Source: Thermococcus sp. M39
GTDB taxonomy: Archaea; Methanobacteriota_B; Thermococci; Thermococcales; Thermococcaceae
Length of the DNA stretch: 64,000 nt
Direction of reading: 5' to 3'
Assembly: GCF_012027325.1 (NCBI RefSeq)
Contig: NZ_SNUG01000003.1
Coordinates: 62,001 to 126,000 of the forward strand
Shown here: piece by piece, positions 1 to 64,000 of the stretch
How the letters are laid out: each line of letters opens with the position of its first letter
How positions within the stretch are numbered: the first letter of the stretch is position 1
Notes under the pieces: generated by a model
The model's input: the letters and a program-made list of their open reading frames with translations, nothing else
Databases searched by the model: none
Told to the model about the DNA's origin: nothing
Program-made: the position numbers and the translations under genes

Positions 1-1
1 T

Positions 2-751
2 ACAGCAACATGGCTAGCTAATATGGGTCTTAAAGTGGGATTCATAGGAGCTGTAGGAAAAGACGAAATTGGAGAGGCTCATATAAACTTCTTCAAAAAG
101 ATTGGTGTTGATGTAAAAGGCATAAAAATCGTTGATGTCCCCTCAGGTGTTGCCGTGGCAATAATAAAAGGCGAAGACAAGAGAATCGTGAAGTATTTAG
201 GAGCCAACGCATACAGAGAGCTTGATTTTGAATATTTAGCTAAGACAAGACACATCCATCTTTCATCAAATCCAAAAAAGCTCATCATTGATGCAGTGAA
301 CTTTGCCTATGAGCATGGAATTACGATCTCACTTGACATTGGAGAAGCAAAAATCCCAGATGAAATTGAAGGGAAGATAACATATCTGCTCATGAATGAG
401 GACGAATTTAAGAGGAAATTTGGAAGCTTGGAGAAGATTACGGAGGTTAAAGCAAAAAACGTAATTATAACGCTGAATGGCGGCGGTGCTTTAGTAAGAG
501 ATGAAAACGGGGAAGTATTTGAGATCAGAGGGCTTAGTGCAGAAGTCGTTGATTCTACAGGTGCAGGGGATTCCTTCGATGCTGGACTCATTTACGGAGT
601 CCTCAAAGGCTGGAGTTTGAGAGATGCCGCAAAGCTCGGAATGCTTCTGGCTTATCTCACTGTCCAGAAAGTTGGTGCAAGGAGTGCCGTGGTTCCTCTT
701 GAAGAGATAAAGAAGAAAGCGGAAGAACTAGAACTCAACCTGCCTTTCTAA
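2..751 (+). CDS. PfkB/ribokinase-family sugar or nucleoside kinase, 5' truncated by window
   Basis: ATP- or ADP-dependent kinase of the ribokinase superfamily, probably phosphorylating a sugar or nucleoside in the cytoplasm. The reading frame is open to the window edge: seven codons before the first ATG (position 23) read TATWLAN, the end of the family's first signature (GGSAANTATWLA type), so the true start lies outside the window. The second PfkB signature, with the catalytic Asp in GAGD, is at about nt 557-580 ([12 protein letters not shown]). A NEDEF segment near nt 393 fits the family's NxxE metal site. The stop overlaps by 4 nt the stop of the convergent ABC permease gene. The substrate cannot be told from sequence alone. 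Confidence 0.85.
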
Positions 752-1569
752 TAGCTCTTTAACCCAACTATTTTTGCCTGCTTTTCACTCCATTTATACG
801 CGAGATAGCCAAGCAGAGCATATAGTGTTGAGATAAAGACGAGATATGTTATTTCATTAATTGAGTTTAAATATCCAAAAGCAACAACCTTCCTTACTGC
901 TTCACTCGTTGGAGCATACGGCATTGCTTGGGCTAGGAGCTGTAGAGGCTTTGGAAGGATTTTTACTGGATACATTGCTCCACTCAAGGCAAAAACGAGC
1001 ATTTCTAAGATGTTTATGAACGGCCCAGGGTCTTTTAAGTAAAGCACAATTCCCGCAGCAGTCATTCCAAGGCCAATCATTCCTACAGTCCCAAGGAGAA
1101 GGACTGGTAGGCCCTTAAGAAAACCAACCAAATCTATGTGAACGCCAAACACGATAACAAAGAGCGGAATGTAGACTGCCATATAAACGAACGACAGAAA
1201 AATTCTGACTAAAACGTTACCCAGAAAGAACGTTATCCTCCTCATTGGAGCCGCAAAAGAGTATTCAAGAGTTCCAGCGTAGAGTTCATCAACAATGCTC
1301 CACACAAAGCCGCCCATGAAAGTTAGGCCAAAGCCAAGAACCATGAAGCCAAGCACTGCAAAGGTCAAATAGTCAGAATAGCCCGTCATCTGCTGCAGAG
1401 CAGGTGAGTTTCTCTGTCCTGTTAAGCCAATTCCTATGAGCAAAGCCTGTCCCACGAAGAAGAAGCCGAGCATTATATCGCTGATCATCCAAAGCTTGTA
1501 GCTCAAAAAGATTCGCCAGCTCTTCGCTGCCACTCCATAGAGCGCTCTCAGCTCTTCAGTAACCGCCAT
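748..1569 (-). CDS. ABC-2 type transporter permease
   Basis: Integral membrane permease of 273 residues with about six hydrophobic segments, of the ABC-2 (export) family. It is the last of three overlapping minus-strand genes (ATPase, permease, permease), so it very likely forms a heteromeric exporter with the next gene upstream, whose 3' end it overlaps by 14 nt. An [17 protein letters not shown] segment after the second membrane segment is typical of ABC-2 permeases, and the paralogous permease has the matching ELQRGTFETNIAAPIR. The start ATG has a GGTGATGG sequence just upstream. Substrate unknown: drugs, lipids or polysaccharide are all possible for this family. Confidence 0.85.
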
Positions 1570-2359
1570 AACCCATCACCCTCGTTATTCTCTCGGCCCA
1601 CCTAAAGAGAGCATAGCCAACCAGCCAGTAAACAAGAACTAGAAGGAGAAGCCAAGTTATTGATGGAGCAATTTCAGCATAGGTCTTTCCAATAAAAATG
1701 CCTCTAATGGCAGTTATTGAATGAGTCAAAGGAAGAACCTTTGAGAATTCTATTATTGCTTTAGGCATTACATTGAGTGGGAAGAAGACTCCAGAGAAGA
1801 AGAGCATCGCAAATTCAAAGATTTGGGCAAAAGGTCCTATGTGCTTAAGCATCATGACCAACCCAGCGAAAATGAAGCCGAAGCCTAAGAAAGCTAGGAA
1901 AGACAGCAGTAAGATTGGCAGAGACTTCAGCAGAATAGAGAATGTTAAAGAAATGTCAAAAATTAAAACTCCAAATGCAAAGACTATCATCATCAAAACC
2001 GAATCCATGAGGAGCCAGCTCAAAGCTAAGCCAAGTAGAAGCTCAGTAATTCTTATTGGAGCTGCTATGTTGGTTTCAAAAGTTCCTCTCTGGAGTTCTC
2101 TCCTAATTCCCCAAACGTAAGCCTCCATTGGAGAGACAGACAACCACCACAAAACGTATCCTACAAGTGCATAAGTTGGGTAGTCTCCAATTCCAGTTGA
2201 AGATGCTAAAAGCTGAGAATACCTCCCCCCAAGAACTGCCTGCCCAAAGAACACAAACTGGAGGAGAAAGACAATACCAATTAAAACCGCGCTAAAAACC
2301 CTCAACGGATAGCGGAAGAACATTCTAAGCTCTTTTTCGATTATAGCCCCGAGAGGCAT
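1556..2359 (-). CDS. ABC-2 type transporter permease
   Basis: Second ABC-2 permease (about 267 residues, about six membrane segments), paralogous to the downstream gene. I place the start at the ATG at 2359 rather than the in-frame TTG at 2365: a GAGGGAT sequence lies at the right distance before the ATG, and the upstream ATPase gene ends at 2362. A cytoplasmic ELQRGTFETNIAAPIR motif sits between the early membrane helices and probably contacts the ATPase coupling groove. Translation is coupled at both ends by overlaps. Substrate unknown. Confidence 0.83.
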   Translation of the reverse strand: MPLGAIIEKELRMFFRYPLRVFSAVLIGIVFLLQFVFFGQAVLGGRYSQLLASSTGIGDYPTYALVGYVLWWLSVSPMEAYVWGIRRELQRGTFETNIAAPIRITELLLGLALSWLLMDSVLMMIVFAFGVLIFDISLTFSILLKSLPILLLSFLAFLGFGFIFAGLVMMLKHIGPFAQIFEFAMLFFSGVFFPLNVMPKAIIEFSKVLPLTHSITAIRGIFIGKTYAEIAPSITWLLLLVLVYWLVGYALFRWAERITRVMGYGGY

Positions 2360-2361
2360 TT

Positions 2362-3336
2362 TCAATCCCTCAGCGCTCTGCCTGTAAGTTTTATGAAAAC
2401 ATCCTCAAGAGTTGGCTCCTTCTGCTCAACGCTTAAAATTCTCGCACCGCTCTTTACTAAAAGCTCAACAACTTTTGGCAAATCCTCTTCATTAATTTGA
2501 CCTCTAAGCATTGTTATTCCTCTCTCGACATCTTCCTTTATGACAGCAAGCTTCCAAGGAAGATCCTTCAGCTTTTGAGCTGAAAACTCTTTGACCTTTA
2601 TTTCAACAACATCCTCTCCTCTTACAAGCTTTTTCAAGCCTTCTGGAGTGTCGAGAGCAATTATTTTTCCATGATCAATTATTGCAATTCTATCACAGAG
2701 CTCTTCAGCCTCCGCCATGTAGTGGGTTGTCAAGAGAACAGTCTTTTTCTGCTCGTCAACAAGCTTTCTTATGAATTCTCGCACAAAGATTGCACTTTGA
2801 ACATCAAGTCCCAAAGTAGGCTCGTCAAGAAAGAGAACTTCAGGGTCATTTATTAGAGCTTTTGCTATAGCTAGCCTTTGTTTCATTCCTCGAGAGTAGT
2901 TCATTACCAAATCATCTTTCCTCTCCCACAACCCAACGAGCTTCAAAAGACTTTCAATTCGCTCATTCTCCTCGCTCTTGGGGACATAGTAAATCCTTGC
3001 AAAATATTTCAAGTTCTCATATGCTGATAAGCGCCAGTAAAGAGTTCTCTCTCCTTCAGCAACCAAATTAATCCTTTTCCTAATCTCTCTCGCATCTTTT
3101 CTAATATCATATCCGAGAATTTTTGCTGTCCCTCCACTTGGCTCCAGCAGAGTTGTAAGCATTTTAATTGTAGTTGTTTTTCCAGCTCCATTGGGCCCTA
3201 AAAGTCCAAAGAGTTCCCCTCTTTTGACTTTAAAGCTAATCCCCTTAACAGCTTCAATCCATTCAACTTTTCTAAAGGGCAATGGAATTTTCTTGGGATA
3301 GCTTTTTCTGAGTTCACTGACCTCAATTGCATACAT
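2362..3336 (-). CDS. ABC-2 exporter ATP-binding protein (DrrA/NatA-like)
   Basis: Cytoplasmic ATPase that powers the two permeases downstream. Motifs in order: Walker A GPNGAGKTTT, signature YSRGMKQRL, Walker B LFLDEPTLGLD and the H-loop TTHYMAEAE. The C-terminal third (VEIKVKEF... LEDVFIKLTGR) matches the accessory domain common in DrrA-type ATPases. An in-frame ATG exists at 3390, but an AAGGTGAG site at 3341-3348 sits 4 nt before the ATG at 3336, which begins MYAIEVSELRKSYPKK, the normal N-terminus for this family; I use 3336 (324 residues). First gene of a three-gene operon. Confidence 0.9.
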   Translation of the reverse strand: MYAIEVSELRKSYPKKIPLPFRKVEWIEAVKGISFKVKRGELFGLLGPNGAGKTTTIKMLTTLLEPSGGTAKILGYDIRKDAREIRKRINLVAEGERTLYWRLSAYENLKYFARIYYVPKSEENERIESLLKLVGLWERKDDLVMNYSRGMKQRLAIAKALINDPEVLFLDEPTLGLDVQSAIFVREFIRKLVDEQKKTVLLTTHYMAEAEELCDRIAIIDHGKIIALDTPEGLKKLVRGEDVVEIKVKEFSAQKLKDLPWKLAVIKEDVERGITMLRGQINEEDLPKVVELLVKSGARILSVEQKEPTLEDVFIKLTGRALRD

Positions 3337-3488
3337 TTTACTCACCTTAATCTTATAACTCTGCTCAAACGATATAAAGTTAGTGCTCACAACTTTTAAA
3401 AGGAGTTCATAAGAAGAAATACTTAAAAATCAAGAGGCTAAAAGATTTAGAATGACCAAAAATTCTCAGCATTCCGGAGGTGGCTTCA

Positions 3489-3770
3489 TTGGAAATCATA
3501 GTTGAGAAGTTTAAGCCGAAGATAACAAGACCTTTCAAGAGGAAAAATGAGTACTGGGTCAAGCTCATCGATGAGAGCGGCGAGTATATTATGAAGTTTA
3601 AAAGCCCATTGGAGGCAGAAGATGCAGTTTATGGTCTACTAGATTTGCAAGTTTATGGAGGTAAAGTGAAGCTCAAACTTAGGGAAGGCAACGTTATTGA
3701 GGACATCGAGATTTTGGAGCTTTACAAGCCTTCAGCAAAAGAGCTTGTTGATGAGTACTTTACCGACTAA
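3489..3770 (+). CDS. Small conserved hypothetical protein
   Basis: About 93 residues, charged and soluble, no membrane segment. I do not recognise a named domain; predicted alternating beta/alpha content (YWVKLIDESGEYIMKF, then EAEDAVYGLLDL). The start is decided by the ribosome binding site: GGAGGTG at 3476-3482 contains a possible GTG (3480), but the right spacing (6 nt) leads to the TTG at 3489, giving an N-terminus LEIIVEKFKPK. It stands alone between the divergent ABC operon and the tfe promoter. Confidence 0.6.
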   Translation: MEIIVEKFKPKITRPFKRKNEYWVKLIDESGEYIMKFKSPLEAEDAVYGLLDLQVYGGKVKLKLREGNVIEDIEILELYKPSAKELVDEYFTD

Positions 3771-3798
3771 CTTCTTTAATCTCAATTTTAATGTCCAT

Positions 3799-3842
3799 TG
3801 ATGTACATCATTAATCTGATTCTAACAAAAACATATATATAT
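3799..3842 (+). promoter_or_regulatory. tfe promoter with upstream palindrome
   Basis: A perfect 12-nt palindrome TGATGTACATCA lies at 3799-3810, followed by an AT-only TATA element (acatatatatat) at about 3828-3839. Transcription would begin near 3862 and the tfe ATG is at 3924, leaving a leader with a GGGAGGT ribosome binding site. The palindrome is suitably placed upstream of the TATA box to bind a dimeric regulator, but this role is inferred. Confidence 0.45.
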
Positions 3843-3923
3843 CATGGTTGACATAGTAAAGTACTGAGAGACCTTCGCCAACGCTAAATTTTGCTAAAAT
3901 TGGATGATAGGGAGGTCTTTTTC

Positions 3924-4439
3924 ATGCCAAGACGAAAGAACAAGGAGCTCATAGAACTTGCAATGGACATTGGAGGAGAAGAAGCTGTTGAAGTAATTAA
4001 GGCTCTCGAAAAAAAAGGTGAGGCTACTGATGAAGAACTCGCTGAGATGACGGGTATAAGGGTAAATACCGTTCGCAAAATCCTCTACGCCCTTTATGAT
4101 CATCAGCTTGCAGAGTTCAGAAGGACAAGGGACAAAGAGACCGGCTGGTACTACTATTACTGGCACCTAGAGACCAAGAGATTGCCAGAAATAATAAGAT
4201 CTAGGAAAATGCAAGAACTCAAAAAGCTCAAGCAGATGCTTGAAGAAGAAACGAGTGAAATTTACTATCAGTGTGGAACCCCTGGGCATCCAAAGCTGAC
4301 TTTTGATGAAGCTTTAGAATATGAGTTTCAATGCCCAATTTGCGGCAAAATGCTCCAGCAGTATGACAACACAAAAATTGTAGAGGAGCTCAAAAAGCGA
4401 ATTGCACAGCTTGAAAAGGAATTAGGAATTAAGAAGTGA
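3924..4439 (+). CDS. tfe: Transcription initiation factor E, alpha subunit (TFE)
   Basis: General transcription factor that stimulates promoter opening by RNA polymerase with TBP and TFB. The N-terminal winged helix is at about residues 10-85 ([24 protein letters not shown]), then a coiled linker (about 95-120) and a C-terminal zinc ribbon (about 125-150), then a terminal coil. An in-frame ATG at 3891 is not used, I think: GGGAGGT at 3910-3916 is placed for the ATG at 3924, which gives the usual [12 protein letters not shown] start (171 residues). The ribbon is odd: the first half reads C-G-T-P-G-H instead of CxxC, so metal binding would be Cys/His plus the normal CPIC pair. Followed by the DUF2110 gene. 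Confidence 0.93.
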
Positions 4440-4484
4440 GCTCTTTTGTGTTTAATTGATTTATGAACTTCGGGGATGGTGAAG

Positions 4485-5219
4485 ATGAAAGAACTGGTGA
4501 TTTTAGAGAAGATTTATGGAGACAGGAGCGGTTTTGAAAAGCTCAACCGAAAATTGAAGTCGTTAATTGGAGATTTGGAAGTTGAATGGAAGATAGCAAT
4601 TACCCAGAAGCAGTGGGTCAAGATTAGGCTTGAAGGGGAAGATGAAGAAATATCTGCCAACTTAATAAGGGAAGAGTTTGGAGAAGTTCCTTACAAGCTC
4701 AGCAATGTAAAAGAGGGACAAATCTATAAGGGAAGGTTCATTGACTTAGGTAAGGTTGGCTATGGGGTTTACGTTGATATAGGGATATTCTCTCCAACAC
4801 CAAAAGATGCCCTAATTCCGCTCTACTACTTGAAGAGGGAATTTGGGGAAAAGCCTGCGAGGCAGATGATTAGAGAATTTGGATGGATTGACTATCTGCC
4901 CGTTGAGGTTAGAATTGAGAGAGTTGAATTTGGAGCGAGGGAAGTCGAAGCACACTTTACAGAAAAACAGCTGAAGAGAATTAAGTCCTGGATAAGCGAT
5001 GGATATGACAAGCTTTTCATTGTAGGAACAATAAGTGAAAAAGTTGAAGAAGCACTGATAAAAACCGGACATTCAAGGGACGTCAAAAGACTGGAAGAAC
5101 TTGGCCTCATGGAAACCCTCTTGGTTCTAAAAAAAGGAACACAAGCTCCGGGAATAATAAAGGAAATCGGACCATACATAAAGTCTGCGGTAATTGGGGC
5201 AATTAAGTTTGAGCAATGA
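4485..5219 (+). CDS. DUF2110 family protein linked to tfe
   Basis: About 244 residues, soluble. It belongs to the archaeal DUF2110 family. The central part (about 80-105: GQIYKGRFIDLGKVGYGVYVDIG) has the look of an S1/OB-type beta barrel, suggesting nucleic-acid binding, probably RNA. It directly follows tfe with a 45-nt gap, an arrangement I recall from other Thermococcales, which hints at a role near transcription; the function is not known. Two starts are possible, 4476 and 4485; the GGGGAT at 4472-4477 is better spaced for 4485. Its 3' end overlaps the convergent membrane protein gene by 17 nt. Confidence 0.75.
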   Translation: MKELVILEKIYGDRSGFEKLNRKLKSLIGDLEVEWKIAITQKQWVKIRLEGEDEEISANLIREEFGEVPYKLSNVKEGQIYKGRFIDLGKVGYGVYVDIGIFSPTPKDALIPLYYLKREFGEKPARQMIREFGWIDYLPVEVRIERVEFGAREVEAHFTEKQLKRIKSWISDGYDKLFIVGTISEKVEEALIKTGHSRDVKRLEELGLMETLLVLKKGTQAPGIIKEIGPYIKSAVIGAIKFEQ

Positions 5220-6144
5220 TATAAAGCTTTTGAGTTAGCCTAATTGAGAGGGCAGAGCTCACAACAATAAGGGGAGCAAAAAGCATTGGATGAACCGTTA
5301 AAAGCGGAAGATACATAAGTGTTAAGATCAACAGAAACAAAACCTGCCCTCTCATTCTAATTGCTACCTTGAAGTTTGTAGCAAACAAGTACAATATGAG
5401 GACAAGCTGGATAAAGCTTTCTTTTATAAATCTTGTCAGTACATAGAGGCAACTTTTGTCGAATAGTTTTGTAGATATGCTTGTTCCAAAAATCTCTGAG
5501 AGGACTACTATTCCTATTAGAGTCAATCCTATGTAGACATAGTTTCTCTTGTTCCTCTTTGGGAAAGCGATTATAAACGCCAGCGGTATTGCAGAAGCAT
5601 AAAAGTTTAACTCAATGCTAATCACTGTGAAAATAGAAAGCAAAAATGTATCTAAAACTGCCCTGAAAGTTTTTGGAGTATAGGAAAGGTTCATGATTAA
5701 AGCCAATGTTGCAACAAAGAAGAAAAGCACAAAGAAGTTCTTGTCAAAGGTTTTTACAGCTTCTCTAAACGTCGGAGAAGCAAAAGCTAAGCCGTAAATT
5801 AGAAAGCCGAGTTCACGAGAAAGCTTTGGAGCGAGATAAAAGATGAAGCACGACAGAAGGAGTAAAAGAGTAAGGTACACCAATTCAAAAGAGAAAGAAT
5901 CCCAAAAAACCGGCTTTATCACAAACTCATTTGAATTAAAAAACCAGAGAATCGTCATAGAAATCACTAAGAGATAGAGAACAAAGGCTTCAGAACTTTC
6001 TTTGAAGAGGTTGTAAACTAGAAGGAGAAATGCAATCAGCAATACAGCTAAAACGATAATTCGTGCAGTATCCGAATGAAGCTGAATCCATTTAAATGCA
6101 GTTTGAAAAAGCTGGTTGCCCACTTGACTTTGAATAACCACCAC
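5203..6144 (-). CDS. Polytopic membrane protein of unknown function
   Basis: About 313 residues with nine or ten hydrophobic segments, rich in Leu, Phe and Ile, and no motif I recognise. Charged loops are short, as in a transporter or an integral membrane enzyme. The open frame extends up to an ATG at 6207, but that stretch runs through the GC-rich structured RNA candidate and its T-run, so translation probably starts at one of the tandem GTG codons at 6144 or 6141, after a weak GGTAGGA sequence. The start is uncertain. The 3' end overlaps the DUF2110 gene. Confidence 0.6.
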   Translation of the reverse strand: MVVIQSQVGNQLFQTAFKWIQLHSDTARIIVLAVLLIAFLLLVYNLFKESSEAFVLYLLVISMTILWFFNSNEFVIKPVFWDSFSFELVYLTLLLLLSCFIFYLAPKLSRELGFLIYGLAFASPTFREAVKTFDKNFFVLFFFVATLALIMNLSYTPKTFRAVLDTFLLSIFTVISIELNFYASAIPLAFIIAFPKRNKRNYVYIGLTLIGIVVLSEIFGTSISTKLFDKSCLYVLTRFIKESFIQLVLILYLFATNFKVAIRMRGQVLFLLILTLMYLPLLTVHPMLFAPLIVVSSALSIRLTQKLYIIAQT

Positions 6145-6171
6145 CGTCCTACCCTTAGTATCATCATTATT

Positions 6172-6243
6172 AAAAAAGTTATGTAGCCCGGTCCAGCGCG
6201 GCATCACTGTTTCGGGCTCTCCCGACCTCAGCCGCGCATGCTA
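6172..6243 (-). ncRNA. GC-rich structured RNA candidate, possibly an H/ACA-type guide RNA
   Basis: A GC-rich island in an AT-rich intergenic region. Read on the minus strand, GCGCGGC pairs perfectly with GCCGCGC seven bases long. Inside this stem is a second hairpin, TCGGG-agag-CCCGA. The two are joined by UGAGG on one side and GUGAU on the other, which could give the tandem G-A pairs of a kink-turn (the L7Ae site). The 3' side ends ...GGGCTACAT and then T6 (6172-6177), fitting transcription of this strand and an ACA box. The lower stem expected for a canonical H/ACA RNA is weak (AGC/GCU), so the class is uncertain. AT-rich hyperthermophile genomes are known to betray RNA genes by GC content. 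Confidence 0.55.
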
Positions 6244-6274
6244 TTAAAACATAAAGGGGAAGAAAATTTAAGCT

Positions 6275-7153
6275 TTACTCCTCTTTTTTCATCTCTTCAA
6301 GCTTCTTCACGAGTTTTTGAGTAATCTCCATAAATGCCTTGGCAGCTGGAGTATCTTCATATAGAACGATTGGAATTCCCAAATCACTTGCTTCCCTTGC
6401 CTTTAAGTCAATCGGTATTTTTCCAAGAAATTCAACGCCTTCTTTTTTGGCAAGCTTTTCCCCACCGCCTTCACCAAAGAGGTCAATCTTGTTTCCACAG
6501 TGGGGGCAAAGGAGATAGCTCATGTTCTCAACAACAGCAATGTATGGCACTTCCATCTGCTTCATCATGTTTACAGCCTTCCCCGTATCTAGCAGAGCAA
6601 CCTCTTGAGGTGTTGTAACAACGATAGCAGCATCAAGCTGAATAGTCTGAACTACTGTTAGGATTTGGTCCCCAGTTCCTGGTGGAAAGTCAATTATCAT
6701 AAAGTCAAGCTCACCCCACTTCACATCACCCAAAAGCTGCTTGAGTGCTTTTGTAACAAGTGGACCCCTCCAAATGATTGGCTGATCTTCCGGAACCATC
6801 ATGCCCATGCTCATGACTTTAATTGGTGTCACTTGACCCATAAAATCAGCTGTTGGTGGAATCATTTCGAAGTGGTCATCCACTTTTTCAGCCAAGATTT
6901 CAGCCTTCTCAACGCCGAGCATTTTAGCTATGTTTGGGCCATGAACGTCAGCATCTAAAACACCTACAGAATAACCAAGCTTAGCTAAAGCTGCTGCCAA
7001 ATTAACAGCTACCGTTGATTTACCAACACCACCTTTACCACTGAGAACAGCTATCTTGTACTTCCACTTCTTTTCCTTCTCCTTAATCCTCTGGGTTAAC
7101 GGGTCAACACCCAACCCAGGCACATTAAATGAGGGAGGAGTTTTTATTGTCAT
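6275..7153 (-). CDS. Mrp/NBP35-family iron-sulfur carrier ATPase
   Basis: ParA/MinD-superfamily ATPase that in other organisms carries and transfers Fe-S clusters to apoproteins. Deviant Walker A (SGKGGVGKST) at about residue 38, the DADVHGPN motif just after, and a CPHC motif at about 218-221 where the bridging Fe-S cluster of the dimer would bind. About 292 residues. GAGGTGA is spaced 5 nt from the ATG at 7153, so I use this rather than the GTG at 7162. It lies just downstream of the POR/VOR operon, whose enzymes need many [4Fe-4S] clusters, which is suggestive but not proof of a link. Confidence 0.9.
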   Translation of the reverse strand: MTIKTPPSFNVPGLGVDPLTQRIKEKEKKWKYKIAVLSGKGGVGKSTVAVNLAAALAKLGYSVGVLDADVHGPNIAKMLGVEKAEILAEKVDDHFEMIPPTADFMGQVTPIKVMSMGMMVPEDQPIIWRGPLVTKALKQLLGDVKWGELDFMIIDFPPGTGDQILTVVQTIQLDAAIVVTTPQEVALLDTGKAVNMMKQMEVPYIAVVENMSYLLCPHCGNKIDLFGEGGGEKLAKKEGVEFLGKIPIDLKAREASDLGIPIVLYEDTPAAKAFMEITQKLVKKLEEMKKEE

Positions 7154-7319
7154 CTTCATCACCTCTTCAATTGCTGAAATTAGATTATCCTAACAACTTA
7201 TAAGCTTTGTCATAAATAAATGCACTGTTGGACAAAAATGTGTAATCAAAAAACCTAGAGTTCAGAGTGCCAGGGAAAATAACAACATCATAAGGAATAA
7301 AAACTTAAGAAGAAAAGAA

Positions 7320-8267
7320 TCAAGGAAGCTCAACTTCTTTTCCAAGAACTCTCCACATTGCTTTAATCTGCTCCTTGAGTTCTTGTATTGCCTCTGGTCT
7401 CTTGAATAAGTGCTTGAATCTTCCCTGGAGCTTGAGATACTCTTCAATTGGCTTCTTGAACTTTCCATCCTTGGGGAATCTCTGGAACTTGATGTTTCTT
7501 ATGTCTCCATTCTCGATTTCAAAGAGTGGCCAGACACCTGTCTCAATTGCTAATTTTGCAACTTCAACTGTCTTCTCTGGTGGAATACGCCATCCTGGGA
7601 CACATGGACCATGTATCTGGAGGAATGCCGGACCATCAACCAATGCTGCCTTCTTAACTTTTCTATAGAGGTCGTATGGGTCTGCAATGCTTGCTGTTGC
7701 GACGTATGGAATCATGTGTGCTGCCGCTATTAGAGCGACCCACTTCTTCGGCTTGTCCTCACCTATTGAGTACTTTCCAGGTGGTGAGGTTGTTGTCCAT
7801 GCTCCGTATGGTGTTGATGATGACCTCTGAATACCAGTATTCATGTAAGCCTCATTGTCATACATGATGTAAACAACGTTGTGTCTTCTCTCGAGCATTC
7901 CAGAGAGTGCTTGTAATCCTATATCAGCTGTACCACCATCTCCAGCAAATGCTAAGATCTTGCCCTTGTAACCGAGCTTCTTCCATGCTGCTTCAATTCC
8001 ACTTGCAACAGCGGCAGCGTTTTCGAATGCCACATGAACCCATGGAGCCTTCCAAGCTGTGTATGGGAAGACTGCGGAGACAACTTCCATACATCCAGTT
8101 GCGTGAGCTATTGCAAAAGCATTTGGATCGCCGTACTTCTCTTCCATAGCTTCGCTAAATGCTTTAGTAGCTAAGCGCATGATTATTGCACATCCACATC
8201 CAGCACATGCAGCGTGACCAGGTGCCCGGTACTCGCGAGTTGTGATAGGGGGTTTTCTTACAGCCAT
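7320..8267 (-). CDS. porB: Pyruvate:ferredoxin oxidoreductase, beta subunit
   Basis: Thiamine-diphosphate-binding subunit of pyruvate:ferredoxin oxidoreductase, which turns pyruvate and CoA into acetyl-CoA, CO2 and reduced ferredoxin. The first Cys pair (CAGCGC, about residues 21-26) and later Cys residues bind the proximal [4Fe-4S] cluster; GDGGTADIG at about 106 is the diphosphate/Mg motif. 315 residues from the ATG at 8267, chosen by GAGGTGA 5 nt upstream; begins [10 protein letters not shown]. Last gene of the seven-gene operon. A 77-nt stretch is identical to vorB (see findings). Confidence 0.95.
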
Positions 8268-8277
8268 TTTAATCACC

Positions 8278-9462
8278 TCACAAAATCTCCTTCCTTAAGC
8301 CAATCCAATAAACATCCTCCTCAACACCCTCTTTCATGGCCTTCTCTGCAATGCTTAATGCTTCCTCAAGCTGCTCGAATGTGACGTCTCTTCCACCAAG
8401 ACCGATTATGAAGTCAAGGATTATTGGCTTCTCTTTCTCGTTGATGAGTGATCTTGCAACATCAGCAAAGACTGCTCCACCTGAGCCGAAGCTGACATCC
8501 TTCTCAAGGATTGCCAAGACCTTTGCCTTCTTAGCCAAAGCTCTAATCTCCTCAATTGGGAATGGTCTGTAGACTGTAATCTTTGCAGCACCGACCTTAA
8601 CTCCCTCTTCTCTCTTCTTGTCAACGAACTCCTTGAGAGTTCCAGCGAGTGAACCCATTGTTATCATGATAACCTCAGCGTCATCGGTCTTGTACTCCTC
8701 AACCATCTGGTACTTTCTTCCAAACTTCTTCTCAAACTCCTCAAAGGCTTCCTTAATGACTTCTCTCGCGTTCTCCATTGCTTCCCACACTGTGTATCTG
8801 GCCTCCATGTAGTGAGCTGGGAATCCGAGTGTTCCCTGAGTAATTGGTCTCTTTGGATCGAGGTAAGCGTGCTTTGGCTTGTATTCACCCAAGAATTCGT
8901 CAACAAGCTCCTGGTCTGGGATTTCGACAGGCTCAACTGTGTGGGTTAGAATGAATGCATCGAATCCAGTCATTGCTGGAAGGAGGACCCTCTCATCCTC
9001 AGCGACCTTGAATGCGATCAAGATTAAGTCTAAAGCCTCTTGGTTGTTCTCAGCGTAGAATTGAATCCAGCCAGTGTCTCTCTCACTAATTGTGTCCTGC
9101 CAGTCATTCCAGATGTTGATTGGAGCTGAGAGTGCTCTGTTACCAATAGCCATAACGATTGGCAACCTCATACCAGCTGCAATGAAGAGGATCTCGTGCA
9201 TCAAAGCTAAACCTTGTGAAGCTGTTGCTGTGAATGTTCTAACACCAGCTGCTGCAGCACCAACACATGCTGAAATTGCAGAGTGCTCGCTCTCAACTTT
9301 AATGAACTCAGCATCCAATTCACCGTTGGCAACAAACTCACTAATCTTCTCTGGAACGAGAGTTGATGGTGTAATTGGGAACGCAGCAATGACTTTTGGC
9401 TTAGCCAACTTTGCAGCCCAAGCAGCTGCCTCATTACCTTTCATAACCTTCTTCATGGGCAT
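8278..9462 (-). CDS. porA: Pyruvate:ferredoxin oxidoreductase, alpha subunit
   Basis: Core alpha subunit (394 residues) combining the pyrimidine-binding and transketolase-C-like domains; it carries no cluster. N-terminal [20 protein letters not shown] and the [16 protein letters not shown] segment match the family, as does [10 protein letters not shown] near the C-terminus. GAGGTGA precedes the first ATG by 5 nt. It sits between porD and porB with gaps of about 10 nt, so the three subunits are made from one transcript together with the VOR subunits and the shared gamma subunit. Confidence 0.95.
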
Positions 9463-9472
9463 CTAAATCACC

Positions 9473-9790
9473 TCACTTAACTTCTCTAACCATTGTAATT
9501 GCCTTAGTTGGACACTCATTTGCACAAATGCCACAACCCTTACAATAGTCGTAGTCAAAAACTGGGTAGTTCTCTTCATCTAAGTAGATAGCTGGCTCTG
9601 GACAGTAAGTGTAGCACAAGAAGCATCTTACACACTTGTCCTTGTTAAACTCAGGCTTGAAGACTCTCCAAGAACCAGTCTTGTTGATTACGCTGCTTCC
9701 AGGAATGTATGCAATTGCTCCTGGTGTCATTTTTTCAGTCAGCTCCTTCTGGGCTCTTTCAATATCGGCCTTAAACGGACTTTCAGCCAT
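9473..9790 (-). CDS. porD: Pyruvate:ferredoxin oxidoreductase, delta (2x[4Fe-4S]) subunit
   Basis: Ferredoxin-like electron-transfer subunit of 105 residues. Two cluster motifs: CVRCFLCYTYCPEP and CKGCGICANECPTKA. Electrons pass from the TPP-proximal cluster in the beta subunit through these clusters to soluble ferredoxin. The start at 9790 (MAESPF) follows GGGGTGAT; the ATA-containing extension from 9799 overlaps that site and is not used. A 68-nt stretch coding the C-terminal end is almost identical to vorD. Confidence 0.95.
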   Translation of the reverse strand: MAESPFKADIERAQKELTEKMTPGAIAYIPGSSVINKTGSWRVFKPEFNKDKCVRCFLCYTYCPEPAIYLDEENYPVFDYDYCKGCGICANECPTKAITMVREVK

Positions 9791-9865
9791 ATATATCACC
9801 CCAAGTGAGTTTTCATTTTGAGACTTTAAATTTTTTCAATATTTATCAAACAAAGGAAAGGGAAA

Positions 9866-10801
9866 TCAGCCGAAGATCTCGGCTTTCTTCTTAAGCTCTT
9901 CCCATTCTCTAAGCACCCATTCTTGAAGTATTTCAATGTCCTCCTTCGTCATGTACTTGAATCTTCCCTGGAGCTTAAGGAACTCTTCAATTGGCTTTGG
10001 CTCCTTCTTTGGATTTGGCATGTTTATCTTGTACTTGCCATTCTCGTATTCGAAGAGCGGGAAGTATGCTGTCTGAACAGCTAATCTAGCAATCTCGATG
10101 CTCTTATCTGTTGGGCTTCTCCAGCCCGTTGGACATGGTGCAAAGAGCTGGATGAAGCTCGGCCCTGGTATCTTCTGGGCTTTCTTGAGCTTCCTTATGA
10201 AGTCCTCTGGGAATGCAATGCTTGCCGTTGCTGCATAAGGTATCTTGTGAGCGATAACGATGTCAATAACCTTCTTCTTGTGTCTCTTCTCAACAAAGTG
10301 CCTCTTTCCTCCAGGTGTGTTTGTAGTCCATGCTCCGTATGGTGTTGATGATGACCTCTGAATACCAGTATTCATGTAAGCCTCATTGTCATACATGATG
10401 TATAATGCATCGTGCCCTCTCTCAAGGAATCCGCTCAATGCCTGCAGTCCAATGTCAGCAGTTCCACCATCTCCAGCCCAGCCTACGACCATTATTCCAT
10501 CTTCGCCCTTGACCTTGTATCCCTTAGCCTTTAAAGCAGCTTCAATCCCGCTTATAACAGCACCTGTAGTCTCGAAAGCTGTGTGGAAGAGGTTAGCGTT
10601 AATAGCTGAGTATGGCCAAGGTCCAGCTATGATTGTTGAACAGCAAGCTGGAATTGCAAGGATAGTCTTCTTTCCATAAGCCTTGAGGACGTATCTCAGT
10701 CCAAGAGCAGCACCACAACCTTGGCATGCAGTGTGTCCAGCAAAGAAATTCTCCTCAAAAGGTATGCTCAATCTCTTCTTAACATTCTCTGGAATCTCCA
10801 T
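9866..10801 (-). CDS. vorB: 2-Ketoisovalerate:ferredoxin oxidoreductase, beta subunit
   Basis: TPP-binding subunit of the branched-chain 2-oxoacid:ferredoxin oxidoreductase (from valine, leucine and isoleucine breakdown). 311 residues, with CQGCGAALG near residue 25 and GDGGTADIG near 105. I use the ATG at 10801, spaced by GAGGTGAG, instead of the frame's first start at 10828 inside vorA; this leaves a 5-nt gap to the vorA stop. The central 77 nt coding the [20 protein letters not shown] region is identical to porB. Confidence 0.94.
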   Translation of the reverse strand: MEIPENVKKRLSIPFEENFFAGHTACQGCGAALGLRYVLKAYGKKTILAIPACCSTIIAGPWPYSAINANLFHTAFETTGAVISGIEAALKAKGYKVKGEDGIMVVGWAGDGGTADIGLQALSGFLERGHDALYIMYDNEAYMNTGIQRSSSTPYGAWTTNTPGGKRHFVEKRHKKKVIDIVIAHKIPYAATASIAFPEDFIRKLKKAQKIPGPSFIQLFAPCPTGWRSPTDKSIEIARLAVQTAYFPLFEYENGKYKINMPNPKKEPKPIEEFLKLQGRFKYMTKEDIEILQEWVLREWEELKKKAEIFG

Positions 10802-10806
10802 TCTTC

Positions 10807-11985
10807 TCACCTCTTGAGATGATACCACTCAATCTCTCTATCGAGCTTGCCCTTCTCGATTATCTCTTTCATGTTCTTTGCTATTACCTTGATGTCACTG
10901 ACCGTGAAGTCTCTGCCGCCAAGTCCAACGATGTAGTTCTTCATTATTGGGTGAGCATCAGTGTTGTATAAGACACCCTTAGCCTCGTTGAAGAGTATCC
11001 CTTCCTGTCCAAAGGAGAAGTTTCTATCAAGGACTGCAATTCCTTCAACGTTCTTAGCCAATTCATAAAGCTCCTCCTTCGGGAAGGGTCTGAACCATCT
11101 CACTTTAGCTGCACCAACCTTGTATCCCTCTTTTCTGAGCAGGTCAACTGCTTCTTTGACTGTTCCCATGAGTGAACCCATTCCCATAAAGACAAACTCT
11201 GCGTCATCTGTCTTGTAGAGCTCAATCATTTGAGAGTAGTCTCTACCAAATCTCTCTCCAAACTCTTTGCCAACCTCTTTGATGACTTTTCTTGCCTCTT
11301 CCATTGCCTTCTCAATCTTGTATCTGAACTCATAGTAATCAGCTGGAGTCGCCAAAGCACCGACGGCAATTGGATTGTCAAAGTCCAACAATGTGTACAA
11401 TGGCTCCCTTGGTGGCAAGAACTCATCAATTTCCTCTTGCGGAGGCATGTCTACAATGTCATAGGTGTGGCTCAATATGAAAGCACTCTCAATAACCATA
11501 ACTGGGAGGTTTACTTTCTTGTGCTCAGCGACTTTAAATGCCATCAGAACTCCGTCGTAAACTTCTTGGTTGTTCTCAGCATAGAACTGCATCCAGCCAG
11601 TATCTCTTTGAGCTAAGCTGTCAGTTTGGTCGTCCCAAACGCTCCACGGTGGAGCCATTGCTCTGTTGACGTTAACCATGACTATTGGCAATCTAGCTCC
11701 GCTTGCCCAGTGGAGCATCTCGTGCATTAAAGCTAGACCTTGAGCTGATGTGGCAGTGAAAGCTCTCGCACCAGCAGCAGCGGCACCTATACAAGCAGCC
11801 ATAGCTGAGTGCTCGCTCTCAACAGGTACGTATTGTATGTCAGCCTCACCGTTAGCTATGAATTCAGCAATCTTCTCGATGATTGATGTTTGCGGAGTAA
11901 TTGGATAAGCAGCAACAACCTCAACTCTCGCATGCTTTGCAGCGTAAGCGGCTGCGTAGTTTCCACTCACAACCTTCTTCGGCAT
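10807..11985 (-). CDS. vorA: 2-Ketoisovalerate:ferredoxin oxidoreductase, alpha subunit
   Basis: Alpha subunit of VOR, 392 residues, paralogous to porA. Starts MPKKVVSGNYAAAYAAK at 11985, where GAGGTGA (11991-11997) is spaced 5 nt; an earlier in-frame ATA-ATT extension overlaps the ribosome binding site. Contains the SEHSAMAACIGAAAAG segment and a C-terminal GGRDFTVSDI. Lies between vorD and vorB and uses the gamma subunit encoded first in the operon. Confidence 0.94.
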   Translation of the reverse strand: MPKKVVSGNYAAAYAAKHARVEVVAAYPITPQTSIIEKIAEFIANGEADIQYVPVESEHSAMAACIGAAAAGARAFTATSAQGLALMHEMLHWASGARLPIVMVNVNRAMAPPWSVWDDQTDSLAQRDTGWMQFYAENNQEVYDGVLMAFKVAEHKKVNLPVMVIESAFILSHTYDIVDMPPQEEIDEFLPPREPLYTLLDFDNPIAVGALATPADYYEFRYKIEKAMEEARKVIKEVGKEFGERFGRDYSQMIELYKTDDAEFVFMGMGSLMGTVKEAVDLLRKEGYKVGAAKVRWFRPFPKEELYELAKNVEGIAVLDRNFSFGQEGILFNEAKGVLYNTDAHPIMKNYIVGLGGRDFTVSDIKVIAKNMKEIIEKGKLDREIEWYHLKR

Positions 11986-11995
11986 AATTATCACC

Positions 11996-12313
11996 TCACT
12001 TCTCTTCCCTTACCATTGTAATTGCCTTAGTTGGGCACTCATTCGCACAAATGCCACAACCCTTACAATAGTCGTAGTCTATTGCAACGTAGCCATCTTC
12101 TTTGATGTAGATTGATGGCTCTGGACAGAACTTCCAACAGATGTAACATTTGACACACTTGCTCTCATCGACTACTGGAATGAAAGTCCTCCAGTCACCT
12201 GTGAAGTTTATTAAAGTGGTTCCAAGGCTTATTGGAGCCTCGGGATACTCATCAACAGATTTAAATACTAACTTCTCCGCTTTTGCCTTCTTCTCCCCAA
12301 ATAAAGTGTTCAA
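11996..12313 (-). CDS. vorD: 2-Ketoisovalerate:ferredoxin oxidoreductase, delta (2x[4Fe-4S]) subunit
   Basis: Two-cluster ferredoxin subunit with CVKCYICWKFCPEP and CKGCGICANECPTKA. Two starts compete: GTG at 12322 and TTG at 12313. GGGGTG (which contains the GTG) is spaced 6 nt from the TTG, giving MNTLFGEKK and 105 residues, the same length as PorD, so I prefer the TTG. Its 3' 68 nt differs from porD at only two positions. Confidence 0.93.
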   Translation of the reverse strand: MNTLFGEKKAKAEKLVFKSVDEYPEAPISLGTTLINFTGDWRTFIPVVDESKCVKCYICWKFCPEPSIYIKEDGYVAIDYDYCKGCGICANECPTKAITMVREEK

Positions 12314-12348
12314 ATCATCCACCCCTAAAGGATTTTAAAGGAAAGAAA

Positions 12349-12909
12349 TCAGAGTTCATAAACGACAGTCTTCTCAAAAGCTTCCCTTGCAGCCTTTGCA
12401 TTCTTTTCTCCAAGCTCACCGGAGAAGGTGTCCTTAATAGCTTCTTCAACTTTGTCGATGCTGACAATTCCTGTTGCCTTTGCGACTGCTCCAAGTATGG
12501 AAGTGTTTGTAATTGGCAACCCAAGAACTTCAAGAGCTATGGTTGTTGCGTCAACTAGAGCCAGCTTTGCTGGCCTCTTCTTGAGTTTTTCCAAAACTTC
12601 TTCCTTGCTCTTCTCTGTGTTAACTATGACAACTCCCCCTTCTTTGAGACCAGCAGTAACATCAACCGTATCGAGAAGTGATGGATCTAGAACAACGACT
12701 ATGTCTGGCTCGTAAATTTGGGTCTTAATTCTAATTGGCTTGTCATCAATTCTAGTGAATGCTGTAACTGGCGCTCCTCTTCTCTCAACACCAAAGAATG
12801 GGAATGCCTGCACGTACTTGCCCTCTAAGAAAGCCGCCTCAGCTAAAATGTTTGCAGCAGTAACTGCACCTTGTCCACCTCTACCATGAAAACGAACTTC
12901 TATCATCAT
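12349..12909 (-). CDS. porG: Pyruvate/2-ketoisovalerate:ferredoxin oxidoreductase, shared gamma subunit
   Basis: Gamma subunit (186 residues) used by both POR and VOR in Thermococcales. Starts with the family motif [20 protein letters not shown]. The protein closes the CoA side of the active site. First gene of the operon, preceded by GGGGGC and two adjacent ATGs (12909, 12906). The order gamma, vorD, vorA, vorB, porD, porA, porB is that known from Pyrococcus, and this is what lets me assign POR versus VOR to the two alpha/beta/delta sets. Confidence 0.94.
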
Positions 12910-12922
12910 CTTTGCCCCCTAA

Positions 12923-12972
12923 AGTTTTTCGGTATTAGATTTAGAGAAATGCATTTATTTAGTTTTCGGTAT
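12923..12972 (-). promoter_or_regulatory. POR/VOR operon promoter with flanking direct repeats
   Basis: On the minus strand CTAAATAAATGC (12951-12962) is a good TATA box; transcription should begin near 12928, about 20 nt before porG. The TATA box is bracketed by two copies of the same motif: AGTTTTCGGTAT at 12961-12972 and AGTTTTTCGGTAT at 12923-12935 (plus-strand reading). One lies at the BRE position and the other at the start site, so a protein bound to both would block the pre-initiation complex. The regulator is unknown. Confidence 0.5.
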
Positions 12973-13144
12973 AGAAAGAAGAAGCTTTCACCAGGTGTCT
13001 TTGGGTAAGAATGAACACGGTTTGTGGTTGGTGTCTATAAAAGAACATCAAACATCATTAAAGTGATAGTTTACATTTGTAAAGAACATGCAAAAAGATA
13101 AACTCCACTAAGTAGTTATTTGCCATTTATCCATCAAAGAACAA

Positions 13145-13192
13145 TATTTTTAAATGCCCTCCACTACTATATAGACTATATACTCTATAGAT
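13145..13192 (+). promoter_or_regulatory. pit promoter with tandem repeat
   Basis: TATA-like tatttttaaatg at about 13145-13156 is followed by a tandem repeat ACTATATAG/ACTATATAC (13166-13183) and a third partial copy TCTATAG (13184-13190). Either the repeat is a set of TATA elements or a regulator site around the start of transcription. GGAGGTGA before the ATG at 13215 is a strong ribosome binding site. The remaining bases between 12973 and 13144 hold nothing I recognise. Confidence 0.4.
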
Positions 13193-13214
13193 TCAGAGAG
13201 GCGGAGGTGACAAC

Positions 13215-14178
13215 ATGGACGGGCTGGTAATCGCAGCGTTAGCAGTTGGATTTTACATTGCATGGAATATAGGTGCAAATGATTCAGCCAACGCAATGGG
13301 AACAGCAGTTGGAGCTGGAGTTTTAAGCTTCAGACAGGCAACATTCACAATTGCGGTGTTCGTTCTTTTGGGAGCTTATCTTAAAGGCTACAAAGTCATG
13401 AAAACAGTAGGAAAAGGAATTGTCCCCGAAGGATATTTAACGATTGAGATGGCTGTCATAGCTCTTTTAGCTGCTGGTGTTTGGGTGACTATTGCAACTA
13501 TTAAAGGACTTCCCGTCTCAACAACCCAAGCAATTGTTGGAGGTGTTGTGGGAGTTGGCTTAGCCATCCATGCTCCTATAAGGTGGTTCACACTCTCCAA
13601 AATCGTTGCAGCATGGGTAGTTTCACCAATTATCGCTGGTATACTTGCAATGGTTTTGTATAAGTTTTATGGATACCTTATAAATCAGATGAAAAGCATT
13701 GGACGTATTGAGCTTTTGTATAAATGGCTGGCTGTTTTGGGCGGTTCTTACATGGCCTTCAACTTTGGGGCAAATGAGGTTGCAAATGCTACTGGACCAC
13801 TAGTTGGAGCTGGATTTTTGGAGCCAAAGGTTGCCGGTATTTTTGGCGCAATAAGCTTAGCTCTGGGCTCTCTAACATTCAGCTATGCTGTGATGTACAC
13901 TGTTGGAAAAAAGATAACAGCATTAGGACCAGCTTCAGCTTTCGCTGCCCAGTTTGGCTCAGCTATTGCCGTAAGTTTGGCCAACATCTTAGGCTTGCCA
14001 GTCAGCTCAAGTCAAGCAATTGTTGGTGGAGTTGTAGGAGTCGGCTTAATAACGGGGGAAAGGAGTGGATAAATCAACGATAAAGGACATTGTCTTCGGG
14101 TGGGTTGCAACGCCGACAACAGCTATAATAATTGCGCTTGGAATTTTCAAGCTGTTCTCTGTGTTTGGGTTGATTTAG
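13215..14178 (+). pseudogene. PiT-family inorganic phosphate permease, frameshifted near the 3' end
   Basis: Phosphate (or sulfate)/cation symporter of the PiT family with internal duplication: NIGANDSANAMGTAVGAGVL near residue 20 is repeated as NFGANEVANATGPLVGAGFL near residue 182, and the SQAIVGGVVGVGL-type loop occurs twice. The frame opened at 13215 ends early at 14070-14072, after a run of five Gs (14054-14058). Dropping one G restores ...TGKGVDKSTIKDIVFGWVATP... through a last membrane helix to the stop at 14176-14178 (320 residues). Without it the last helix is lost. It may be a real mutation, programmed slippage or a sequencing error. The DUF47 partner commonly found next to pit is instead at 23.3 kb. 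Confidence 0.85.
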
Positions 14179-14187
14179 CTCTCTACT

Positions 14188-15477
14188 TTACTTTCTTTTA
14201 CTTACTGGCGAATACCTTATCTCAACTCCCAGCTTTGTTAGGCTTTTAATCATTCCCACCTGAATGTAAGCTAAAATCTTTGTAAATTCTCCATATTCAA
14301 TATTGAGAACTTCCCCAATTGAGTTTATCAGGGCAACTACTTGGGGAACTTTATCCTTCTCCTTAACAACGATCTCAAAGGGTTTATATTTTGGCAAAGT
14401 AAGTATTGCTCTTTCAAGGGCATTGTAAAGCTCTTCCAGCTGATTCAGCTTTGCTGATATGCTAACAACGTCAAAGATAACGATCCCTCTTTTATCCGCA
14501 AGCTCTTTAATTGCTTTCTTTTTATCTTCAATGTCAACTTTTGTCGTCAAGTCCTGCTTATTCAAGACAACAATTATAGGCTTGTCTAAAGCCCTAAGCT
14601 CTCTCAGAATTTTGAGAGAAGCCAAAAACTTTCGCTTAATTTCTCTCCAAGGTTCGCTAACGTCCAAAACAAGAAGAATTATATCCGCTCTGGTTATCTC
14701 CTCAAGGGTTGAGTGGAAAGCTTCAACAATAAAAGGGGGCAAATCATCTATAAACCCAACTGTATCAGTTACTAAAACCCTCTTTTGATTGACTTTAAAC
14801 CTCCTCGTTGTAGTGTCAAGGGTTGTGAACATCTGATCTTTGGCTGGGATTTCTTCTCTCGCTAAAGCATTCAAAAGCGTTGATTTTCCAGCATTGGTAT
14901 AGCCAGCCAAAGCGATTAGAATAAATCCCACTTCCTCTCTCCTTTTCCTCTTAACCTCTCTATCTTCTCTAACTCTCTCGAGCTCCTTCCTTATTTTGCC
15001 CATTCTATAGCGGATGTGCTTCAGATACTGGTGAATCTGATACTCACCCATACCTTTAAAACCTGGCTGCTCACCCATTTTGACCCTTCTAATTGCTTCT
15101 CTAACGAGGGGTAGTTCATATCTCAAATTAGCAAGCTCAACTTGAAGCTTTGCCTCTTTAGAGTGGGCTCTCTTTTCAAAAATCTCAAGAACAAGCTGCC
15201 ACTTGTCCATGACGTCAATTCTAAGCTCCTTTGCGATGTTAAAAGCTTGAGACGGCGTAAGCTGGTTTGCAAAAATTATCTTATCTGGTTTAAGCTCCTT
15301 AATAAGCTCTTTAATCTCTTGAAGCTTTCCTGGACCAATGTTGTATTTTGGATGTTCCTCTCTAACCTGCTCAACTATTGCAAGAACTTCATAGCCAGCA
15401 CTACGCAGAAGCTCTTCAAACTCCGCTTTATTTACCCTTTTTCTGGGCGAATGCCTAATAACACCAATTACTTTCAT
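14188..15477 (-). CDS. hflX: HflX-family ribosome-associated GTPase
   Basis: 429-residue GTPase that binds the large ribosomal subunit and, in characterised members, splits stalled ribosomes. The N-terminal HflX domain (about 1-170, including the glycine-rich QPGFKGMGEYQ) is followed by the G domain: G1 GYTNAGKST, G3 DTVGFIDDLPP, G4 NKQD. The C-terminal region (about 350-429) is a small extra domain seen in archaeal members. Convergent with pit: only 9 nt separates the restored pit stop from the hflX stop. Confidence 0.92.
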   Translation of the reverse strand: MKVIGVIRHSPRKRVNKAEFEELLRSAGYEVLAIVEQVREEHPKYNIGPGKLQEIKELIKELKPDKIIFANQLTPSQAFNIAKELRIDVMDKWQLVLEIFEKRAHSKEAKLQVELANLRYELPLVREAIRRVKMGEQPGFKGMGEYQIHQYLKHIRYRMGKIRKELERVREDREVKRKRREEVGFILIALAGYTNAGKSTLLNALAREEIPAKDQMFTTLDTTTRRFKVNQKRVLVTDTVGFIDDLPPFIVEAFHSTLEEITRADIILLVLDVSEPWREIKRKFLASLKILRELRALDKPIIVVLNKQDLTTKVDIEDKKKAIKELADKRGIVIFDVVSISAKLNQLEELYNALERAILTLPKYKPFEIVVKEKDKVPQVVALINSIGEVLNIEYGEFTKILAYIQVGMIKSLTKLGVEIRYSPVSKRK

Positions 15478-15671
15478 CGGATTAAGCTAACATGTAGGGG
15501 TTTATATTCTTTTGGAAGAGATAATACCAAATTGGATAATTCCTCAAATTACGAAGCTTCTAGAATACAGAATCTATTCCAAAATGATAACAATATACAC
15601 TAAATAAAAATTGAAAATTTGATTTTTGCCTATTGAGGAAGTTATCAAAAAAATCTTTTAAGTATTGTGGG

Positions 15672-15684
15672 AATTTATAATACA
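15672..15684 (+). promoter_or_regulatory. TATA box for the HEAT-repeat gene
   Basis: GAATTTATAATAC is a good archaeal TATA element. The expected start of transcription is near 15702, only about 9 nt before the ATG at 15711, so the message would be leaderless or carry a very short leader; a GAGGTG at 15697-15702 would be at the very 5' end. Confidence 0.4.
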
Positions 15685-15710
15685 TGATGCAAATTTGAGG
15701 TGTACCCCCC

Positions 15711-17243
15711 ATGATACGCCTCATATTCTTGGTAATCTCGAAGACAGATATTGTAATCAGTAAGAAAGGCATGAGAGAAGACCTCAAAGGATGGAAGTTC
15801 CATGATGTCATCGAGCTAGCTTCACAATATGATGAGGGATTTAAAATTCTGATGGAACTTTTGGAGGATCATGATCCAATCGTAAGGAAGAACGCCCTGT
15901 ATGTCATAGAGGACATGATAAAGAACAATACTATTGACCATGAAAAGGTGAAGCTAGCACTCGATAAGATTATCAAGCTGACAAATGACAGTGATGAGAG
16001 AGTTTCTCTTGAAGCTATTGAGACGTTAAACCTAATCCTGGATAAGATTGAACTTGACCACGAGAGCTATGAAAAGGCTACAAACGCTTTGATGAGAATT
16101 GTAAAATCGGGAATGCCCATTTTAAGTGAATATGCGGCTGAGGGGTTAGGAAGCATAGGAGCTAAGATAGCAGTGATTGCATCAAAAATTATCAGTTGGC
16201 TGTTCTCCCTAATAAAATCTGGGCAAAAAAGAGAGACCCAAAGTGCCGCTATTACAGCGCTGACAGAGATGGCTTACAAAACAAACAACAAGAAAATCGT
16301 AGACAGAATCGTAAGGGGAATGGCAGAAGTTCTTGATGAGCCTGACAGTTACATAAGGGAGAGAGCTCTCAATGCTCTTGAGAGGCTTATCACAAGAAGA
16401 GACATGGTATCCAAGCAAACTCTGAGTTTAACTCTGAAAAAGATTCAACCCCTTCTCAGGGATGAAAAACTCAAGGAGAAGGCTGAATTAGTTAAAGAGA
16501 GAATACTTAAAGTAGCTCAGATAGATGAAGAGAGAAATGAAGTTATTTCATATAAAAAACAACTTGAAGTAGATCAGTACACTATCAGCGATATAGAAAT
16601 CCTCCTTGATAGTGGAAAGCAAGAAATAGTCGCTGAAATGTCAAGACACAATCCCGAAGTTCTCGAAAAAATTATTGAACTACTTAGCTCTGATAATTAT
16701 GCAAGAAGAATTGATGCTCTTTGGATTATTTCAAGAATCGTTCCATATATAGGGCCAACTAAAGCTTATTCAATCCTTCCAATTTTAGGAGATTTCCTGA
16801 AAAGCAAAAATAGATGGGTAAGAGACACAGCAGCAAAAACACTCGCCGAGATATATGCTCAGTATCCTGGAACATCCCACTACATACTCTCTCTCCTAGA
16901 CGTTCTCCTAAAATCAAATAATAACAAAGACATCGAGAGTGCTCTTTTGCTCCTTAAGGAAATTAATGACAAAATTGTCAATCCAAAAATACTGAAGGGT
17001 AGCATACTTCTGATGGCAGATCTCCTGGACAGACATGATGTGCGTCCAACGGTTTTGGGATTCATGGCTCAGCAGGCTGAGCATCTCCCAAAATTGGACA
17101 ACGAAACTCTCAAAACATTGATGGAAAAGTTAAAGTCGATATATGGAGATGAGGGAGGAAGATACGATGAGATAATAGCATCACTTATAGATGTCATAGA
17201 CGACATTCTAAAGATGAGACAGAAACAAAAAGTCCAAGGATAA
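15711..17243 (+). CDS. HEAT/ARM-repeat protein, function unknown
   Basis: 510 residues, all alpha-helical, with repeated units such as LLEDHDPIVRKNALYVIEDM, LTNDSDERVSLEAIETL, VLDEPDSYIRERALNALERL and LLSSDNYARRIDALWIISRI, which are HEAT repeats (D at the turn, then V/I-R). A helical linker (about 250-300) divides an N-terminal array from a C-terminal one. Such solenoids act as protein scaffolds; no catalytic motif is seen. An internal ATG at 15771 (MREDLKGWKF) could be the true start, since the first 20 residues look unlike a HEAT repeat. No co-transcribed neighbour gives a clue. Confidence 0.7.
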   Translation: MIRLIFLVISKTDIVISKKGMREDLKGWKFHDVIELASQYDEGFKILMELLEDHDPIVRKNALYVIEDMIKNNTIDHEKVKLALDKIIKLTNDSDERVSLEAIETLNLILDKIELDHESYEKATNALMRIVKSGMPILSEYAAEGLGSIGAKIAVIASKIISWLFSLIKSGQKRETQSAAITALTEMAYKTNNKKIVDRIVRGMAEVLDEPDSYIRERALNALERLITRRDMVSKQTLSLTLKKIQPLLRDEKLKEKAELVKERILKVAQIDEERNEVISYKKQLEVDQYTISDIEILLDSGKQEIVAEMSRHNPEVLEKIIELLSSDNYARRIDALWIISRIVPYIGPTKAYSILPILGDFLKSKNRWVRDTAAKTLAEIYAQYPGTSHYILSLLDVLLKSNNNKDIESALLLLKEINDKIVNPKILKGSILLMADLLDRHDVRPTVLGFMAQQAEHLPKLDNETLKTLMEKLKSIYGDEGGRYDEIIASLIDVIDDILKMRQKQKVQG

Positions 17244-17255
17244 GCAAAGAAAGAG

Positions 17256-17597
17256 CTAAGCTCCTTGAAGTTTGAGGATCGCCTCTGCCAAATCCCCTTT
17301 TGTTTCTTCTAATGCTTTTTTAGCAGTCTCATAATCTACACCAGTCTGCTCCATGACAAGCTTAATGTCCTCCTCTGGGATGTTCAGAATTTCTCTAACT
17401 TCTTCCTTGCCAACTATCTGGTAGCTCTTCTCTCCCATTGCAACAATTGCTGTAACAACTGGCTCCTTAATCACGATTTCCTTGTTTTCAAAGCGTATTA
17501 TGACCTCTTTAACCCCTTCAAGCTCTTCCATCGTTATGCCGAGCTGCTTCATCATTTTTTTCATCTGCTTTGGACTCATGCCTTTCATTGGAAACAT
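17256..17597 (-). CDS. nac: Nascent polypeptide-associated complex protein (archaeal NAC)
   Basis: 113-residue ribosome-bound chaperone that shields new chains as they leave the tunnel. N-terminal Met-rich segment ([20 protein letters not shown]), the NAC domain at about 20-70 and a C-terminal UBA domain (about 75-113; [20 protein letters not shown]). GGTGGTG lies 3 nt before the ATG at 17597. Archaea have only this alpha-type subunit, which works as a homodimer. Confidence 0.95.
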
Positions 17598-17689
17598 TTA
17601 CACCACCTACAAAAGCTCAGAAGTTTGGGGTATTTATAGTTAGCGTGAAAAACTAGGATAAGAAAAGATAAAAACTTACCCCTTCCCTC

Positions 17690-17742
17690 TCTTTCTCTTC
17701 CTTTGAACTTGTCCAAGTTTCCTCGTTAGCCTACATTATTCT
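17690..17742 (-). pseudogene. Remnant of the 3' end of the TPR membrane-protein gene
   Basis: On the minus strand this reads IM-stop-ANEETWTSSKEEKERE, matching the C-terminus IMQTNEETWTGPKEEKKE of the TPR gene that ends at 19388. At DNA level about 50 nt is roughly 80% identical to 19395-19447. The start of the remnant supplies the last codons and stop of the antiporter gene. It is direct evidence that the antiporter and CBS genes lie between two copies of the TPR 3' end. Confidence 0.65.
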
Positions 17743-18877
17743 CTCCCCTCCTACTGAAGGACATCTTAAGGAGAGGTGGAGTGACGAGAGTGCTGAGGAA
17801 TATCATGAGCACTATAACAACATAAGCATCTTCCCCAACTATGCCAGCGTTCATGGCTATGGCAAGCATTGCAAGCTCGACTCCCATTCTTGGAACCATC
17901 CCAATGCCTACTCTGAGCGACTGCCTTAGCTCAAGCCCAGCAATGAACGCTCCAAGACCACAGCCAATTATCTTGCTAACTATCGCCCCAACTGTAAAGA
18001 CAAGAGCAAAGATTCCGACATTTGATATGCTTTTGAGCGGAATGCTCATACCAACATCGACGAAAAACAGCGGGATGAACATTGAGTGCGCCACAATCCT
18101 CGTATGCTCAAATATTGGCTTCCTAAATTCAGTTTCACTTAAAGCCAAGCCAAATAGATATGCCCCAAGGATCGATGCGAGGTTCATGTGCTCAGCGAGA
18201 TAAGCAAATGCAAAGAGAACTGCCATCGAGAGGGTTATAGTTGAATCAGCAAAGCCGAGGCGAACGACCTTCCTGAGGAGCCAGTCAATTGCTGGCGGGG
18301 CTATGTAGATGGATGCCAAAAGAAAAGCCATAACTTTGAGCAATATAAGCCCTATGCCGACGGAATTTACCCCTCCCTGAACTAAGATTGAAATGACAAC
18401 GCTGAGAATTATAATTCCAAGGATGTCGTCGACTATTGCAGCAGTTATTATTGTGTTGCCTTCCACCGTCTTCAGGGCATCAAGCTCCATGAGAACCCTA
18501 ACCGTTAAGCTGACGCTCGTTGGAGTTGTCAATGCACCGTAGAGGAGAGCCTGCTTAAAGCCCTTAAATGGATATACAACAGCAAAGCCAATTAGGAAAG
18601 CAATCACAACACCTACAACAGCCGTTAAAAATCCAGCCTTACCAGCTTCCTTAAGTTCATCAACGCTGCTCTCAAGACCTACCATGAAGAGGAGGAAAAG
18701 CACGCCCAGCATTGAGATGTCTCTCACTTCGGCAGTTGGCGGAAAGAGCATCCCAAGAAGTATTCCACCGATTATCTGGCCTAAAACAACGGGCTGCTCT
18801 ATCCTTGCGAATATCCATCCAAAGGTCTCAGCAATCATCAGCATGAGCGCTAAATAGAGTATGAGCTCAAGCTCCAT
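17726..18877 (-). CDS. CPA2-type Na+/H+ (cation/proton) antiporter
   Basis: 383-residue membrane antiporter with about twelve helices (NapA/KefB-like membrane domain, PF00999 family). Features: EQPVVLGQIIGGILLGMLFPP in the first hairpin, TTPTSVSLTVRVLMEL in helix 4 and the DD pair in AAIVDDILGIIILS, the ion-binding aspartates of CPA2 carriers. GGTGAT before the ATG at 18877 decides the start. The upstream CBS gene overlaps it (stop at 18883), so CBS domains may gate or tune the carrier. The last residues (GENNVG) come from sequence of the TPR remnant, so the end was rewritten when the module was placed here. Confidence 0.88.
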   Translation of the reverse strand: MELELILYLALMLMIAETFGWIFARIEQPVVLGQIIGGILLGMLFPPTAEVRDISMLGVLFLLFMVGLESSVDELKEAGKAGFLTAVVGVVIAFLIGFAVVYPFKGFKQALLYGALTTPTSVSLTVRVLMELDALKTVEGNTIITAAIVDDILGIIILSVVISILVQGGVNSVGIGLILLKVMAFLLASIYIAPPAIDWLLRKVVRLGFADSTITLSMAVLFAFAYLAEHMNLASILGAYLFGLALSETEFRKPIFEHTRIVAHSMFIPLFFVDVGMSIPLKSISNVGIFALVFTVGAIVSKIIGCGLGAFIAGLELRQSLRVGIGMVPRMGVELAMLAIAMNAGIVGEDAYVVIVLMIFLSTLVTPPLLKMSFSRRGENNVG

Positions 18878-18882
18878 CGGGA

Positions 18883-19353
18883 TCACCGGGCGAAAACCCT
18901 GAGGAGCCTTATGACGCTTTGGGCAGAAAATGTACCAACCACAACCTTCTCTTTATCCACAACGGGAAATTGTCTAACCCCAGTTTCAAGCATCATCTCA
19001 AGGGCATAGCCAAGGCTGTCGTTAGGACTTAGGGTTATCGGGCGGGTGTTCATAATCTCCTTCACTGGTCTGTCCCAGTCAAAGTGTGCCTCTTTAATTG
19101 CATCCATACCAATAAGGACATAATCAGAAGGTGGAAGCGTTAAGTTGATTATTTCATCAATCGAAATGAACCCAAGGAGTCTTCCCTTATCATCCGTAAC
19201 AACGGCGCAGGTTTCATGCTCAAGCTCTTTGATGAGCTTTTCGATTTTGTCGTCTGGAGAAAGTCTGAGAAAGTTCCTTTCCATTGCAAGCTTTATTGGC
19301 ATCTTCGAAAGCTTAAATATGTTGAGCTTAGGCTTTTCCTTGTCCTCTGGCAA
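18883..19353 (-). CDS. CBS-domain protein
   Basis: About 156 residues with two CBS domains (about 25-85 and 95-150), which bind adenosyl nucleotides and act as energy or ionic sensors. Residues such as CAVVTDDKGRLLGFISIDEI and ARQFPVVDKEKVVVGTFSAQS are typical. The frame is open to 19431, inside the TPR gene, but GGAGGTG 5 nt before the TTG at 19353 (LPEDKEKPKL) fixes the start. It is translationally coupled to the antiporter, so a regulatory partnership is the likeliest role; this is inference. Confidence 0.85.
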   Translation of the reverse strand: MPEDKEKPKLNIFKLSKMPIKLAMERNFLRLSPDDKIEKLIKELEHETCAVVTDDKGRLLGFISIDEIINLTLPPSDYVLIGMDAIKEAHFDWDRPVKEIMNTRPITLSPNDSLGYALEMMLETGVRQFPVVDKEKVVVGTFSAQSVIRLLRVFAR

Positions 19354-19387
19354 AATACCACCTCCTCCAAAAGAAAATAGGAAAAGC

Positions 19388-20419
19388 TCACTCTTTCTTC
19401 TCTTCCTTTGGCCCTGTCCAAGTCTCCTCATTGGTTTGCATTATTTTCTTCCTATACTCCTCATATTTCTGCCTTGCTTCTTGGGCTTTTTCCTTCTCTC
19501 CAAGGTATTCGTAAGCCTCAGCCACATGCTTCCACCACATTGGATCTTCTTCCGCCTCTTTCAAGCAGTACTCGAGGAACTTCCGATAAGCCTCTTTAGT
19601 AAGCTCTTCATTGCCGAGCTTCCTCGCTATGTTTCCAACGTCCTCCCAGAATACGCCCTCTTCCTGAGCTTCCTTCATATAGTACTCCAAAGCTTTCTGC
19701 CATGCTTCCTTTGCTTTCTCCTCATTACCTAATTCCTCATAGAGCTTTGCAACATCCTCCCAGAACCAAGGCTCCTCCTCAGCGTAACGCTCCAAAGCCT
19801 TTGCAGCTCTTTCCATGTTTCCAGCTTTTTTCCAGTACTCGTGAGCTTCTTTGAGATAATATGTATCCTTCTCCTTCTCATAGAGCTGCTCATAAATTTC
19901 AGCAGCTTTCTCGTATTTCTCAGCTTTCTCGTATGCCCATGCTGCGCTCTCCATCCAACCGAGCTTTTCATACATTTCAGCAGCCTTCAGATAGTTTCCT
20001 TTCTTTTCGTACTTTCTTGCAGCTGCTTTGTAGTTGCCTTCCCTTTCCAGCTTCTCTGGGCTCTTGAAGCGGTCAATTAAACCTAAGTCTGGCTCGCTGA
20101 TGTACCATATTCCAAAAGCTAATCCTAAAATGAACAGAACTATTATTCCTCCAACAATCTTAAGCTTCTGCCAAGTTATGCTCAGATAGGTTGCATAGGC
20201 ACTCAAAGCTGTTGGCACCAGCAGATAGACCGCATACTTCCAGCTCTCTGCATAGAGAGTCAGCACAAGGAAGAATCCGAGCATTAAGGTTAGCCCCAAA
20301 AATCCCAAGCTGAGAACAACCCTAACGAGCATCCAAAAGCCCCATTTGTAGATTATCCCCCCAGCTATTGCAATTATTAGGGTCAAAAATCCTATGATAT
20401 AAAGTTTCAACTTGTCCAT
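19388..20419 (-). CDS. Membrane-anchored TPR-repeat protein
   Basis: 343 residues. The N-terminal 110 residues hold four hydrophobic segments; the rest is an alpha solenoid of TPR-like units of about 20-36 residues (YKAAARKYEKKGNYLKAAEM, MERAAKALERYAEEEPWFWEDV, KEKAQEARQKYEEYRKK). Probably a membrane platform for protein assembly; partner unknown. GGGGTGAAAGG precedes the ATG. It overlaps the 3' end of ogt by 13 nt. A short copy of its 3' end lies at 17.7 kb beyond the antiporter. Confidence 0.75.
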   Translation of the reverse strand: MDKLKLYIIGFLTLIIAIAGGIIYKWGFWMLVRVVLSLGFLGLTLMLGFFLVLTLYAESWKYAVYLLVPTALSAYATYLSITWQKLKIVGGIIVLFILGLAFGIWYISEPDLGLIDRFKSPEKLEREGNYKAAARKYEKKGNYLKAAEMYEKLGWMESAAWAYEKAEKYEKAAEIYEQLYEKEKDTYYLKEAHEYWKKAGNMERAAKALERYAEEEPWFWEDVAKLYEELGNEEKAKEAWQKALEYYMKEAQEEGVFWEDVGNIARKLGNEELTKEAYRKFLEYCLKEAEEDPMWWKHVAEAYEYLGEKEKAQEARQKYEEYRKKIMQTNEETWTGPKEEKKE

Positions 20420-20934
20420 CCTTTCACCCCCTCTAGCTCAAGCAAAAACTGCTTGTACTCCTTTTTTGGTGTGTAGTTTCCTAATCCTGATTTTAAAACA
20501 ACCCTATGACAAGGAACTATTATCGGATATGGATTTCTCTGCATTGCGTTGCCTATAGCCCTTGGAGATGTTAATAACATTCTGGCAAGCTCTCCATAGG
20601 TTATAACGCTTCCTCTTTTAACTTTTTTTGTTAAAATTTCATAAACTTTCCTTTCAAAAGGAGTGACACCTCTAAAGCTCAGAAATTCCAAAGCATCTTC
20701 GTTTTCAATTTCACCAATCAACACATTATAGACAATTCTTGGATATTCTGTTTTTTCTTCAGCTAAATCTACCGAAACCTTTCTGTGCTCGAGAAGGGCT
20801 TTTAATAAGTTTATTCGCTCCATGAGATATTCATACCCATCAAGAGAAAAAGTTATCCCCTCCATTTTCTCCTCAAACACTGCAGCAATCCAAATTTCCC
20901 TTCCAAGGATTTCAAACTTTTCAATGCTTATCAT
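20407..20934 (-). CDS. ogt: Methylated-DNA--protein-cysteine methyltransferase
   Basis: Suicide DNA-repair protein that moves the methyl group of O6-methylguanine to its own cysteine. The active-site motif IVPCHRVV and the DNA-binding helix LLTSPRAIGNAMQRNPYP are present. About 175 residues. GAGGTG with 5-nt spacing favours the ATG at 20934 (MISIEKFEIL) over the GTG at 20940. It overlaps the SPOUT methyltransferase gene upstream and the TPR gene downstream, so all three are probably co-transcribed. Confidence 0.94.
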   Translation of the reverse strand: MISIEKFEILGREIWIAAVFEEKMEGITFSLDGYEYLMERINLLKALLEHRKVSVDLAEEKTEYPRIVYNVLIGEIENEDALEFLSFRGVTPFERKVYEILTKKVKRGSVITYGELARMLLTSPRAIGNAMQRNPYPIIVPCHRVVLKSGLGNYTPKKEYKQFLLELEGVKGWTS

Positions 20935-21658
20935 TTTCACACCTCTTGATCTTTTCGATTGCCAGCCTTAAAGGACCGTATAGGGAATAAATTTCCCTTG
21001 CATATATGAACGATCTACCAATGACACGGCGGAACATTATAGTAAAGTATTTCCGCCTTATTGGGTCTTTTGGGTAGTTTAGAGTTTCCAAAAGCTCCCT
21101 CCAGTATCTAACTAAAATGTCTTTTTCTTCCCTAGTAGCTTTTCTTAAATGTCTGTTTTCTTCTATAGGTGTTTCTGCTTTAATCTTCTGCTTGTAAACC
21201 TCATAGAGAACAACAGCAACAGCATGGCTTAGGTTCATTATTGGATACTCCTCACTTGTTGGTATAGTTACTGTAAAGTCCATTCTTTCCAATTCTTCAT
21301 TGCTTAAGCCTTTACTCTCTCTGCCAAAGAAAATCCCAATTTTACCACTGTAAAGAAAAGCTCTCTTTGCAAATTCTTCAGGGCTTATCGGAGTTCTCTC
21401 TGGAAGATAGACTTTCCCACTTACCCCAGTTGTCCCTACAGCCACATTAACCATTTTCAGCGCTTCATCCAGAGTTGTGACTATTTTCGCATTTTCTAAG
21501 ACATCCTTGGCATGCATTGCAAATTTGTATGCCTCACCAGTAAGTTCCGGTGGATTAACTAATATTAATTCTCTAACCCCAAAGTTTTTCATAACCCTTG
21601 CAACAAAACCAATGTTCATCTGATACTCCGGCTCCACTAAAATCACTGCGACTTTCAT
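20921..21658 (-). CDS. SPOUT (TrmJ/TrmH) family RNA 2'-O-methyltransferase
   Basis: About 245 residues from the ATG at 21658 (MKVAVILVEPEYQMNIGFVAR). The N-E-G-N-type start EPEYQMNIGFVARVMKNFG and the SAM-knot segments FFGRESKGLSNEEL and IPTSEEYPIMNLSHAVAVVLYE are diagnostic of SpoU/TrmJ enzymes. It probably methylates a ribose in tRNA (TrmJ acts at position 32), but the target cannot be assigned from sequence alone. The C-terminal extension (about 165-245) is typical for the TrmJ branch. The frame extends upstream to 21739 without a better start. Confidence 0.85.
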   Translation of the reverse strand: MKVAVILVEPEYQMNIGFVARVMKNFGVRELILVNPPELTGEAYKFAMHAKDVLENAKIVTTLDEALKMVNVAVGTTGVSGKVYLPERTPISPEEFAKRAFLYSGKIGIFFGRESKGLSNEELERMDFTVTIPTSEEYPIMNLSHAVAVVLYEVYKQKIKAETPIEENRHLRKATREEKDILVRYWRELLETLNYPKDPIRRKYFTIMFRRVIGRSFIYAREIYSLYGPLRLAIEKIKRCENDKH

Positions 21659-21710
21659 TTTTATCGGAAAGGATTTAAGGTAAGGGATTAAAAATGCTTG
21701 CGGTGGGAGA

Positions 21711-22385
21711 ATGGAAAGAGAGAAGCTTGCATTATTCATTTACCTTTCAGCTTTTATAATCTCACTTTATATGGTGCTTGGCATTGTGATGGTAATTCTA
21801 ACAAATGAGGCAATAGTTTTGGGGAGGAGTGTAGAAGGGAATACTTTGCTCATGATGGAGACACCAATTATTGCTTTAGTTCTCCTATCTCTATCATTCT
21901 TCAAGAGGAAAGCGAGGTTTTTTGGTAGCATTGCAATTTTCTCAGCTTTTGTCTTGGCAATATTCCAAAGAGCTGATGTTACAATATCCCCAATTCCCCT
22001 TATCGGGCTTATGCTTTCTATACTTGCACTTGTAGTTGGTTTTCCAAAAGATAAGCAGCAAGTTAGCTTGAATGAGAGGATTATGAATGCTGCTGTAGGA
22101 ATAATTTCCATAGGTATGCTGACAGAAGCATGGAATTTTGTCTGGCCTGATGAAGTAAAGCTGGAGATTTTTCTACTGGGAGCTGTTGGCGCTTTACTGA
22201 TGTTTCTCAAGAACAGGGTAATATCAAGCGGCGGAGTTCCTCTCCTAGTAACGTTTTATTGCTCAGCCGCATACGCTCTATACGCACTCAACTACAACCC
22301 ACAAATAAGCTGGCAAAGTTTTTGGGCAGCTTCAGTTGTTCTGATTGCATATTCCTTAATTCCCTTAAGAAAGCTTTTGAGGTGA
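21711..22385 (+). CDS. Polytopic membrane protein, unknown function
   Basis: 224 residues with about seven hydrophobic segments and few loop residues; no named family recognised. A TATA-like ggattaaaaatgc lies about 30 nt before the ATG at 21711, and GGTGGGAGA just before it could serve as ribosome binding site. It is followed 4 nt later by the ketopantoate reductase gene, and probably shares its transcript. Confidence 0.6.
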
Positions 22386-22389
22386 GAAA

Positions 22390-23295
22390 ATGAAGATCTG
22401 CATACTTGGAGCTGGTTCAATTGGCTCCCTTTTTGGCGCTTTATTAGCGAGAGCTGGGAATGAAGTAACACTCATAGGACGAGAAGAACACGTGAGAGCA
22501 ATAAATGAAAAAGGACTCAAAATTGTCGGCATTGAAGAGTTTACAGTTCATCCAAAAGCCGTAACTTATGCTCCCGAGAATGAGCCTGATTTGATAATAC
22601 TAGCAACGAAATCGTATTCAACAGCCCATGCTCTGAGCTGTGTCAAACACTGCATTGGAAAGAAAACTTGGATTTTGAGCATACAAAATGGACTTGGCAA
22701 CGAAGATTTGGCATTAAAATATACAAGAAACGTCCTTGGTGGAATAACGACAAACGGAGCAATGCTCGAGGAATGGGGAGTTGTTAGGTGGACTGGTAAG
22801 GGAATAACAAAAATTGGGGTCTATCCTAAGGGGAAGAGTGAATTTGCTGAAAAGGTTGCTGAAGTATTTAACGATGCTGGCATTAAGACTCAAGTGAGTG
22901 AAAACATAATAGGCTGGAAGTGGGTTAAAGCGCTAGTAAATTCAGCTATTAATCCCGTTGGAGCTTTGCTCGAAGTTAAAAACGGATTCTTACTTGAAAA
23001 TGAATATCTACAGGCAATTTTGATGGAGATTGTAAAGGAAGGCTGCAGAGTTGCAATGCAGTGGGGGATTGAGTTTGAAGAGCACCCCCTTGAAGTTCTC
23101 ATCGACACACTTGAGAGAACCAGAGACAACTACAATTCCATGCTTCAAGATTTGAAGAAGGGCAAAAAAACAGAGATTGATTACATAAACGGCAAGATAG
23201 TTGAATATGCCGAGAACATTGGACTTTCAGCACCCATGAACAGCTTACTGTGGAGTTTAATAAAAGCGAAGGAACATCTGACGCAAAGTAAATAA
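22390..23295 (+). CDS. panE: 2-Dehydropantoate 2-reductase (ketopantoate reductase)
   Basis: Reduces ketopantoate to pantoate for coenzyme A synthesis, NAD(P)H dependent. The Rossmann motif [17 protein letters not shown] is at residues 7-23; the catalytic Lys in [20 protein letters not shown] (about 175-195) and the C-terminal helical domain with the [20 protein letters not shown] segment (about 248-267) are clear. 301 residues, normal length. GAGGTGAG precedes the ATG by 4 nt. Confidence 0.93.
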
Positions 23296-23329
23296 AGTAG
23301 CTTACAAAATATTAATATGGGGGATGAAA

Positions 23330-23977
23330 ATGCCAATATTTGGAGGAAAAGAAAGCAATGTGTTTGAGACAATAAACAAGCACTTAGAGATGGTACAGCT
23401 CACGTTGGAAAAATTCAAGGAAATGATGAAAGTTTATCTTGAGGGAGATTTTGAGAAAGCAGAAGAGCTGATGAGAGAAGTTGAGCAATATGAAAGAGAA
23501 GCAGACCACCTCAGAAGGGAAATCGAAACAATGCTTTACCAAGGAGCCTTTTTACCTGCAAATAGGGGGGACTATGTTAGGCTTTCAGAACTCATAGACA
23601 ATACAGCCGATGCTGCTGAGAGTGCAGCTCATGTGCTTATTTTGGCAAAGCCAAGGATTCCAAAAGAGCTCAAAGAGGAAATAATGCAGCTCGTTGATAA
23701 ATCCCTCAAGACCTACGAATACGTAAAGAGAGCAACAGAACTGTTGAACGAAGATGTTAATGAGGCTCTCGAGTATGCAAAGAGAACAGAGGAACAAGAA
23801 GAAGAAGCAGACAAGCTTGAATATGACATACTTAAAAATATATTTGAAAGTGAAAAGGTAACAACTTATGCAAAGCTAATTTGGAATCAGGTCATAACTA
23901 AAATCGGAGATATAGCAGATAGAGCTGAAGATGCCTCAGACCAAGTTATGTTAATGGCAATAAAGAGGAGGGGTTAA
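23330..23977 (+). CDS. DUF47 / TIGR00153 PhoU-like protein
   Basis: 215-residue all-helical protein of the PhoU-like DUF47 family, which in most genomes sits beside a PiT phosphate permease and is thought to regulate it. Repeated coils with E/D-rich metal-binding face: EQYEREADHLRREIE and EEEADKLEYDIL. Here the PiT gene lies about 9 kb away, so the pair is split. The GGGGG before ATGAAAATG favours the second ATG (23330). The next gene (serA) begins 1 nt after its stop. Confidence 0.87.
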   Translation: MPIFGGKESNVFETINKHLEMVQLTLEKFKEMMKVYLEGDFEKAEELMREVEQYEREADHLRREIETMLYQGAFLPANRGDYVRLSELIDNTADAAESAAHVLILAKPRIPKELKEEIMQLVDKSLKTYEYVKRATELLNEDVNEALEYAKRTEEQEEEADKLEYDILKNIFESEKVTTYAKLIWNQVITKIGDIADRAEDASDQVMLMAIKRRG

Positions 23978-23978
23978 A

Positions 23979-24902
23979 GTGAAAGTTTTAGTCGCTGCCC
24001 CATTACATCCAAAGGCTATTGAGCTTTTGAAGAGCGAGGGATTTGAGGTTATTTATGAAGAGTATCCAGATGAAGAGAAGCTCATTGAGCTTGCAAAGGA
24101 CGTTGATGCTATAATCGTCAGAAGCAAGCCAAAAGTTACGAGAAAAGTCATTGAGGCCGCAGAGAAGCTCAAGGTAATTGGAAGAGCTGGTGTTGGGTTA
24201 GACAACATTGACTTAGAGGCTGCAAAGGAAAAAGGTATTGAAGTCGTTAATTCACCAGCAGCTTCAAGCAGAAGCGTTGCTGAATTAACTTGGGCTTTGA
24301 TTCTAGCAGTTGCAAGAAAAGTTGCCTTTGCCGACAGAAAGATGAGAGAAGGTGTTTGGGCGAAGAAGCAGTGCATGGGAATTGAGCTTGAAGGTAAGAC
24401 AATTGGAATCATCGGATTTGGAAGAATAGGCTACAACGTTGCAAAAATAGCAAAAGGCTTTGGAATGAGAATTCTTCTCTATGATGTCATCAAAAATGAG
24501 GAAAGAGCAAGAGAAGTCGGTGGAAAGTTCGTTGAGCTTGATGAGCTTTTGAGGGAGAGTGATGTTATAACAATTCACGTTCCGCTCTTAGACAGCACGT
24601 ACCACCTCATTAACGAGGAGAAGCTTAAGCTAATGAAGAAGAATGCAATTCTAGTCAATGCGGCGAGAGGACCGATAGTGGATACAGAAGCATTGATTAA
24701 GGCACTTAAGGAAGGCTGGATTTATGGGGCTGGATTGGATGTCTTTGAGGAGGAACCATTGCCAAAAGACCATCCCCTCACAAAGCTCGACAATGTTGTC
24801 TTAACGCCACACATTGGAGCAAGCACCTGGGAAGCTCAAGAGAGAGCTGGCGTCCAGGTGGTGGAGAAAGTTATAGAGATCCTTAAACAGAAAAAGGAGT
24901 GA
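23979..24902 (+). CDS. serA: D-3-phosphoglycerate dehydrogenase
   Basis: First step of serine synthesis: 3-phosphoglycerate to 3-phosphohydroxypyruvate with NAD. 307 residues, the short form with no ACT regulatory domain. NAD motif GIIGFGRIGYNVAK at about 144, catalytic Arg in VNAARGPIVD, Glu in DVFEEEP and His in TPHIGASTWEAQ. GTG start with GAGGAGGGG before it. The family includes glyoxylate and lactate dehydrogenases, but the spacing and PHIGAST motif favour SerA. Confidence 0.9.
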   Translation: MKVLVAAPLHPKAIELLKSEGFEVIYEEYPDEEKLIELAKDVDAIIVRSKPKVTRKVIEAAEKLKVIGRAGVGLDNIDLEAAKEKGIEVVNSPAASSRSVAELTWALILAVARKVAFADRKMREGVWAKKQCMGIELEGKTIGIIGFGRIGYNVAKIAKGFGMRILLYDVIKNEERAREVGGKFVELDELLRESDVITIHVPLLDSTYHLINEEKLKLMKKNAILVNAARGPIVDTEALIKALKEGWIYGAGLDVFEEEPLPKDHPLTKLDNVVLTPHIGASTWEAQERAGVQVVEKVIEILKQKKE

Positions 24903-24928
24903 TATTTTCTTATTTATATTCATATCTC

Positions 24929-24934
24929 TTTTTT
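24929..24934 (+). terminator. T-run terminator after serA
   Basis: A run of six Ts within a T-rich stretch 27 nt after the serA stop fits the intrinsic terminators of Thermococcales, which need only an oligo-T tract. Confidence 0.45.
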
Positions 24935-24940
24935 ATGCGA

Positions 24941-24953
24941 AATATTTAAATAG
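24941..24953 (+). promoter_or_regulatory. Promoter of tRNA-Ala
   Basis: AATATTTAAATAG is a strong TATA element; transcription would begin close to 24975, just before the mature 5' end of the tRNA at 24981. Confidence 0.5.
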
Positions 24954-24980
24954 CCAGCTTTGTTTCTCATCAATGGGTGT

Positions 24981-25057
24981 GGGCCGGTAGCTCAGCCTGG
25001 GAGAGCGCTGCCCTCGCAAGGCAGAGGCCGCGGGTTCAAATCCCGCCCGGTCCACCA
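24981..25057 (+). tRNA. tRNA-Ala (anticodon CGC)
   Basis: Full cloverleaf: acceptor GGGCCGG/CCGGTCC with the G3-U70 pair that marks alanine tRNAs, D arm with AGCTCAGCCTGG, anticodon stem CTGCC/GGCAG with loop ctCGCaa, T arm CGGG-TTCAAAT-CCCG, discriminator A and encoded CCA (25055-25057). It reads GCG codons. No intron. Its last 22 nt are overlapped in antisense by the 3' end of the S-layer-like gene. Confidence 0.97.
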
Positions 25058-26196
25058 ATAATTACATCAACTACTTCTCCGTTTAAATTAACTACAACAG
25101 CTATAGATGTTGTCACAGCTCCATAGTCTCCACTCAGCAATCTTTTTAACATTATTCCTACGGGAGTTTCAGCCTTTCCATCAAAGAGAGCATTCATAAC
25201 TTCTTCCTTAAAATGTTCATAAGCCGATTTTGTTGTTTTCCTCGTTATGCCAGCTATAACTATATCAATCTTGACAAGAGTTCCGTTTTCCCATCTAGGT
25301 AGAATTCCAATTATGCCATAATCTCCATCCCAAGTCTTGTCCCCACTCTTGAGTCTCCATTTGCCGTCTTCTTTTTCGAATGATACAAGCAGTTTTTCGT
25401 TAATCTCTTTAGTGTAATTGTTAACTGCTGGTCCCCCAACACTGAGCACAATCTTGTTGCTGGTATTTTTAATTTCTACATCTTTCATAACATCCACATT
25501 TATTGTCAATGTTGGGAAAAGATTGTAAAAGCTTTTCAAGGTTGATGCACCATCCTCAGCAACTTCAAAATCCAATGAGGCAGCTTTGGAACCTACGATG
25601 AAAACGACATCCATCTTTCTTAGTGATTCCACTTTTAAAACCACAAAGTCCGCTGTTATGTTGAACTCCTCAATCTCGAAAAGTGCTTTGGTTTCCGAGT
25701 TAACTTTGACGAAATCCTTAAGGGTAATTTTCATGTGCTCTGGCTCAAACACCTCATAGGCCTCTCCAATCCCTAGACTAATAACCTTTCCATTGGGAGC
25801 AAAAAATCTTACTCTACCCATTGTCAAATCCATTCCTATGACTTCAATCCCCATGTATTTTTCATCTTTTCCTATCTTTACGTATGTGCAATTGGAGAGG
25901 TCAGTAACATTGCTGAGCAAATACATAATTCCATGACTTTTATCATAGTAACCAAGTTCGCTGACATTTATATAGATCGGTGGTTCACCAGGATATTTTA
26001 CTACAACAGGAGCATACCATCCCCAAACTTCACTTAGATAAAATTTTGTAGCTGTTATGTTTATGTATCCAGCTCCAAATGGGATATTATAATATTCACC
26101 TTCTGTTATAGGCAGTTTTACGAGAATCTCAGCACCATTTACAAAGTTTATTGGGGTTAATAACAGAAGCGCCAACACAATGCCAATTCGTTTCAT
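25036..26196 (-). CDS. S-layer-like exported protein
   Basis: 386 residues with a clear signal peptide (MKRIGIVLALLLLTPINFVNG, cleavage near 21) and no later membrane span. The region around 245-330 (VLSVGGPAVNNYTKEINEKL, then GDYGIIGILPRWENGTLVKI and IAGITRKTTKSAYEHF) resembles the C-terminal domain of archaeal S-layer proteins, including the GG-P start and the A-G-x-x-R-x-x-T pattern. Several N-x-S/T sequons suggest glycosylation. The stop lies inside the T loop of the tRNA-Ala gene on the other strand, and the GGPGGI end is encoded by the complement of the tRNA 3' part. Confidence 0.75.
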   Translation of the reverse strand: MKRIGIVLALLLLTPINFVNGAEILVKLPITEGEYYNIPFGAGYINITATKFYLSEVWGWYAPVVVKYPGEPPIYINVSELGYYDKSHGIMYLLSNVTDLSNCTYVKIGKDEKYMGIEVIGMDLTMGRVRFFAPNGKVISLGIGEAYEVFEPEHMKITLKDFVKVNSETKALFEIEEFNITADFVVLKVESLRKMDVVFIVGSKAASLDFEVAEDGASTLKSFYNLFPTLTINVDVMKDVEIKNTSNKIVLSVGGPAVNNYTKEINEKLLVSFEKEDGKWRLKSGDKTWDGDYGIIGILPRWENGTLVKIDIVIAGITRKTTKSAYEHFKEEVMNALFDGKAETPVGIMLKRLLSGDYGAVTTSIAVVVNLNGEVVDVIIGGPGGI

Positions 26197-26289
26197 TCAA
26201 ACCACCATAACTATAAACTACTTGTACTTTCTTAAAAAGATTAATTCTAGATTCCGAGTACTAAAGCTTCATTTCAATATTGTACCAAA

Positions 26290-26301
26290 CATTAATAAAC
26301 T
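26290..26301 (+). promoter_or_regulatory. TATA box of the M20 hydrolase gene
   Basis: ATTAATAAACTT, about 40 nt before the GTG start at 26331, leaves room for a short leader with GGTGAT. Confidence 0.4.
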
Positions 26302-26330
26302 TAGTAACGTAATAATACATGGTGATATTT

Positions 26331-27434
26331 GTGGAGGTTGAATTGTTGAAAAAACTTGTTTCTATTCCATCACATTTCGGTGAAGAGAAAAGGATTTCTG
26401 AATTCATAGCTTCGTTTCTCGAGCCTTATGCCAAGGTCGAAATTCAAAATGTTGAGGGCTTTGGGAACAATGTTATAGCGTATCTAAAAGGTGTAAAAAA
26501 TACGGTTGTACTTAACGGTCATATGGATACAGTTGGATTAACAAATGGATGGACAAAAAATCCGTGGGGGCAAATTGAGGGGGATAGATTTTACGGTCTC
26601 GGAAGTGCTGATATGAAAGGCGGCTTGGCAGCATTAATGAGTGCCTTTGTTGAAGTTGCCAAGCTTTCAAAAAGGGAGAGACCAAATGTGATATTCACTG
26701 CTGTTGTCGATGAGGAGGGTTATTCTCGAGGCGCTTGGGAGCTGATAAAGAGTAAGAAACTTAGCAAGGCGGATTTCGTTTTAGTTGGAGAACCTACAAA
26801 CGAGAAGCTCATGCTCGGAGCAAGAGGTAGGTTCGTTATTCAAATTGAAGCCTTTGGTAAGAAAGCTCACGCTGCGAGGCCTGAGCAAGGCATCAATGCA
26901 ATAGAAGAGCTTTCAAAGCTTCTAGCAAATTTAGAGAGAGCAAGGCTGAAGAAGCACCGAAAATTGGGAGAAGGGAGCTTCTGCACACTTGAAATTGAAG
27001 GAAAAGCAGATGGGCTGAGCATTCCCGAATATGCAAAGGCAATAGTTGACAGGCATACGGTAGTTGGAGAGGACTGGGAATTTGTTAAGGGAACCCTTGA
27101 AAAGCTTGCTCAAAAACTTGATATAAAAGCCCAGCTAAAAATTGAAAAATTCAAGAGGCCTACTCCAGAAATGCTCCCCTACTATGTTAAAGAGAACCTC
27201 AGAGTCGTAAAAGCCTTTAGGCGAGTATTCAAAGAGAAAACAGGCAGAGAAGTGGAAATAACTTATGGAAAGAGCGTGGGAGACTTCAATTACTTTGGCA
27301 CTTATCTAGGGAAGCCGACATTAGTTTTCGGCCCAATCGGAGGCAACTGGCACTCTGCTGATGAATGGGTCAGCATAAGCTCAGTGAAGAGAGTTAAAGA
27401 AATATATGTGAGCTTTCTGAAAGCCTTAGTTTGA
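26331..27434 (+). CDS. M20-family metallohydrolase (ArgE/DapE/LysK-like)
   Basis: Zinc amidohydrolase that removes acyl groups from amino acids or cleaves small peptides. Motifs: metal His in LNGHMDTVG (about 65), Asp in YGLGSADMKGG, catalytic Glu pair in VDEEGYSRGA, metal Glu/Asp in VGEPTNEKL, and the C-terminal His in GGNWHSADEWVS. About 367 residues. GGTGAT before GTG at 26331 gives the start VEVELLKKLV; the ATG at 26319 lies before the ribosome binding site. In archaea such enzymes include the LysW-linked deacylase LysK, but no lysW genes are nearby, so the substrate stays open. Confidence 0.85.
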   Translation: MEVELLKKLVSIPSHFGEEKRISEFIASFLEPYAKVEIQNVEGFGNNVIAYLKGVKNTVVLNGHMDTVGLTNGWTKNPWGQIEGDRFYGLGSADMKGGLAALMSAFVEVAKLSKRERPNVIFTAVVDEEGYSRGAWELIKSKKLSKADFVLVGEPTNEKLMLGARGRFVIQIEAFGKKAHAARPEQGINAIEELSKLLANLERARLKKHRKLGEGSFCTLEIEGKADGLSIPEYAKAIVDRHTVVGEDWEFVKGTLEKLAQKLDIKAQLKIEKFKRPTPEMLPYYVKENLRVVKAFRRVFKEKTGREVEITYGKSVGDFNYFGTYLGKPTLVFGPIGGNWHSADEWVSISSVKRVKEIYVSFLKALV

Positions 27435-27458
27435 TTTCCTTTTCTTTGTCTTTCAAGA

Positions 27459-27471
27459 AATTTATAACTCT
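27459..27471 (+). promoter_or_regulatory. Promoter of fumarase genes
   Basis: AAATTTATAACTC is a good TATA element about 30-40 nt before the GTG/TTG start region of the alpha subunit. Confidence 0.4.
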
Positions 27472-27498
27472 CAACTTATGAGTCAATATGGGTGTTGA

Positions 27499-28365
27499 GT
27501 GTTGGATGAAAACCTTATTAAAGCAGTCATTGAAGCAATTCAGCTAGCTGTGACAAATCTTCCCAAAGATATTGTTAATGCAATAGAAAAAGCGTATGAA
27601 AGAGAAGAAAGCAAAATTGCTAAATTTAATCTCGAGAACATTCTTAAAGCGATTGAGATCAGCAAATCCGGGAAAATTCCAATCTGCCAAGATACTGGAA
27701 CGATAACTTTTTTCGTTGAAGCTGGGATTAAAAATCCGTATCTTGGCGAAATTAGAGAAATTTTAGTGGAAGCAACAAGAAGGGCTACACAAGAAATTCC
27801 TCTAAGGCCCAATGCTGTCGATATTCTCACAAATAAAAATTCCGGAGATAATACTGGCAGATTTATTCCGATAATTCACTGGGAGCTTGTTAACGGAGAT
27901 GAGATTAAAATTGCTGTTCTTCCAAAAGGCGGTGGGAGTGAGAACTGCTCGGCTTTGGCAATGCTCAACCCAAGTGAAGGCTTTGAAGGTGTTAAGAGGT
28001 TTGTCGTGGAGAGAGTTAGGGAATGCGAAGGAAAGCCATGTCCTCCCATTGTTTTAGGCATTGGAATTGGAGGAAGCGCTGATTTGGCTTTAAAGCTAGC
28101 CAAAAAATCGCTTTTGAGACCACTTGGAATAAGGCACGAAAATGAAATTATCGCACGACTTGAAAGGGAGATTCTTGATGAGGTGAATTCTCTTGGGATC
28201 GGCCCAATGGGCATGGGAGGTAGAACAACAGCTTTGGACGTTAAGATAGAATACGCTCACAGACATCCAGCATCTCTGCCCGTTGGATTGATAGTTCAGT
28301 GCTGGGCTCACAGAAAAGCCTTCATAGAAATTGATAAAGAGGGAAGGGTTAAAATTTGGCAGTAA
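27499..28365 (+). CDS. Class I fumarate hydratase, alpha (N-terminal) subunit
   Basis: [4Fe-4S] hydratase that interconverts fumarate and malate. 288 residues. Cluster cysteines are visible in IPICQDTGTI (about 57), GGSENCSAL (about 155) and EGKPCPPIVLGIG. The C-terminal GMGGRTTALDVKIEYAHRHPASLPVG is typical. In archaea class I fumarase is split into two subunits, and the beta subunit gene follows after an unusually long gap of 195 nt. The start may be the GTG at 27499 or the TTG at 27502. Confidence 0.92.
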   Translation: MLDENLIKAVIEAIQLAVTNLPKDIVNAIEKAYEREESKIAKFNLENILKAIEISKSGKIPICQDTGTITFFVEAGIKNPYLGEIREILVEATRRATQEIPLRPNAVDILTNKNSGDNTGRFIPIIHWELVNGDEIKIAVLPKGGGSENCSALAMLNPSEGFEGVKRFVVERVRECEGKPCPPIVLGIGIGGSADLALKLAKKSLLRPLGIRHENEIIARLEREILDEVNSLGIGPMGMGGRTTALDVKIEYAHRHPASLPVGLIVQCWAHRKAFIEIDKEGRVKIWQ

Positions 28366-28457
28366 TTTTTGAGACATCAAACACCTTTCAAGTTTCTCCA
28401 AAACGGCATCATAAAGTCATTCCCGACCCAACAATTTGGCATTCATAGCCTCACCTA

Positions 28458-28467
28458 GTTTATAATT
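28458..28467 (+). promoter_or_regulatory. Separate promoter of the fumarase beta gene
   Basis: GTTTATAATT about 100 nt before the beta subunit ATG suggests that this gene also has its own transcript with a leader of about 70 nt ending in GGTGGTG. This explains the long gap between subunit genes. Confidence 0.35.
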
Positions 28468-28559
28468 TGCCCAAACCCATACTTACAGGAGGGTTTGAGA
28501 AAATTTGTCAAGTCCAAAAAGACTTTAAGGAGAGAGTTAGAACTTATCATGGTGGTGTT

Positions 28560-29072
28560 ATGGATCTAAAAACCCCTTTAAGCTATGAAGATGTCTTAAA
28601 ACTCAAAATTGGGGATATTATACATCTTTCCGGAATCATATACACGGCAAGGGATTTGGCACACAAAAGAATCATTGAGCTTGCAAAAAACGGAGAGCTG
28701 CCCTTTGATTTGGAAGGTGCAGTCATCTATCACTGCGGTCCCGTTGTGAGAAAAAATGGAAAATTCAAAATAGTCTCCGCTGGCCCTACAACAAGTGCAA
28801 GAATGAACCGTTATCTCAATGAAATTTTGGCTCTGGGAGTTAAGGGGATAATTGGAAAGGGGGGCATGAATGCCGAGCCCTTTAGAGAACATAAGGCTGT
28901 GTATTTTGCCTTCACGGGTGGAGCTGGGTCTTTAGCAGCTAAGAGCATTAAAAGGGTTGTAGATGTCTACTGGCTTGACGAGCTTGGCATTCCTGAGGCT
29001 GTTTGGGTATTAGAGGTTGAGAAATTTCCGCTTCTTGTTGCTGTTGATGCATATGGAAATTCAATACTATAA
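28560..29072 (+). CDS. Class I fumarate hydratase, beta (C-terminal) subunit
   Basis: 170-residue subunit that forms the active site together with the alpha subunit. Starts MDLKTPLSYEDVLKLKIGD at 28560, after GGTGGTG. The frame can be read further back to 28467, but that part has no family resemblance. Key segments: LSGIIYTARDLAHKR (about 22), AGPTTSARMNRY (about 80) and GKGGMN (about 108), with GGAGSLAA following. Works with fumarase alpha, malate dehydrogenase and malic enzyme elsewhere in the window in C4-acid metabolism. Confidence 0.92.
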   Translation: MDLKTPLSYEDVLKLKIGDIIHLSGIIYTARDLAHKRIIELAKNGELPFDLEGAVIYHCGPVVRKNGKFKIVSAGPTTSARMNRYLNEILALGVKGIIGKGGMNAEPFREHKAVYFAFTGGAGSLAAKSIKRVVDVYWLDELGIPEAVWVLEVEKFPLLVAVDAYGNSIL

Positions 29073-29106
29073 AAAGAGTTAAAAGCTAAACAAGACTAAT
29101 CATTAC

Positions 29107-29166
29107 AGCCGATGATGGCAACAGGGTAGCTGCCGATTGATGACGAAGCCGTTCCAGTCTGAGGCT
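29107..29166 (+). ncRNA. C/D box guide sRNA
   Basis: Terminal stem AGCC/GGCT closes a 60-nt RNA with box C ATGATGG (29112-29118, consensus RUGAUGA), box C' TTGATGA (29137-29143) and box D CTGA (29159-29162). Box D' is degenerate (CTGC at 29130 or CCGA at 29133). The D guide just upstream of box D is agccgttccagt, and the D' guide is about caacagggtag. By the five-nucleotide rule the D guide would direct 2'-O-methylation of the second G in ACUGGAACGGCU; the D' target would be CUACCCUGUUG. A TTAAAAG element about 25 nt upstream may be its TATA box. It overlaps the 3' end of the convergent UspA gene by two bases. Confidence 0.82.
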
Positions 29167-30007
29167 ATTCACACGGCACCAAAAGCACAGGCAGCTTTGA
29201 GTCCCTGATAACCCTTTCTGCTGTGCTCCCAAGCAATAACTCTTTAATAATACCCCTGCCCTTTTTGCCCATTACAATAAGCGTTGCATTTTTTGTTATT
29301 GAGACCCCTATTATTCCTTGAGAAGCAACGCCGGCCAATACCTCTATTTCAACCGGAAACTTCACGATTTTTGTATATTTCTCAAGGTTCTGCCTGGCTT
29401 TTGCTATGTTGTCCTCAAGCTCCTCAGCTTTGCCATAATCTACAACATGAAGAAGAACTCCTTTCCTAGCAAGCTCTTCAAACTTCTTGACAGTTTCCAT
29501 TATCCTTATTGAGCACGATGAAAAGTCTAGAGCTACCAACGGCTTGTCAAAGATTTTCTCACAGTCATGTAAGCATTTTATTTTCTCTTCCTCTTCATCC
29601 CATTCGTATCTGATGAGGAGAACGGGCTTTTTAGCGGCTCTTACAAGGTTTGAAGCTGTGCTTCCTAAAAACATCTGCCTCAAAATGTTCTCTCCCTTTG
29701 AAGGGCTTATAATCAAATCAACATCCTTTTCTTTGGCAATCTCAGCTATTTCCAACGAAGGAATTCCAAGCTTTACAATTGGTTCAACTTCTACTCCCCT
29801 CTCTCTAAGCTCATTTGCTAAGTTGTCCAACTGCTCCGCGTCAATCTTCATAAGCTCAAGAGCTTCAATATCCGTTGCAGTAATATCAACTACATGCACA
29901 AGATAGAGCTTTTTAACTCCGAGCTTAAAGAATTTTGGGACGCAGTTCCTTAGAGCATGTAAGGACACTTCAGAAAAATCTGTCGGAAAAAGTATCTTCT
30001 CAAACAT
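29165..30007 (-). CDS. Universal stress protein, two UspA domains
   Basis: About 280 residues with two tandem Usp folds (1-140 and 150-280). The second carries the ATP-binding pattern GKKGRGIIKELLLGSTAERVIRDS, and the first a related SPSKGENILRQMFLGSTASNLVRAA. They are nucleotide-binding alpha/beta proteins whose cellular task is usually unknown. GGTGAATCCA before the ATG at 30007 (MFEKILFPTDFSEVS) sets the start; the extension to 30034 precedes it. Its stop abuts the C/D RNA gene on the other strand. Confidence 0.9.
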   Translation of the reverse strand: MFEKILFPTDFSEVSLHALRNCVPKFFKLGVKKLYLVHVVDITATDIEALELMKIDAEQLDNLANELRERGVEVEPIVKLGIPSLEIAEIAKEKDVDLIISPSKGENILRQMFLGSTASNLVRAAKKPVLLIRYEWDEEEEKIKCLHDCEKIFDKPLVALDFSSCSIRIMETVKKFEELARKGVLLHVVDYGKAEELEDNIAKARQNLEKYTKIVKFPVEIEVLAGVASQGIIGVSITKNATLIVMGKKGRGIIKELLLGSTAERVIRDSKLPVLLVPCE

Positions 30008-30069
30008 TGGATTCACCAATGATATCTTATGCAATTGAAGTATTTAGGTGTTGCCTAGCTATCGAAGGG

Positions 30070-30079
30070 AATATAAACA
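30070..30079 (+). promoter_or_regulatory. TATA box of ABC operon, leaderless
   Basis: GAATATAAAC about 30 nt before the ATG at 30102, with no ribosome binding site between them. Transcription should begin right at the start codon, so the first gene of this operon is probably translated from a leaderless message. Confidence 0.5.
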
Positions 30080-30101
30080 TCTACACGTACTATTCTTTGC
30101 A

Positions 30102-30797
30102 ATGGAGCGAAGAGTTGTTTTAGAGACCGTCAATCTTGTCAAGAACTATTACATTGGCAGAAAAATAGTAGTTCCAGCTCTTAGAGGAGTTAGTTTAAAG
30201 ATTCATGAGGGGGAATTCGTTGCAATAATTGGACCTAGTGGGAGCGGAAAGACGACACTTCTTAATATGCTTGGCCTCTTAGACAGACCCACAAGCGGAA
30301 AGATATATATCGATGGAATTGATGTCAGCAATCTCAACGATAACCAGCTTTCCGAAATTAGATTGAGAAAAATTGGCTTTGTTTTCCAATACTACAACCT
30401 AATTCCAATTTTAACGGCATTAGAAAACGTTGAGCTACCAATGCTCCTAGCAGGAGTTCCAAAGAAGAAAAGAATCAAAAGAGCAAAGGAACTGCTAAAG
30501 TCACTGGGGCTTGAAAAATTCATGCACCACAAACCAAATGAAATGAGTGGAGGACAACAACAAAGAGTTGCAATTGCAAGAGCCCTAGCTAATAATCCAA
30601 GTATAGTTTTAGCAGATGAGCCAACTGGAAACCTCGATACCCAGACATCGAAAGAAATAATAGCCTTGATGAAGAAAATAAATCAAGAGAAAGGAACAAC
30701 GTTTGTAATAGTGACTCATGATATTGAAATCGCAAAAGAGGCAGAGAGAATTCTTCAAATAAGAGATGGTAAGATTAGCAAGGTGGAAAAGTTATGA
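30102..30797 (+). CDS. ABC transporter ATP-binding protein (LolD/MacB-type)
   Basis: 231-residue cytoplasmic ATPase. Walker A GPSGSGKTTLL, Q-loop FVFQYYNLIPILTALENVELPM, signature MSGGQQQRVAIARAL, Walker B IVLADEPTGNLD, H-loop VTHD. The ENVELPM and GNLD forms mark the LolD/MacB (MacB-FtsX) group. I place the start at the ATG at 30102 (MERRVVLETV) rather than the upstream ATG at 30048 because of the promoter position. It overlaps the exported-protein gene by 4 nt, and the FtsX-type permease follows. Confidence 0.92.
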   Translation: MERRVVLETVNLVKNYYIGRKIVVPALRGVSLKIHEGEFVAIIGPSGSGKTTLLNMLGLLDRPTSGKIYIDGIDVSNLNDNQLSEIRLRKIGFVFQYYNLIPILTALENVELPMLLAGVPKKKRIKRAKELLKSLGLEKFMHHKPNEMSGGQQQRVAIARALANNPSIVLADEPTGNLDTQTSKEIIALMKKINQEKGTTFVIVTHDIEIAKEAERILQIRDGKISKVEKL

Positions 30798-32626
30798 AAA
30801 AGATTGCCATGCTGTTAATATTCATGTTAACTGTGCCAAGCATAATCAAAGCTCAGCATCAAGAAGAGGAGTATTTGCTGACCTTTTCCGGTTATTTGGG
30901 AATTGGAGACGTTTTAACTTTTGGAAACTACACCCTCGTGCTGGAAAACATTCTAAACCCTAATGCTCCTGGCGAGAGAGCACTCTTTAGGATTAGAGAC
31001 AACGTGATGTTCGAGGAAAAGGAATTTGCCTTAGCTAGAGGCGAGGAGTATCAATACAAAGATGTAAAAATTAAGCTCGTTGTTATAACCCTTGAAGACA
31101 ATCCTAGGGCACTAATCAGAATTTATTCAAAAGCTGTTGATGTGTTTTATGGGGATGCCTATGAGAGGTCAATCTTTAGATACGGACCTATAAAGTTCAT
31201 AATCCTTGAAATAAAAAATGAAACCTTTTTGGCGAGATATGAGAAGAAAGGAGAAGTTGATTACCGTTATTTTGGAACAGGCTATTACTACTGGAACGAG
31301 CTCTCCATCTATGTTGAGAACATCACAAACAAGACAGTAAGGTTAAAGATCAAGGCTCCGAAATACGCTCAGTACGCAATTATCAGAGGAGCAGAAATAG
31401 CTATTGAAAAAGTTGATTTTGGAGAAGTTGAGATAGGCTCGCCGTTTAAGCTAACTATAACGTTAAGAAATGTAGGAAACAAAAACGCCCGCTTTATAAG
31501 CGTCTATTTGTATTCCAAAGAACAAATAAGGGAAGAGCAAGTTCAAACAATTCTGCCAACAATAACCCTACCTCAATTTGAATCTTCTTTGCCCTTTGCT
31601 GCCTACAGGGAAAGTCCAATTAAGTATCTTGAAGTTTTAGCTCCGGGAGATGAGAAGACTATTGTTTTCACATTAATTTCTTCAAAGAACCTCAAAGAAG
31701 ACGTCTATCCACTCTACATTAAGATTGAATACCAAGACGAAGATGGTGCAAAGAAAAGCAAGGAAGTTCAAGTGGGAATTCCGGTTGAAGACAAGATAAG
31801 GCCAAAAGTTATTATCGAGGAGTTTAAGATAATCCCACCTGTTGTCCAACCTGATTCAAACTTTACAGTCAGGATAAGGCTCAAGAATATTGGGAATACC
31901 ATAGCTAAGCATGTTAAAGTTAAAGTTACGAGTGAAAAGCCAGAAGAGGAAAAGCAGACAACCTATCCATACTTCCCCTCTGGTGAAGGAACGATTCAAC
32001 AAGAAGTTGATATATTCCCAATAAGCAAACAGAGTCTTCTATACTTTTCTGAAATCAATACAACAGCCGAAGGTGAGTTATACTTCAAGATAAAGCAAGT
32101 CCAAAGAGGCATTTATCCCCTCTATGTCACAATTACCTATGAAGATGAAAACGGCGTTGTCTACAAGGAGGAGAGCATGTTTGGAGTTGAAGTGAGTGCT
32201 TATCCTCTCCTCGATCTCTATATAGGGAACATCTGGGAGAGCAGTGGAAGGTACAACTTTGAAGTTTATGTCGTTAATGAAGGTAAGGATGTTGCAAGAG
32301 GAGTAACCCTTGATGTCACTTCAGAGCAACTTGAGCTATTTCCAATTGGACAGAGATATGTGGGAAGCATTGCTGGATTAGACTACGACAGTGTAAACTT
32401 CCAAATTTTAAACAAGACTATTCCAAAGGGAGAATACGTTATTCATGCCAAGGTCTATTATAAAGATGAAAAAGGGCAGGAAAAGACTTTCGAGAAAGAT
32501 TTAGTTATTAGAATTCCTGAAACCATCACCTATACCAAGGAGAGACACTACGAGTACTATATCGGCGGAGGAATTCTATTGTTACTCATAATAATCCTTC
32601 TATGGAGGAGAAAAGGTGTGGAGTGA
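30794..32626 (+). CDS. Large exported CARDB/S-layer-domain protein of ABC operon
   Basis: 610 residues: signal peptide (MKKIAMLLIFMLTVPSIIKA), a long extracellular part and a C-terminal membrane anchor (YYIGGGILLLLIIILLWRRK). The outside part holds at least three beta-sandwich repeats of CARDB type (FKLTITLRNVGNKNARFISV, FTVRIRLKNIGNTIAKHVKV, YNFEVYVVNEGKDVARGVTL), as in COG1361 proteins. Gene overlaps on both sides (4 nt with the ATPase, 11 nt with the permease) show that it is made together with the ABC transporter. It may receive or hold the exported substrate on the outer side; the role is inferred. Confidence 0.85.
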   Translation: MKKIAMLLIFMLTVPSIIKAQHQEEEYLLTFSGYLGIGDVLTFGNYTLVLENILNPNAPGERALFRIRDNVMFEEKEFALARGEEYQYKDVKIKLVVITLEDNPRALIRIYSKAVDVFYGDAYERSIFRYGPIKFIILEIKNETFLARYEKKGEVDYRYFGTGYYYWNELSIYVENITNKTVRLKIKAPKYAQYAIIRGAEIAIEKVDFGEVEIGSPFKLTITLRNVGNKNARFISVYLYSKEQIREEQVQTILPTITLPQFESSLPFAAYRESPIKYLEVLAPGDEKTIVFTLISSKNLKEDVYPLYIKIEYQDEDGAKKSKEVQVGIPVEDKIRPKVIIEEFKIIPPVVQPDSNFTVRIRLKNIGNTIAKHVKVKVTSEKPEEEKQTTYPYFPSGEGTIQQEVDIFPISKQSLLYFSEINTTAEGELYFKIKQVQRGIYPLYVTITYEDENGVVYKEESMFGVEVSAYPLLDLYIGNIWESSGRYNFEVYVVNEGKDVARGVTLDVTSEQLELFPIGQRYVGSIAGLDYDSVNFQILNKTIPKGEYVIHAKVYYKDEKGQEKTFEKDLVIRIPETITYTKERHYEYYIGGGILLLLIIILLWRRKGVE

Positions 32627-33839
32627 GCTAGTTAAAATTGCCATTAGAAACTTAACAAGGAGGAAGCTTAGAACACTTTTCACAATGTTAGGGATTATAA
32701 TAGCCGTTGGCTCAGTCACTGCTTTAGTTTCCATAACTCAAGGTTCCCGAATGGCAATAGAGCAGGAGCTTGAGAGCACAAGCAATGTTCTCATGGTGAT
32801 GCCTGGAGTAAGCGTTTCCATAATTAGAGCAGCAACGAGTACAATGAGTGAGGATATTGTAAAAAAGATAGAGAAGATTGATCATGTTGAAGCTGTAAAT
32901 CCCGCTTTGATAAAATTTACAACAATTCAATACGATGGCTGGATTCTGGAGCTCACAATTATGGGCGTTGACCCAAAGAGGGCAGAGAAGTTTTTCGCTC
33001 TTCGTGGGCTTCACTTAGAGAGAGGAGTATTTTTGAGGAAAAACGACAGATACAAAGCTATTCTTGGGTATTTGTTAGCTCATGGGAAGTTCGCAACTTT
33101 TAATGGAGAGCCTGTTAACTGGGACATCACACCTGGACAGAGAATAATAATCTACGATGACCAAGGAAATACTTATGAGTTTAAGGTTATTGGGAATCTG
33201 GAAGAGAGTGGACAGTCTTTCTTAGCGGGTTTCTTGGATATGATGGTAGTTGTTCCGTTAGATACACTTCAAGAAATGTTCCATGAAGAAGGAAAAGTCA
33301 GCATAGTGGATGTATGGGTTGATGACGTTGCATTCATTGATGAAGTCAAGAAAGAAATTGAAAAAGAAGTCCCCGGGGTTACAGTCATCACGGCAAGGCA
33401 GAGCGTTCAAATGGTTCTTATGATTCAAAAAATGATGCACAATCTTTTGATTGGAATTGGCAGCATTGCTCTCTTTGTAGGAGCTCTTGGAGTTATGAAC
33501 ACGCTTTTAACTTCAGTAATGGAGAGGACAAGAGAGATCGGAACTTATAGAGCAATTGGAGCAAAGAAGAGCTTTATCCTAAAAATGATTTTCATTGAGG
33601 GAATAATATTGACAAGCATTGGTGGCATTTTGGGCTTTTTCTTTGGGATTGGAGCTGCAAAGATGGTGGTATTCATATTTAGGCAGAGAGGTCAGTTGTT
33701 ACCTGATCCAATAATCGACATGAATGTCATTGCAATAGCTTTTGTAATAACAATCCTAATTGGAATACTTTCAAGTCTGTATCCAGCAAAGAAGGCATCA
33801 GACTTGAGCCCAGTTGAGGCTTTGAGGTACATTGAATGA
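32616..33839 (+). CDS. MacB/FtsX-type ABC permease
   Basis: 407 residues with the MacB layout: one N-terminal membrane helix ([20 protein letters not shown]), a large extracellular MacB_PCD domain (about 45-270), then three C-terminal helices of the FtsX domain with [21 protein letters not shown] start after GGAGGAG inside the previous gene. MacB-type transporters act as mechanotransmitters rather than classic exporters, so with the CARDB partner this might drive a process at the cell surface. The TREIG motif is intact. Confidence 0.9.
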
Positions 33840-33883
33840 AAAGGATTATATTATCATCGAAACAATTCAATTTGGGTGATATC

Positions 33884-35077
33884 ATGAAGAGGGTTCATCT
33901 TTTTGACTGGCATAAGGAGCATGCAAAGAAGGTTGAGGAGTTTGCTGGTTGGGAGATGCCAATCTGGTATTCAAGCATAAAGGAGGAGCACTTGGCTGTT
34001 AGAAATGGTGTTGGAATTTTTGACGTCTCTCACATGGGCGAGATATTCTTCCGTGGTAAAGATGCCCTGAAGTTTTTGCAGTACGTTACAACAAACGACA
34101 TAGCAAAGCCTCCAGCGATAAGCGGAACTTACACGCTCGTTTTAAATGAGAGAGGTGCTGTTAAGGATGAGACTTTGGTCTTTAATATGGGCAACGATAC
34201 ATACATGATGGTCTGTGACAGCGATGCCTTTGAAAAGCTCTATGCATGGTTCATGAGCATTAAGAGGGCAATTGAGCAGTACACCGAGCTGGACTTGGAG
34301 ATAGAGAACAAAACCTACGACATGGCAATGTTCTCAATTCAAGGGCCAAAAGCAAGGGATGTCGCTTTAGAGCTCTTTGGAATTGATATAAACGAGCTCT
34401 GGTGGTTCCAAGCTAAAGAGGTTGAGCTTGATGGAATCAAGATGCTCCTCTCAAGGAGCGGTTACACTGGTGAGAACGGATTTGAGGTTTACTTTGAAGA
34501 TGCTAACCCCTATCACCCAGATCCGGAGAAGAGAGGAAAACCAGAAAAGGCTCTCTATGTTTGGGAGAAAATCCTTGAAGTCGGCAAGAAGTACGGAATA
34601 AAGCCAGCTGGCCTTGGAGCAAGAGATACACTTAGATTAGAGGCTGGCTATACTTTATACGGCAACGAGACAAAAGAGCTACAACTTTTAAGCACAGACA
34701 TTGATGAGGTAACACCTTTGCAAGCTAACCTTGAATTTGCAATCTTCTGGGACAAGGAGTTCATAGGAAAAGAGGCTTTACTCAAGCAGAAAGAGAGAGG
34801 ACTGCCGAGCAAGATGGTGCACTTCAAGATGATCGACAAGGGAATTCCAAGAGCTAGCTATAAGGTTTACAAAGACGGTGAGCTTATTGGAGAAGTCACG
34901 AGTGGTACAATGTCTCCGCTCTTGGGCATAGGAATTGGAATTGCATTCGTCAAACCAGAATATGCCACCCCCGGAGTCGAGATTGAGATAGAGATCAGAG
35001 GACAAAAGAAGAAAGCGATAACTGTTAGTCCACCGTTCTATGACCCAAAGAAGTATGGTGCATTTAGAGAGGAGTGA
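33884..35077 (+). CDS. gcvT: Glycine cleavage system aminomethyltransferase (T protein)
   Basis: 397 residues. Transfers the methylene from H-protein-bound aminomethyl to tetrahydrofolate (or its archaeal analogue), releasing ammonia. Starts [20 protein letters not shown] after GGGTGAT; the frame's first ATG at 33836 overlaps the permease stop and is too early. Motifs: [46 protein letters not shown] (here GARDTLRLE), [19 protein letters not shown] 413-residue reading would be longer than usual. The remaining glycine cleavage genes are not in this window. Confidence 0.94.
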
Positions 35078-35133
35078 AACAAACTTTAAGAAAGTTTGAT
35101 CAAAAGTAGTTGACTGCTTTAGGTTTCCCATTT

Positions 35134-35766
35134 TCATTTTATGCATCTTTTTTTCAACAGCATATCTTTAACCTCATAAAACAGCTCATCCTCGCCAAGT
35201 TCATCTTTCAGCTTTTCAAAGTTCTCTTTAAGCCTTGGGAGGCGAGATTTTGCTCTTATGAGCATTGTATTCCCTAAATCAATGGCAAATCTTAAGTATT
35301 CGTCATTAACCAAAATTTTGCCGTCTTTTCCTAAAGGCGCTGTTAGATACTCGGTTCCATTTATCTCGATGAGAATTCTACCCTTTACAGCTTTGAATGT
35401 TGTATACTTAAATCCAGAGGCTAAGCCAAGTTCATGGAGCTTTTTAGCTATCTCAAAGGTCTCTGCAACTATGTGAAATATCGGTGGTTGGGATTTTAGA
35501 AAGATGAAGCCCCTTTGAGCTTTCTTTAGACTCTCTTTTGCCTCTTCAAATGTTATTGGTCTGTGCTCCTTTATGAGCCACCTGCTTAGTGGTTTGGCCC
35601 CCAAGTTTGGCTCCTCTATGATTCCAATTCTGCCGGAGCATGAGCTTGTAGTGTAAACACCTTTGATTGAGTTGATGAGCATGAGAAGGTCGATGATGTC
35701 TTCATCAACTTTCTTCTCGTTTATTGCCGTGAACAAACTTCGGAGGGCTTCTCTCTTGGCTTTCAT
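35134..35766 (-). CDS. taw3: tRNA-Phe wyosine-type methyltransferase Taw3/Tyw3
   Basis: 210 residues. S-adenosylmethionine-dependent N4-methylation of the 7-substituted 4-demethylwyosine at position 37 of tRNA-Phe. The family motif YTTSSCSGRI is at about 38-47, followed by IGIIEEPNLGAKP. The start at 35766 (MKAKREALRSL) is set by GGGGTGA; the GTG at 35784 precedes it. The gene converges on gcvT and stands alone. Confidence 0.9.
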   Translation of the reverse strand: MKAKREALRSLFTAINEKKVDEDIIDLLMLINSIKGVYTTSSCSGRIGIIEEPNLGAKPLSRWLIKEHRPITFEEAKESLKKAQRGFIFLKSQPPIFHIVAETFEIAKKLHELGLASGFKYTTFKAVKGRILIEINGTEYLTAPLGKDGKILVNDEYLRFAIDLGNTMLIRAKSRLPRLKENFEKLKDELGEDELFYEVKDMLLKKRCIK

Positions 35767-35907
35767 TCCAATTTCACCCCTCACAGCTCAGCTGATTTAA
35801 AACTCCATAAATTCTGGACTAAACTGGATTAAATGCTCTGAGATTTGTTCTTTGATGTATTTTGGCGAAAACTTTATAAAGATATCCCAAAAAGCTAAGT
35901 TGGGAAT

Positions 35908-35985
35908 GGCCGGGGTGGTGTAGCCTGGTTAGCACAGGGGACTGTGGATCCCCTAGCCCGGGTTCAAATCCCGGCCCCGGCCCCA
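35908..35985 (+). tRNA. tRNA-His (anticodon GTG)
   Basis: Acceptor GCCGGGG/CCCCGGC, an encoded G at position -1 (35908) opposite discriminator C73, the histidine hallmark. Anticodon stem GGGGA/TCCCC with loop ctGTGga, T arm CCGGG-TTCAAAT-CCCGG and encoded CCA ending at 35985. A TATA-like tttataaagata lies about 35 nt upstream. Confidence 0.97.
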
Positions 35986-36090
35986 GAAATTGAGCTTTTC
36001 TAAAATACAAACTTTCCAAAGCTTCTCCTAACAATTGAGATACATTGACATCACTACAAAGCCAAAAATGGATACTTGGGGCAACTAATA

Positions 36091-36300
36091 TCAATGCCCC
36101 ACAGTTCTAACCAATGTATAAATTCCCGCCTCTTCTTTGATGAGGCCTCTTTCTTTGGCAATCTCCAGTAAGGACTTCAAGTCAAGAAATTGGATCCCAT
36201 ACTTGCTGCAGTTGTTCACCAAAACAGGCCAAGAAGCACTACCACCAAAGTCCCTAATCATTTTCAACAGCACTCTCAACTCAGAAGCTTCTCTACTCAT
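36091..36300 (-). CDS. Small winged-helix-like protein, copy 1
   Basis: 69 residues from the ATG at 36300, right after a strong GGGGAGGTGAG site. The sequence MSREASELRVLLKMIRDFGG...LLEIAKERGLIKEEAGIYTLV has the helix spacing and final beta hairpin (GLIKEEAGIYTL) of a winged-helix DNA-binding domain. A second copy at 53303-53512 shares most residues. Upstream, an inverted repeat lies between TATA box and start site, so self-regulation is plausible. Function unknown. Confidence 0.7.
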   Translation of the reverse strand: MSREASELRVLLKMIRDFGGSASWPVLVNNCSKYGIQFLDLKSLLEIAKERGLIKEEAGIYTLVRTVGH

Positions 36301-36367
36301 AGTCTCACCTCCCCATAAGTCTGATTTAAAGAAAAGACAAGATAAAGTTGTCAAAACTTGTATTTAT
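36301..36367 (-). repeat. Duplicated leader/promoter, copy 1, with inverted repeat
   Basis: About 65 nt upstream of the small winged-helix gene is almost identical to 53513-53578 upstream of copy 2 (a few mismatches). It holds a TATA candidate ATAAATAC (minus strand, 36360-36367), an inverted repeat AAGTT-gtcaa-AACTT (36345-36359) just downstream of it, and GGGGAGGTGA. The repeat is where a repressor would block polymerase binding. Confidence 0.65.
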
Positions 36368-36436
36368 CACTTACGACATTCCAAAATATGTCAAGTATCA
36401 GATATGAAATAACTTCAGATAGCCAAAAATCCATCA

Positions 36437-36520
36437 CTACATCACACCCAATAATCCGCCACCATAGAACAACCACAGCAAAAGTGCAACACTTGTCGGC
36501 ACTGTGAACTCATCCCAAGC
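36437..36520 (-). pseudogene. C-terminal remnant of a dolichol-kinase-like membrane protein
   Basis: 27 codons and a stop: AWDEFTVPTSVALLLWLF, then YGGGLLGVM. This matches the C-terminus of the intact gene at 57079-57774 (AWDEFTVPMSTAVLLWLF, then YGGELLSVVW), and the DNA is clearly alignable over about 90 nt. No upstream part of the gene is left in this frame. It shows that a second copy of that gene once stood here. Confidence 0.75.
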
Positions 36521-36640
36521 TGAACGTTATAGTTACAACGAGAAGCGCTAAGAAGACAAGCCAAGTCTTAAGCAAAACAGAGTAGTAGGATAAAATATCC
36601 CCCATATGCCCAAGACCATATAAAGAGCTTACCCTTCAAG
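36510..36640 (-). pseudogene. Frameshifted membrane-protein remnant
   Basis: Two short minus-strand frames read LFIWSWAYGGYFILLLCFA-stop and, one frame over, KTWLVFLALLVVTITFSLG-stop; joined near a T4 run they make a plausible pair of membrane helices ending at 36510. It abuts and slightly overlaps the kinase remnant, so the two decayed genes were joined at about 36520. I cannot name the family. Confidence 0.35.
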
Positions 36641-36691
36641 GCAAGGGAAAGGCTAGCTCACCTCAAGTTAAAAAGAAAGAAAAAGTTTCAA

Positions 36692-37993
36692 TTAGAATGG
36701 TAAATCATAATGCTTAACAACGAGTTCATCAATGCCGAGTTTCTCTAGTATCCGTAGTGGCACCTGCATAGAAACTTGAACTATCCCCGGTAATCTTCCA
36801 ATTTCAACTGCCCCACTTATGGTAACTCTGTTCCTAACTTCTTCAACGCTCATACCAAAGAGCTTTGCAGCCCTCTTAAAGCCATTCATTGCAGCATCAT
36901 TTATGTTTGGGCCTGATCCAATTATCTGTACTGGGGCAACTGGTTCAACTTCAATGCCGAACCTCTTTGCGAGCTTTTGAACATTATCCCATTCGTCCTT
37001 TCTCCATGGCCTAGCTAGCGGTGGCAGGTCTTCTTCCGGTGGAAGGAGTATTGGGCCGTCAAGGTTCATGTTCTTTACAACTGATACCTCTATAACGCTC
37101 TCTGCAGTTACGTCGGTTGTATGTCCAGCGACTTCTCCATCTCCTTGCATTGCGTGAGCATCTCCAGCGTAAACTCCTCCTCCGTCCACTTTCACTGGAG
37201 CTATTACTATGGCACCTTCTCTAACTGCATCAACATCTAGGTGTCCATCAGTCAATTTGGTCTCATAGTCTTCTTTTGTAATTGCATATGGATGGGGTGC
37301 ATCTATTAGGAAGTACCCAAAGTCACCAGCATTATGAGAATCTGGAATATCCACTGCAGGTACTGTTCCTAATTGGCCTAAAAATGGGCGAATTCTTGAA
37401 GGTACTCCAACAATATCTGCTTTTGCAAAGATGAGAATTGGGACTTGTTTTGAATTTTTAGGCAGAGCATGCCATTCCCAAGCATTTTTAGCTATTTCCT
37501 CGGCAGTCTTTTTGTCAACAGTAACCCCAATTCCTAATCCATGATCAAAGACCATTGTATAGCCGTTCACCATTTTGAATGGCGATGCAGGAGAGCCGCA
37601 GTGCTTACATCTTATAGCATCTTCCCCAATTCCCTCAACTTCAAATTCTGGCCAAGGCTCGTTACAAGAGGGACACTTCTTTGCAACGTATGGATCTCCT
37701 ACAAAGCTCCCTTCTCTAGTCGTGTCAACACCAGAAGAGGCTGCCTTTGACAAAACCTTTATGCTTTTTATTTTTATGACAATGCCATCCCCAACCTTTG
37801 CACCTTCTACTGCAACTGGGACGTTAACCTCATGCCCTCCTTTAATGGTTGGCGTTATCATTGGTCCCCAGCATCCTGGGGCAGTAAGAAAGACTATTTT
37901 TCCTCCATTAGCTACTGGCCCAAGCATTTTGGAATGCGGCCCAATAATGCCGTTTGTTTGTAGGTCATTAAAAACCTCATCTTCAACAACCAT
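36692..37993 (-). CDS. Acetamidase/formamidase (FmdA/AmdA) family protein
   Basis: 433 residues. Hydrolyses short amides such as formamide to carboxylate and ammonia in characterised members. The family pattern is present: GGHEVNVPVAVEGAKVGDGIVIKI near 50, PHPYAITKEDYE and GGGVYAGDAHAMQGDGEVAGHTTDV near 270, and TISGAVEIGRLPGIVQVS at the C-terminus. An inserted zinc-ribbon-like unit CPSC...CKHC (about 108-133) is notable. GGTGATTTT before the ATG and a TATA box CTTTTATATTTTG (38023-38034) suggest its own promoter. It diverges from the symporter block, with which it may share a role in amide or acyl-amino-acid use. Confidence 0.85.
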   Translation of the reverse strand: MVVEDEVFNDLQTNGIIGPHSKMLGPVANGGKIVFLTAPGCWGPMITPTIKGGHEVNVPVAVEGAKVGDGIVIKIKSIKVLSKAASSGVDTTREGSFVGDPYVAKKCPSCNEPWPEFEVEGIGEDAIRCKHCGSPASPFKMVNGYTMVFDHGLGIGVTVDKKTAEEIAKNAWEWHALPKNSKQVPILIFAKADIVGVPSRIRPFLGQLGTVPAVDIPDSHNAGDFGYFLIDAPHPYAITKEDYETKLTDGHLDVDAVREGAIVIAPVKVDGGGVYAGDAHAMQGDGEVAGHTTDVTAESVIEVSVVKNMNLDGPILLPPEEDLPPLARPWRKDEWDNVQKLAKRFGIEVEPVAPVQIIGSGPNINDAAMNGFKRAAKLFGMSVEEVRNRVTISGAVEIGRLPGIVQVSMQVPLRILEKLGIDELVVKHYDLPF

Positions 37994-38216
37994 AAAATCA
38001 CCAAGTATTTTTATTGCCTACAAAATATAAAAGAGTTTAGACTGATGTTTGCAACAATACAACTCTACATCTGACTTATTTTTTAATAAACATTTAATCT
38101 AATAGTCTTAGAGCTTTACTAATAACAAAAGTTAATTCATGTTTCTATATTCCATCAATTACTACTATCCAAAAAATAGTTAATCTTAACATTCATGTCT
38201 TGAAAATTTTGAACAA

Positions 38217-38228
38217 AAAAGTATAAAT
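38217..38228 (+). promoter_or_regulatory. Promoter of the symporter block
   Basis: AAGTATAAATCC is a clear TATA element; the start of transcription would be near 38250, leaving a leader with GGAGGTG before the ATG at 38278. The stretch 38035-38216, between the two divergent promoters, is AT-rich and shows no gene. Confidence 0.5.
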
Positions 38229-38277
38229 CCGTACATTAGTATACACTTTACTGCATAACATATGTGGAGGTGCCACA

Positions 38278-38490
38278 ATGGAAAAAGGCCAAGCTCAAAA
38301 GTATGCCCTACTTTTGGGGCTTTTGCCATGGATAGCATATGTAGTGATTTCACCGTTCCTCAACAAGCCAAAACCCTTGCTACTAGGTATGCCACCATTG
38401 ATGTTTTGGAATACACTTTGGCTAATCTTGACAACACTCTCCCTTTATGGAGCCTACAAGCTCGAGTTAGGAGGTGGCCTCCTTGAGTAG
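38278..38490 (+). CDS. DUF3311-like small membrane protein
   Basis: 70 residues with two membrane helices (YALLLGLLPWIAYVVI and LMFWNTLWLILTTLSLYGAY). The pattern LLGLLPWIAYVV...PLLLGMPPLMFWNTLW matches DUF3311 proteins, which are encoded just before SSS-family symporters and are probably accessory subunits. It overlaps the symporter's ribosome binding site and start. Confidence 0.8.
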   Translation: MEKGQAQKYALLLGLLPWIAYVVISPFLNKPKPLLLGMPPLMFWNTLWLILTTLSLYGAYKLELGGGLLE

Positions 38491-39925
38491 CGCAACAGTT
38501 CCTGTTGCAATAATACTCTCTTGGGTATTCCTAAGCCTAGTGGTTGGCGTTTTAGCAGGAATAAAGAGAAAATTCAGCTTAGAAGGATATTTAGTTTCAG
38601 GAAGAAGCTTAGGCTTAATATTCCTTTATGTCCTAATGGCGGGAGAAATTTACAGTGCATATGCATTCTTAGGAACCGGAGGCTGGGCATATTCCTACGG
38701 AATGCCAATAATGTACGCAATAGGTTATGGAGCTCTAGCATATGCCTTCGGTTATTTCTACGCAAAATATGTTTGGAAGGCTGGTAAAGCCTTTGGATGT
38801 GTCACGCAAGCCGATTACTTCCAAGCAAGGTATGACAGCAAATTACTGGCAATTCTAGTAGCATTGATTGGAATAATTTTTAACGTTCCCTACCTCCAAT
38901 TGCAACTTCAAGGTTTGGGATACATAATACACGTAGGTTCATTAAATACGATCTCAATAAAGACCGGAATTATTGTTGGAATGGTAATAATGTTAATTTA
39001 CGTTTATACCAGTGGTCTTAGGGGTATAGCTTGGACGAATTTCCTCCAGGCATTGTTAATGTTTATAGTGGCATGGGCTGTATTATTTGCAATTCCATTT
39101 AAGCAATTTGGAGGAATTGGAAATCTCTTTAATACTTTAGCTCAAACAAAACCCGATCATTTAGTACTACATCCCCCATTAGGCACTGCATGGTATGTTT
39201 CAACTCTAATTTTAAGCGGTCTAGGATTCTTCATGTATCCCCAAATGTATCCTTCAATATACAGCGCAAAAGACTTGAAAACGCTCAAAAAGAACTATGT
39301 GTTACTACCATTATATTCAATCTTCATGATCCCTGTTATATTAGCAGGATTTACAGTTGCTGCACTGGGATTGACGTTAGCTACCCCTGATGAAGCTGTT
39401 TTAAAAGCAGTGGAAATTTCATATCCTTCCTGGGTTTTAGGAATTGTTGGAGCTGCTGGTTTTGCAGCCGCAGCATCAACGGCAAGTGCGATTATACTAA
39501 CACTTGCAGGATTATTATCCAAGAATCTGTATACGATAATCAAGCCAGAAGCATCAGATAAGGAATTGGTACTAGTTAGTAGAGTGTCAGTTATACTCTT
39601 TGGACTTGCTGCAATGCTCTTGGCTCTCTATGCCCCAGGAAGATTAGTTGCTCTATTGCTACTAGCTTATTCAGGTATAACTCAAATGTTCCCAGGGGCT
39701 GTCCTTGGACTCTTCTGGAAGAGAATGAATAAATATGCAGCCGGAGCAGGAATGATTGCAGGATTACTGACTATAACGTATCTTAAATTCATTGTAAAGA
39801 GCAATCCATTGGGAATTCACTTTGGACTCTGGGGTCTGCTTGTAAACTTCATTGTGACAGTAATAGTAGCATATGCAACGAAACCTGATGAAAACTTTGA
39901 AAAATTTAAGGTCGCATTTGCTTAA
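38483..39925 (+). CDS. SSS-family sodium/solute symporter
   Basis: About 480 residues, 13 membrane helices, a Na+-driven carrier of the pantothenate/proline/acetate (SSS) family. Helix-1 SGRSLGLIFLYVLMAGEIYSAY and GLRGIAWTNFLQALLMF are family motifs. GGAGGTG at 38470-38476 is spaced 6 nt from the TTG at 38483 (LSSATVPVAIIL), the probable start. Neighbouring M20 amidohydrolase and pyroglutamyl peptidase suggest an acyl-amino-acid or pyroglutamate substrate (inference). Confidence 0.9.
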   Translation: MSSATVPVAIILSWVFLSLVVGVLAGIKRKFSLEGYLVSGRSLGLIFLYVLMAGEIYSAYAFLGTGGWAYSYGMPIMYAIGYGALAYAFGYFYAKYVWKAGKAFGCVTQADYFQARYDSKLLAILVALIGIIFNVPYLQLQLQGLGYIIHVGSLNTISIKTGIIVGMVIMLIYVYTSGLRGIAWTNFLQALLMFIVAWAVLFAIPFKQFGGIGNLFNTLAQTKPDHLVLHPPLGTAWYVSTLILSGLGFFMYPQMYPSIYSAKDLKTLKKNYVLLPLYSIFMIPVILAGFTVAALGLTLATPDEAVLKAVEISYPSWVLGIVGAAGFAAAASTASAIILTLAGLLSKNLYTIIKPEASDKELVLVSRVSVILFGLAAMLLALYAPGRLVALLLLAYSGITQMFPGAVLGLFWKRMNKYAAGAGMIAGLLTITYLKFIVKSNPLGIHFGLWGLLVNFIVTVIVAYATKPDENFEKFKVAFA

Positions 39926-39966
39926 TGCCCTTTTATTCCTTTTTTATTCGATATGGGGTGATAAGT

Positions 39967-41142
39967 ATGAAAGTAGAAGAGTTTGTAATTAAAAAAGCTA
40001 AGGAGTTAGAATCATATATTGTAGAAATGAGAAGGGACTTTCACATGTACCCAGAACTTAAGTACGAGGAGGAAAGAACTTCATCCATCGTTTCCAAAGA
40101 GCTAGAGGAACTTGGTTATGAGGTTATGAGAACGGCGAAAACTGGCGTTATAGGAATTTTGAGAGGTAAAGAAGAGGGCAAAACCGTAGCTTTGAGGGCT
40201 GATATGGATGCTTTGCCTGTTCAAGAGGAGAATGATGTCCCCTATAAATCAAGAGTTCCAGGCAAAATGCATGCTTGTGGTCACGACGCTCACACAGCAA
40301 TGCTCTTAGGTGCAGCAAAGATATTGGCTGAAATAAAGGACAAATTAAATGGTACAGTAAAACTAATCTTCCAACCAGGGGAAGAAGGGGGATTGGGAGC
40401 TAAAAAAATTGTTGAAGAAGGACACTTAGATGATGTAGAGGCTATTTTTGGTATTCACGTATGGGCTGAGTTACCTTCAGGAACAATCGGAATTAGAGAA
40501 GGTCCTCTACTGGCATCTGCAGATGCGTTTAAAGCTACAATAAGAGGAAAAGGCGGTCATGGTGCAGTACCACATATGTCAATTGATCCAATCGTTGTAG
40601 CAATTGATATTGCAAATGCTTATCAAAAAATCATCTCGAGAGAGATAAACCCACTAGATCCTGCAGTTATAAGCGTTACAAAAATTGTAGCAGGAACAAC
40701 TTTTAATGTCATTCCAGAGACTGCAGAACTTTGGGGAACTATACGAGCATTTAATGAAGAGGTTAGAGATTTTATAATTGAAAGAATGAGGCAGATAACC
40801 GAAGGTTATGCAAAATCAATGAGATGTGAGGGAGAGTTTGAACTCACAATGGAGTACATCCCACCAACAATAAATGATAAAGGCTTGGCAGATTTTGCGA
40901 GGAGAGCATTGAAACCTCTCGGGGAAATAGTTGAGCCAAGACCTACTTTGGGAGCTGAAGACTTTGCCTTCTACACTCAAAAGACCCCAGGATTATTTGT
41001 TCTCCTAGGAATTAGAAATGAGGAGAAAGGAATAATTTATCCTCACCATCATCCGAAGTTTAACGTTGATGAGAGCGTCCTTTGGAAAGGTTCTGCAATT
41101 TATGCCCTGTTAGCTTACGAATACTTGGAGGGGGCGAGATGA
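39967..41142 (+). CDS. M20D amidohydrolase (aminoacylase/carboxypeptidase-like)
   Basis: 391 residues. Metal hydrolase releasing amino acids from N-acyl or hippurate-type substrates. Motifs: [53 protein letters not shown] (metal His and Cys), [18 protein letters not shown] (catalytic Glu pair), [20 protein letters not shown], and [10 protein letters not shown] near the end. GGGGTGATAAGT sets the start at 39967. The stop overlaps the pcp ATG (ATGA). Confidence 0.93.
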
Positions 41143-41798
41143 AAGTCTTAATCACGGGTTTTGAACCGTTTGGTGGAGATGATAAAAATCCAACAGAAAT
41201 GATAGCTAAAACCCTTAACGGAAGGACTATAGATGGAGCACAAATAATTGGGAAAGTTTTACCGGTCTCTGTTAAGCGTGCTGGACCAAAATTAGAGCAA
41301 ATCCTTAATGAGCTAAAACCAGATGTCGTGATAAATTTGGGGCTGGCACCAACTTACAGCAACATAGCCGTCGAACGAGTTGCCTTAAACATTTTGGACG
41401 CTAGAATTCCAGACAATGATGGATATCAGCCAATTGATGAGCCTATAGAAAAAGATGCCCCAATAGCATACTTTGCCACGCTCCCAGTTAGAGCGATAGT
41501 AAAGGAGCTTAAAGATAACGGTGTTCCAGCAGTGATTTCTTACAGTGCTGGAACTTATTTGTGCAATTACGTTATGTTCAAAACGCTCCACTATTCAAAG
41601 CTTCATGGTTATCCTAAAAAAGCAGGTTTCATTCACGTCCCATACACTCCGGATCAAGTTGTTAATAAATTCTTCCTCCTTGGCAAAAACACACCAAGTA
41701 TGTGCCTGGATTTGGAAATCAAGGCAATTGAAATAGCGATCAAGACAACGCTTAAATTTATGAAAGAGGGGAAAGAAGACATCAAAGAGCCAATTTAG
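41139..41798 (+). CDS. pcp: Pyrrolidone-carboxylate peptidase
   Basis: 219 residues. Removes N-terminal pyroglutamate from peptides. Starts [18 protein letters not shown] after GGAGGGGGC; longer frames upstream overlap the M20 gene. Catalytic Glu (in [19 protein letters not shown]), Cys in [12 protein letters not shown] and His in [11 protein letters not shown] are all present. Translationally coupled to the M20 gene, which argues that both act on blocked N-termini. Confidence 0.95.
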
Positions 41799-41812
41799 TT
41801 GAGGTCAAGAAG

Positions 41813-42253
41813 ATGCGAGTGCTTGGCCTCGTTGTCCTTTTAATTTCTTCTCTAATACTAGGTTTCATCATGCTAGAAGACTCAAGTTTTGTTCCTCCAG
41901 AGGTGAAGGTAACTGATTTAAAAGTATCAGTTGAAGGGCTTGCAAGCTCTTCACTCAACATAACCCTAAGTATATACAATCCAAACAAAGTTACAATAAC
42001 AGTTATGAAAATTGACTACAACATTTACGGGAGTGACAATGTTGCAGTGGAAAACGGTAGGGTTATTAAACAAATAACGATACCACCGAACGCCGCAAAA
42101 TATGTTTCAATTCAGATCAAAATGAAGTATGGAACGCTAAAAGCTGTTTGGGGAGCTATGGAAATGGACAAAATTGAGTGGAGAATTATAGGAAAACTCT
42201 ACATGAAAGTTAACGGTAAAGATGTCGTGATGTCTTTTGAGGACAAAATTTAA
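41813..42253 (+). CDS. Membrane-anchored LEA14/WHy-domain protein
   Basis: 146 residues: one N-terminal membrane helix or signal (MRVLGLVVLLISSLILGFIM) and a single beta-sandwich domain (about 28-140; LNITLSIYNPNKVTITVMKI) typical of LEA2/WHy proteins. 14 nt after pcp, with GAGGTC upstream, so it is likely co-transcribed. In archaea this domain is usually outside the cell; function unknown. Confidence 0.75.
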   Translation: MRVLGLVVLLISSLILGFIMLEDSSFVPPEVKVTDLKVSVEGLASSSLNITLSIYNPNKVTITVMKIDYNIYGSDNVAVENGRVIKQITIPPNAAKYVSIQIKMKYGTLKAVWGAMEMDKIEWRIIGKLYMKVNGKDVVMSFEDKI

Positions 42254-42424
42254 CACATAGGTAAAGAAATACAAGAATCAAAATTTAACGTTTTTCAAAT
42301 AAATTTCCTCTTTTTGCGTATTTCGTTGCATATAGTCTTTGATAACTTATGATAACTATATGTAAGCATATATTTAGTCAACTAACCTTTCTCCGGTCCT
42401 TTAGAATAGGCTTGATCGGTTGTC

Positions 42425-42476
42425 AAGTTTTAAACTTAACAAAGTTATTCTACTTTGTATGTTAAAATTTAACATA
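42425..42476 (+). promoter_or_regulatory. Palindromes in the control region of the peptide locus
   Basis: Two inverted repeats: AAGTTTTAAACTT (42425-42437) and TATGTTAAAATTTAACATA (42458-42476; arms of nine bases around one central base). A half site TATGTTAAAT follows at about 42503. They lie about 70-110 nt upstream of the likely TATA box (CTTAAATATATAC, about 42528-42540). Such sites suit a dimeric Lrp-type regulator, and one is encoded at the end of this gene block. The rest of the 330-nt intergenic region holds no gene. Confidence 0.5.
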
Positions 42477-42527
42477 TAACAGGATCAAAATTTCACAAAT
42501 GTTTATGTTAAATCTTGCTCCATAATG

Positions 42528-42540
42528 CTTAAATATATAC
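42528..42540 (+). promoter_or_regulatory. TATA box of the peptide transporter operon
   Basis: CTTAAATATATAC fits an archaeal TATA box. Transcription would begin near 42563, leaving a leader of about 20 nt that contains GGAGG before the ATG at 42584. Confidence 0.5.
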
Positions 42541-42583
42541 ATTAATGCACGTTATTTTGACAACCCGATGGAGGCCACTCCGG

Positions 42584-44380
42584 ATGGAAAGGAAAATAGT
42601 GAAAATAGTGGTAGCAATAAGTATTTTTATTCTTTTGTTTAGTCAGCTAGGGAGCGCTGAAAGTTCAAAAGCTCCAGTATTTCCAGGAGTTGAAAAGATT
42701 GGAGGCACACTAGTAGTTCTCTACTGGGGTGACCCAAAGAGCTTTAATCCTGATGCTCAAGTAGACGATGCGGGGTATGGTATAGCTAATCAAATTTTCA
42801 GTAAGCTTGTAACACTAGATAGGGATTACAACGTCATTCCCGATCTTGCTTATAAATGGGAGGTCAGCGATGATGGAAAAGTTTACACTTTCTATCTTAA
42901 CCCCAATGCAACATGGCATGATGGTGTCCCTGTAACAGCTGAAGATGTAAAATGGACTTTTGAGGCAATAAAGAAGTATAAGGGCATAGCTTATGGCATA
43001 ATTCACGCTGATAACATAGAGAAAATTGAAGTTGTTGACAATCACACAGTGCGCTTTTACTTGAAAGAACCATTCGCACCATTTTTGTCATTCATAGCAT
43101 GGTACGGGACATTTATACTACCCAAACATATTTATGAGAAGTACGATGATTGGCTTGACCCAAGCAACCCCTACCTGAACAAGCCAATTGGAAGTGGACC
43201 ATTTAAGTTTGTCGAGTGGGTAAAGGGTGATCACATAACATTAGTTGCAAATGAGAACTATTTCAAAGGGAGACCCGGAATTGACAAGATTATCTATAAA
43301 ATAATACCCGACTCATCTGCTGCATTGCAGGCATTCTTAGCTGGAGAAGGCGATGTATTAGGACAAAGACCACCACTAACTGAGATTCCAAGACTCAAGT
43401 CAACACCGGGAGTATCTGTATCCATAAGACCAGTCCCAAGCAGATGGTACTTAGGTTTCAACTTAAAGCGCCCATATCTACAAGATGTCAGGGTTAGACA
43501 GGCTATAGCATATGCAATAAACAAAGAGGAGATAGTTGAAAAGGCTGAGAATGGTCTCGGATATCCTGCAGAAGGAACATATGTTCCTGCAATTAAGTGG
43601 GCATTCAATCCAAATGCAAAGCTACCAGAGTACAATCCTGAAAAAGCAAAGCAGCTGTTAGATGAGGCAGGATTCAAAGACATTAATGGAGATGGATTTA
43701 GAGAAACTCCCGACGGAAAGCCATTAGAGCTTAGATTGCTTTACTTTACGGGAAGCGACACCAATGCTATATGTACTCTTATCAAAGAGCAACTTCAGAA
43801 AGTTGGTCTGAAGGTTAAGCTCGAAAGCTATGAAATAGCAACATGGGAGCAGAAAGTCGTAAAGGATAGGGACTTTGATCTAGCTCTCGTGGACGGATTC
43901 CAAGGTCCAGATCCAGCAAACATGGAAATAAGGTTCAAATCTACAGCATACATAAACTTCGCTGGTTACAACAACACTGAATTCGATAAGATTCTTGAGG
44001 AAGCTGCAAAGACAACAGACAAAGAAAAGCGTAAAGAACTCTACTGGAAGGCTCAGGAAATCCTTGCAAAAGATCTTCCATATCTGCCACTCGTTGATCT
44101 TGTTGCAATTTCAGTTTGGAGAAACGAGTTCCATGGAATGCCTTGGGAAGACGAAGCTGTTGGCAAAGTTGGAGCTGGAGTCTATGCAATGGTCTGGTGG
44201 GAAAAAGGAAAGCCAATCGCAGAGACCACATCTCCAACAGCCACCTCAGAAACCTCCAAGGCATCAACAGCTACCCAGGAAACACAGACAACCACAGAAG
44301 AGAAGAAGACTTGTGGTCCAGCAACTTTGGTGGGTCTAGCCTTGATACCCGTACTCTTTAGGCGGAAACGCAAATTATGA
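42584..44380 (+). CDS. ABC peptide-binding protein with C-terminal CGP anchor
   Basis: 598 residues, family 5 (Dpp/Opp) solute-binding protein. Signal segment (VKIVVAISIFILLFSQLGSA), then the SBP domain with TWHDGVPVTAEDVKWTFEAI (about 105) and the domain end near 530. A Thr/Ser-rich linker (about 540-570) leads to KKTCGPATLVGLALIPVLF, RRKRKL: the CGP-type C-terminal anchor known from Thermococcaceae surface proteins. The ATG at 42584 (MERKIVKIV) follows GGAGG; the frame continues upstream to 42545 over the promoter. A T-rich stretch after the gene may lower expression of the genes behind it. Confidence 0.93.
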   Translation: MERKIVKIVVAISIFILLFSQLGSAESSKAPVFPGVEKIGGTLVVLYWGDPKSFNPDAQVDDAGYGIANQIFSKLVTLDRDYNVIPDLAYKWEVSDDGKVYTFYLNPNATWHDGVPVTAEDVKWTFEAIKKYKGIAYGIIHADNIEKIEVVDNHTVRFYLKEPFAPFLSFIAWYGTFILPKHIYEKYDDWLDPSNPYLNKPIGSGPFKFVEWVKGDHITLVANENYFKGRPGIDKIIYKIIPDSSAALQAFLAGEGDVLGQRPPLTEIPRLKSTPGVSVSIRPVPSRWYLGFNLKRPYLQDVRVRQAIAYAINKEEIVEKAENGLGYPAEGTYVPAIKWAFNPNAKLPEYNPEKAKQLLDEAGFKDINGDGFRETPDGKPLELRLLYFTGSDTNAICTLIKEQLQKVGLKVKLESYEIATWEQKVVKDRDFDLALVDGFQGPDPANMEIRFKSTAYINFAGYNNTEFDKILEEAAKTTDKEKRKELYWKAQEILAKDLPYLPLVDLVAISVWRNEFHGMPWEDEAVGKVGAGVYAMVWWEKGKPIAETTSPTATSETSKASTATQETQTTTEEKKTCGPATLVGLALIPVLFRRKRKL

Positions 44381-44389
44381 AACTTCTTC

Positions 44390-44406
44390 TTAGTTTTTTC
44401 TTTTTC
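44390..44406 (+). terminator. T-rich partial terminator after the binding protein
   Basis: Two T-runs (about 44393-44399 and 44401-44405) lie within the 50 nt between the binding-protein gene and dppB. Leaky termination here would give more binding protein than permease, as is common for such operons. Confidence 0.35.
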
Positions 44407-44432
44407 GGCTTTACTCTTGGGGAGGTGAAAAT

Positions 44433-45404
44433 ATGGGTTCAATGAAGGCATACATTTTAAGAAGAAGTGCCCAATTGATTCTTGTAATATTCTTTGTTCT
44501 GTTCCTAAACTTCGTAATAATTAATGCTGCTCCAGGAAACCCTGCTCAACTCATGGCAGGAGAGTACAGCACAGAAGAGTACATCAAAGCAATAGAGGCT
44601 CGTTGGGGACTTGATAAGCCTATACATGTGCGGTTTTTTATATATATGAACAACCTTTTACATGGCGATCTGGGATATTCCTATAGATATTTAGAACCAG
44701 TTTCAAAACTTATAATGGAAAGGCTTGGAAAAACACTGTTACTCACAGTTCCGAGTATAATAATTGCCTTTTTAATCGGTATATGGTTGGCAAGGATAGC
44801 GGCAAGAAAGCCCGGAGGCAAAATTGACGTGGCGTTTTCAATCCTTACCCTAGTATTCTATTCAATGCCCTCCTTCTGGCTTGGCTTGCTTTTAATCCTA
44901 ATATTTGGAGTTAAATTGGGAGTCCTTCCAATAGCCGGAATGACAAATATTAGAGCGGTTTATTCCAGCTATTGGGATAAAATACTCGACATTTTAAAAC
45001 ACATGATACTTCCAGTAACAACACTCATGCTAATCCAAATCCCAGCCTACTTCAGAATCACAAGAGGGGCAATAATAGAACAGTCAACAGAAGACTACGT
45101 AAAGACTTTCGATGCAGTAGGCTTTTCAAAGAAGTACATTTTCAACAAATATATATTTAGAAACGCCATTTTACCCCCAGTAACAATATTAGGCCTGAGA
45201 TTAGGTTATGCTTTCTCAGGAGCCGCGTTAGTTGAAATCGTTTTTGGATGGCCTGGAATGGGAAGATTGTTACTTGATGCAGCATTTGCAAGAGACTATC
45301 CTCTAATAATGGGCATCTACTTAGTGATCGCAATAAGCGTTGCAGTTGCAATATTCATAACGGATTTACTATATGCAGTGTTAGATCCTAGAATAAGATA
45401 TTGA
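44433..45404 (+). CDS. Peptide ABC permease, DppB type
   Basis: 323 residues with six membrane helices. First permease of the Opp/Dpp importer. Starts MGSMKAYILRRSAQLILVIF; the coupling-helix region reads YVKTFDAVGFSKKYIFNKYIFRNA, and GAALVEIVFGWPGMGRLLLD is the family motif. GGAGGTGA is 4 nt before the ATG. Confidence 0.93.
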   Translation: MGSMKAYILRRSAQLILVIFFVLFLNFVIINAAPGNPAQLMAGEYSTEEYIKAIEARWGLDKPIHVRFFIYMNNLLHGDLGYSYRYLEPVSKLIMERLGKTLLLTVPSIIIAFLIGIWLARIAARKPGGKIDVAFSILTLVFYSMPSFWLGLLLILIFGVKLGVLPIAGMTNIRAVYSSYWDKILDILKHMILPVTTLMLIQIPAYFRITRGAIIEQSTEDYVKTFDAVGFSKKYIFNKYIFRNAILPPVTILGLRLGYAFSGAALVEIVFGWPGMGRLLLDAAFARDYPLIMGIYLVIAISVAVAIFITDLLYAVLDPRIRY

Positions 45405-45414
45405 GGTGGTAAAA

Positions 45415-46266
45415 ATGGCCAATAGAATTGTTGGAGCTATTTCTGAGATCAAATACACAAAAACAGGTTTGATAGGCCTGATCCTACTTACGGTACTTGT
45501 AACTATAGCGTTAATAGCTCCCCTTCTACCCATACCTGATCCCCATTCTACCGAGTTCCAACCATTCCTGCCACCTTCAAAAGCTCACCCAATGGGAACT
45601 GATAATCTAGGAAGAGACATCTTTAGCAGAGTCCTATGGGGAACAAGAACGTCTCTAGCAGTGGGTTTAGTCGCAGCCGGACTCTCTGCCATTATAGGAG
45701 TTCTCGTTGGAGGAATTGCCGGATACTATGGAGGAACAATTGATGATGTGCTGAGCAGAATAACTGAGATATTCCTAGTAATCCCAGGATTTTTCTTAGC
45801 GCTTTTAGTTGTCTCAATCTTCGGGAGCAGTCTAATCAACATAATGGTAGTCCTTGGATTGTTAACTTGGCCCTCAAATGCAAGACTAATGAGAGCTCAA
45901 GCTTTGTCATTAAAGGAAAGAGAATTCATCCAGGCACTCAAAGTGTCAGGTGTTAGTGACTTGAAGATAGTTCTAAGGCACATAATTCCAAATGGAATTC
46001 AGCCAATAATAGCGAATACATTTCTCCAAATGGCAGGAGCAATAATTACAGAAGCAGGATTAAGCTTCATTGGGCTTGGGGATCCTAATGTGGTAAGCTG
46101 GGGCAAAATGATATATGAAGGACAGATTTACATAACAAGTTATTGGTGGGTTCCAATATTTCCAGGAATATTTCTCGTCCTAACCGTGCTGGCATTGAAC
46201 TTGCTTGGAGATGGTCTTCTAACACTACTTAATCCAAAACTTAGAAGGGCAATTGGGGTGAGTTAA
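45415..46266 (+). CDS. Peptide ABC permease, DppC type
   Basis: 283 residues with about six helices, second permease of the importer. The N-terminal domain with HPMGTDNLGRDIFSRVLWGTR is diagnostic of DppC/OppC; REFIQALKVSGVSDLKIVLRHIIPNG is the coupling region. The ATG at 45415 follows GAGGTGG. Confidence 0.93.
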   Translation: MANRIVGAISEIKYTKTGLIGLILLTVLVTIALIAPLLPIPDPHSTEFQPFLPPSKAHPMGTDNLGRDIFSRVLWGTRTSLAVGLVAAGLSAIIGVLVGGIAGYYGGTIDDVLSRITEIFLVIPGFFLALLVVSIFGSSLINIMVVLGLLTWPSNARLMRAQALSLKEREFIQALKVSGVSDLKIVLRHIIPNGIQPIIANTFLQMAGAIITEAGLSFIGLGDPNVVSWGKMIYEGQIYITSYWWVPIFPGIFLVLTVLALNLLGDGLLTLLNPKLRRAIGVS

Positions 46267-47250
46267 ATGAGCAACATACTGAGTGTTAAAAACCTAACCG
46301 TCAAGTATAGAACAAGATACGGAACGGTGCACGCTCTCTCTGATGTTTCCTTTGATATAAAAAAAGGTTCAATCGTTGGTATAATCGGAGAATCCGGAAG
46401 TGGGAAATCAACACTAGGACATACTATACTCAGAACACTCCCAGAAAATGCAGAAATAAAAAGTGGTGAGATAATTTTTAATGAAGAAAATATTTTGGCA
46501 ATAGATGAAGAAAAGTTCAGAAGAGACTTCAGATGGAAGAGAATCTCGATGATATTCCAAAATTCCATGAACGCATTCAGCCCAGTTCACAGAATCCAAG
46601 ACCAGCTGTTAGATGTTGCAAGAAAGTGTTTCCCAAACAAAACAAGAGAAGATCTTCTCGATATAATAAAAGAAAAGCTGAAGATAGCAAATATTGATGA
46701 GAGTGTTCTTAAGAAATATCCTCATGAACTAAGTGGAGGTCAGAGGCAAAGAGTTGCTATAGGAATGGCACTTTTAGCAGATCCCGAAGTTGTGATTGCA
46801 GACGAGCCAACAACCGGACTAGATGTCGTCACTCAGTATCAGATTTTAAACAGATTAAAGCAAATCCAAGAAGATTTGGGAATAACCCTACTTTTAATAA
46901 CCCACGATGTTTCTGTAGTCGCTGCACTTAGCACAGATGTATTGGTGCTTTATGCAGGGAAAGTTCTGGAATATGGAAAGACAAAGAGGGTCTTCAAGCA
47001 CTCTAATCATCCATATACATACCTACTCTTAAAGTCATATCCAGACATAGGAAAAGAGAAGCTCTATGAAATACCAGGATCTCCCCCAGATTTGCGTAAT
47101 CCTCCTTCTGGCTGTGTATTCCACCCGAGATGTCCCTATGCAACAGACATCTGTAGAGAAGAGGATCCAAAGATTAGAGAAGTTGAGGAAGGACACCTTT
47201 CTGCATGTCACTATGCAGAGTCTTTTGTTAAGGAGGTGGAAACTCAATGA
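46267..47250 (+). CDS. Peptide ABC ATPase, DppD/OppD type
   Basis: 327 residues. Walker A GESGSGKSTLG, signature LSGGQRQRVAIGMAL, Walker B VIADEPTTGLD. The C-terminal oligopeptide domain has the Cys pattern CVFHPRCPYATDIC...C, a site that holds a [4Fe-4S] cluster in a bacterial DppD structure. It starts 1 nt after dppC and overlaps the next ATPase by 4 nt. Confidence 0.94.
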   Translation: MSNILSVKNLTVKYRTRYGTVHALSDVSFDIKKGSIVGIIGESGSGKSTLGHTILRTLPENAEIKSGEIIFNEENILAIDEEKFRRDFRWKRISMIFQNSMNAFSPVHRIQDQLLDVARKCFPNKTREDLLDIIKEKLKIANIDESVLKKYPHELSGGQRQRVAIGMALLADPEVVIADEPTTGLDVVTQYQILNRLKQIQEDLGITLLLITHDVSVVAALSTDVLVLYAGKVLEYGKTKRVFKHSNHPYTYLLLKSYPDIGKEKLYEIPGSPPDLRNPPSGCVFHPRCPYATDICREEDPKIREVEEGHLSACHYAESFVKEVETQ

Positions 47251-48221
47251 GTGCTAATGATGTATTGATCGAAGCAAAAGGACTCACAAAGCTGTTTCCA
47301 ATAACCAGCTCAATTTTAGGGAAGAAAGTCTCTATTAGAGCTGTAGATGATGTCAACCTTACAATAAAGAAAAATGAGATTTTAGGACTTGTTGGGGAAT
47401 CCGGTTGTGGAAAATCAACTTTAGGAAAACTGTTGGTCAGACTTTTAGAACCAACATCAGGAGTTGTACTCTTTAAAGGAAATAACATCTACAAGCTTAA
47501 GGGAAGTGCTCTGAAGCAGTATAGGAAGAATGTTCAAATGGTTTTTCAGAACCCGTACACCTCTTTTGATCCAAGATTGACGTTGTTTGACAACATTGCG
47601 GAGCCAATGTATACTCATAAGCTTGCACTAAACAAGAAAGAAGCCCTTACTTTAGCAATGGGCTACTTTGAAGATGTTGGTCTAACACCCCCCGAAGACT
47701 TTTTGATGAGATATCCCCATGAACTGAGCGGAGGACAGCTCCAGAGGGCTTCAATAGCCAGGGCAATTGCACTAGAGCCTGAGTTTATAATAGCAGATGA
47801 ACCAACCTCAATGCTCGATGCTTCTCTTCGCTCCGGAATACTCAATTTGATAAAGAAGCTCAAAGATGAGCTTAAGACAAGTTGGCTTTTCATAACTCAC
47901 GATTTGCCTTCTGCATACTATATAGCCGACAGAATAGCAGTCATGTATCTCGGCAAGATTGTCGAGATTGGAAAGAGCAAAGAGGTACTCAAAAATCCCC
48001 TCCATCCTTACACAAAGGCATTGCTTGATGCAAATCTCCCTCTTGATCCAGATGCACCTTTGAGAGAACCCAAGGTTAAAGGAGAACCAAGACCCGTTAT
48101 AGAAACAGGTTATTGTAGATTTGCTCCAAGATGCCCATATGCATTTGAAAGATGCAAAAAAGAGGAACCCCCGCTTGTAGAAGTTAAAAAAGACCACTAT
48201 GTTGCATGCTGGCTCTATTAG
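47247..48221 (+). CDS. Peptide ABC ATPase, DppF/OppF type
   Basis: 324 residues. Walker A GESGCGKSTLG, signature LSGGQLQRASIARAI, Walker B IIADEPTSMLDASLRSG; the C-terminal CRFAPRCPYAFERCKKEEPP again carries four cysteines with the last in ACW. Pairs with DppD as a heterodimer. The gene overlaps the first amidohydrolase's upstream region, indicating one long transcript. Confidence 0.94.
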   Translation: MSANDVLIEAKGLTKLFPITSSILGKKVSIRAVDDVNLTIKKNEILGLVGESGCGKSTLGKLLVRLLEPTSGVVLFKGNNIYKLKGSALKQYRKNVQMVFQNPYTSFDPRLTLFDNIAEPMYTHKLALNKKEALTLAMGYFEDVGLTPPEDFLMRYPHELSGGQLQRASIARAIALEPEFIIADEPTSMLDASLRSGILNLIKKLKDELKTSWLFITHDLPSAYYIADRIAVMYLGKIVEIGKSKEVLKNPLHPYTKALLDANLPLDPDAPLREPKVKGEPRPVIETGYCRFAPRCPYAFERCKKEEPPLVEVKKDHYVACWLY

Positions 48222-48232
48222 GAGGTGCTAAT

Positions 48233-49387
48233 ATGGGAGACCTTATTATAAAGAATGTGAAAGCCTACACTATGGGAAAGAAAGGGCTTATAGAAAAGGC
48301 AAACATCATTGTAAAGGATAACAAGATAAAGAAGATAACTTCTAGATCCATTGCCGTAAAGGGGAAAATAGTAATTGATGGAGAAGGGCTTATTGCACTG
48401 CCCGGCTTGATAGATCCTCACACCCACCTTGGAATTTATCCCCTAGAGTGGGAGTACGGGGATCATGGAGTTGAAAAGTCAGATCCAATAACCCCCCATC
48501 TTAAAGTTGTTGACGGGCTAGATCCTTTCGATCCTGGTTTCAGAGACGCCATTATGGGAGGCATTACCACAGTTTCAATAGAGCCAGGAAGCCCACTTTC
48601 TTGGGCAAGCTATGAGAAGACTACCATAATGCCGGGTCAATCGGCTATTCTCAAAACAAATGGCAAGATAATTTCTGAGGAGGCAGGAATAAAGATAGCC
48701 GTGGGAGGACATGTTAGGAAGTTCCTAGAAGAACTCAAGATGCCCCCAATGACTAGAATGGGAATATTGGCATCGATAAGAACAATACTCCAAAAAGCGA
48801 AAGAATACGCGGAAAAGAAAGAAGATAAACAATACGATCCAAAGCTTGAGGCATTAGAGAAGCTTATAAAAAACGAAACAATGGCAAGGATTCATGTGCA
48901 TGTTTCTAGGGATATACTCTCCATAATAAAACTCTTGGAAAGTTTTGGAGTTCAGAAAATAATCATAGAGCATGGCACGGAAGCATATAAGGTTTCAGAG
49001 TTTTTGAAAGATAAGAACATTCCCGTAATACTTGGGCCAGTGATATTTCCAAAGAGAGGAGCAGAGCTGAGAGAACTCTCCTCAAAGCTGCCAGCTATGC
49101 TCTACAGCTCTGGTGTTCTTTTCGCTCTTACAACAGATCACCCAGCAATTCCAATTCAGTACCTAACCCTAATAGCAGCTGCATGCGTTGGTGATGGATT
49201 GCCATATGAAGAAGCCCTAAAGAGCATCACAATAAACGCAGCAAAAATACTTGGAATCGACAAATTTGTCGGGAGCCTTGAAGAAGGGAAAGACGCCGAT
49301 ATAGTGCTCTTTGACGGGGATCCCCTTGATCCAACTACTAAAGTTGTCTATACCATCATTGATGGAGAAATCGTCTATGAGAGGTGA
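48233..49387 (+). CDS. Metal-dependent amidohydrolase, copy A
   Basis: 384 residues, TIM-barrel amidohydrolase of the imidazolonepropionase/cyclic-amide (COG1228-like) group. First metal site in PGLIDPHTHLGIYPLEWEYG, further ligands in HVHVSRD and IIEHGTEAY, and the catalytic Asp in LTTDHPAIP. Conserved unit VDGLDPFDPGFRDAIMGGIT is shared with copy B. GGAGGTGC sets the start at 48233. It is 11 nt behind the transporter ATPase, so it probably acts on something brought in by it, perhaps a cyclic or blocked dipeptide. Substrate not known. Confidence 0.85.
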   Translation: MGDLIIKNVKAYTMGKKGLIEKANIIVKDNKIKKITSRSIAVKGKIVIDGEGLIALPGLIDPHTHLGIYPLEWEYGDHGVEKSDPITPHLKVVDGLDPFDPGFRDAIMGGITTVSIEPGSPLSWASYEKTTIMPGQSAILKTNGKIISEEAGIKIAVGGHVRKFLEELKMPPMTRMGILASIRTILQKAKEYAEKKEDKQYDPKLEALEKLIKNETMARIHVHVSRDILSIIKLLESFGVQKIIIEHGTEAYKVSEFLKDKNIPVILGPVIFPKRGAELRELSSKLPAMLYSSGVLFALTTDHPAIPIQYLTLIAAACVGDGLPYEEALKSITINAAKILGIDKFVGSLEEGKDADIVLFDGDPLDPTTKVVYTIIDGEIVYER

Positions 49388-49393
49388 TAAACT

Positions 49394-50557
49394 ATGAAAG
49401 CCCTAGTTGGCGGGACTGTTTTACCAGTTTCCCACCCACCTATCAAAGATGGAGTTGTTCTTTTTGATGAACACTCAGGAAAAATCTTAACAGTTGGCAA
49501 AAGAAGCAAAGTTAAGATTCCAGAAGACACTGAAGTGATCGATGTATCAGGCAAATATATATCTCCTGGCTTTGTAGATGCTCACAGCCACATTGGCATG
49601 ATTCCTGATGGTCTTGAGTGGGAATTTCAAGAGGCAAATGATTTCTATAGTCCTATCGCCCCCCATTTAAGAGCAATTGATGGGTTTGACCCATATGATG
49701 AAGCATTTAACGATGCCATAGCCGGCGGAGTTACAACTGTTGCAACTGGGCCTGGAAGTGCGAATGTCATGGGAGGAGTTGGTCTTATAGCAAAAACCTA
49801 CGGAGACGGCTTTGAAAAAGTTATAAATCCAGAAGCTTTCTTGAAGATGGCTCTTGGACCAAAGAGACCCAGAGAATACAAAAGCAAGCTCCCTTATCCA
49901 ACAACGAGAATGGGGACTGTAGCATTTATGAGGATATGGTTCAAGCGTGCACAAGACTTTATGGAAGGAAAAATAAAAGAGGAAAATATAGACACCGAGG
50001 AAAAAGAAATGTTAAATCTACTGGCAAAAGCACTAAAGAGAGAAATACAGGTAAAAATCCATCTTTCAACATCTCCTGATGAAATATACGCAGTTTTAAG
50101 AATAATAAAAGAATTTAACCTCAATGCAACTATTGACCATGCTTTTGGAAGTCAACTCGTTGTAGACATGCTCAGCAAGGAGAACGTTCCAGTAATTTAT
50201 GGACCCCCAATGATAGCTAGGATAGCATCTTTCTTCAGATATGTGAGTGATGAGGCTCCAGTGCTCTTATTCAAAAAGGGGGTCAATGTTTCCATAATGA
50301 CAGATCATCCCGTGCTTCCGGAGAAACATCTACGCCTCTTAGCAGCTGCAGTTGCTAGGAACGGTTTATCGCTTGATGAAGCGTTAAAATTGATAACAAT
50401 AAACCCTGCAAAAGCCTTGGGAATTGATAAGTTTGTTGGAAGCCTAGAGCCGGGGAAGGATGCAGATATTGTCGTATCATCTGGCCATCCTATAAACCCC
50501 ACCTCAAGAATTGAGATTGTTTTTGGAAAAGGAAAGGAGGTATTCAGAAATGAGTGA
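49394..50557 (+). CDS. Metal-dependent amidohydrolase, copy B
   Basis: 387 residues, a diverged paralogue of copy A. Metal site in SPGFVDAHSHIGMIPDGLEW; further ligands in IHLSTSPDE and TIDHAFGSQ, Asp in IMTDHPVLP. The shared unit reads IDGFDPYDEAFNDAIAGGVT. It follows copy A by 6 nt and overlaps the peptidase gene by 8 nt. Tandem paralogues next to one another suggest two related substrates or a hetero-oligomer. Confidence 0.85.
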   Translation: MKALVGGTVLPVSHPPIKDGVVLFDEHSGKILTVGKRSKVKIPEDTEVIDVSGKYISPGFVDAHSHIGMIPDGLEWEFQEANDFYSPIAPHLRAIDGFDPYDEAFNDAIAGGVTTVATGPGSANVMGGVGLIAKTYGDGFEKVINPEAFLKMALGPKRPREYKSKLPYPTTRMGTVAFMRIWFKRAQDFMEGKIKEENIDTEEKEMLNLLAKALKREIQVKIHLSTSPDEIYAVLRIIKEFNLNATIDHAFGSQLVVDMLSKENVPVIYGPPMIARIASFFRYVSDEAPVLLFKKGVNVSIMTDHPVLPEKHLRLLAAAVARNGLSLDEALKLITINPAKALGIDKFVGSLEPGKDADIVVSSGHPINPTSRIEIVFGKGKEVFRNE

Positions 50558-52451
50558 ATGGGATGAAAAAACCTTTGCAAAGTTTGCCTATTTAGGAGAT
50601 GTAAGGATTTCAAGAGATGGAAAGCAAGTAGCATATGTTATGACGAAGGCAAACTTAAAAACAGACAAATATGATAGCACAATCATAATTGAAGGCCTCA
50701 AAAATGGGGAAAGAAAGTTTATAGAAAACGCCACAATGCCCCGTTTCTCTCCCGATGGGAACAAAATGACTATTGCAAGACTAAATGAAGAAAAAAAGAT
50801 AACCGAACTCTGGCTTTATGACCTCAGAAGCATGAGCGGAAAGAAAATCGGAGAATACGAGAGTATAATGGATGTTCAGTGGGGGCCTGACAGTAGAAGA
50901 ATCCTTATAACCGGCTTCAAGAGACGTGGAGATGAGCACCTATATTTTGAAGACAAAACTCCCGTCTGGTTTGATATGAAAGGTTTTCTAGATGGCGAGA
51001 AAACGATGCTCCAGCTCATTGACACTGAAAGCGAGGAGATAATTGATACAATTACAATAGAGTCATTCGCCTTGCCCTACTTCAATGTTGCAGTTTGGCA
51101 TGGAGATAAAGTTGTTTACAATGTGCCTAAAGAGGAAAACCCCTACAAGCTCTTTGATATATTTATCTACGAAGATGGCAAAAGTGAAAAAATATTTGAA
51201 AACGTCTCGTTTAGGGCAGTTGATTCCAACGGAGAATTCCTCCTTCTTCTTGGAAAGCCGAAGAAAGAAAAGCTCAGTGAGCATGATTACATCTACCTTT
51301 GGGATGGCAAGGAAGTCAAACCGCTAACAGAGCGCTTCATTTATAACAACTGGAATGGAAAGCTCGATGCTAAAGGAAACTTATACTTCACAATGGCAAA
51401 AGAGGGAAGAGTGAACCTCTACAAGCTTAAAAATGACAAACTAATCCCAATAGTTGATGAGAACGCTTGGGTCATGGGGTTTGATGTGAGCGATGATGGT
51501 AAGGTCGTTCTTCTAAAGCAGACAGACACAAAGCTCAGCGAAGTGTTCCTCTGGGATGGAAAGCTCAAACAAATAACTGATTACAATGGCCCAATTTTAG
51601 CGAAGCTCAAAACGAGACCAATAAAGCACTTCCGCTTTAAGTCCCTTGATTTGGAGCTTGATGGATGGTACATCAAGCCTGACATTAAAGAAGGTGAAAA
51701 AGCTCCAGTCATAGTCTTCGTTCACGGCGGTCCAAAGGGGATGTACGGCTATTACTTCAAATACGAAATGCAGTTAATGGCTGACAAAGGCTACTACATA
51801 GTTTTTGTCAACCCAAGAGGAAGCAATGGTTACGATGAAGATTTTGCCTTGAGAGTTCTCGAAAGGACAGGATTAGAGGACTTTCAGGATATAATGAATG
51901 GAATTGAGGAATTCTTTAAACTTGAACCCCAAGCCGATCGCGAAAGAGTTGGGATAACGGGAATAAGCTATGGAGGCTTTATGACGAACTGGGCACTTAC
52001 ACAGAGTGACTTGTTCAAAGCTGGAATTAGCGAGAACGGCATAAGCTACTGGTTGACAAGCTATGCCTTCTCAGATATAGGCTTATGGTTCGACAAGGAA
52101 GTGATTGGAGAGAACCCACTCGAAAACGAGAACTACAGAAAGCTCAGCCCACTCTTTCATGCACAAAACGTTAAGGCTCCAATACTAATCATCCACAGCC
52201 TCGAGGACTACCGCTGTCCGCTTGACCAGAGCGTTATGTTCTACCACGTGCTCAAGGACTTAGGAAAAGAGGCCTACATCGCAATCTTCAAGAGAGGCGC
52301 GCACGGGCACAGCATAAGAGGCTCACCAAGACACAGAGCAAAGAGATACAAACTCTTCATGGAATTCTTCGAAAGAAAACTAAAGAAATACGAAGAAGGC
52401 TTCGACATCGAGAAGATTTTGAAAGAAGAAAAGAAAGAAGGTGAAGTCTAG
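50550..52451 (+). CDS. Acylaminoacyl-peptidase / prolyl-oligopeptidase-family serine peptidase
   Basis: 633 residues: N-terminal beta-propeller (about 1-370), then an alpha/beta hydrolase domain. Catalytic Ser in TGISYGGFMTNW, Asp in HSLEDYRCPLDQ, His in RGAHGHSIRG. The oxyanion stretch FVHGGPKGMYGY is present. S9C-type enzymes cut acylated amino acids from peptide N-termini. GGAGGT before the ATG at 50550 (MSEWDEKTFAKF) sets the start; it overlaps the amidohydrolase stop. Confidence 0.93.
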   Translation: MSEWDEKTFAKFAYLGDVRISRDGKQVAYVMTKANLKTDKYDSTIIIEGLKNGERKFIENATMPRFSPDGNKMTIARLNEEKKITELWLYDLRSMSGKKIGEYESIMDVQWGPDSRRILITGFKRRGDEHLYFEDKTPVWFDMKGFLDGEKTMLQLIDTESEEIIDTITIESFALPYFNVAVWHGDKVVYNVPKEENPYKLFDIFIYEDGKSEKIFENVSFRAVDSNGEFLLLLGKPKKEKLSEHDYIYLWDGKEVKPLTERFIYNNWNGKLDAKGNLYFTMAKEGRVNLYKLKNDKLIPIVDENAWVMGFDVSDDGKVVLLKQTDTKLSEVFLWDGKLKQITDYNGPILAKLKTRPIKHFRFKSLDLELDGWYIKPDIKEGEKAPVIVFVHGGPKGMYGYYFKYEMQLMADKGYYIVFVNPRGSNGYDEDFALRVLERTGLEDFQDIMNGIEEFFKLEPQADRERVGITGISYGGFMTNWALTQSDLFKAGISENGISYWLTSYAFSDIGLWFDKEVIGENPLENENYRKLSPLFHAQNVKAPILIIHSLEDYRCPLDQSVMFYHVLKDLGKEAYIAIFKRGAHGHSIRGSPRHRAKRYKLFMEFFERKLKKYEEGFDIEKILKEEKKEGEV

Positions 52452-52561
52452 TAGGCACAGATTTGCTCTCCCTTGAATCTTTCATTTTAGGGAAAATTAG
52501 CTGAAATAAGAATGTCTGCTCTAAGCATTGCTGTGGTGAAAAGTGTAAGGGGGATTAAGAC

Positions 52562-53083
52562 ATGAATGAAGGGTGGAAAGTTGGGGAAATCGAGCTACTA
52601 AAAAAGATATTTAAAGGAAAACTTGATGAAACAGACATAAGGATATACATGCTTCTCAGGGAAAACGGAAAGATGAGCGACAGCGAAATTGCAAGAAAAC
52701 TTGGAGTTTCAGTCACAACTGTAAGACGGAGAAGAAAGAGGCTCCAAGACGAAGGAATACTTCAGATTATAGCTCTCCTCCTGCTAAAGGCTGCTAATGC
52801 TAGCTATGCCGATGTACTCGTAAAGTTCAAGCAGGGCACAAAAATCGAAGAAGTCAATGAATTCATAAGCAACGCAATTAAAAATCCCAGAATATATGAG
52901 GTAACACTTTACATAGGTGGAAAATATGATGTTCTATTAAGGTTCTTTGAAGGAAACCTAGAGAGTTTAAAGTACCATATTGAAAAATTTCTAAGGAGCT
53001 CCCGAGTAGTGGAAAGTTACGAAGTAAATACTGCGGTAGGAAGTCCAAAAGCATGGTACAAAGAGTTTAAGATCAAATTCTGA
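52562..53083 (+). CDS. Lrp/AsnC-family transcriptional regulator
   Basis: 173 residues. N-terminal winged HTH (about 20-75; MSDSEIARKLGVSVTTVRRR) and C-terminal RAM-like ligand domain (about 85-165; YADVLVKFKQGTKIEEVNEF, GGKYDVLLRFFEGNLES). About 110 nt behind the peptidase and on the same strand, with a GGGGGATTA before the ATG. Lrp regulators respond to amino acids, so this is the best candidate to control the peptide locus and to bind the palindromes at 42.4 kb. Confidence 0.88.
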   Translation: MNEGWKVGEIELLKKIFKGKLDETDIRIYMLLRENGKMSDSEIARKLGVSVTTVRRRRKRLQDEGILQIIALLLLKAANASYADVLVKFKQGTKIEEVNEFISNAIKNPRIYEVTLYIGGKYDVLLRFFEGNLESLKYHIEKFLRSSRVVESYEVNTAVGSPKAWYKEFKIKF

Positions 53084-53108
53084 GATATCTTAATTAATTT
53101 TACCTAAT

Positions 53109-53186
53109 TTACTCCTTTAATGAATCATAAAACGGCACCTCTAAGCCTCTCAGTATCTTGATTCCGAAGAGGATCTTATATTCCTG
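53109..53186 (-). pseudogene. Short C-terminal gene remnant
   Basis: Twenty-five codons and a stop read QEYKILFGIKILRGLEVPFY, DSLKE, preceded by a stop in frame. The composition is like a real protein end, and the surrounding 200 nt has no intact gene. It may be left over from the same rearrangement that duplicated the neighbouring winged-helix gene. Family unknown and short, so doubtful. Confidence 0.25.
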
Positions 53187-53302
53187 TTATGCATCTTTCT
53201 CCCTGCAGAGTTTCTTCGATTTCTCGATACAATATTTTTATATCTTCTCCGAAAAAATCCTGCTAGAATATTATAATCCCAGTCACCCCATATATTTTAA
53301 AA

Positions 53303-53512
53303 TCAGTGCTTCACAGCCTTAACCAGAGTACAAATTCCCGCCTCTTCTTTTATGAGCCCTCTTTCTTTGGCAATCTCTAGCAAGGGCTTTAAATCGAGAA
53401 GAGGAATCCCATACTTGCTGCAGTTATTCACAAGCACTGGCCAAGAAGCACTACCACCAAAATCCTCAATCATCTTTAACAAAGCCCCCAACTCAGAAGC
53501 TTCCCCACTCAT
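53303..53512 (-). CDS. Small winged-helix-like protein, copy 2
   Basis: 69 residues: MSGEASELGALLKMIEDFGG...LLEIAKERGLIKEEAGICTLV. Strongly similar to copy 1 at 36091-36300 and preceded by an almost identical leader. Start at 53512 after GGGGAGGTGATGCT. Differences are clustered at the N-terminus (ELGALLKMIE for ELRVLLKMIR) and the C-terminus (CTLVKAVKH for YTLVRTVGH). Function unknown; probably a small DNA-binding regulator. Confidence 0.7.
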   Translation of the reverse strand: MSGEASELGALLKMIEDFGGSASWPVLVNNCSKYGIPLLDLKPLLEIAKERGLIKEEAGICTLVKAVKH

Positions 53513-53578
53513 AGCATCACCTCCCCATAAATCTGATTTAAAGAAAAGACAAGATAAAGTTGTCAAAACTTGTATTTA
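53513..53578 (-). repeat. Duplicated leader/promoter, copy 2, with inverted repeat
   Basis: Nearly identical to 36301-36367. The inverted repeat AAGTT-gtcaa-AACTT lies at 53557-53571, next to a TATA candidate ATAAATAC (minus strand). Non-coding sequence conserved as well as or better than the gene itself points to recent duplication or to strong selection on the control site. Confidence 0.65.
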
Positions 53579-53714
53579 TATTATTACAGCATCGCATCCA
53601 TTCATAGCAAGCAAATTTTGTTTTATTTGTCGAAGATTTTACTAAGTTTCTGACTATAATAGTCAAAGGAAAAGCGAAAGATATAAAGAATCAAAAATTA
53701 GAATTTAAAGAAGC

Positions 53715-54545
53715 TCATCCCTTAATTGCACCGCTCGTGTATCCCCTTATGAGGTATTTACCTAAAGCTATCATAATGATCAGCGTTGGAAGAGCTACTA
53801 TCAAAGCTCCAGCCATTTGAACGTTCCAGTTTGCAACAAAGCTTCCCTTGAGGTTTGCAAGCATAACAGTCGCTGGCATTGCTTCTTCTCCTCTTGTAAG
53901 TACAACTCCGAAGAGATAATCATTCCAAATGCTTGTGAACTGATAGATAGCAGTAACAACAAATGCTGGCATTGAGAGAGGTAGAATAATCTTTGTGTAA
54001 ATTCCAGCAGCACTTGCTCCATCAACTTTTGCAGCCTCAACGAGCTCATCTGGGATCTCATAGTAATAGTTTGTGAAGAGCAAAGTGGTTATTGGGATTC
54101 CATATGCGGTGTGAGTTAGAACAAGGCCTGGAATTGTATTGTAGAGGCCAAGGCTCGAAATTAACCTTACTAATGGTATTAAGATTGACTGATATGGTAA
54201 GAACACACCAAACGTTATTAGAATCAACAACTTCTTTGAAACGCTGCCCCTCATAAGCTTTGCTAATGTAAAGCCAGCCAAAGATCCAAGCACAGTTGAA
54301 AAAATAGTTGCAAGGGTAGTAAAGATTAAACTGTTTATAATAGGCCTCTTGAGATTTTCAAAGGCAATTTTATATGCTCCAAAATATGGAGGAAGAATAA
54401 GCTGTATTGGAGTGGTTAAAGCAACTTGTTCCCCTGTTTTTGTTGAGGTTGTTATAGCACTCCAAATTGGAAGAAGATACCCAAAAGCAAGGAAGATTAG
54501 GATTATGTACATAAGAATCCTCAATGGTGTTATCTTTACCTTCAT
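53715..54545 (-). CDS. Carbohydrate ABC permease, MalG type
   Basis: 276 residues, six membrane helices. Coupling motif ELVEAAKVDGASAAGIYTKIILPLSMPAF is the EAA loop of sugar permeases. Last gene of a three-gene operon (binding protein, MalF-like, MalG-like). GGGGTGAAAAAGA before the ATG overlaps the end of the previous gene. No ATPase gene follows, so a shared MalK-type ATPase from elsewhere must be used. Confidence 0.92.
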   Translation of the reverse strand: MKVKITPLRILMYIILIFLAFGYLLPIWSAITTSTKTGEQVALTTPIQLILPPYFGAYKIAFENLKRPIINSLIFTTLATIFSTVLGSLAGFTLAKLMRGSVSKKLLILITFGVFLPYQSILIPLVRLISSLGLYNTIPGLVLTHTAYGIPITTLLFTNYYYEIPDELVEAAKVDGASAAGIYTKIILPLSMPAFVVTAIYQFTSIWNDYLFGVVLTRGEEAMPATVMLANLKGSFVANWNVQMAGALIVALPTLIIMIALGKYLIRGYTSGAIKG

Positions 54546-55420
54546 TCTTTTTCACCCCTGTAACTCCAGTACAAATAGGGCAACACAACAGCGAGGGCCA
54601 TTAAGAGGAGAATTGTTGCTATTGCAGCCCCATATGCAAAGTTCGTCTTTGCAAAGGTCTCTTTATACATCTGAATAGCCAAGATAAATGTCGAGGTTCC
54701 AGGCCCTCCACGAGTGAGAACCCAGATGAAGTCGAACGCTTTTAATGAGAACACCATGAGGACTACGAAAGCACTAAGCGTTGGCTTAACTAGCTGAGGA
54801 ATCACAACATATCTGTAAACCTGCCATGTACTTGCACCATCTATTACAGCGGCCTCATAGTGATCTATCGGAATAGATCTTATTCCTGCCAAATAAATTA
54901 TCATTGTATAACCCGAGAACTGCCAGATCAAGGCTATTATTATGCAGTACATAGCAATGTTAGGGTCCGTTATCCATCTGCTTTCCAAAAATTCCAAATG
55001 TAGCTTTTCAAAAAGAGTGTTCAACACGCCACTAGATGGGTCATACATCCATGCCCATAGAGTTGCAGTAACTACAAATGACAGAGCAAATGGAAGGGTA
55101 TAAATTGTCCTAAACCCTCCCTCAAATTTAATCTTTCTATCCAGCATGATCGCAAGGAGAAGACCCATTAAAATTGAACCCGGCACAAAGAGAAGCAATA
55201 GTAGGATGTTATTTTTCAGAGAAGTCCAAAAAACTGGATCGTGAAAGAGTTGTTTGTATTGGAGAAGACCAACGAAGCGATAAGAGGGAAGTAGTCCCCT
55301 CCAATCTGTGAGAGAGATGTAGATATTCCACAAAACAGCGACATACACAAAAATTCCAACAAGAATTAGTGCAGGTCCCAAAAATAAAAGAATGTAAGGA
55401 AGATCGGGGGATTTTCGCAT
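54542..55420 (-). CDS. Carbohydrate ABC permease, MalF type
   Basis: 292 residues with six helices. EAAVIDGASTWQVYRYVVIPQLVKPTL is the EAA loop. GGGGGGAG with 4-nt spacing sets the start at 55420 (MRKSPDLPYILL); the frame opened at 55450 overlaps the binding-protein gene. Works with the MalG-type gene as a heterodimer. Confidence 0.92.
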   Translation of the reverse strand: MRKSPDLPYILLFLGPALILVGIFVYVAVLWNIYISLTDWRGLLPSYRFVGLLQYKQLFHDPVFWTSLKNNILLLLLFVPGSILMGLLLAIMLDRKIKFEGGFRTIYTLPFALSFVVTATLWAWMYDPSSGVLNTLFEKLHLEFLESRWITDPNIAMYCIIIALIWQFSGYTMIIYLAGIRSIPIDHYEAAVIDGASTWQVYRYVVIPQLVKPTLSAFVVLMVFSLKAFDFIWVLTRGGPGTSTFILAIQMYKETFAKTNFAYGAAIATILLLMALAVVLPYLYWSYRGEKE

Positions 55421-55434
55421 TATTCTCCCCCCGA

Positions 55435-56757
55435 TCAACTGAGCTTCCACTCTTTTATCTTGTTTGGAATTAGATCTTTCTTCATAGCATTAATGATTTC
55501 TGTCATTGCTTTGTTCACATCTTTGCTTGTTGCAAGTTCGGAGATTATATCATTAAGATCAGCTGCAAATGCCTCTGGGACTGCACTTCCGTGAGCGATA
55601 CTTGGGATCATCTTTGTACTTGGTGACTTAAGCTCCTCCATGAAGGACTTCTGAATTGGATCATATGGATCGGCAGGAGCATCCATCCTTGGTGGTATTG
55701 ATCCCTTTATTGGGTTGAACGTGTTCTGAGCTTCAACAGTTCCTATAAAGCTAAGCCACTTCTTAGCAGCATCAGGATGAGCAGCTTTTGCTGGCAGAAC
55801 AAATGTGTCTATAACAAGGTCATAAACTCCAGCTGGTATTGGAATTGCACCATAGTCAACGTTTGGCTTCCAGCCCTTTGCTTTGAAGTAACCGTTTGCC
55901 CAATCACCCATGAGAGTCATGGCAGCTTCTCCCTTGTAAACCATTGCACATGCTTCATCCCATGTTTTTGCTGCATGGTCTGGATTTGAATACTCAACAT
56001 ACTTTACAAAATACTCAAGAACCTTCTTGAGGGTTGGATCGTTATCACTTATCTCGCCGTTTATGAACTTCTGATAGTAATCAATTCCTCCCACAGCAAC
56101 AAGCATGACTTCAAAGACCTGAGTCGCTGGCCACTTGTTTCTGTCACCGAGTGCAAATGGTGTGACACCGTTCTCTTTGAGTTTCTCGGCAACAGCAAAG
56201 AGATCGTCAATGGTCTTTATGCTTGCAGGGTCAATTCCATACTTCTCAAATATCTTTTTGTTGTACCAGATGACATTTGCCCTGTGAACGTTGATAGGAA
56301 CAGCATAATAGTGGTTGTTGAAGATTACCATCTGCTCAATCACATCTGGATAGTTCTTCTTCATGTCATCTGTCCAGATGTCATCAATTGGAGAAAGCTG
56401 GTCAGCTTTAATGTATCTCGCCATCTCATAACCCGCGTGAACCTGGAATGTGTCAGGAGGCTTTCCAGCGAGCATTAAAGACTGGAGAATCATTTTCATA
56501 TTAACTCCAGCTCCACCACTCACAGGATTTGCTTTTATCTCAATGTTGGGATACTTCTCTTGGAATTTCTTAGCAATAGCATCAAAAGCCTCTTTTTCAC
56601 CACCAGCAGTCCACCAGTGGTAAATTTCAAGAACTTCTTTTTGGGCTTGAGTTGTGGTAGGTGTTGTTGTCTCTTTTTGGGAGATACATCCAGAAACTAT
56701 TGCAGTCGCTAAAATCCCAATTAACAGATATACAAAGAGTTGCCTTCTTTTGGACAC
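55435..56757 (-). CDS. Carbohydrate ABC substrate-binding lipoprotein
   Basis: 440 residues, family 1 (MalE-like) binding protein. N-terminal lipobox IVSGC after a hydrophobic segment, then a Thr-rich linker (TTTPTTTQAQKE) and the binding domain with YHWWTAGGEKEAFDAIAKKF. The GTG at 56757 has GGGGGTG 6 nt upstream, a better fit than the GTG at 56772. The sequence resembles glucose/trehalose-type binding proteins, but the sugar cannot be told. The TATA candidate is AAGTATTTAAG (about 56809-56819). Confidence 0.9.
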   Translation of the reverse strand: MSKRRQLFVYLLIGILATAIVSGCISQKETTTPTTTQAQKEVLEIYHWWTAGGEKEAFDAIAKKFQEKYPNIEIKANPVSGGAGVNMKMILQSLMLAGKPPDTFQVHAGYEMARYIKADQLSPIDDIWTDDMKKNYPDVIEQMVIFNNHYYAVPINVHRANVIWYNKKIFEKYGIDPASIKTIDDLFAVAEKLKENGVTPFALGDRNKWPATQVFEVMLVAVGGIDYYQKFINGEISDNDPTLKKVLEYFVKYVEYSNPDHAAKTWDEACAMVYKGEAAMTLMGDWANGYFKAKGWKPNVDYGAIPIPAGVYDLVIDTFVLPAKAAHPDAAKKWLSFIGTVEAQNTFNPIKGSIPPRMDAPADPYDPIQKSFMEELKSPSTKMIPSIAHGSAVPEAFAADLNDIISELATSKDVNKAMTEIINAMKKDLIPNKIKEWKLS

Positions 56758-56808
56758 AGATAGCACCCCCACAGGGGTTCTTCATAACTTATACATATGT
56801 AAAACTTA

Positions 56809-56819
56809 AATACTTATCG
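56809..56819 (-). promoter_or_regulatory. Promoter of the sugar ABC operon
   Basis: Minus-strand AAGTATTTAAG fits a TATA box about 50 nt before the GTG at 56757. I looked for the TGM operator (TATCAC, 5 nt, GTGATA) used by sugar regulators of this order and did not find it. The remaining sequence to 57078 is AT-rich and holds no gene. Confidence 0.4.
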
Positions 56820-57078
56820 GTAAACAAGTAAAATATTTCTATGCATTCAATTTACGCTTTTTTTACATTGAGTTTAAGCCAAATTGTAACATAACGCACC
56901 CCCAATTTTTGCCTCTTCTCTTAGTTAAATGACACACTGTTTTACAATTCTACTAAAATATGATGCTACATCAGATATACAGAATCAAACAACTAGCCAT
57001 TATGTACCAACTCTTGGAATTAATTTCCAAATCCACTATTCATTATATTCAAAGAATGTTTAAGGTGAACGAAACCTA

Positions 57079-57774
57079 TCACCACACCACACTCAGCAAT
57101 TCACCACCATAGAACAGCCACAGCAAGACAGCAGTGCTCATTGGAACCGTGAACTCGTCCCAAGCGGAGTAAATGGGTAAACTCTCCATGAACGCAGCAA
57201 CTGAAGCAACGAATGTTAAATGTCCAAGCTCATAGGAAATCCCAAGCGCCTTGTGAGCAGCTATCAATGCAAAGATCGACACAACAAGCATCGTTAAGCT
57301 GCCGATTACTGTTTTATTCTTGTTCCATGGGATTCTAACTCCACCAATTGCCTGCCCAACAATAGCGTTGAAGCAGTCACCAAACGTGGAAACCCAAAGA
57401 GCTGCTAAAGCTATAAGCTTTGGGAAAACCGTGCATATCATTCCCATAGTCACCCAAAAGAGAAAGCTCCCCATGTAGTGATTCCCCTTGAGCTCATCTT
57501 CTCTCGCCATCTGTCTATAAGAGATTTCAGCGACTGGAACTTTGATCTTCCATCCTCTTCTCAGCTTAAGGTGCTGAAGCGTGTAAATCACTGCCCAGAA
57601 CCAAACAACAAAGAGAGTAACATATTTTGGCGTGAAAAGTATTATCGGCGCTCCTAAAATGCCAGGAGAAATATGCCAAAGCTTTCTAACTAATTCACGT
57701 TTGCTAATTCTATCTTCAATTTTATCGAAAACCTTTGATTTAAACCCTATTTGATATATCTTCTCTGACTCCAT
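57079..57774 (-). CDS. Dolichol-kinase/CDP-alcohol-type integral membrane protein
   Basis: 231 residues, about six membrane helices. RKLWHISPGILGAP near residue 30 and WVSTFGDCFNAIVGQAIGGVRIPWNKNKTVIGSLTM (given as WVSTFGDCFNAIVGQ at 128 and NKNKTVIGSLTM at 152) are hallmarks of the SEC59/dolichol kinase and cytidylyltransferase-like group, COG0170. It probably phosphorylates or activates an isoprenoid alcohol for lipid or glycan synthesis. A remnant of a second copy's C-terminus lies at 36437-36520. Confidence 0.8.
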   Translation of the reverse strand: MESEKIYQIGFKSKVFDKIEDRISKRELVRKLWHISPGILGAPIILFTPKYVTLFVVWFWAVIYTLQHLKLRRGWKIKVPVAEISYRQMAREDELKGNHYMGSFLFWVTMGMICTVFPKLIALAALWVSTFGDCFNAIVGQAIGGVRIPWNKNKTVIGSLTMLVVSIFALIAAHKALGISYELGHLTFVASVAAFMESLPIYSAWDEFTVPMSTAVLLWLFYGGELLSVVW

Positions 57775-57842
57775 GAAGAAAAGTTAGAAGAAAAAGAATA
57801 TTTAAATTTTTCTGCAAATGTTCATGAAATTTTCGACAATTA

Positions 57843-59171
57843 TTAATATTTCCACTTCTTTCTTTCCTCATTTATCGGAGCAATGATATTCTCATAAAAC
57901 TCTCTAAGCTTTCTTGTATGTTCCTCTACCCATTCCCCGCTAACTTTCCTCCTTGCAACTCCTTCTTTCATAGCCTGCTCTGCCACAGCTCTAGCTTCCT
58001 TTGGATAAACTTCTGAATTCAGAGGAGAGGGGATTATGTAATCCTCACTCGGTTCTTCTACAATGCTTGCTATTGCCTTAGCTGCCTCAATTATCATTGT
58101 ATCAGTTATCGTCTTTGCCCTAACATCCAAAGCTCCTCTAAAAATCCCTGGAAAGCCAAGAACGTTGTTAATCTGGTTTGGATAATCGCTCCTACCAGTT
58201 GCAACTATTTTAGCTCCGGCTTTTTTAGCCTCATCAGGGAGTATTTCAGGAACTGGATTAGCCAATGGGAATACAATGGCATCATCGTTCATTTTTGCAA
58301 TCCATTCGGGCTTTATGACTCCTGGGCCGGGCTTCGTGAAGGAAATCAGAACATCAGCACCTTTTACAGCTTCCTCTGGACCCCCAGTAATTCCCTCAGC
58401 ATTCGTTTTGCTCAAAAGCCAGCCCCTATAGGGGAACAGTTTTTCTAAATCCATATCACTTGTTAAAACGGTTGGCTTGCCATTAACGAGTTCTACTACT
58501 CTAACATTCCCCGGCTTTACTCCGGCTTTTGTTAGGATTCTTAAAGTTGCAAAGCCAGCAGCGCCAGCGCCAAATAAGGCTATTGTAATTTCATCAAGCT
58601 TTTTCCCGACTACTTTTAGGGCATTCAAAATCCCAGCCAAGACAACAGCAGCTGTTCCTTGCTGGTCGTCATGAAAAACAGGAATGTCTAATTCTTGCCT
58701 TAAGCGTTCGAGGATATAAAAGCACTTTGGTGAGGCTATATCCTCAAGGTTTATGCCGCCAAAGGTTGGTGCTATTGCCTTGACGATCTCGATGAACTTG
58801 TTTGGGTCTTGTTCATTAACCATTATTGGAAACGCATCAACACCGCCAAAGTGTTTGAAGAGTAGTGCTTTTCCTTCCATTACTGGCAAGCCCGCAAGAG
58901 GCCCAATGTTTCCCAAGCCCAAAATCCTACTCCCATCACTTACAATTGCCACAAGGTTACCTTTGCTTGTATACTCGTAAACATCGTCTGGATTTCTGGA
59001 TATCTCCTTGCACGGCTCAGCAACTCCAGGTGTATAGGCTAAGCTTAAGTCGTGTCTATCTTTGAGAGAGACCTTTGGAATTACCTCAATTTTGCCATTT
59101 CCCGGAAAGTTATTTTTGTGAAAAGCCAAGGCTTTTTCTTTAAGCTTTCTTCTTTGCTCATTATCGGTCAT
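57843..59171 (-). CDS. Malic enzyme, NAD(P)-dependent
   Basis: 442 residues. Oxidative decarboxylation of malate to pyruvate. Features: YTPGVAEPCKEI (about 46), FHDDQQGTAAVVLAGILNAL (about 162), the Rossmann motif FGAGAAGFATLRIL (about 198) and FPLANPVPEILPDEA. GGAGGGATTAGT sets the ATG at 59171. It lacks the C-terminal phosphotransacetylase-like domain of the long bacterial MaeB. It diverges from the TctA-like carrier, a layout that suggests joint C4-acid use. Confidence 0.93.
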   Translation of the reverse strand: MTDNEQRRKLKEKALAFHKNNFPGNGKIEVIPKVSLKDRHDLSLAYTPGVAEPCKEISRNPDDVYEYTSKGNLVAIVSDGSRILGLGNIGPLAGLPVMEGKALLFKHFGGVDAFPIMVNEQDPNKFIEIVKAIAPTFGGINLEDIASPKCFYILERLRQELDIPVFHDDQQGTAAVVLAGILNALKVVGKKLDEITIALFGAGAAGFATLRILTKAGVKPGNVRVVELVNGKPTVLTSDMDLEKLFPYRGWLLSKTNAEGITGGPEEAVKGADVLISFTKPGPGVIKPEWIAKMNDDAIVFPLANPVPEILPDEAKKAGAKIVATGRSDYPNQINNVLGFPGIFRGALDVRAKTITDTMIIEAAKAIASIVEEPSEDYIIPSPLNSEVYPKEARAVAEQAMKEGVARRKVSGEWVEEHTRKLREFYENIIAPINEERKKWKY

Positions 59172-59324
59172 ACTAATCCCTCCACATGTAACAGTGCATC
59201 CTTTAGGTCTTTAATATTTCCTATACAATTCCCAGGTCTATCCATAAATTGGCAGAACTGACTTTACAAAATGTACTATTATATCGGCAATTGTCTATAC
59301 ATTTAGTTCCAATCAACGTAAAGA

Positions 59325-59335
59325 TTAAATACAAA
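59325..59335 (+). promoter_or_regulatory. Promoter of the TctA-like carrier pair
   Basis: GATTAAATACA, about 35 nt before the ATG at 59362, fits a TATA box; GGGTGGTG before the ATG is the ribosome binding site. Confidence 0.4.
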
Positions 59336-59361
59336 ATAGACTATTTCTTTAGGGTGGTGCT

Positions 59362-59610
59362 ATGCCAAATGATCAGCTCTATGAAATTTTTGGGGAAGTT
59401 ATAGCCTCAAAGGATTTCCTTAAGGCATTTCTAATAACTACCATAGCGACATTTCTTATGTACTTTGCCGCTCCAACCATAGTAAAAGCACTCGGCAAGG
59501 AAGACCTCTTGAAGGCTTTGAGAGTAACTTTAAGCGCCTTGGGAGCTTTTGTGGGTTTCATAATCTCCAGCGCAATAATTGAACCAAAACGGATAGTGGA
59601 GGAGGAGTAA
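59362..59610 (+). CDS. Small two-helix membrane protein paired with TctA-like carrier
   Basis: 82 residues with two membrane helices (FLITTIATFLMYFAAPTIV and LSALGAFVGFIISSAII) and a charged tail. No known domain recognised. It ends 1 nt before the start of the carrier gene, with tight coupling, so it probably is an accessory subunit, perhaps standing in for the TctB subunit, which is normally larger. Confidence 0.75.
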   Translation: MPNDQLYEIFGEVIASKDFLKAFLITTIATFLMYFAAPTIVKALGKEDLLKALRVTLSALGAFVGFIISSAIIEPKRIVEEE

Positions 59611-59611
59611 A

Positions 59612-60967
59612 ATGGATATTGGCATCTTACTGCTCCAAGCCACATTCTTAACAGTTCTCTCAGTTCTCATGTACATCATAATTGGCATGATCCCCGGAAC
59701 TGACGAAACCGCAACCATAGCACCAATAACTTTGGCTCTTCTTGCGGCAGGTTTTGATCCATTATTGGTTTTAGCTTGGTTCATGGGGACGATAGTTGCA
59801 TTTAAAGCTGCAGATGCCGTTCCTACAGCCTTAGCGGCAATTCCAGGTGGAGTTATGGCAGTCCCACAAGTTCCAGATGCATTAGTTGCAAGGAAATACG
59901 GTTATTCTGAGATAATCTTGAGAAAAGGTATAACAGCAAGCGTGATTGGAACAGTCGTTGCTATAGTAATTGCTCTACCCCTATCATTCTACTTAACACC
60001 GTTGGGAGATTTGCTTAAAACACAAATGGGACCCTTAAACTGGCCAGGATGGGTTTATATAATAGTTGCTGGAATAATTGTGCTTGCCGTAATGTCAAAA
60101 GCAAAAATCTTAGCATTACTTGCAATATTTCCATTTGCAATGCTTGTTCAAGGAATTAGAGCAGTTTATGGAAAGCCAGTCTTCATAAGCATATTTTTAG
60201 CAATCACAATTGGTCCAATACTCTATGAGCTTCTCACATTAATTTCTCCACACAATCACCACTTAAAGCGCGATAACTATGCAAGAATAAAGCTTGTAAA
60301 AACCGGCAAAATAACCCTAAATCCACTCCATCATTTGGACAAGCTTGAAGTTACATTATCTTCAATTTTCGCTGGAATAAGCAGCATCCTCTCAGCCTTC
60401 ATGAGTCCAGTTGGATTAACAATCCTCTTTGGAGACCTCATAAAAGAGGCAGAAAAAGACGAGCTTAAAGGCTCTTTAAGGGCATATGCAGTTAGAGATG
60501 CAATAAAGAACGCCACTTACATAGGAGGAACACTCATTCCACTAATAGCAATTGGAGTCCCAACTGGACCAATGTCCGCTGGTCCAGCGGCACCATTCTT
60601 TGCAAAGCTCGATGCCTTCAATGGACTAAGTCCAAGGGATGTGCTCCTACAAAGGTACTCAACCCCCACAATAATGCTGGTAATAGCCTATGTTACACTA
60701 TTGGCAGCACTGTTAACTTATGTAATCTTGATAAAGTATTCAAAGCCACTAACTCGCTTTGTATTCAAAAAGATACCAGCTGAGGCTTTATATAGCACAT
60801 TTTTGGCAATAGTCTTAGTTCTATCATACATGGAGGCCGGAATTGCTGGAATCTTTGGTTCAATACTTGTGGGATTAATTTCAGCAACCTTTGCAAGGAA
60901 CGGTGTTTCAATAGGTGTTTTATTCATGGTTCTAGTTGCGGCTCCATATTTGGTAGCCTTGCTCTGA
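59612..60967 (+). CDS. TctA-like (tripartite tricarboxylate transporter family) carrier
   Basis: 451 residues, about ten to eleven membrane helices. The motif IIGMIPGTDETATIAPITLA near residue 22 and VPTALAAIPGGVMAVPQVPDA near 68 resemble the conserved loops of the TctA/COG1784 group. No periplasmic TctC-type binding protein is encoded nearby. Beside malic enzyme and malate dehydrogenase, a di- or tricarboxylate substrate is likely (inference). The stop touches that of the convergent malate dehydrogenase gene. Confidence 0.75.
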   Translation: MDIGILLLQATFLTVLSVLMYIIIGMIPGTDETATIAPITLALLAAGFDPLLVLAWFMGTIVAFKAADAVPTALAAIPGGVMAVPQVPDALVARKYGYSEIILRKGITASVIGTVVAIVIALPLSFYLTPLGDLLKTQMGPLNWPGWVYIIVAGIIVLAVMSKAKILALLAIFPFAMLVQGIRAVYGKPVFISIFLAITIGPILYELLTLISPHNHHLKRDNYARIKLVKTGKITLNPLHHLDKLEVTLSSIFAGISSILSAFMSPVGLTILFGDLIKEAEKDELKGSLRAYAVRDAIKNATYIGGTLIPLIAIGVPTGPMSAGPAAPFFAKLDAFNGLSPRDVLLQRYSTPTIMLVIAYVTLLAALLTYVILIKYSKPLTRFVFKKIPAEALYSTFLAIVLVLSYMEAGIAGIFGSILVGLISATFARNGVSIGVLFMVLVAAPYLVALL

Positions 60968-62062
60968 TTATCCTTTTACCTTTAATTTTTCTACTCCGAC
61001 CATTTCAGCTATCTGATTCAGCTCTTCCAGAACTTTCTTGTAAATTGGGATGCCAATCTTTAAGCGGGTCTCCATCGTGAGAAAGCCTTTTTCGCCATGA
61101 ATCCAAATCCTGTCAAAATCCTTATGCTTCCTCGAACTTTTCAGTTCTTCAATCATCTTGCTCATCTTCTCCCTAAACTCCTCAAGAGGAACAAAAGCTT
61201 CAATGTTAATCGCCATGAAGAAGTGGTCAACCTCACTGTGCTTTTCACTCGTGTTCTTCACGTGCTTGCTCCAAGTTCCACCGCTTAGAATTCCGGCCAA
61301 AATGTCAACCATTACGCTAAGCCCATAACCCTTATGCCCACCAAAAAGCTCCCCAAAGCCCCCCAAAGGCAGTAAAGCACCACCATTGAAAACCTTCTCC
61401 ACATCTGTGGTTATATTACCTTCGCTATCAATCGCCCAGCCTTCTGGAATCGGCTTTCCCTTTCTGCGGTAAACCTCAAGCTTCCCAATTGGGACAACAC
61501 TAGTAGCCATATCAAGCAAAAACGGTTTATCCTTGGTTGGAGCGGCTAAAGCAATTGGATTCGTTCCCAAAAATCTCTCAATCCCACCAGTCGGAGCGAC
61601 TAATGGGCGGGAATTTGTCATGCTAATCCCAATCATCCCCTCCTCAGCAGCCATCAAAGCATAATATCCAGCAATACCATAATGATTACTATTCCTCACT
61701 GCCACAACTCCAATGCCACTCTTTTTGGCCTTTTCAATTGCCAGCTTCATTGCCTTATAGCCAACAACTTGTCCTAATCCCTCATCCCCATCAATCAACG
61801 CATAAGAAACTCCTTCTCTGACAATTCTAATGTTTGGCTTCAGATTTATTCCTCCGCTGAGAATTCCATCAACGTAGCGCTTGAGCCTCTGAACGCCATG
61901 ACTCTCAATTCCCCTCAAATCAGCCATGATTAAATTGTCAGCAACTATTTCTGCATCTTCTTTAGGTACTCCAAGCTTCGTGAGAACCTTCACGACAAAC
62001 GAGAAAAGCTCATCCTTTGAAACCCTAACATAATTTTCATCAACGTAACCTTTTTCGAACAT
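60968..62062 (-). CDS. mdh: Malate dehydrogenase (Ldh2/type-2 family)
   Basis: 364 residues, NAD(P)-dependent malate/lactate dehydrogenase of the type-2 family, unrelated to the classical Rossmann MDH. Motifs: ADLRGIESHGVQRLKRYV (about 48), AIEKAKKSGIGVVAVRNSNHYG with the catalytic His (about 120), GTNPIALAAPTKDKPFLLDMATS, and GHKGYGLSVMVDILAGILSGG. Sulfolactate dehydrogenases share this fold, but the neighbouring malic enzyme and carboxylate carrier favour malate. GGTGGTGTT precedes the ATG. Confidence 0.9.
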   Translation of the reverse strand: MFEKGYVDENYVRVSKDELFSFVVKVLTKLGVPKEDAEIVADNLIMADLRGIESHGVQRLKRYVDGILSGGINLKPNIRIVREGVSYALIDGDEGLGQVVGYKAMKLAIEKAKKSGIGVVAVRNSNHYGIAGYYALMAAEEGMIGISMTNSRPLVAPTGGIERFLGTNPIALAAPTKDKPFLLDMATSVVPIGKLEVYRRKGKPIPEGWAIDSEGNITTDVEKVFNGGALLPLGGFGELFGGHKGYGLSVMVDILAGILSGGTWSKHVKNTSEKHSEVDHFFMAINIEAFVPLEEFREKMSKMIEELKSSRKHKDFDRIWIHGEKGFLTMETRLKIGIPIYKKVLEELNQIAEMVGVEKLKVKG

Positions 62063-62116
62063 AACACCACCGAAAAATTTTGGGCTTTGTAGGTTAAACG
62101 CTTTGTGCTAATCAAA

Positions 62117-62127
62117 GTTTATAAAAG
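62117..62127 (+). promoter_or_regulatory. TATA box of the Fe/thiamine-type ABC operon, leaderless
   Basis: GTTTATAAAAG lies about 30 nt before the ATG at 62148, with no ribosome binding site. The transcript should start at or just before the ATG. Confidence 0.5.
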
Positions 62128-62147
62128 AGCAAAACCAATTTTTGAGC

Positions 62148-63770
62148 ATGAGAACAAAGCTCATCCTGATAATCCCGATAACATTCCTAATCCTCTTTTT
62201 CTACCTCCCCCTCATCAGCATAATCCATGAAGGGCTCTGGGACAATGGATTCACACTCAAATACCTCAAAGCTGTTCTCTCAAACAGCTATCACCGAAGA
62301 ATAATCCTTTTTACCATTGAACAAGCTTTAGCCTCAACTTTGCTCACTTTAGCTTTGGGTCTGCCTGGAGCTTACATCTTTGCAAAATATGACTTTCCAG
62401 GAAAGAGTTTTGTAAAGGCAATTCTCACTGTTCCCTTCGTGATGCCAAGCATAATGGTCGCTCTTGGTTTTATCCTACTCTTTGGAAAGCAGGGCTTCTT
62501 TACACAGCTCATTGGAAGGGATTTGGAAATCCTCTACTCTTGGAAAGCCATTTTAATAGCTCATGCCTTCTACAACTTTCCCGTCGTAGTCCGAATGGTC
62601 TCCTCCCTTTGGCAACGCATAAATCCCCATTATGAAGAAGTCGCAATGAGCCTTGGAGCTAAGAGATTCACGCTTTTTAGAAAAGTTACTTTGCCAATGC
62701 TTTTGCCCGGAATCTTCGCATCCTCAATGCTTACCTTTATCTTCTGCTTCCTGAGTTTCTCTATTCCACTGATTTTAGGAGGTTACAAGTACGCCACAAT
62801 TGAAGTCGACATCTTTACCTCAATCATGACTCTGCTGGATTTCAAAGTCGGCTCTGCCTTGGCTATAATTCAAATCACCCTAAGCTTTGCATTCATGTAC
62901 ATCTACATTAAAAGCCTCGACATGTATGCGAAAGCTGAGGAGCAGCGAATTTTTAGAAAACCTCAAAAGCTGACGTTAAGAGAACTGGCGAGCTTAAAAG
63001 GTTTATTAATTGGAATTTACTCCCTGGTTGTATTCATCTTCATAATCTCACCCCTCCTAGCAGTCCTTTATGACTCCCTAATTTTCCAAGGCAAATTCAG
63101 CCTTGAGTGGTATAGGAGAGTATTCAGTGCAAAATACAACCCAATCTTTGGAGCTAACACTCTAATTGCAATCAAAAACTCGCTCCTTTTCGGGTTTTCA
63201 GCTGTTTTGCTCTCGACAACAATCGCTTTAATCATAGCCTATGCCTTACATAGATGGCAGTTTAAAGGCAAAAATGTCTTTGAGGCTCTGGTAATGCTAC
63301 CCCTCGGCTCTTCGGCCATAACTCTTGGTTTGGGTTACATAAGAACCTTCCACAAGCCCCCGCTTGAGCTTCTTGGCACTTGGTACATCATTGTTTTTGC
63401 CCACACAATCATAGCTTATCCTTTCGTTTTAAGAGCAATCTCGGCCGTGCTGAAAAAGATAAAGCCAAATCTAAAAGAAGCAGCATTGAGCTTAGGAGCA
63501 AAAGAGTGGCAAGCTTTTCTTAAAGTTGAGTTGCCTTTGGCTTTGGGAGGAATTATTGTCGGTGCAATTTTTGCTTTTGCAATCAGCATAGCGGAGCTGG
63601 GAGCAACATACATGCTTTATCAACCTGAATACACGACAATAACTATAGCAGTCTATAGATTCTTGAGTGCAAGACAGTGGGGAAGTGCATCTGCTCTATC
63701 TGTCATTTTGATGATTGTCTCAGCAGTGAGCTTTATGATAATTGAGAGGATTGGTGAGGAGATATGGTGA
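62148..63770 (+). CDS. ABC permease, Fe3+/thiamine type (fused double permease)
   Basis: 540 residues with twelve membrane helices in two homologous halves; each half has an EAA loop: [24 protein letters not shown] (about 160) and [24 protein letters not shown] (about 445). This layout is that of FbpB/ThiP permeases for iron(III) or thiamine. The start is the ATG at 62148; a TTG two codons upstream is less likely. The ATPase follows with overlap; the binding protein is not in this window. Confidence 0.9.
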
Positions 63771-64000
63771 GCGTTGAGCTTAGAGAAATCCTCAAGATAC
63801 TTGGAGATTTCAGGCTTGAAATAAAAGGCTTAAAAGCTAAGGAAGGAGAATTTCTGACGCTTCTCGGTCCTTCTGGATGTGGAAAGACAACGACTCTTAG
63901 AATAATAGCCGGTTTTGAAAAGCCAGACAGAGGCGAAGTTCTATTTAACAGCAAAGTCATGAATGAAATTCCACCATATGAGAGGAATATCGGGATAGTT
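63764..64000 (+). CDS. ABC ATPase, Fe3+/thiamine type, cut by window end
   Basis: The frame from ATG at 63764 (or GTG at 63767) reads [20 protein letters not shown] and then Walker [21 protein letters not shown], continuing past the window edge. Seventy-nine codons are seen; YERNIGIV at the end is the Q-loop approach typical of FbpC/PotA/ThiQ ATPases. It overlaps the permease stop by 7 nt and is preceded by GGTGAGGAG. The signature and Walker B motifs lie outside. Confidence 0.85.

Follow-up and report, generated by a model that had tools for sequence, protein, structure and literature searches.

What is the short gene that recurs, each time behind the same leader, in this 64,000-nt stretch of Thermococcus DNA (the window), and what might it regulate? 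As the preliminary description had it, a 69-codon gene and about 65 nt of leader are present twice: with ~67 nt of leader, the two copies span 36091-36367 and 53303-53579. A third copy, with the same leader, lies on another contig of the same genome (G000:C4:2916-3122) and adds to that count. The 29-mer AAGATAAAGTTGTCAAAACTTGTATTTAT, which contains AAGTT-gtcaa-AACTT, has exactly two occurrences in the window (36339-36367 and 53551-53579), as compared with 0.00 expected by chance. The genes and leaders of the two window copies comprise the following features.

36091..36300, minus strand: copy 1 coding sequence (CDS), 69 aa, with ATG at 36298-36300 and stop at 36091-36093; winged helix predicted by AlphaFold2.
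36301..36367, minus strand: copy 1 conserved promoter with 5′ leader (67 nt), beginning at the TATA box and ending immediately before the ATG.
36361..36367, minus strand: copy 1 TATA-box-like ATAAATA, invariant in nine leaders.
36305..36312, minus strand: copy 1 Shine-Dalgarno sequence, GGAGGTGA.
53303..53512, minus strand: copy 2 CDS, predicted 69-aa winged-helix protein.
53513..53579, minus strand: copy 2 promoter and 5′ leader, with the TATA box at 53573-53579.

The leaders of the two window copies are 96% identical in the matched stretch, and a direct count over the 67 nt before the ATG gave three differences. By contrast, the CDSs share 82% nucleotide identity and the proteins 84% amino-acid identity. 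The conservation of the leader extends across species and is not confined to these two copies. By CDS identity, the nearest relatives of copies 1, 2 and 3 are found in genomes G002, G004 and G005, respectively. The tree of leader plus gene was an unresolved star, from which the copies are not datable. Judged from these sequences, neither the tree nor CDS identity resolves the three copies as a recent duplication.

To delimit the unit, we compared it among relatives. Of 115 genomes of the class, 10 encode the protein, with 12 copies in total, all within the family Thermococcaceae; no homologue was found outside this family among the 115 genomes searched. The copies of G010 and G018 are distant (38-47% identity). 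The leader of every close copy has approximately the sequence ATAAATAC-AASTTTTGNCAAMTTT...TTCTTYAAATCAGANTTAYGG(N)GGAGGTGA-ATG, and ATAAATA probably acts as the TATA box, judging from other archaeal promoters. The best conserved block, TTCTTYAAATCAGANTTA, is kept even in the divergent G009 copy. A leader search of 94 genomes of the family returned eight significant matches, all at copies of the gene, and the matches of a UTR block search in 41 genomes were likewise confined to the gene. The gene's own promoter thus carries a conserved operator-like sequence specific to it, and across the 94 family genomes the leader occurs nowhere apart from the gene. In comparisons with the divergent G034 copy, leader identity was 0.73-0.79 as compared with 0.18-0.43 at four-fold synonymous sites, indicating that strong selection acts on the leader. 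Between copies at unrelated sites, the alignment begins at the TATA box (about -74) and extends no further than the stop (about +210). Promoter, leader and ORF therefore form one unit of ~280 bp. Together with the specificity of the leader for the gene, this bears out the earlier suggestion that gene and leader are carried as a unit.

The main new clue to the role of this unit is its positional linkage to three classes of DNA-modification defence. The window copies are solitary: copy 1 is located between tRNA-His and a formamidase gene, and copy 2 after a sugar ABC transporter. In the same chromosomal region of other genomes, the gene is alone (G003 and G005) or beside a tyrosine integrase (G004). 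In G006 it stands directly upstream of a type I RM operon that begins with hsdM, and in G002 its neighbour is a type IIG/ISP RM enzyme, after which come DUF3800 and EVE-domain genes. At an unrelated place in G034, the gene again directly precedes hsdM on the same strand, and the type I RM linkage of G006 and G034 spans two genera. Copy 3 is followed by PbeA, a PbeB-like ORF and PbeC, a Pbe-type cluster; in G009, a cluster of this type lies downstream with two small ORFs between. Defence genes are thus directly downstream in G006, G034 and G002 (RM) and at copy 3 (Pbe), and there are none at the window copies or in G003 and G005. Outside the tRNA-His/formamidase/sugar-transporter region, all three close copies (copy 3, G009 and G034) adjoin defence systems. 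The distant copies of G010 and G018 adjoin an ABC transporter cluster and have no defence neighbour. The Pbe-like cluster of the window's genome occupies L022 3310-11871 (G000:C4), with PbeA (E 8e-210), a weak PbeB-like ORF and PbeC, and adjoins convergent DUF7680 and DUF499 genes.

The repeated same-strand placement upstream of defence systems suggests that the protein would probably regulate, locally or by titration, defence loci that are costly or newly acquired. The gene is optional to these loci. Orthologues of hsdM with at least 83% identity occur in about 15 genomes, with the winged-helix gene upstream only in G006 and G034. G037 has the same metallo-beta-lactamase/hsdM locus as G034 without the gene, and G068 has a PbeA homologue without it. 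Further, hsdM has its own conserved TATA region, and the promoters of hsdM, the ISP enzyme and PbeA contained no leader motif more often than expected by chance. For these reasons, control of the neighbouring defence genes by the winged-helix protein is a hypothesis that we consider possible but doubtful, and weaker than that of autoregulation.

The same facts bear on the strongest alternative, that the gene is a passenger at island edges: an ordinary small regulator at the tRNA-His hot spot and other islands, which restriction systems adjoin with no functional link. The gene adjoins tRNA-His in G000, G003 and G005. In G004, a 47-bp copy of the tRNA-His 3′ end (about 8530-8580 of L023; window counterpart 35942-35988) sits between the gene and the tyrosine integrase (L023 7539-8462), and this duplication beside an integrase marks tRNA-His as an integration site. 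The occurrence of the defence systems without the gene and the absence of common operator motifs also fit a passenger. However, copy 3 and the copies of G009 and G034 are outside the tRNA-His region and precede defence systems on the same strand. Moreover, G006 and G034 share the arrangement of gene and hsdM despite unrelated DNA upstream of the promoters. We consider the passenger explanation worth keeping in mind, yet on balance improbable.

Possible traces of recombination were observed around the window copies. Approximately 15 kb of peptide, amidohydrolase and transport genes are inserted at 38000-53300; in G003 and G006, the formamidase gene directly adjoins the sugar ABC transporter. 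The two copies are direct repeats that bracket this insert and the formamidase gene, an arrangement that could have arisen by recombination within the winged-helix gene. The ~150 nt upstream of copy 1 (36367-36520) resemble G002 and not the syntenic G003, G005 and G006, although the formamidase region beside copy 1 is nonetheless syntenic with the latter three. This combination suggests that the unit was replaced by recombination. Elsewhere, the window holds a C/D box sRNA of Rfam family sR22 (29108-29164).

Turning to the protein, an alignment-based AlphaFold2 model showed a complete winged helix (H-E-H-H-E-E) with a mean pLDDT of 89.8. According to Foldseek, the best match and many others were winged helices, with none reaching E 0.001. 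The confident model and the fold matches agree with each other and with the winged helix of the preliminary description. No Pfam or NCBIfam family, HTH_3 and WYL included, matched the 69-aa protein above cut-off. The best solved match was PBP2 (SSO6202) of Sulfolobus, likewise a lone small winged helix, with a target-normalised TM of 0.85, an rmsd of 1.2 over 60 columns and 22% identity. PBP2 is the protein-binding winged helix of the PolB1 holoenzyme, and its DNA binding was not detectable (PMC5418573). As the best match binds a polymerase and no DNA, DNA binding by the 69-aa protein is likely for a predicted fold of this class but not guaranteed.

The resemblance to PBP2 raises the second alternative: the protein may contact a polymerase, MCM or a restriction subunit, with another host regulator binding the leader. 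On inspection of the sequence, neither the putative recognition helix nor the wing is strongly basic, which counts against a DNA-binding regulator, and the presence of Asp and Glu in the helix favours a protein binder. Homology to the MCM C-terminal winged helix was considered on the basis of a phmmer match to 2ma3 (E 0.038) and rejected, as the match disappeared in a profile search. Winged helices are, however, widely alike, which together with the Foldseek E-values tempers the PBP2 match; PBP2 is a crenarchaeal polymerase subunit, whereas no polymerase linkage was seen here. Were a host regulator responsible, its sites should also occur at other genes, whereas the leader is confined to the winged-helix gene. 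Overall, we regard a PBP2-like protein binder as unlikely.

Much less probable is an anti-defence or immunity gene under a strong conserved promoter. Small archaeal viral genes of this kind are recognisable by a conserved early promoter or regulatory sequence (PMC11065993), and the present unit shares with them the small protein, the strong TATA box and Shine-Dalgarno sequence and the conserved promoter; restriction genes adjoin, and there is one integrase neighbour. By contrast, the viral sequence is common to many genes, whereas here the promoter belongs to one chromosomal family. A viral, phage or plasmid origin was rejected, as viral contigs, phages and plasmids yielded no homologues. These differences render the anti-defence reading very unlikely. 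Hardly credible is RNA-level control of translation, via a structured 5′ UTR or an upstream ORF, as the explanation of leader conservation. In its favour, the best conserved block belongs to the predicted 5′ UTR and reaches into the approach to the Shine-Dalgarno sequence. Against it, three leaders showed no folding beyond that of shuffled sequences (z +0.97 to +1.65), an extension of the ORF into the leader (87 aa, TTG start) was rejected because in-frame stops interrupt it in G002 and G003, the mini-ORF ATG-GGG-AGG-TGA is missing on inspection from G006, G002, G003 and G005, and the conservation covers the TATA-to-start region, where no transcription is expected. The lack of such folding in these leaders suggests that the leader functions at the DNA level.

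Candidate operators in the leader are listed below.

36345..36359, no strand assigned: AAGTT-N5-AACTT, the inverted repeat of the preliminary description, in both window copies and not kept in relatives.
36336..36352, minus strand: copy 1 candidate operator GACAA-N7-TTGTC, spanning the predicted transcription start.
53548-53564, minus strand: copy 2 candidate dyad.
36316..36328, minus strand: TAAATC-A-GACTTA, an imperfect palindrome in the UTR of copy 1, within the best conserved block.
53528-53540, minus strand: copy 2 UTR palindrome, TAAATCAGATTTA.

The operator first proposed, AAGTT-gtcaa-AACTT, did not withstand comparison with relatives: its G-C pair is broken in five of nine sequences, and there are zero compensatory changes at any pair. 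A second dyad, GWCAA-N7-TTGWC, was picked from a scan of 4884 candidates. In this dyad, 84% of the cells are paired, with A-T, T-A and C-G occurring at one position. As it was selected from among so many, this weak covariation argues only modestly for GWCAA-N7-TTGWC as a putative operator. The UTR palindrome YAAATCAGANTTA is conserved and 81.5% paired, with no covariation, and is thus uninformative in that respect. We would not commit to any single candidate dyad as the operator.

The best explanation of these data is that the unit encodes a stand-alone winged-helix regulator that controls its own expression and is linked to defence loci; we judge the case for this to be evenly balanced. We propose that the ~280-bp transcription unit, with its TATA box, conserved ~65-nt promoter/5′ leader, strong Shine-Dalgarno sequence and a 69-aa lone winged helix, would yield a small dimeric DNA-binding protein. 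This regulator would repress its own promoter through dyad-like DNA at or just past the start site, and the leader would never be found apart from the gene because the protein would bind it to repress itself. A broader proposal is more doubtful still than control of the neighbouring genes. It is that the units constitute a novel family of solitary winged-helix controllers in archaea, inseparable from their own promoter-operator and recruited upstream of type I RM, type IIG/ISP RM and phosphorothioate-linked Pbe systems, and that the protein sets their expression or senses the DNA modification state. If control of type I, type IIG/ISP and Pbe systems were true, the protein would be a hyperthermophilic, 69-residue version of the defence-regulator role, and its operator would be very compact and easy to test. 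The unit also offers a sequence marker by which defence islands can be sought in Thermococcales.

Controller (C) proteins are very small autoregulators that are carried with their own operator beside RM genes and that have the all-helical Xre/HTH_3 fold. The present protein resembles them in its small size and in that the gene travels with its own promoter. It differs in its predicted winged helix with a beta wing, in having no HTH_3 or other Pfam match, and in being optional to RM. Aspects of the C proteins of type II RM systems are treated in PMC3874152 and PMC4824078.

Two further regulators of defence islands have been described in bacteria, and it is these that the unit most resembles in its proposed role. 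RptR (RMS-proximal transcriptional regulator) represses the promoter of type I RM islands via repeated or palindromic sites that are conserved along with it (PMC12255303). Its gene, like that of the putative winged-helix regulator, is small and genetically linked to type I RM. However, RptR is bacterial and binds TAGCTA, a sequence absent on inspection from all the leaders aligned here. In addition, several defence classes are involved here, hsdM has its own promoter and control is putative; the two are likened here by role. BrxR is a DNA-binding repressor that binds inverted repeats and is found near diverse defence systems (PMC9122601), with which the winged-helix gene is likewise co-located. 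BrxR combines several domains, among them a ligand-sensing WYL domain, whereas the 69-aa protein described here consists of a single winged helix and gave no WYL match.

Passages of a survey of archaeal RM systems (PMC10609329) discuss such regulators in archaea no further than a control-protein category. As the protein has neither the fold of C proteins nor the architecture of BrxR, and the leaders lack the TAGCTA sites of RptR, we did not file it with any of these known regulators. It is best filed as a new family, a member of none of the three but perhaps working like RptR, BrxR and the C proteins. The unit may play in archaea the part that small regulators beside restriction systems play in bacteria.
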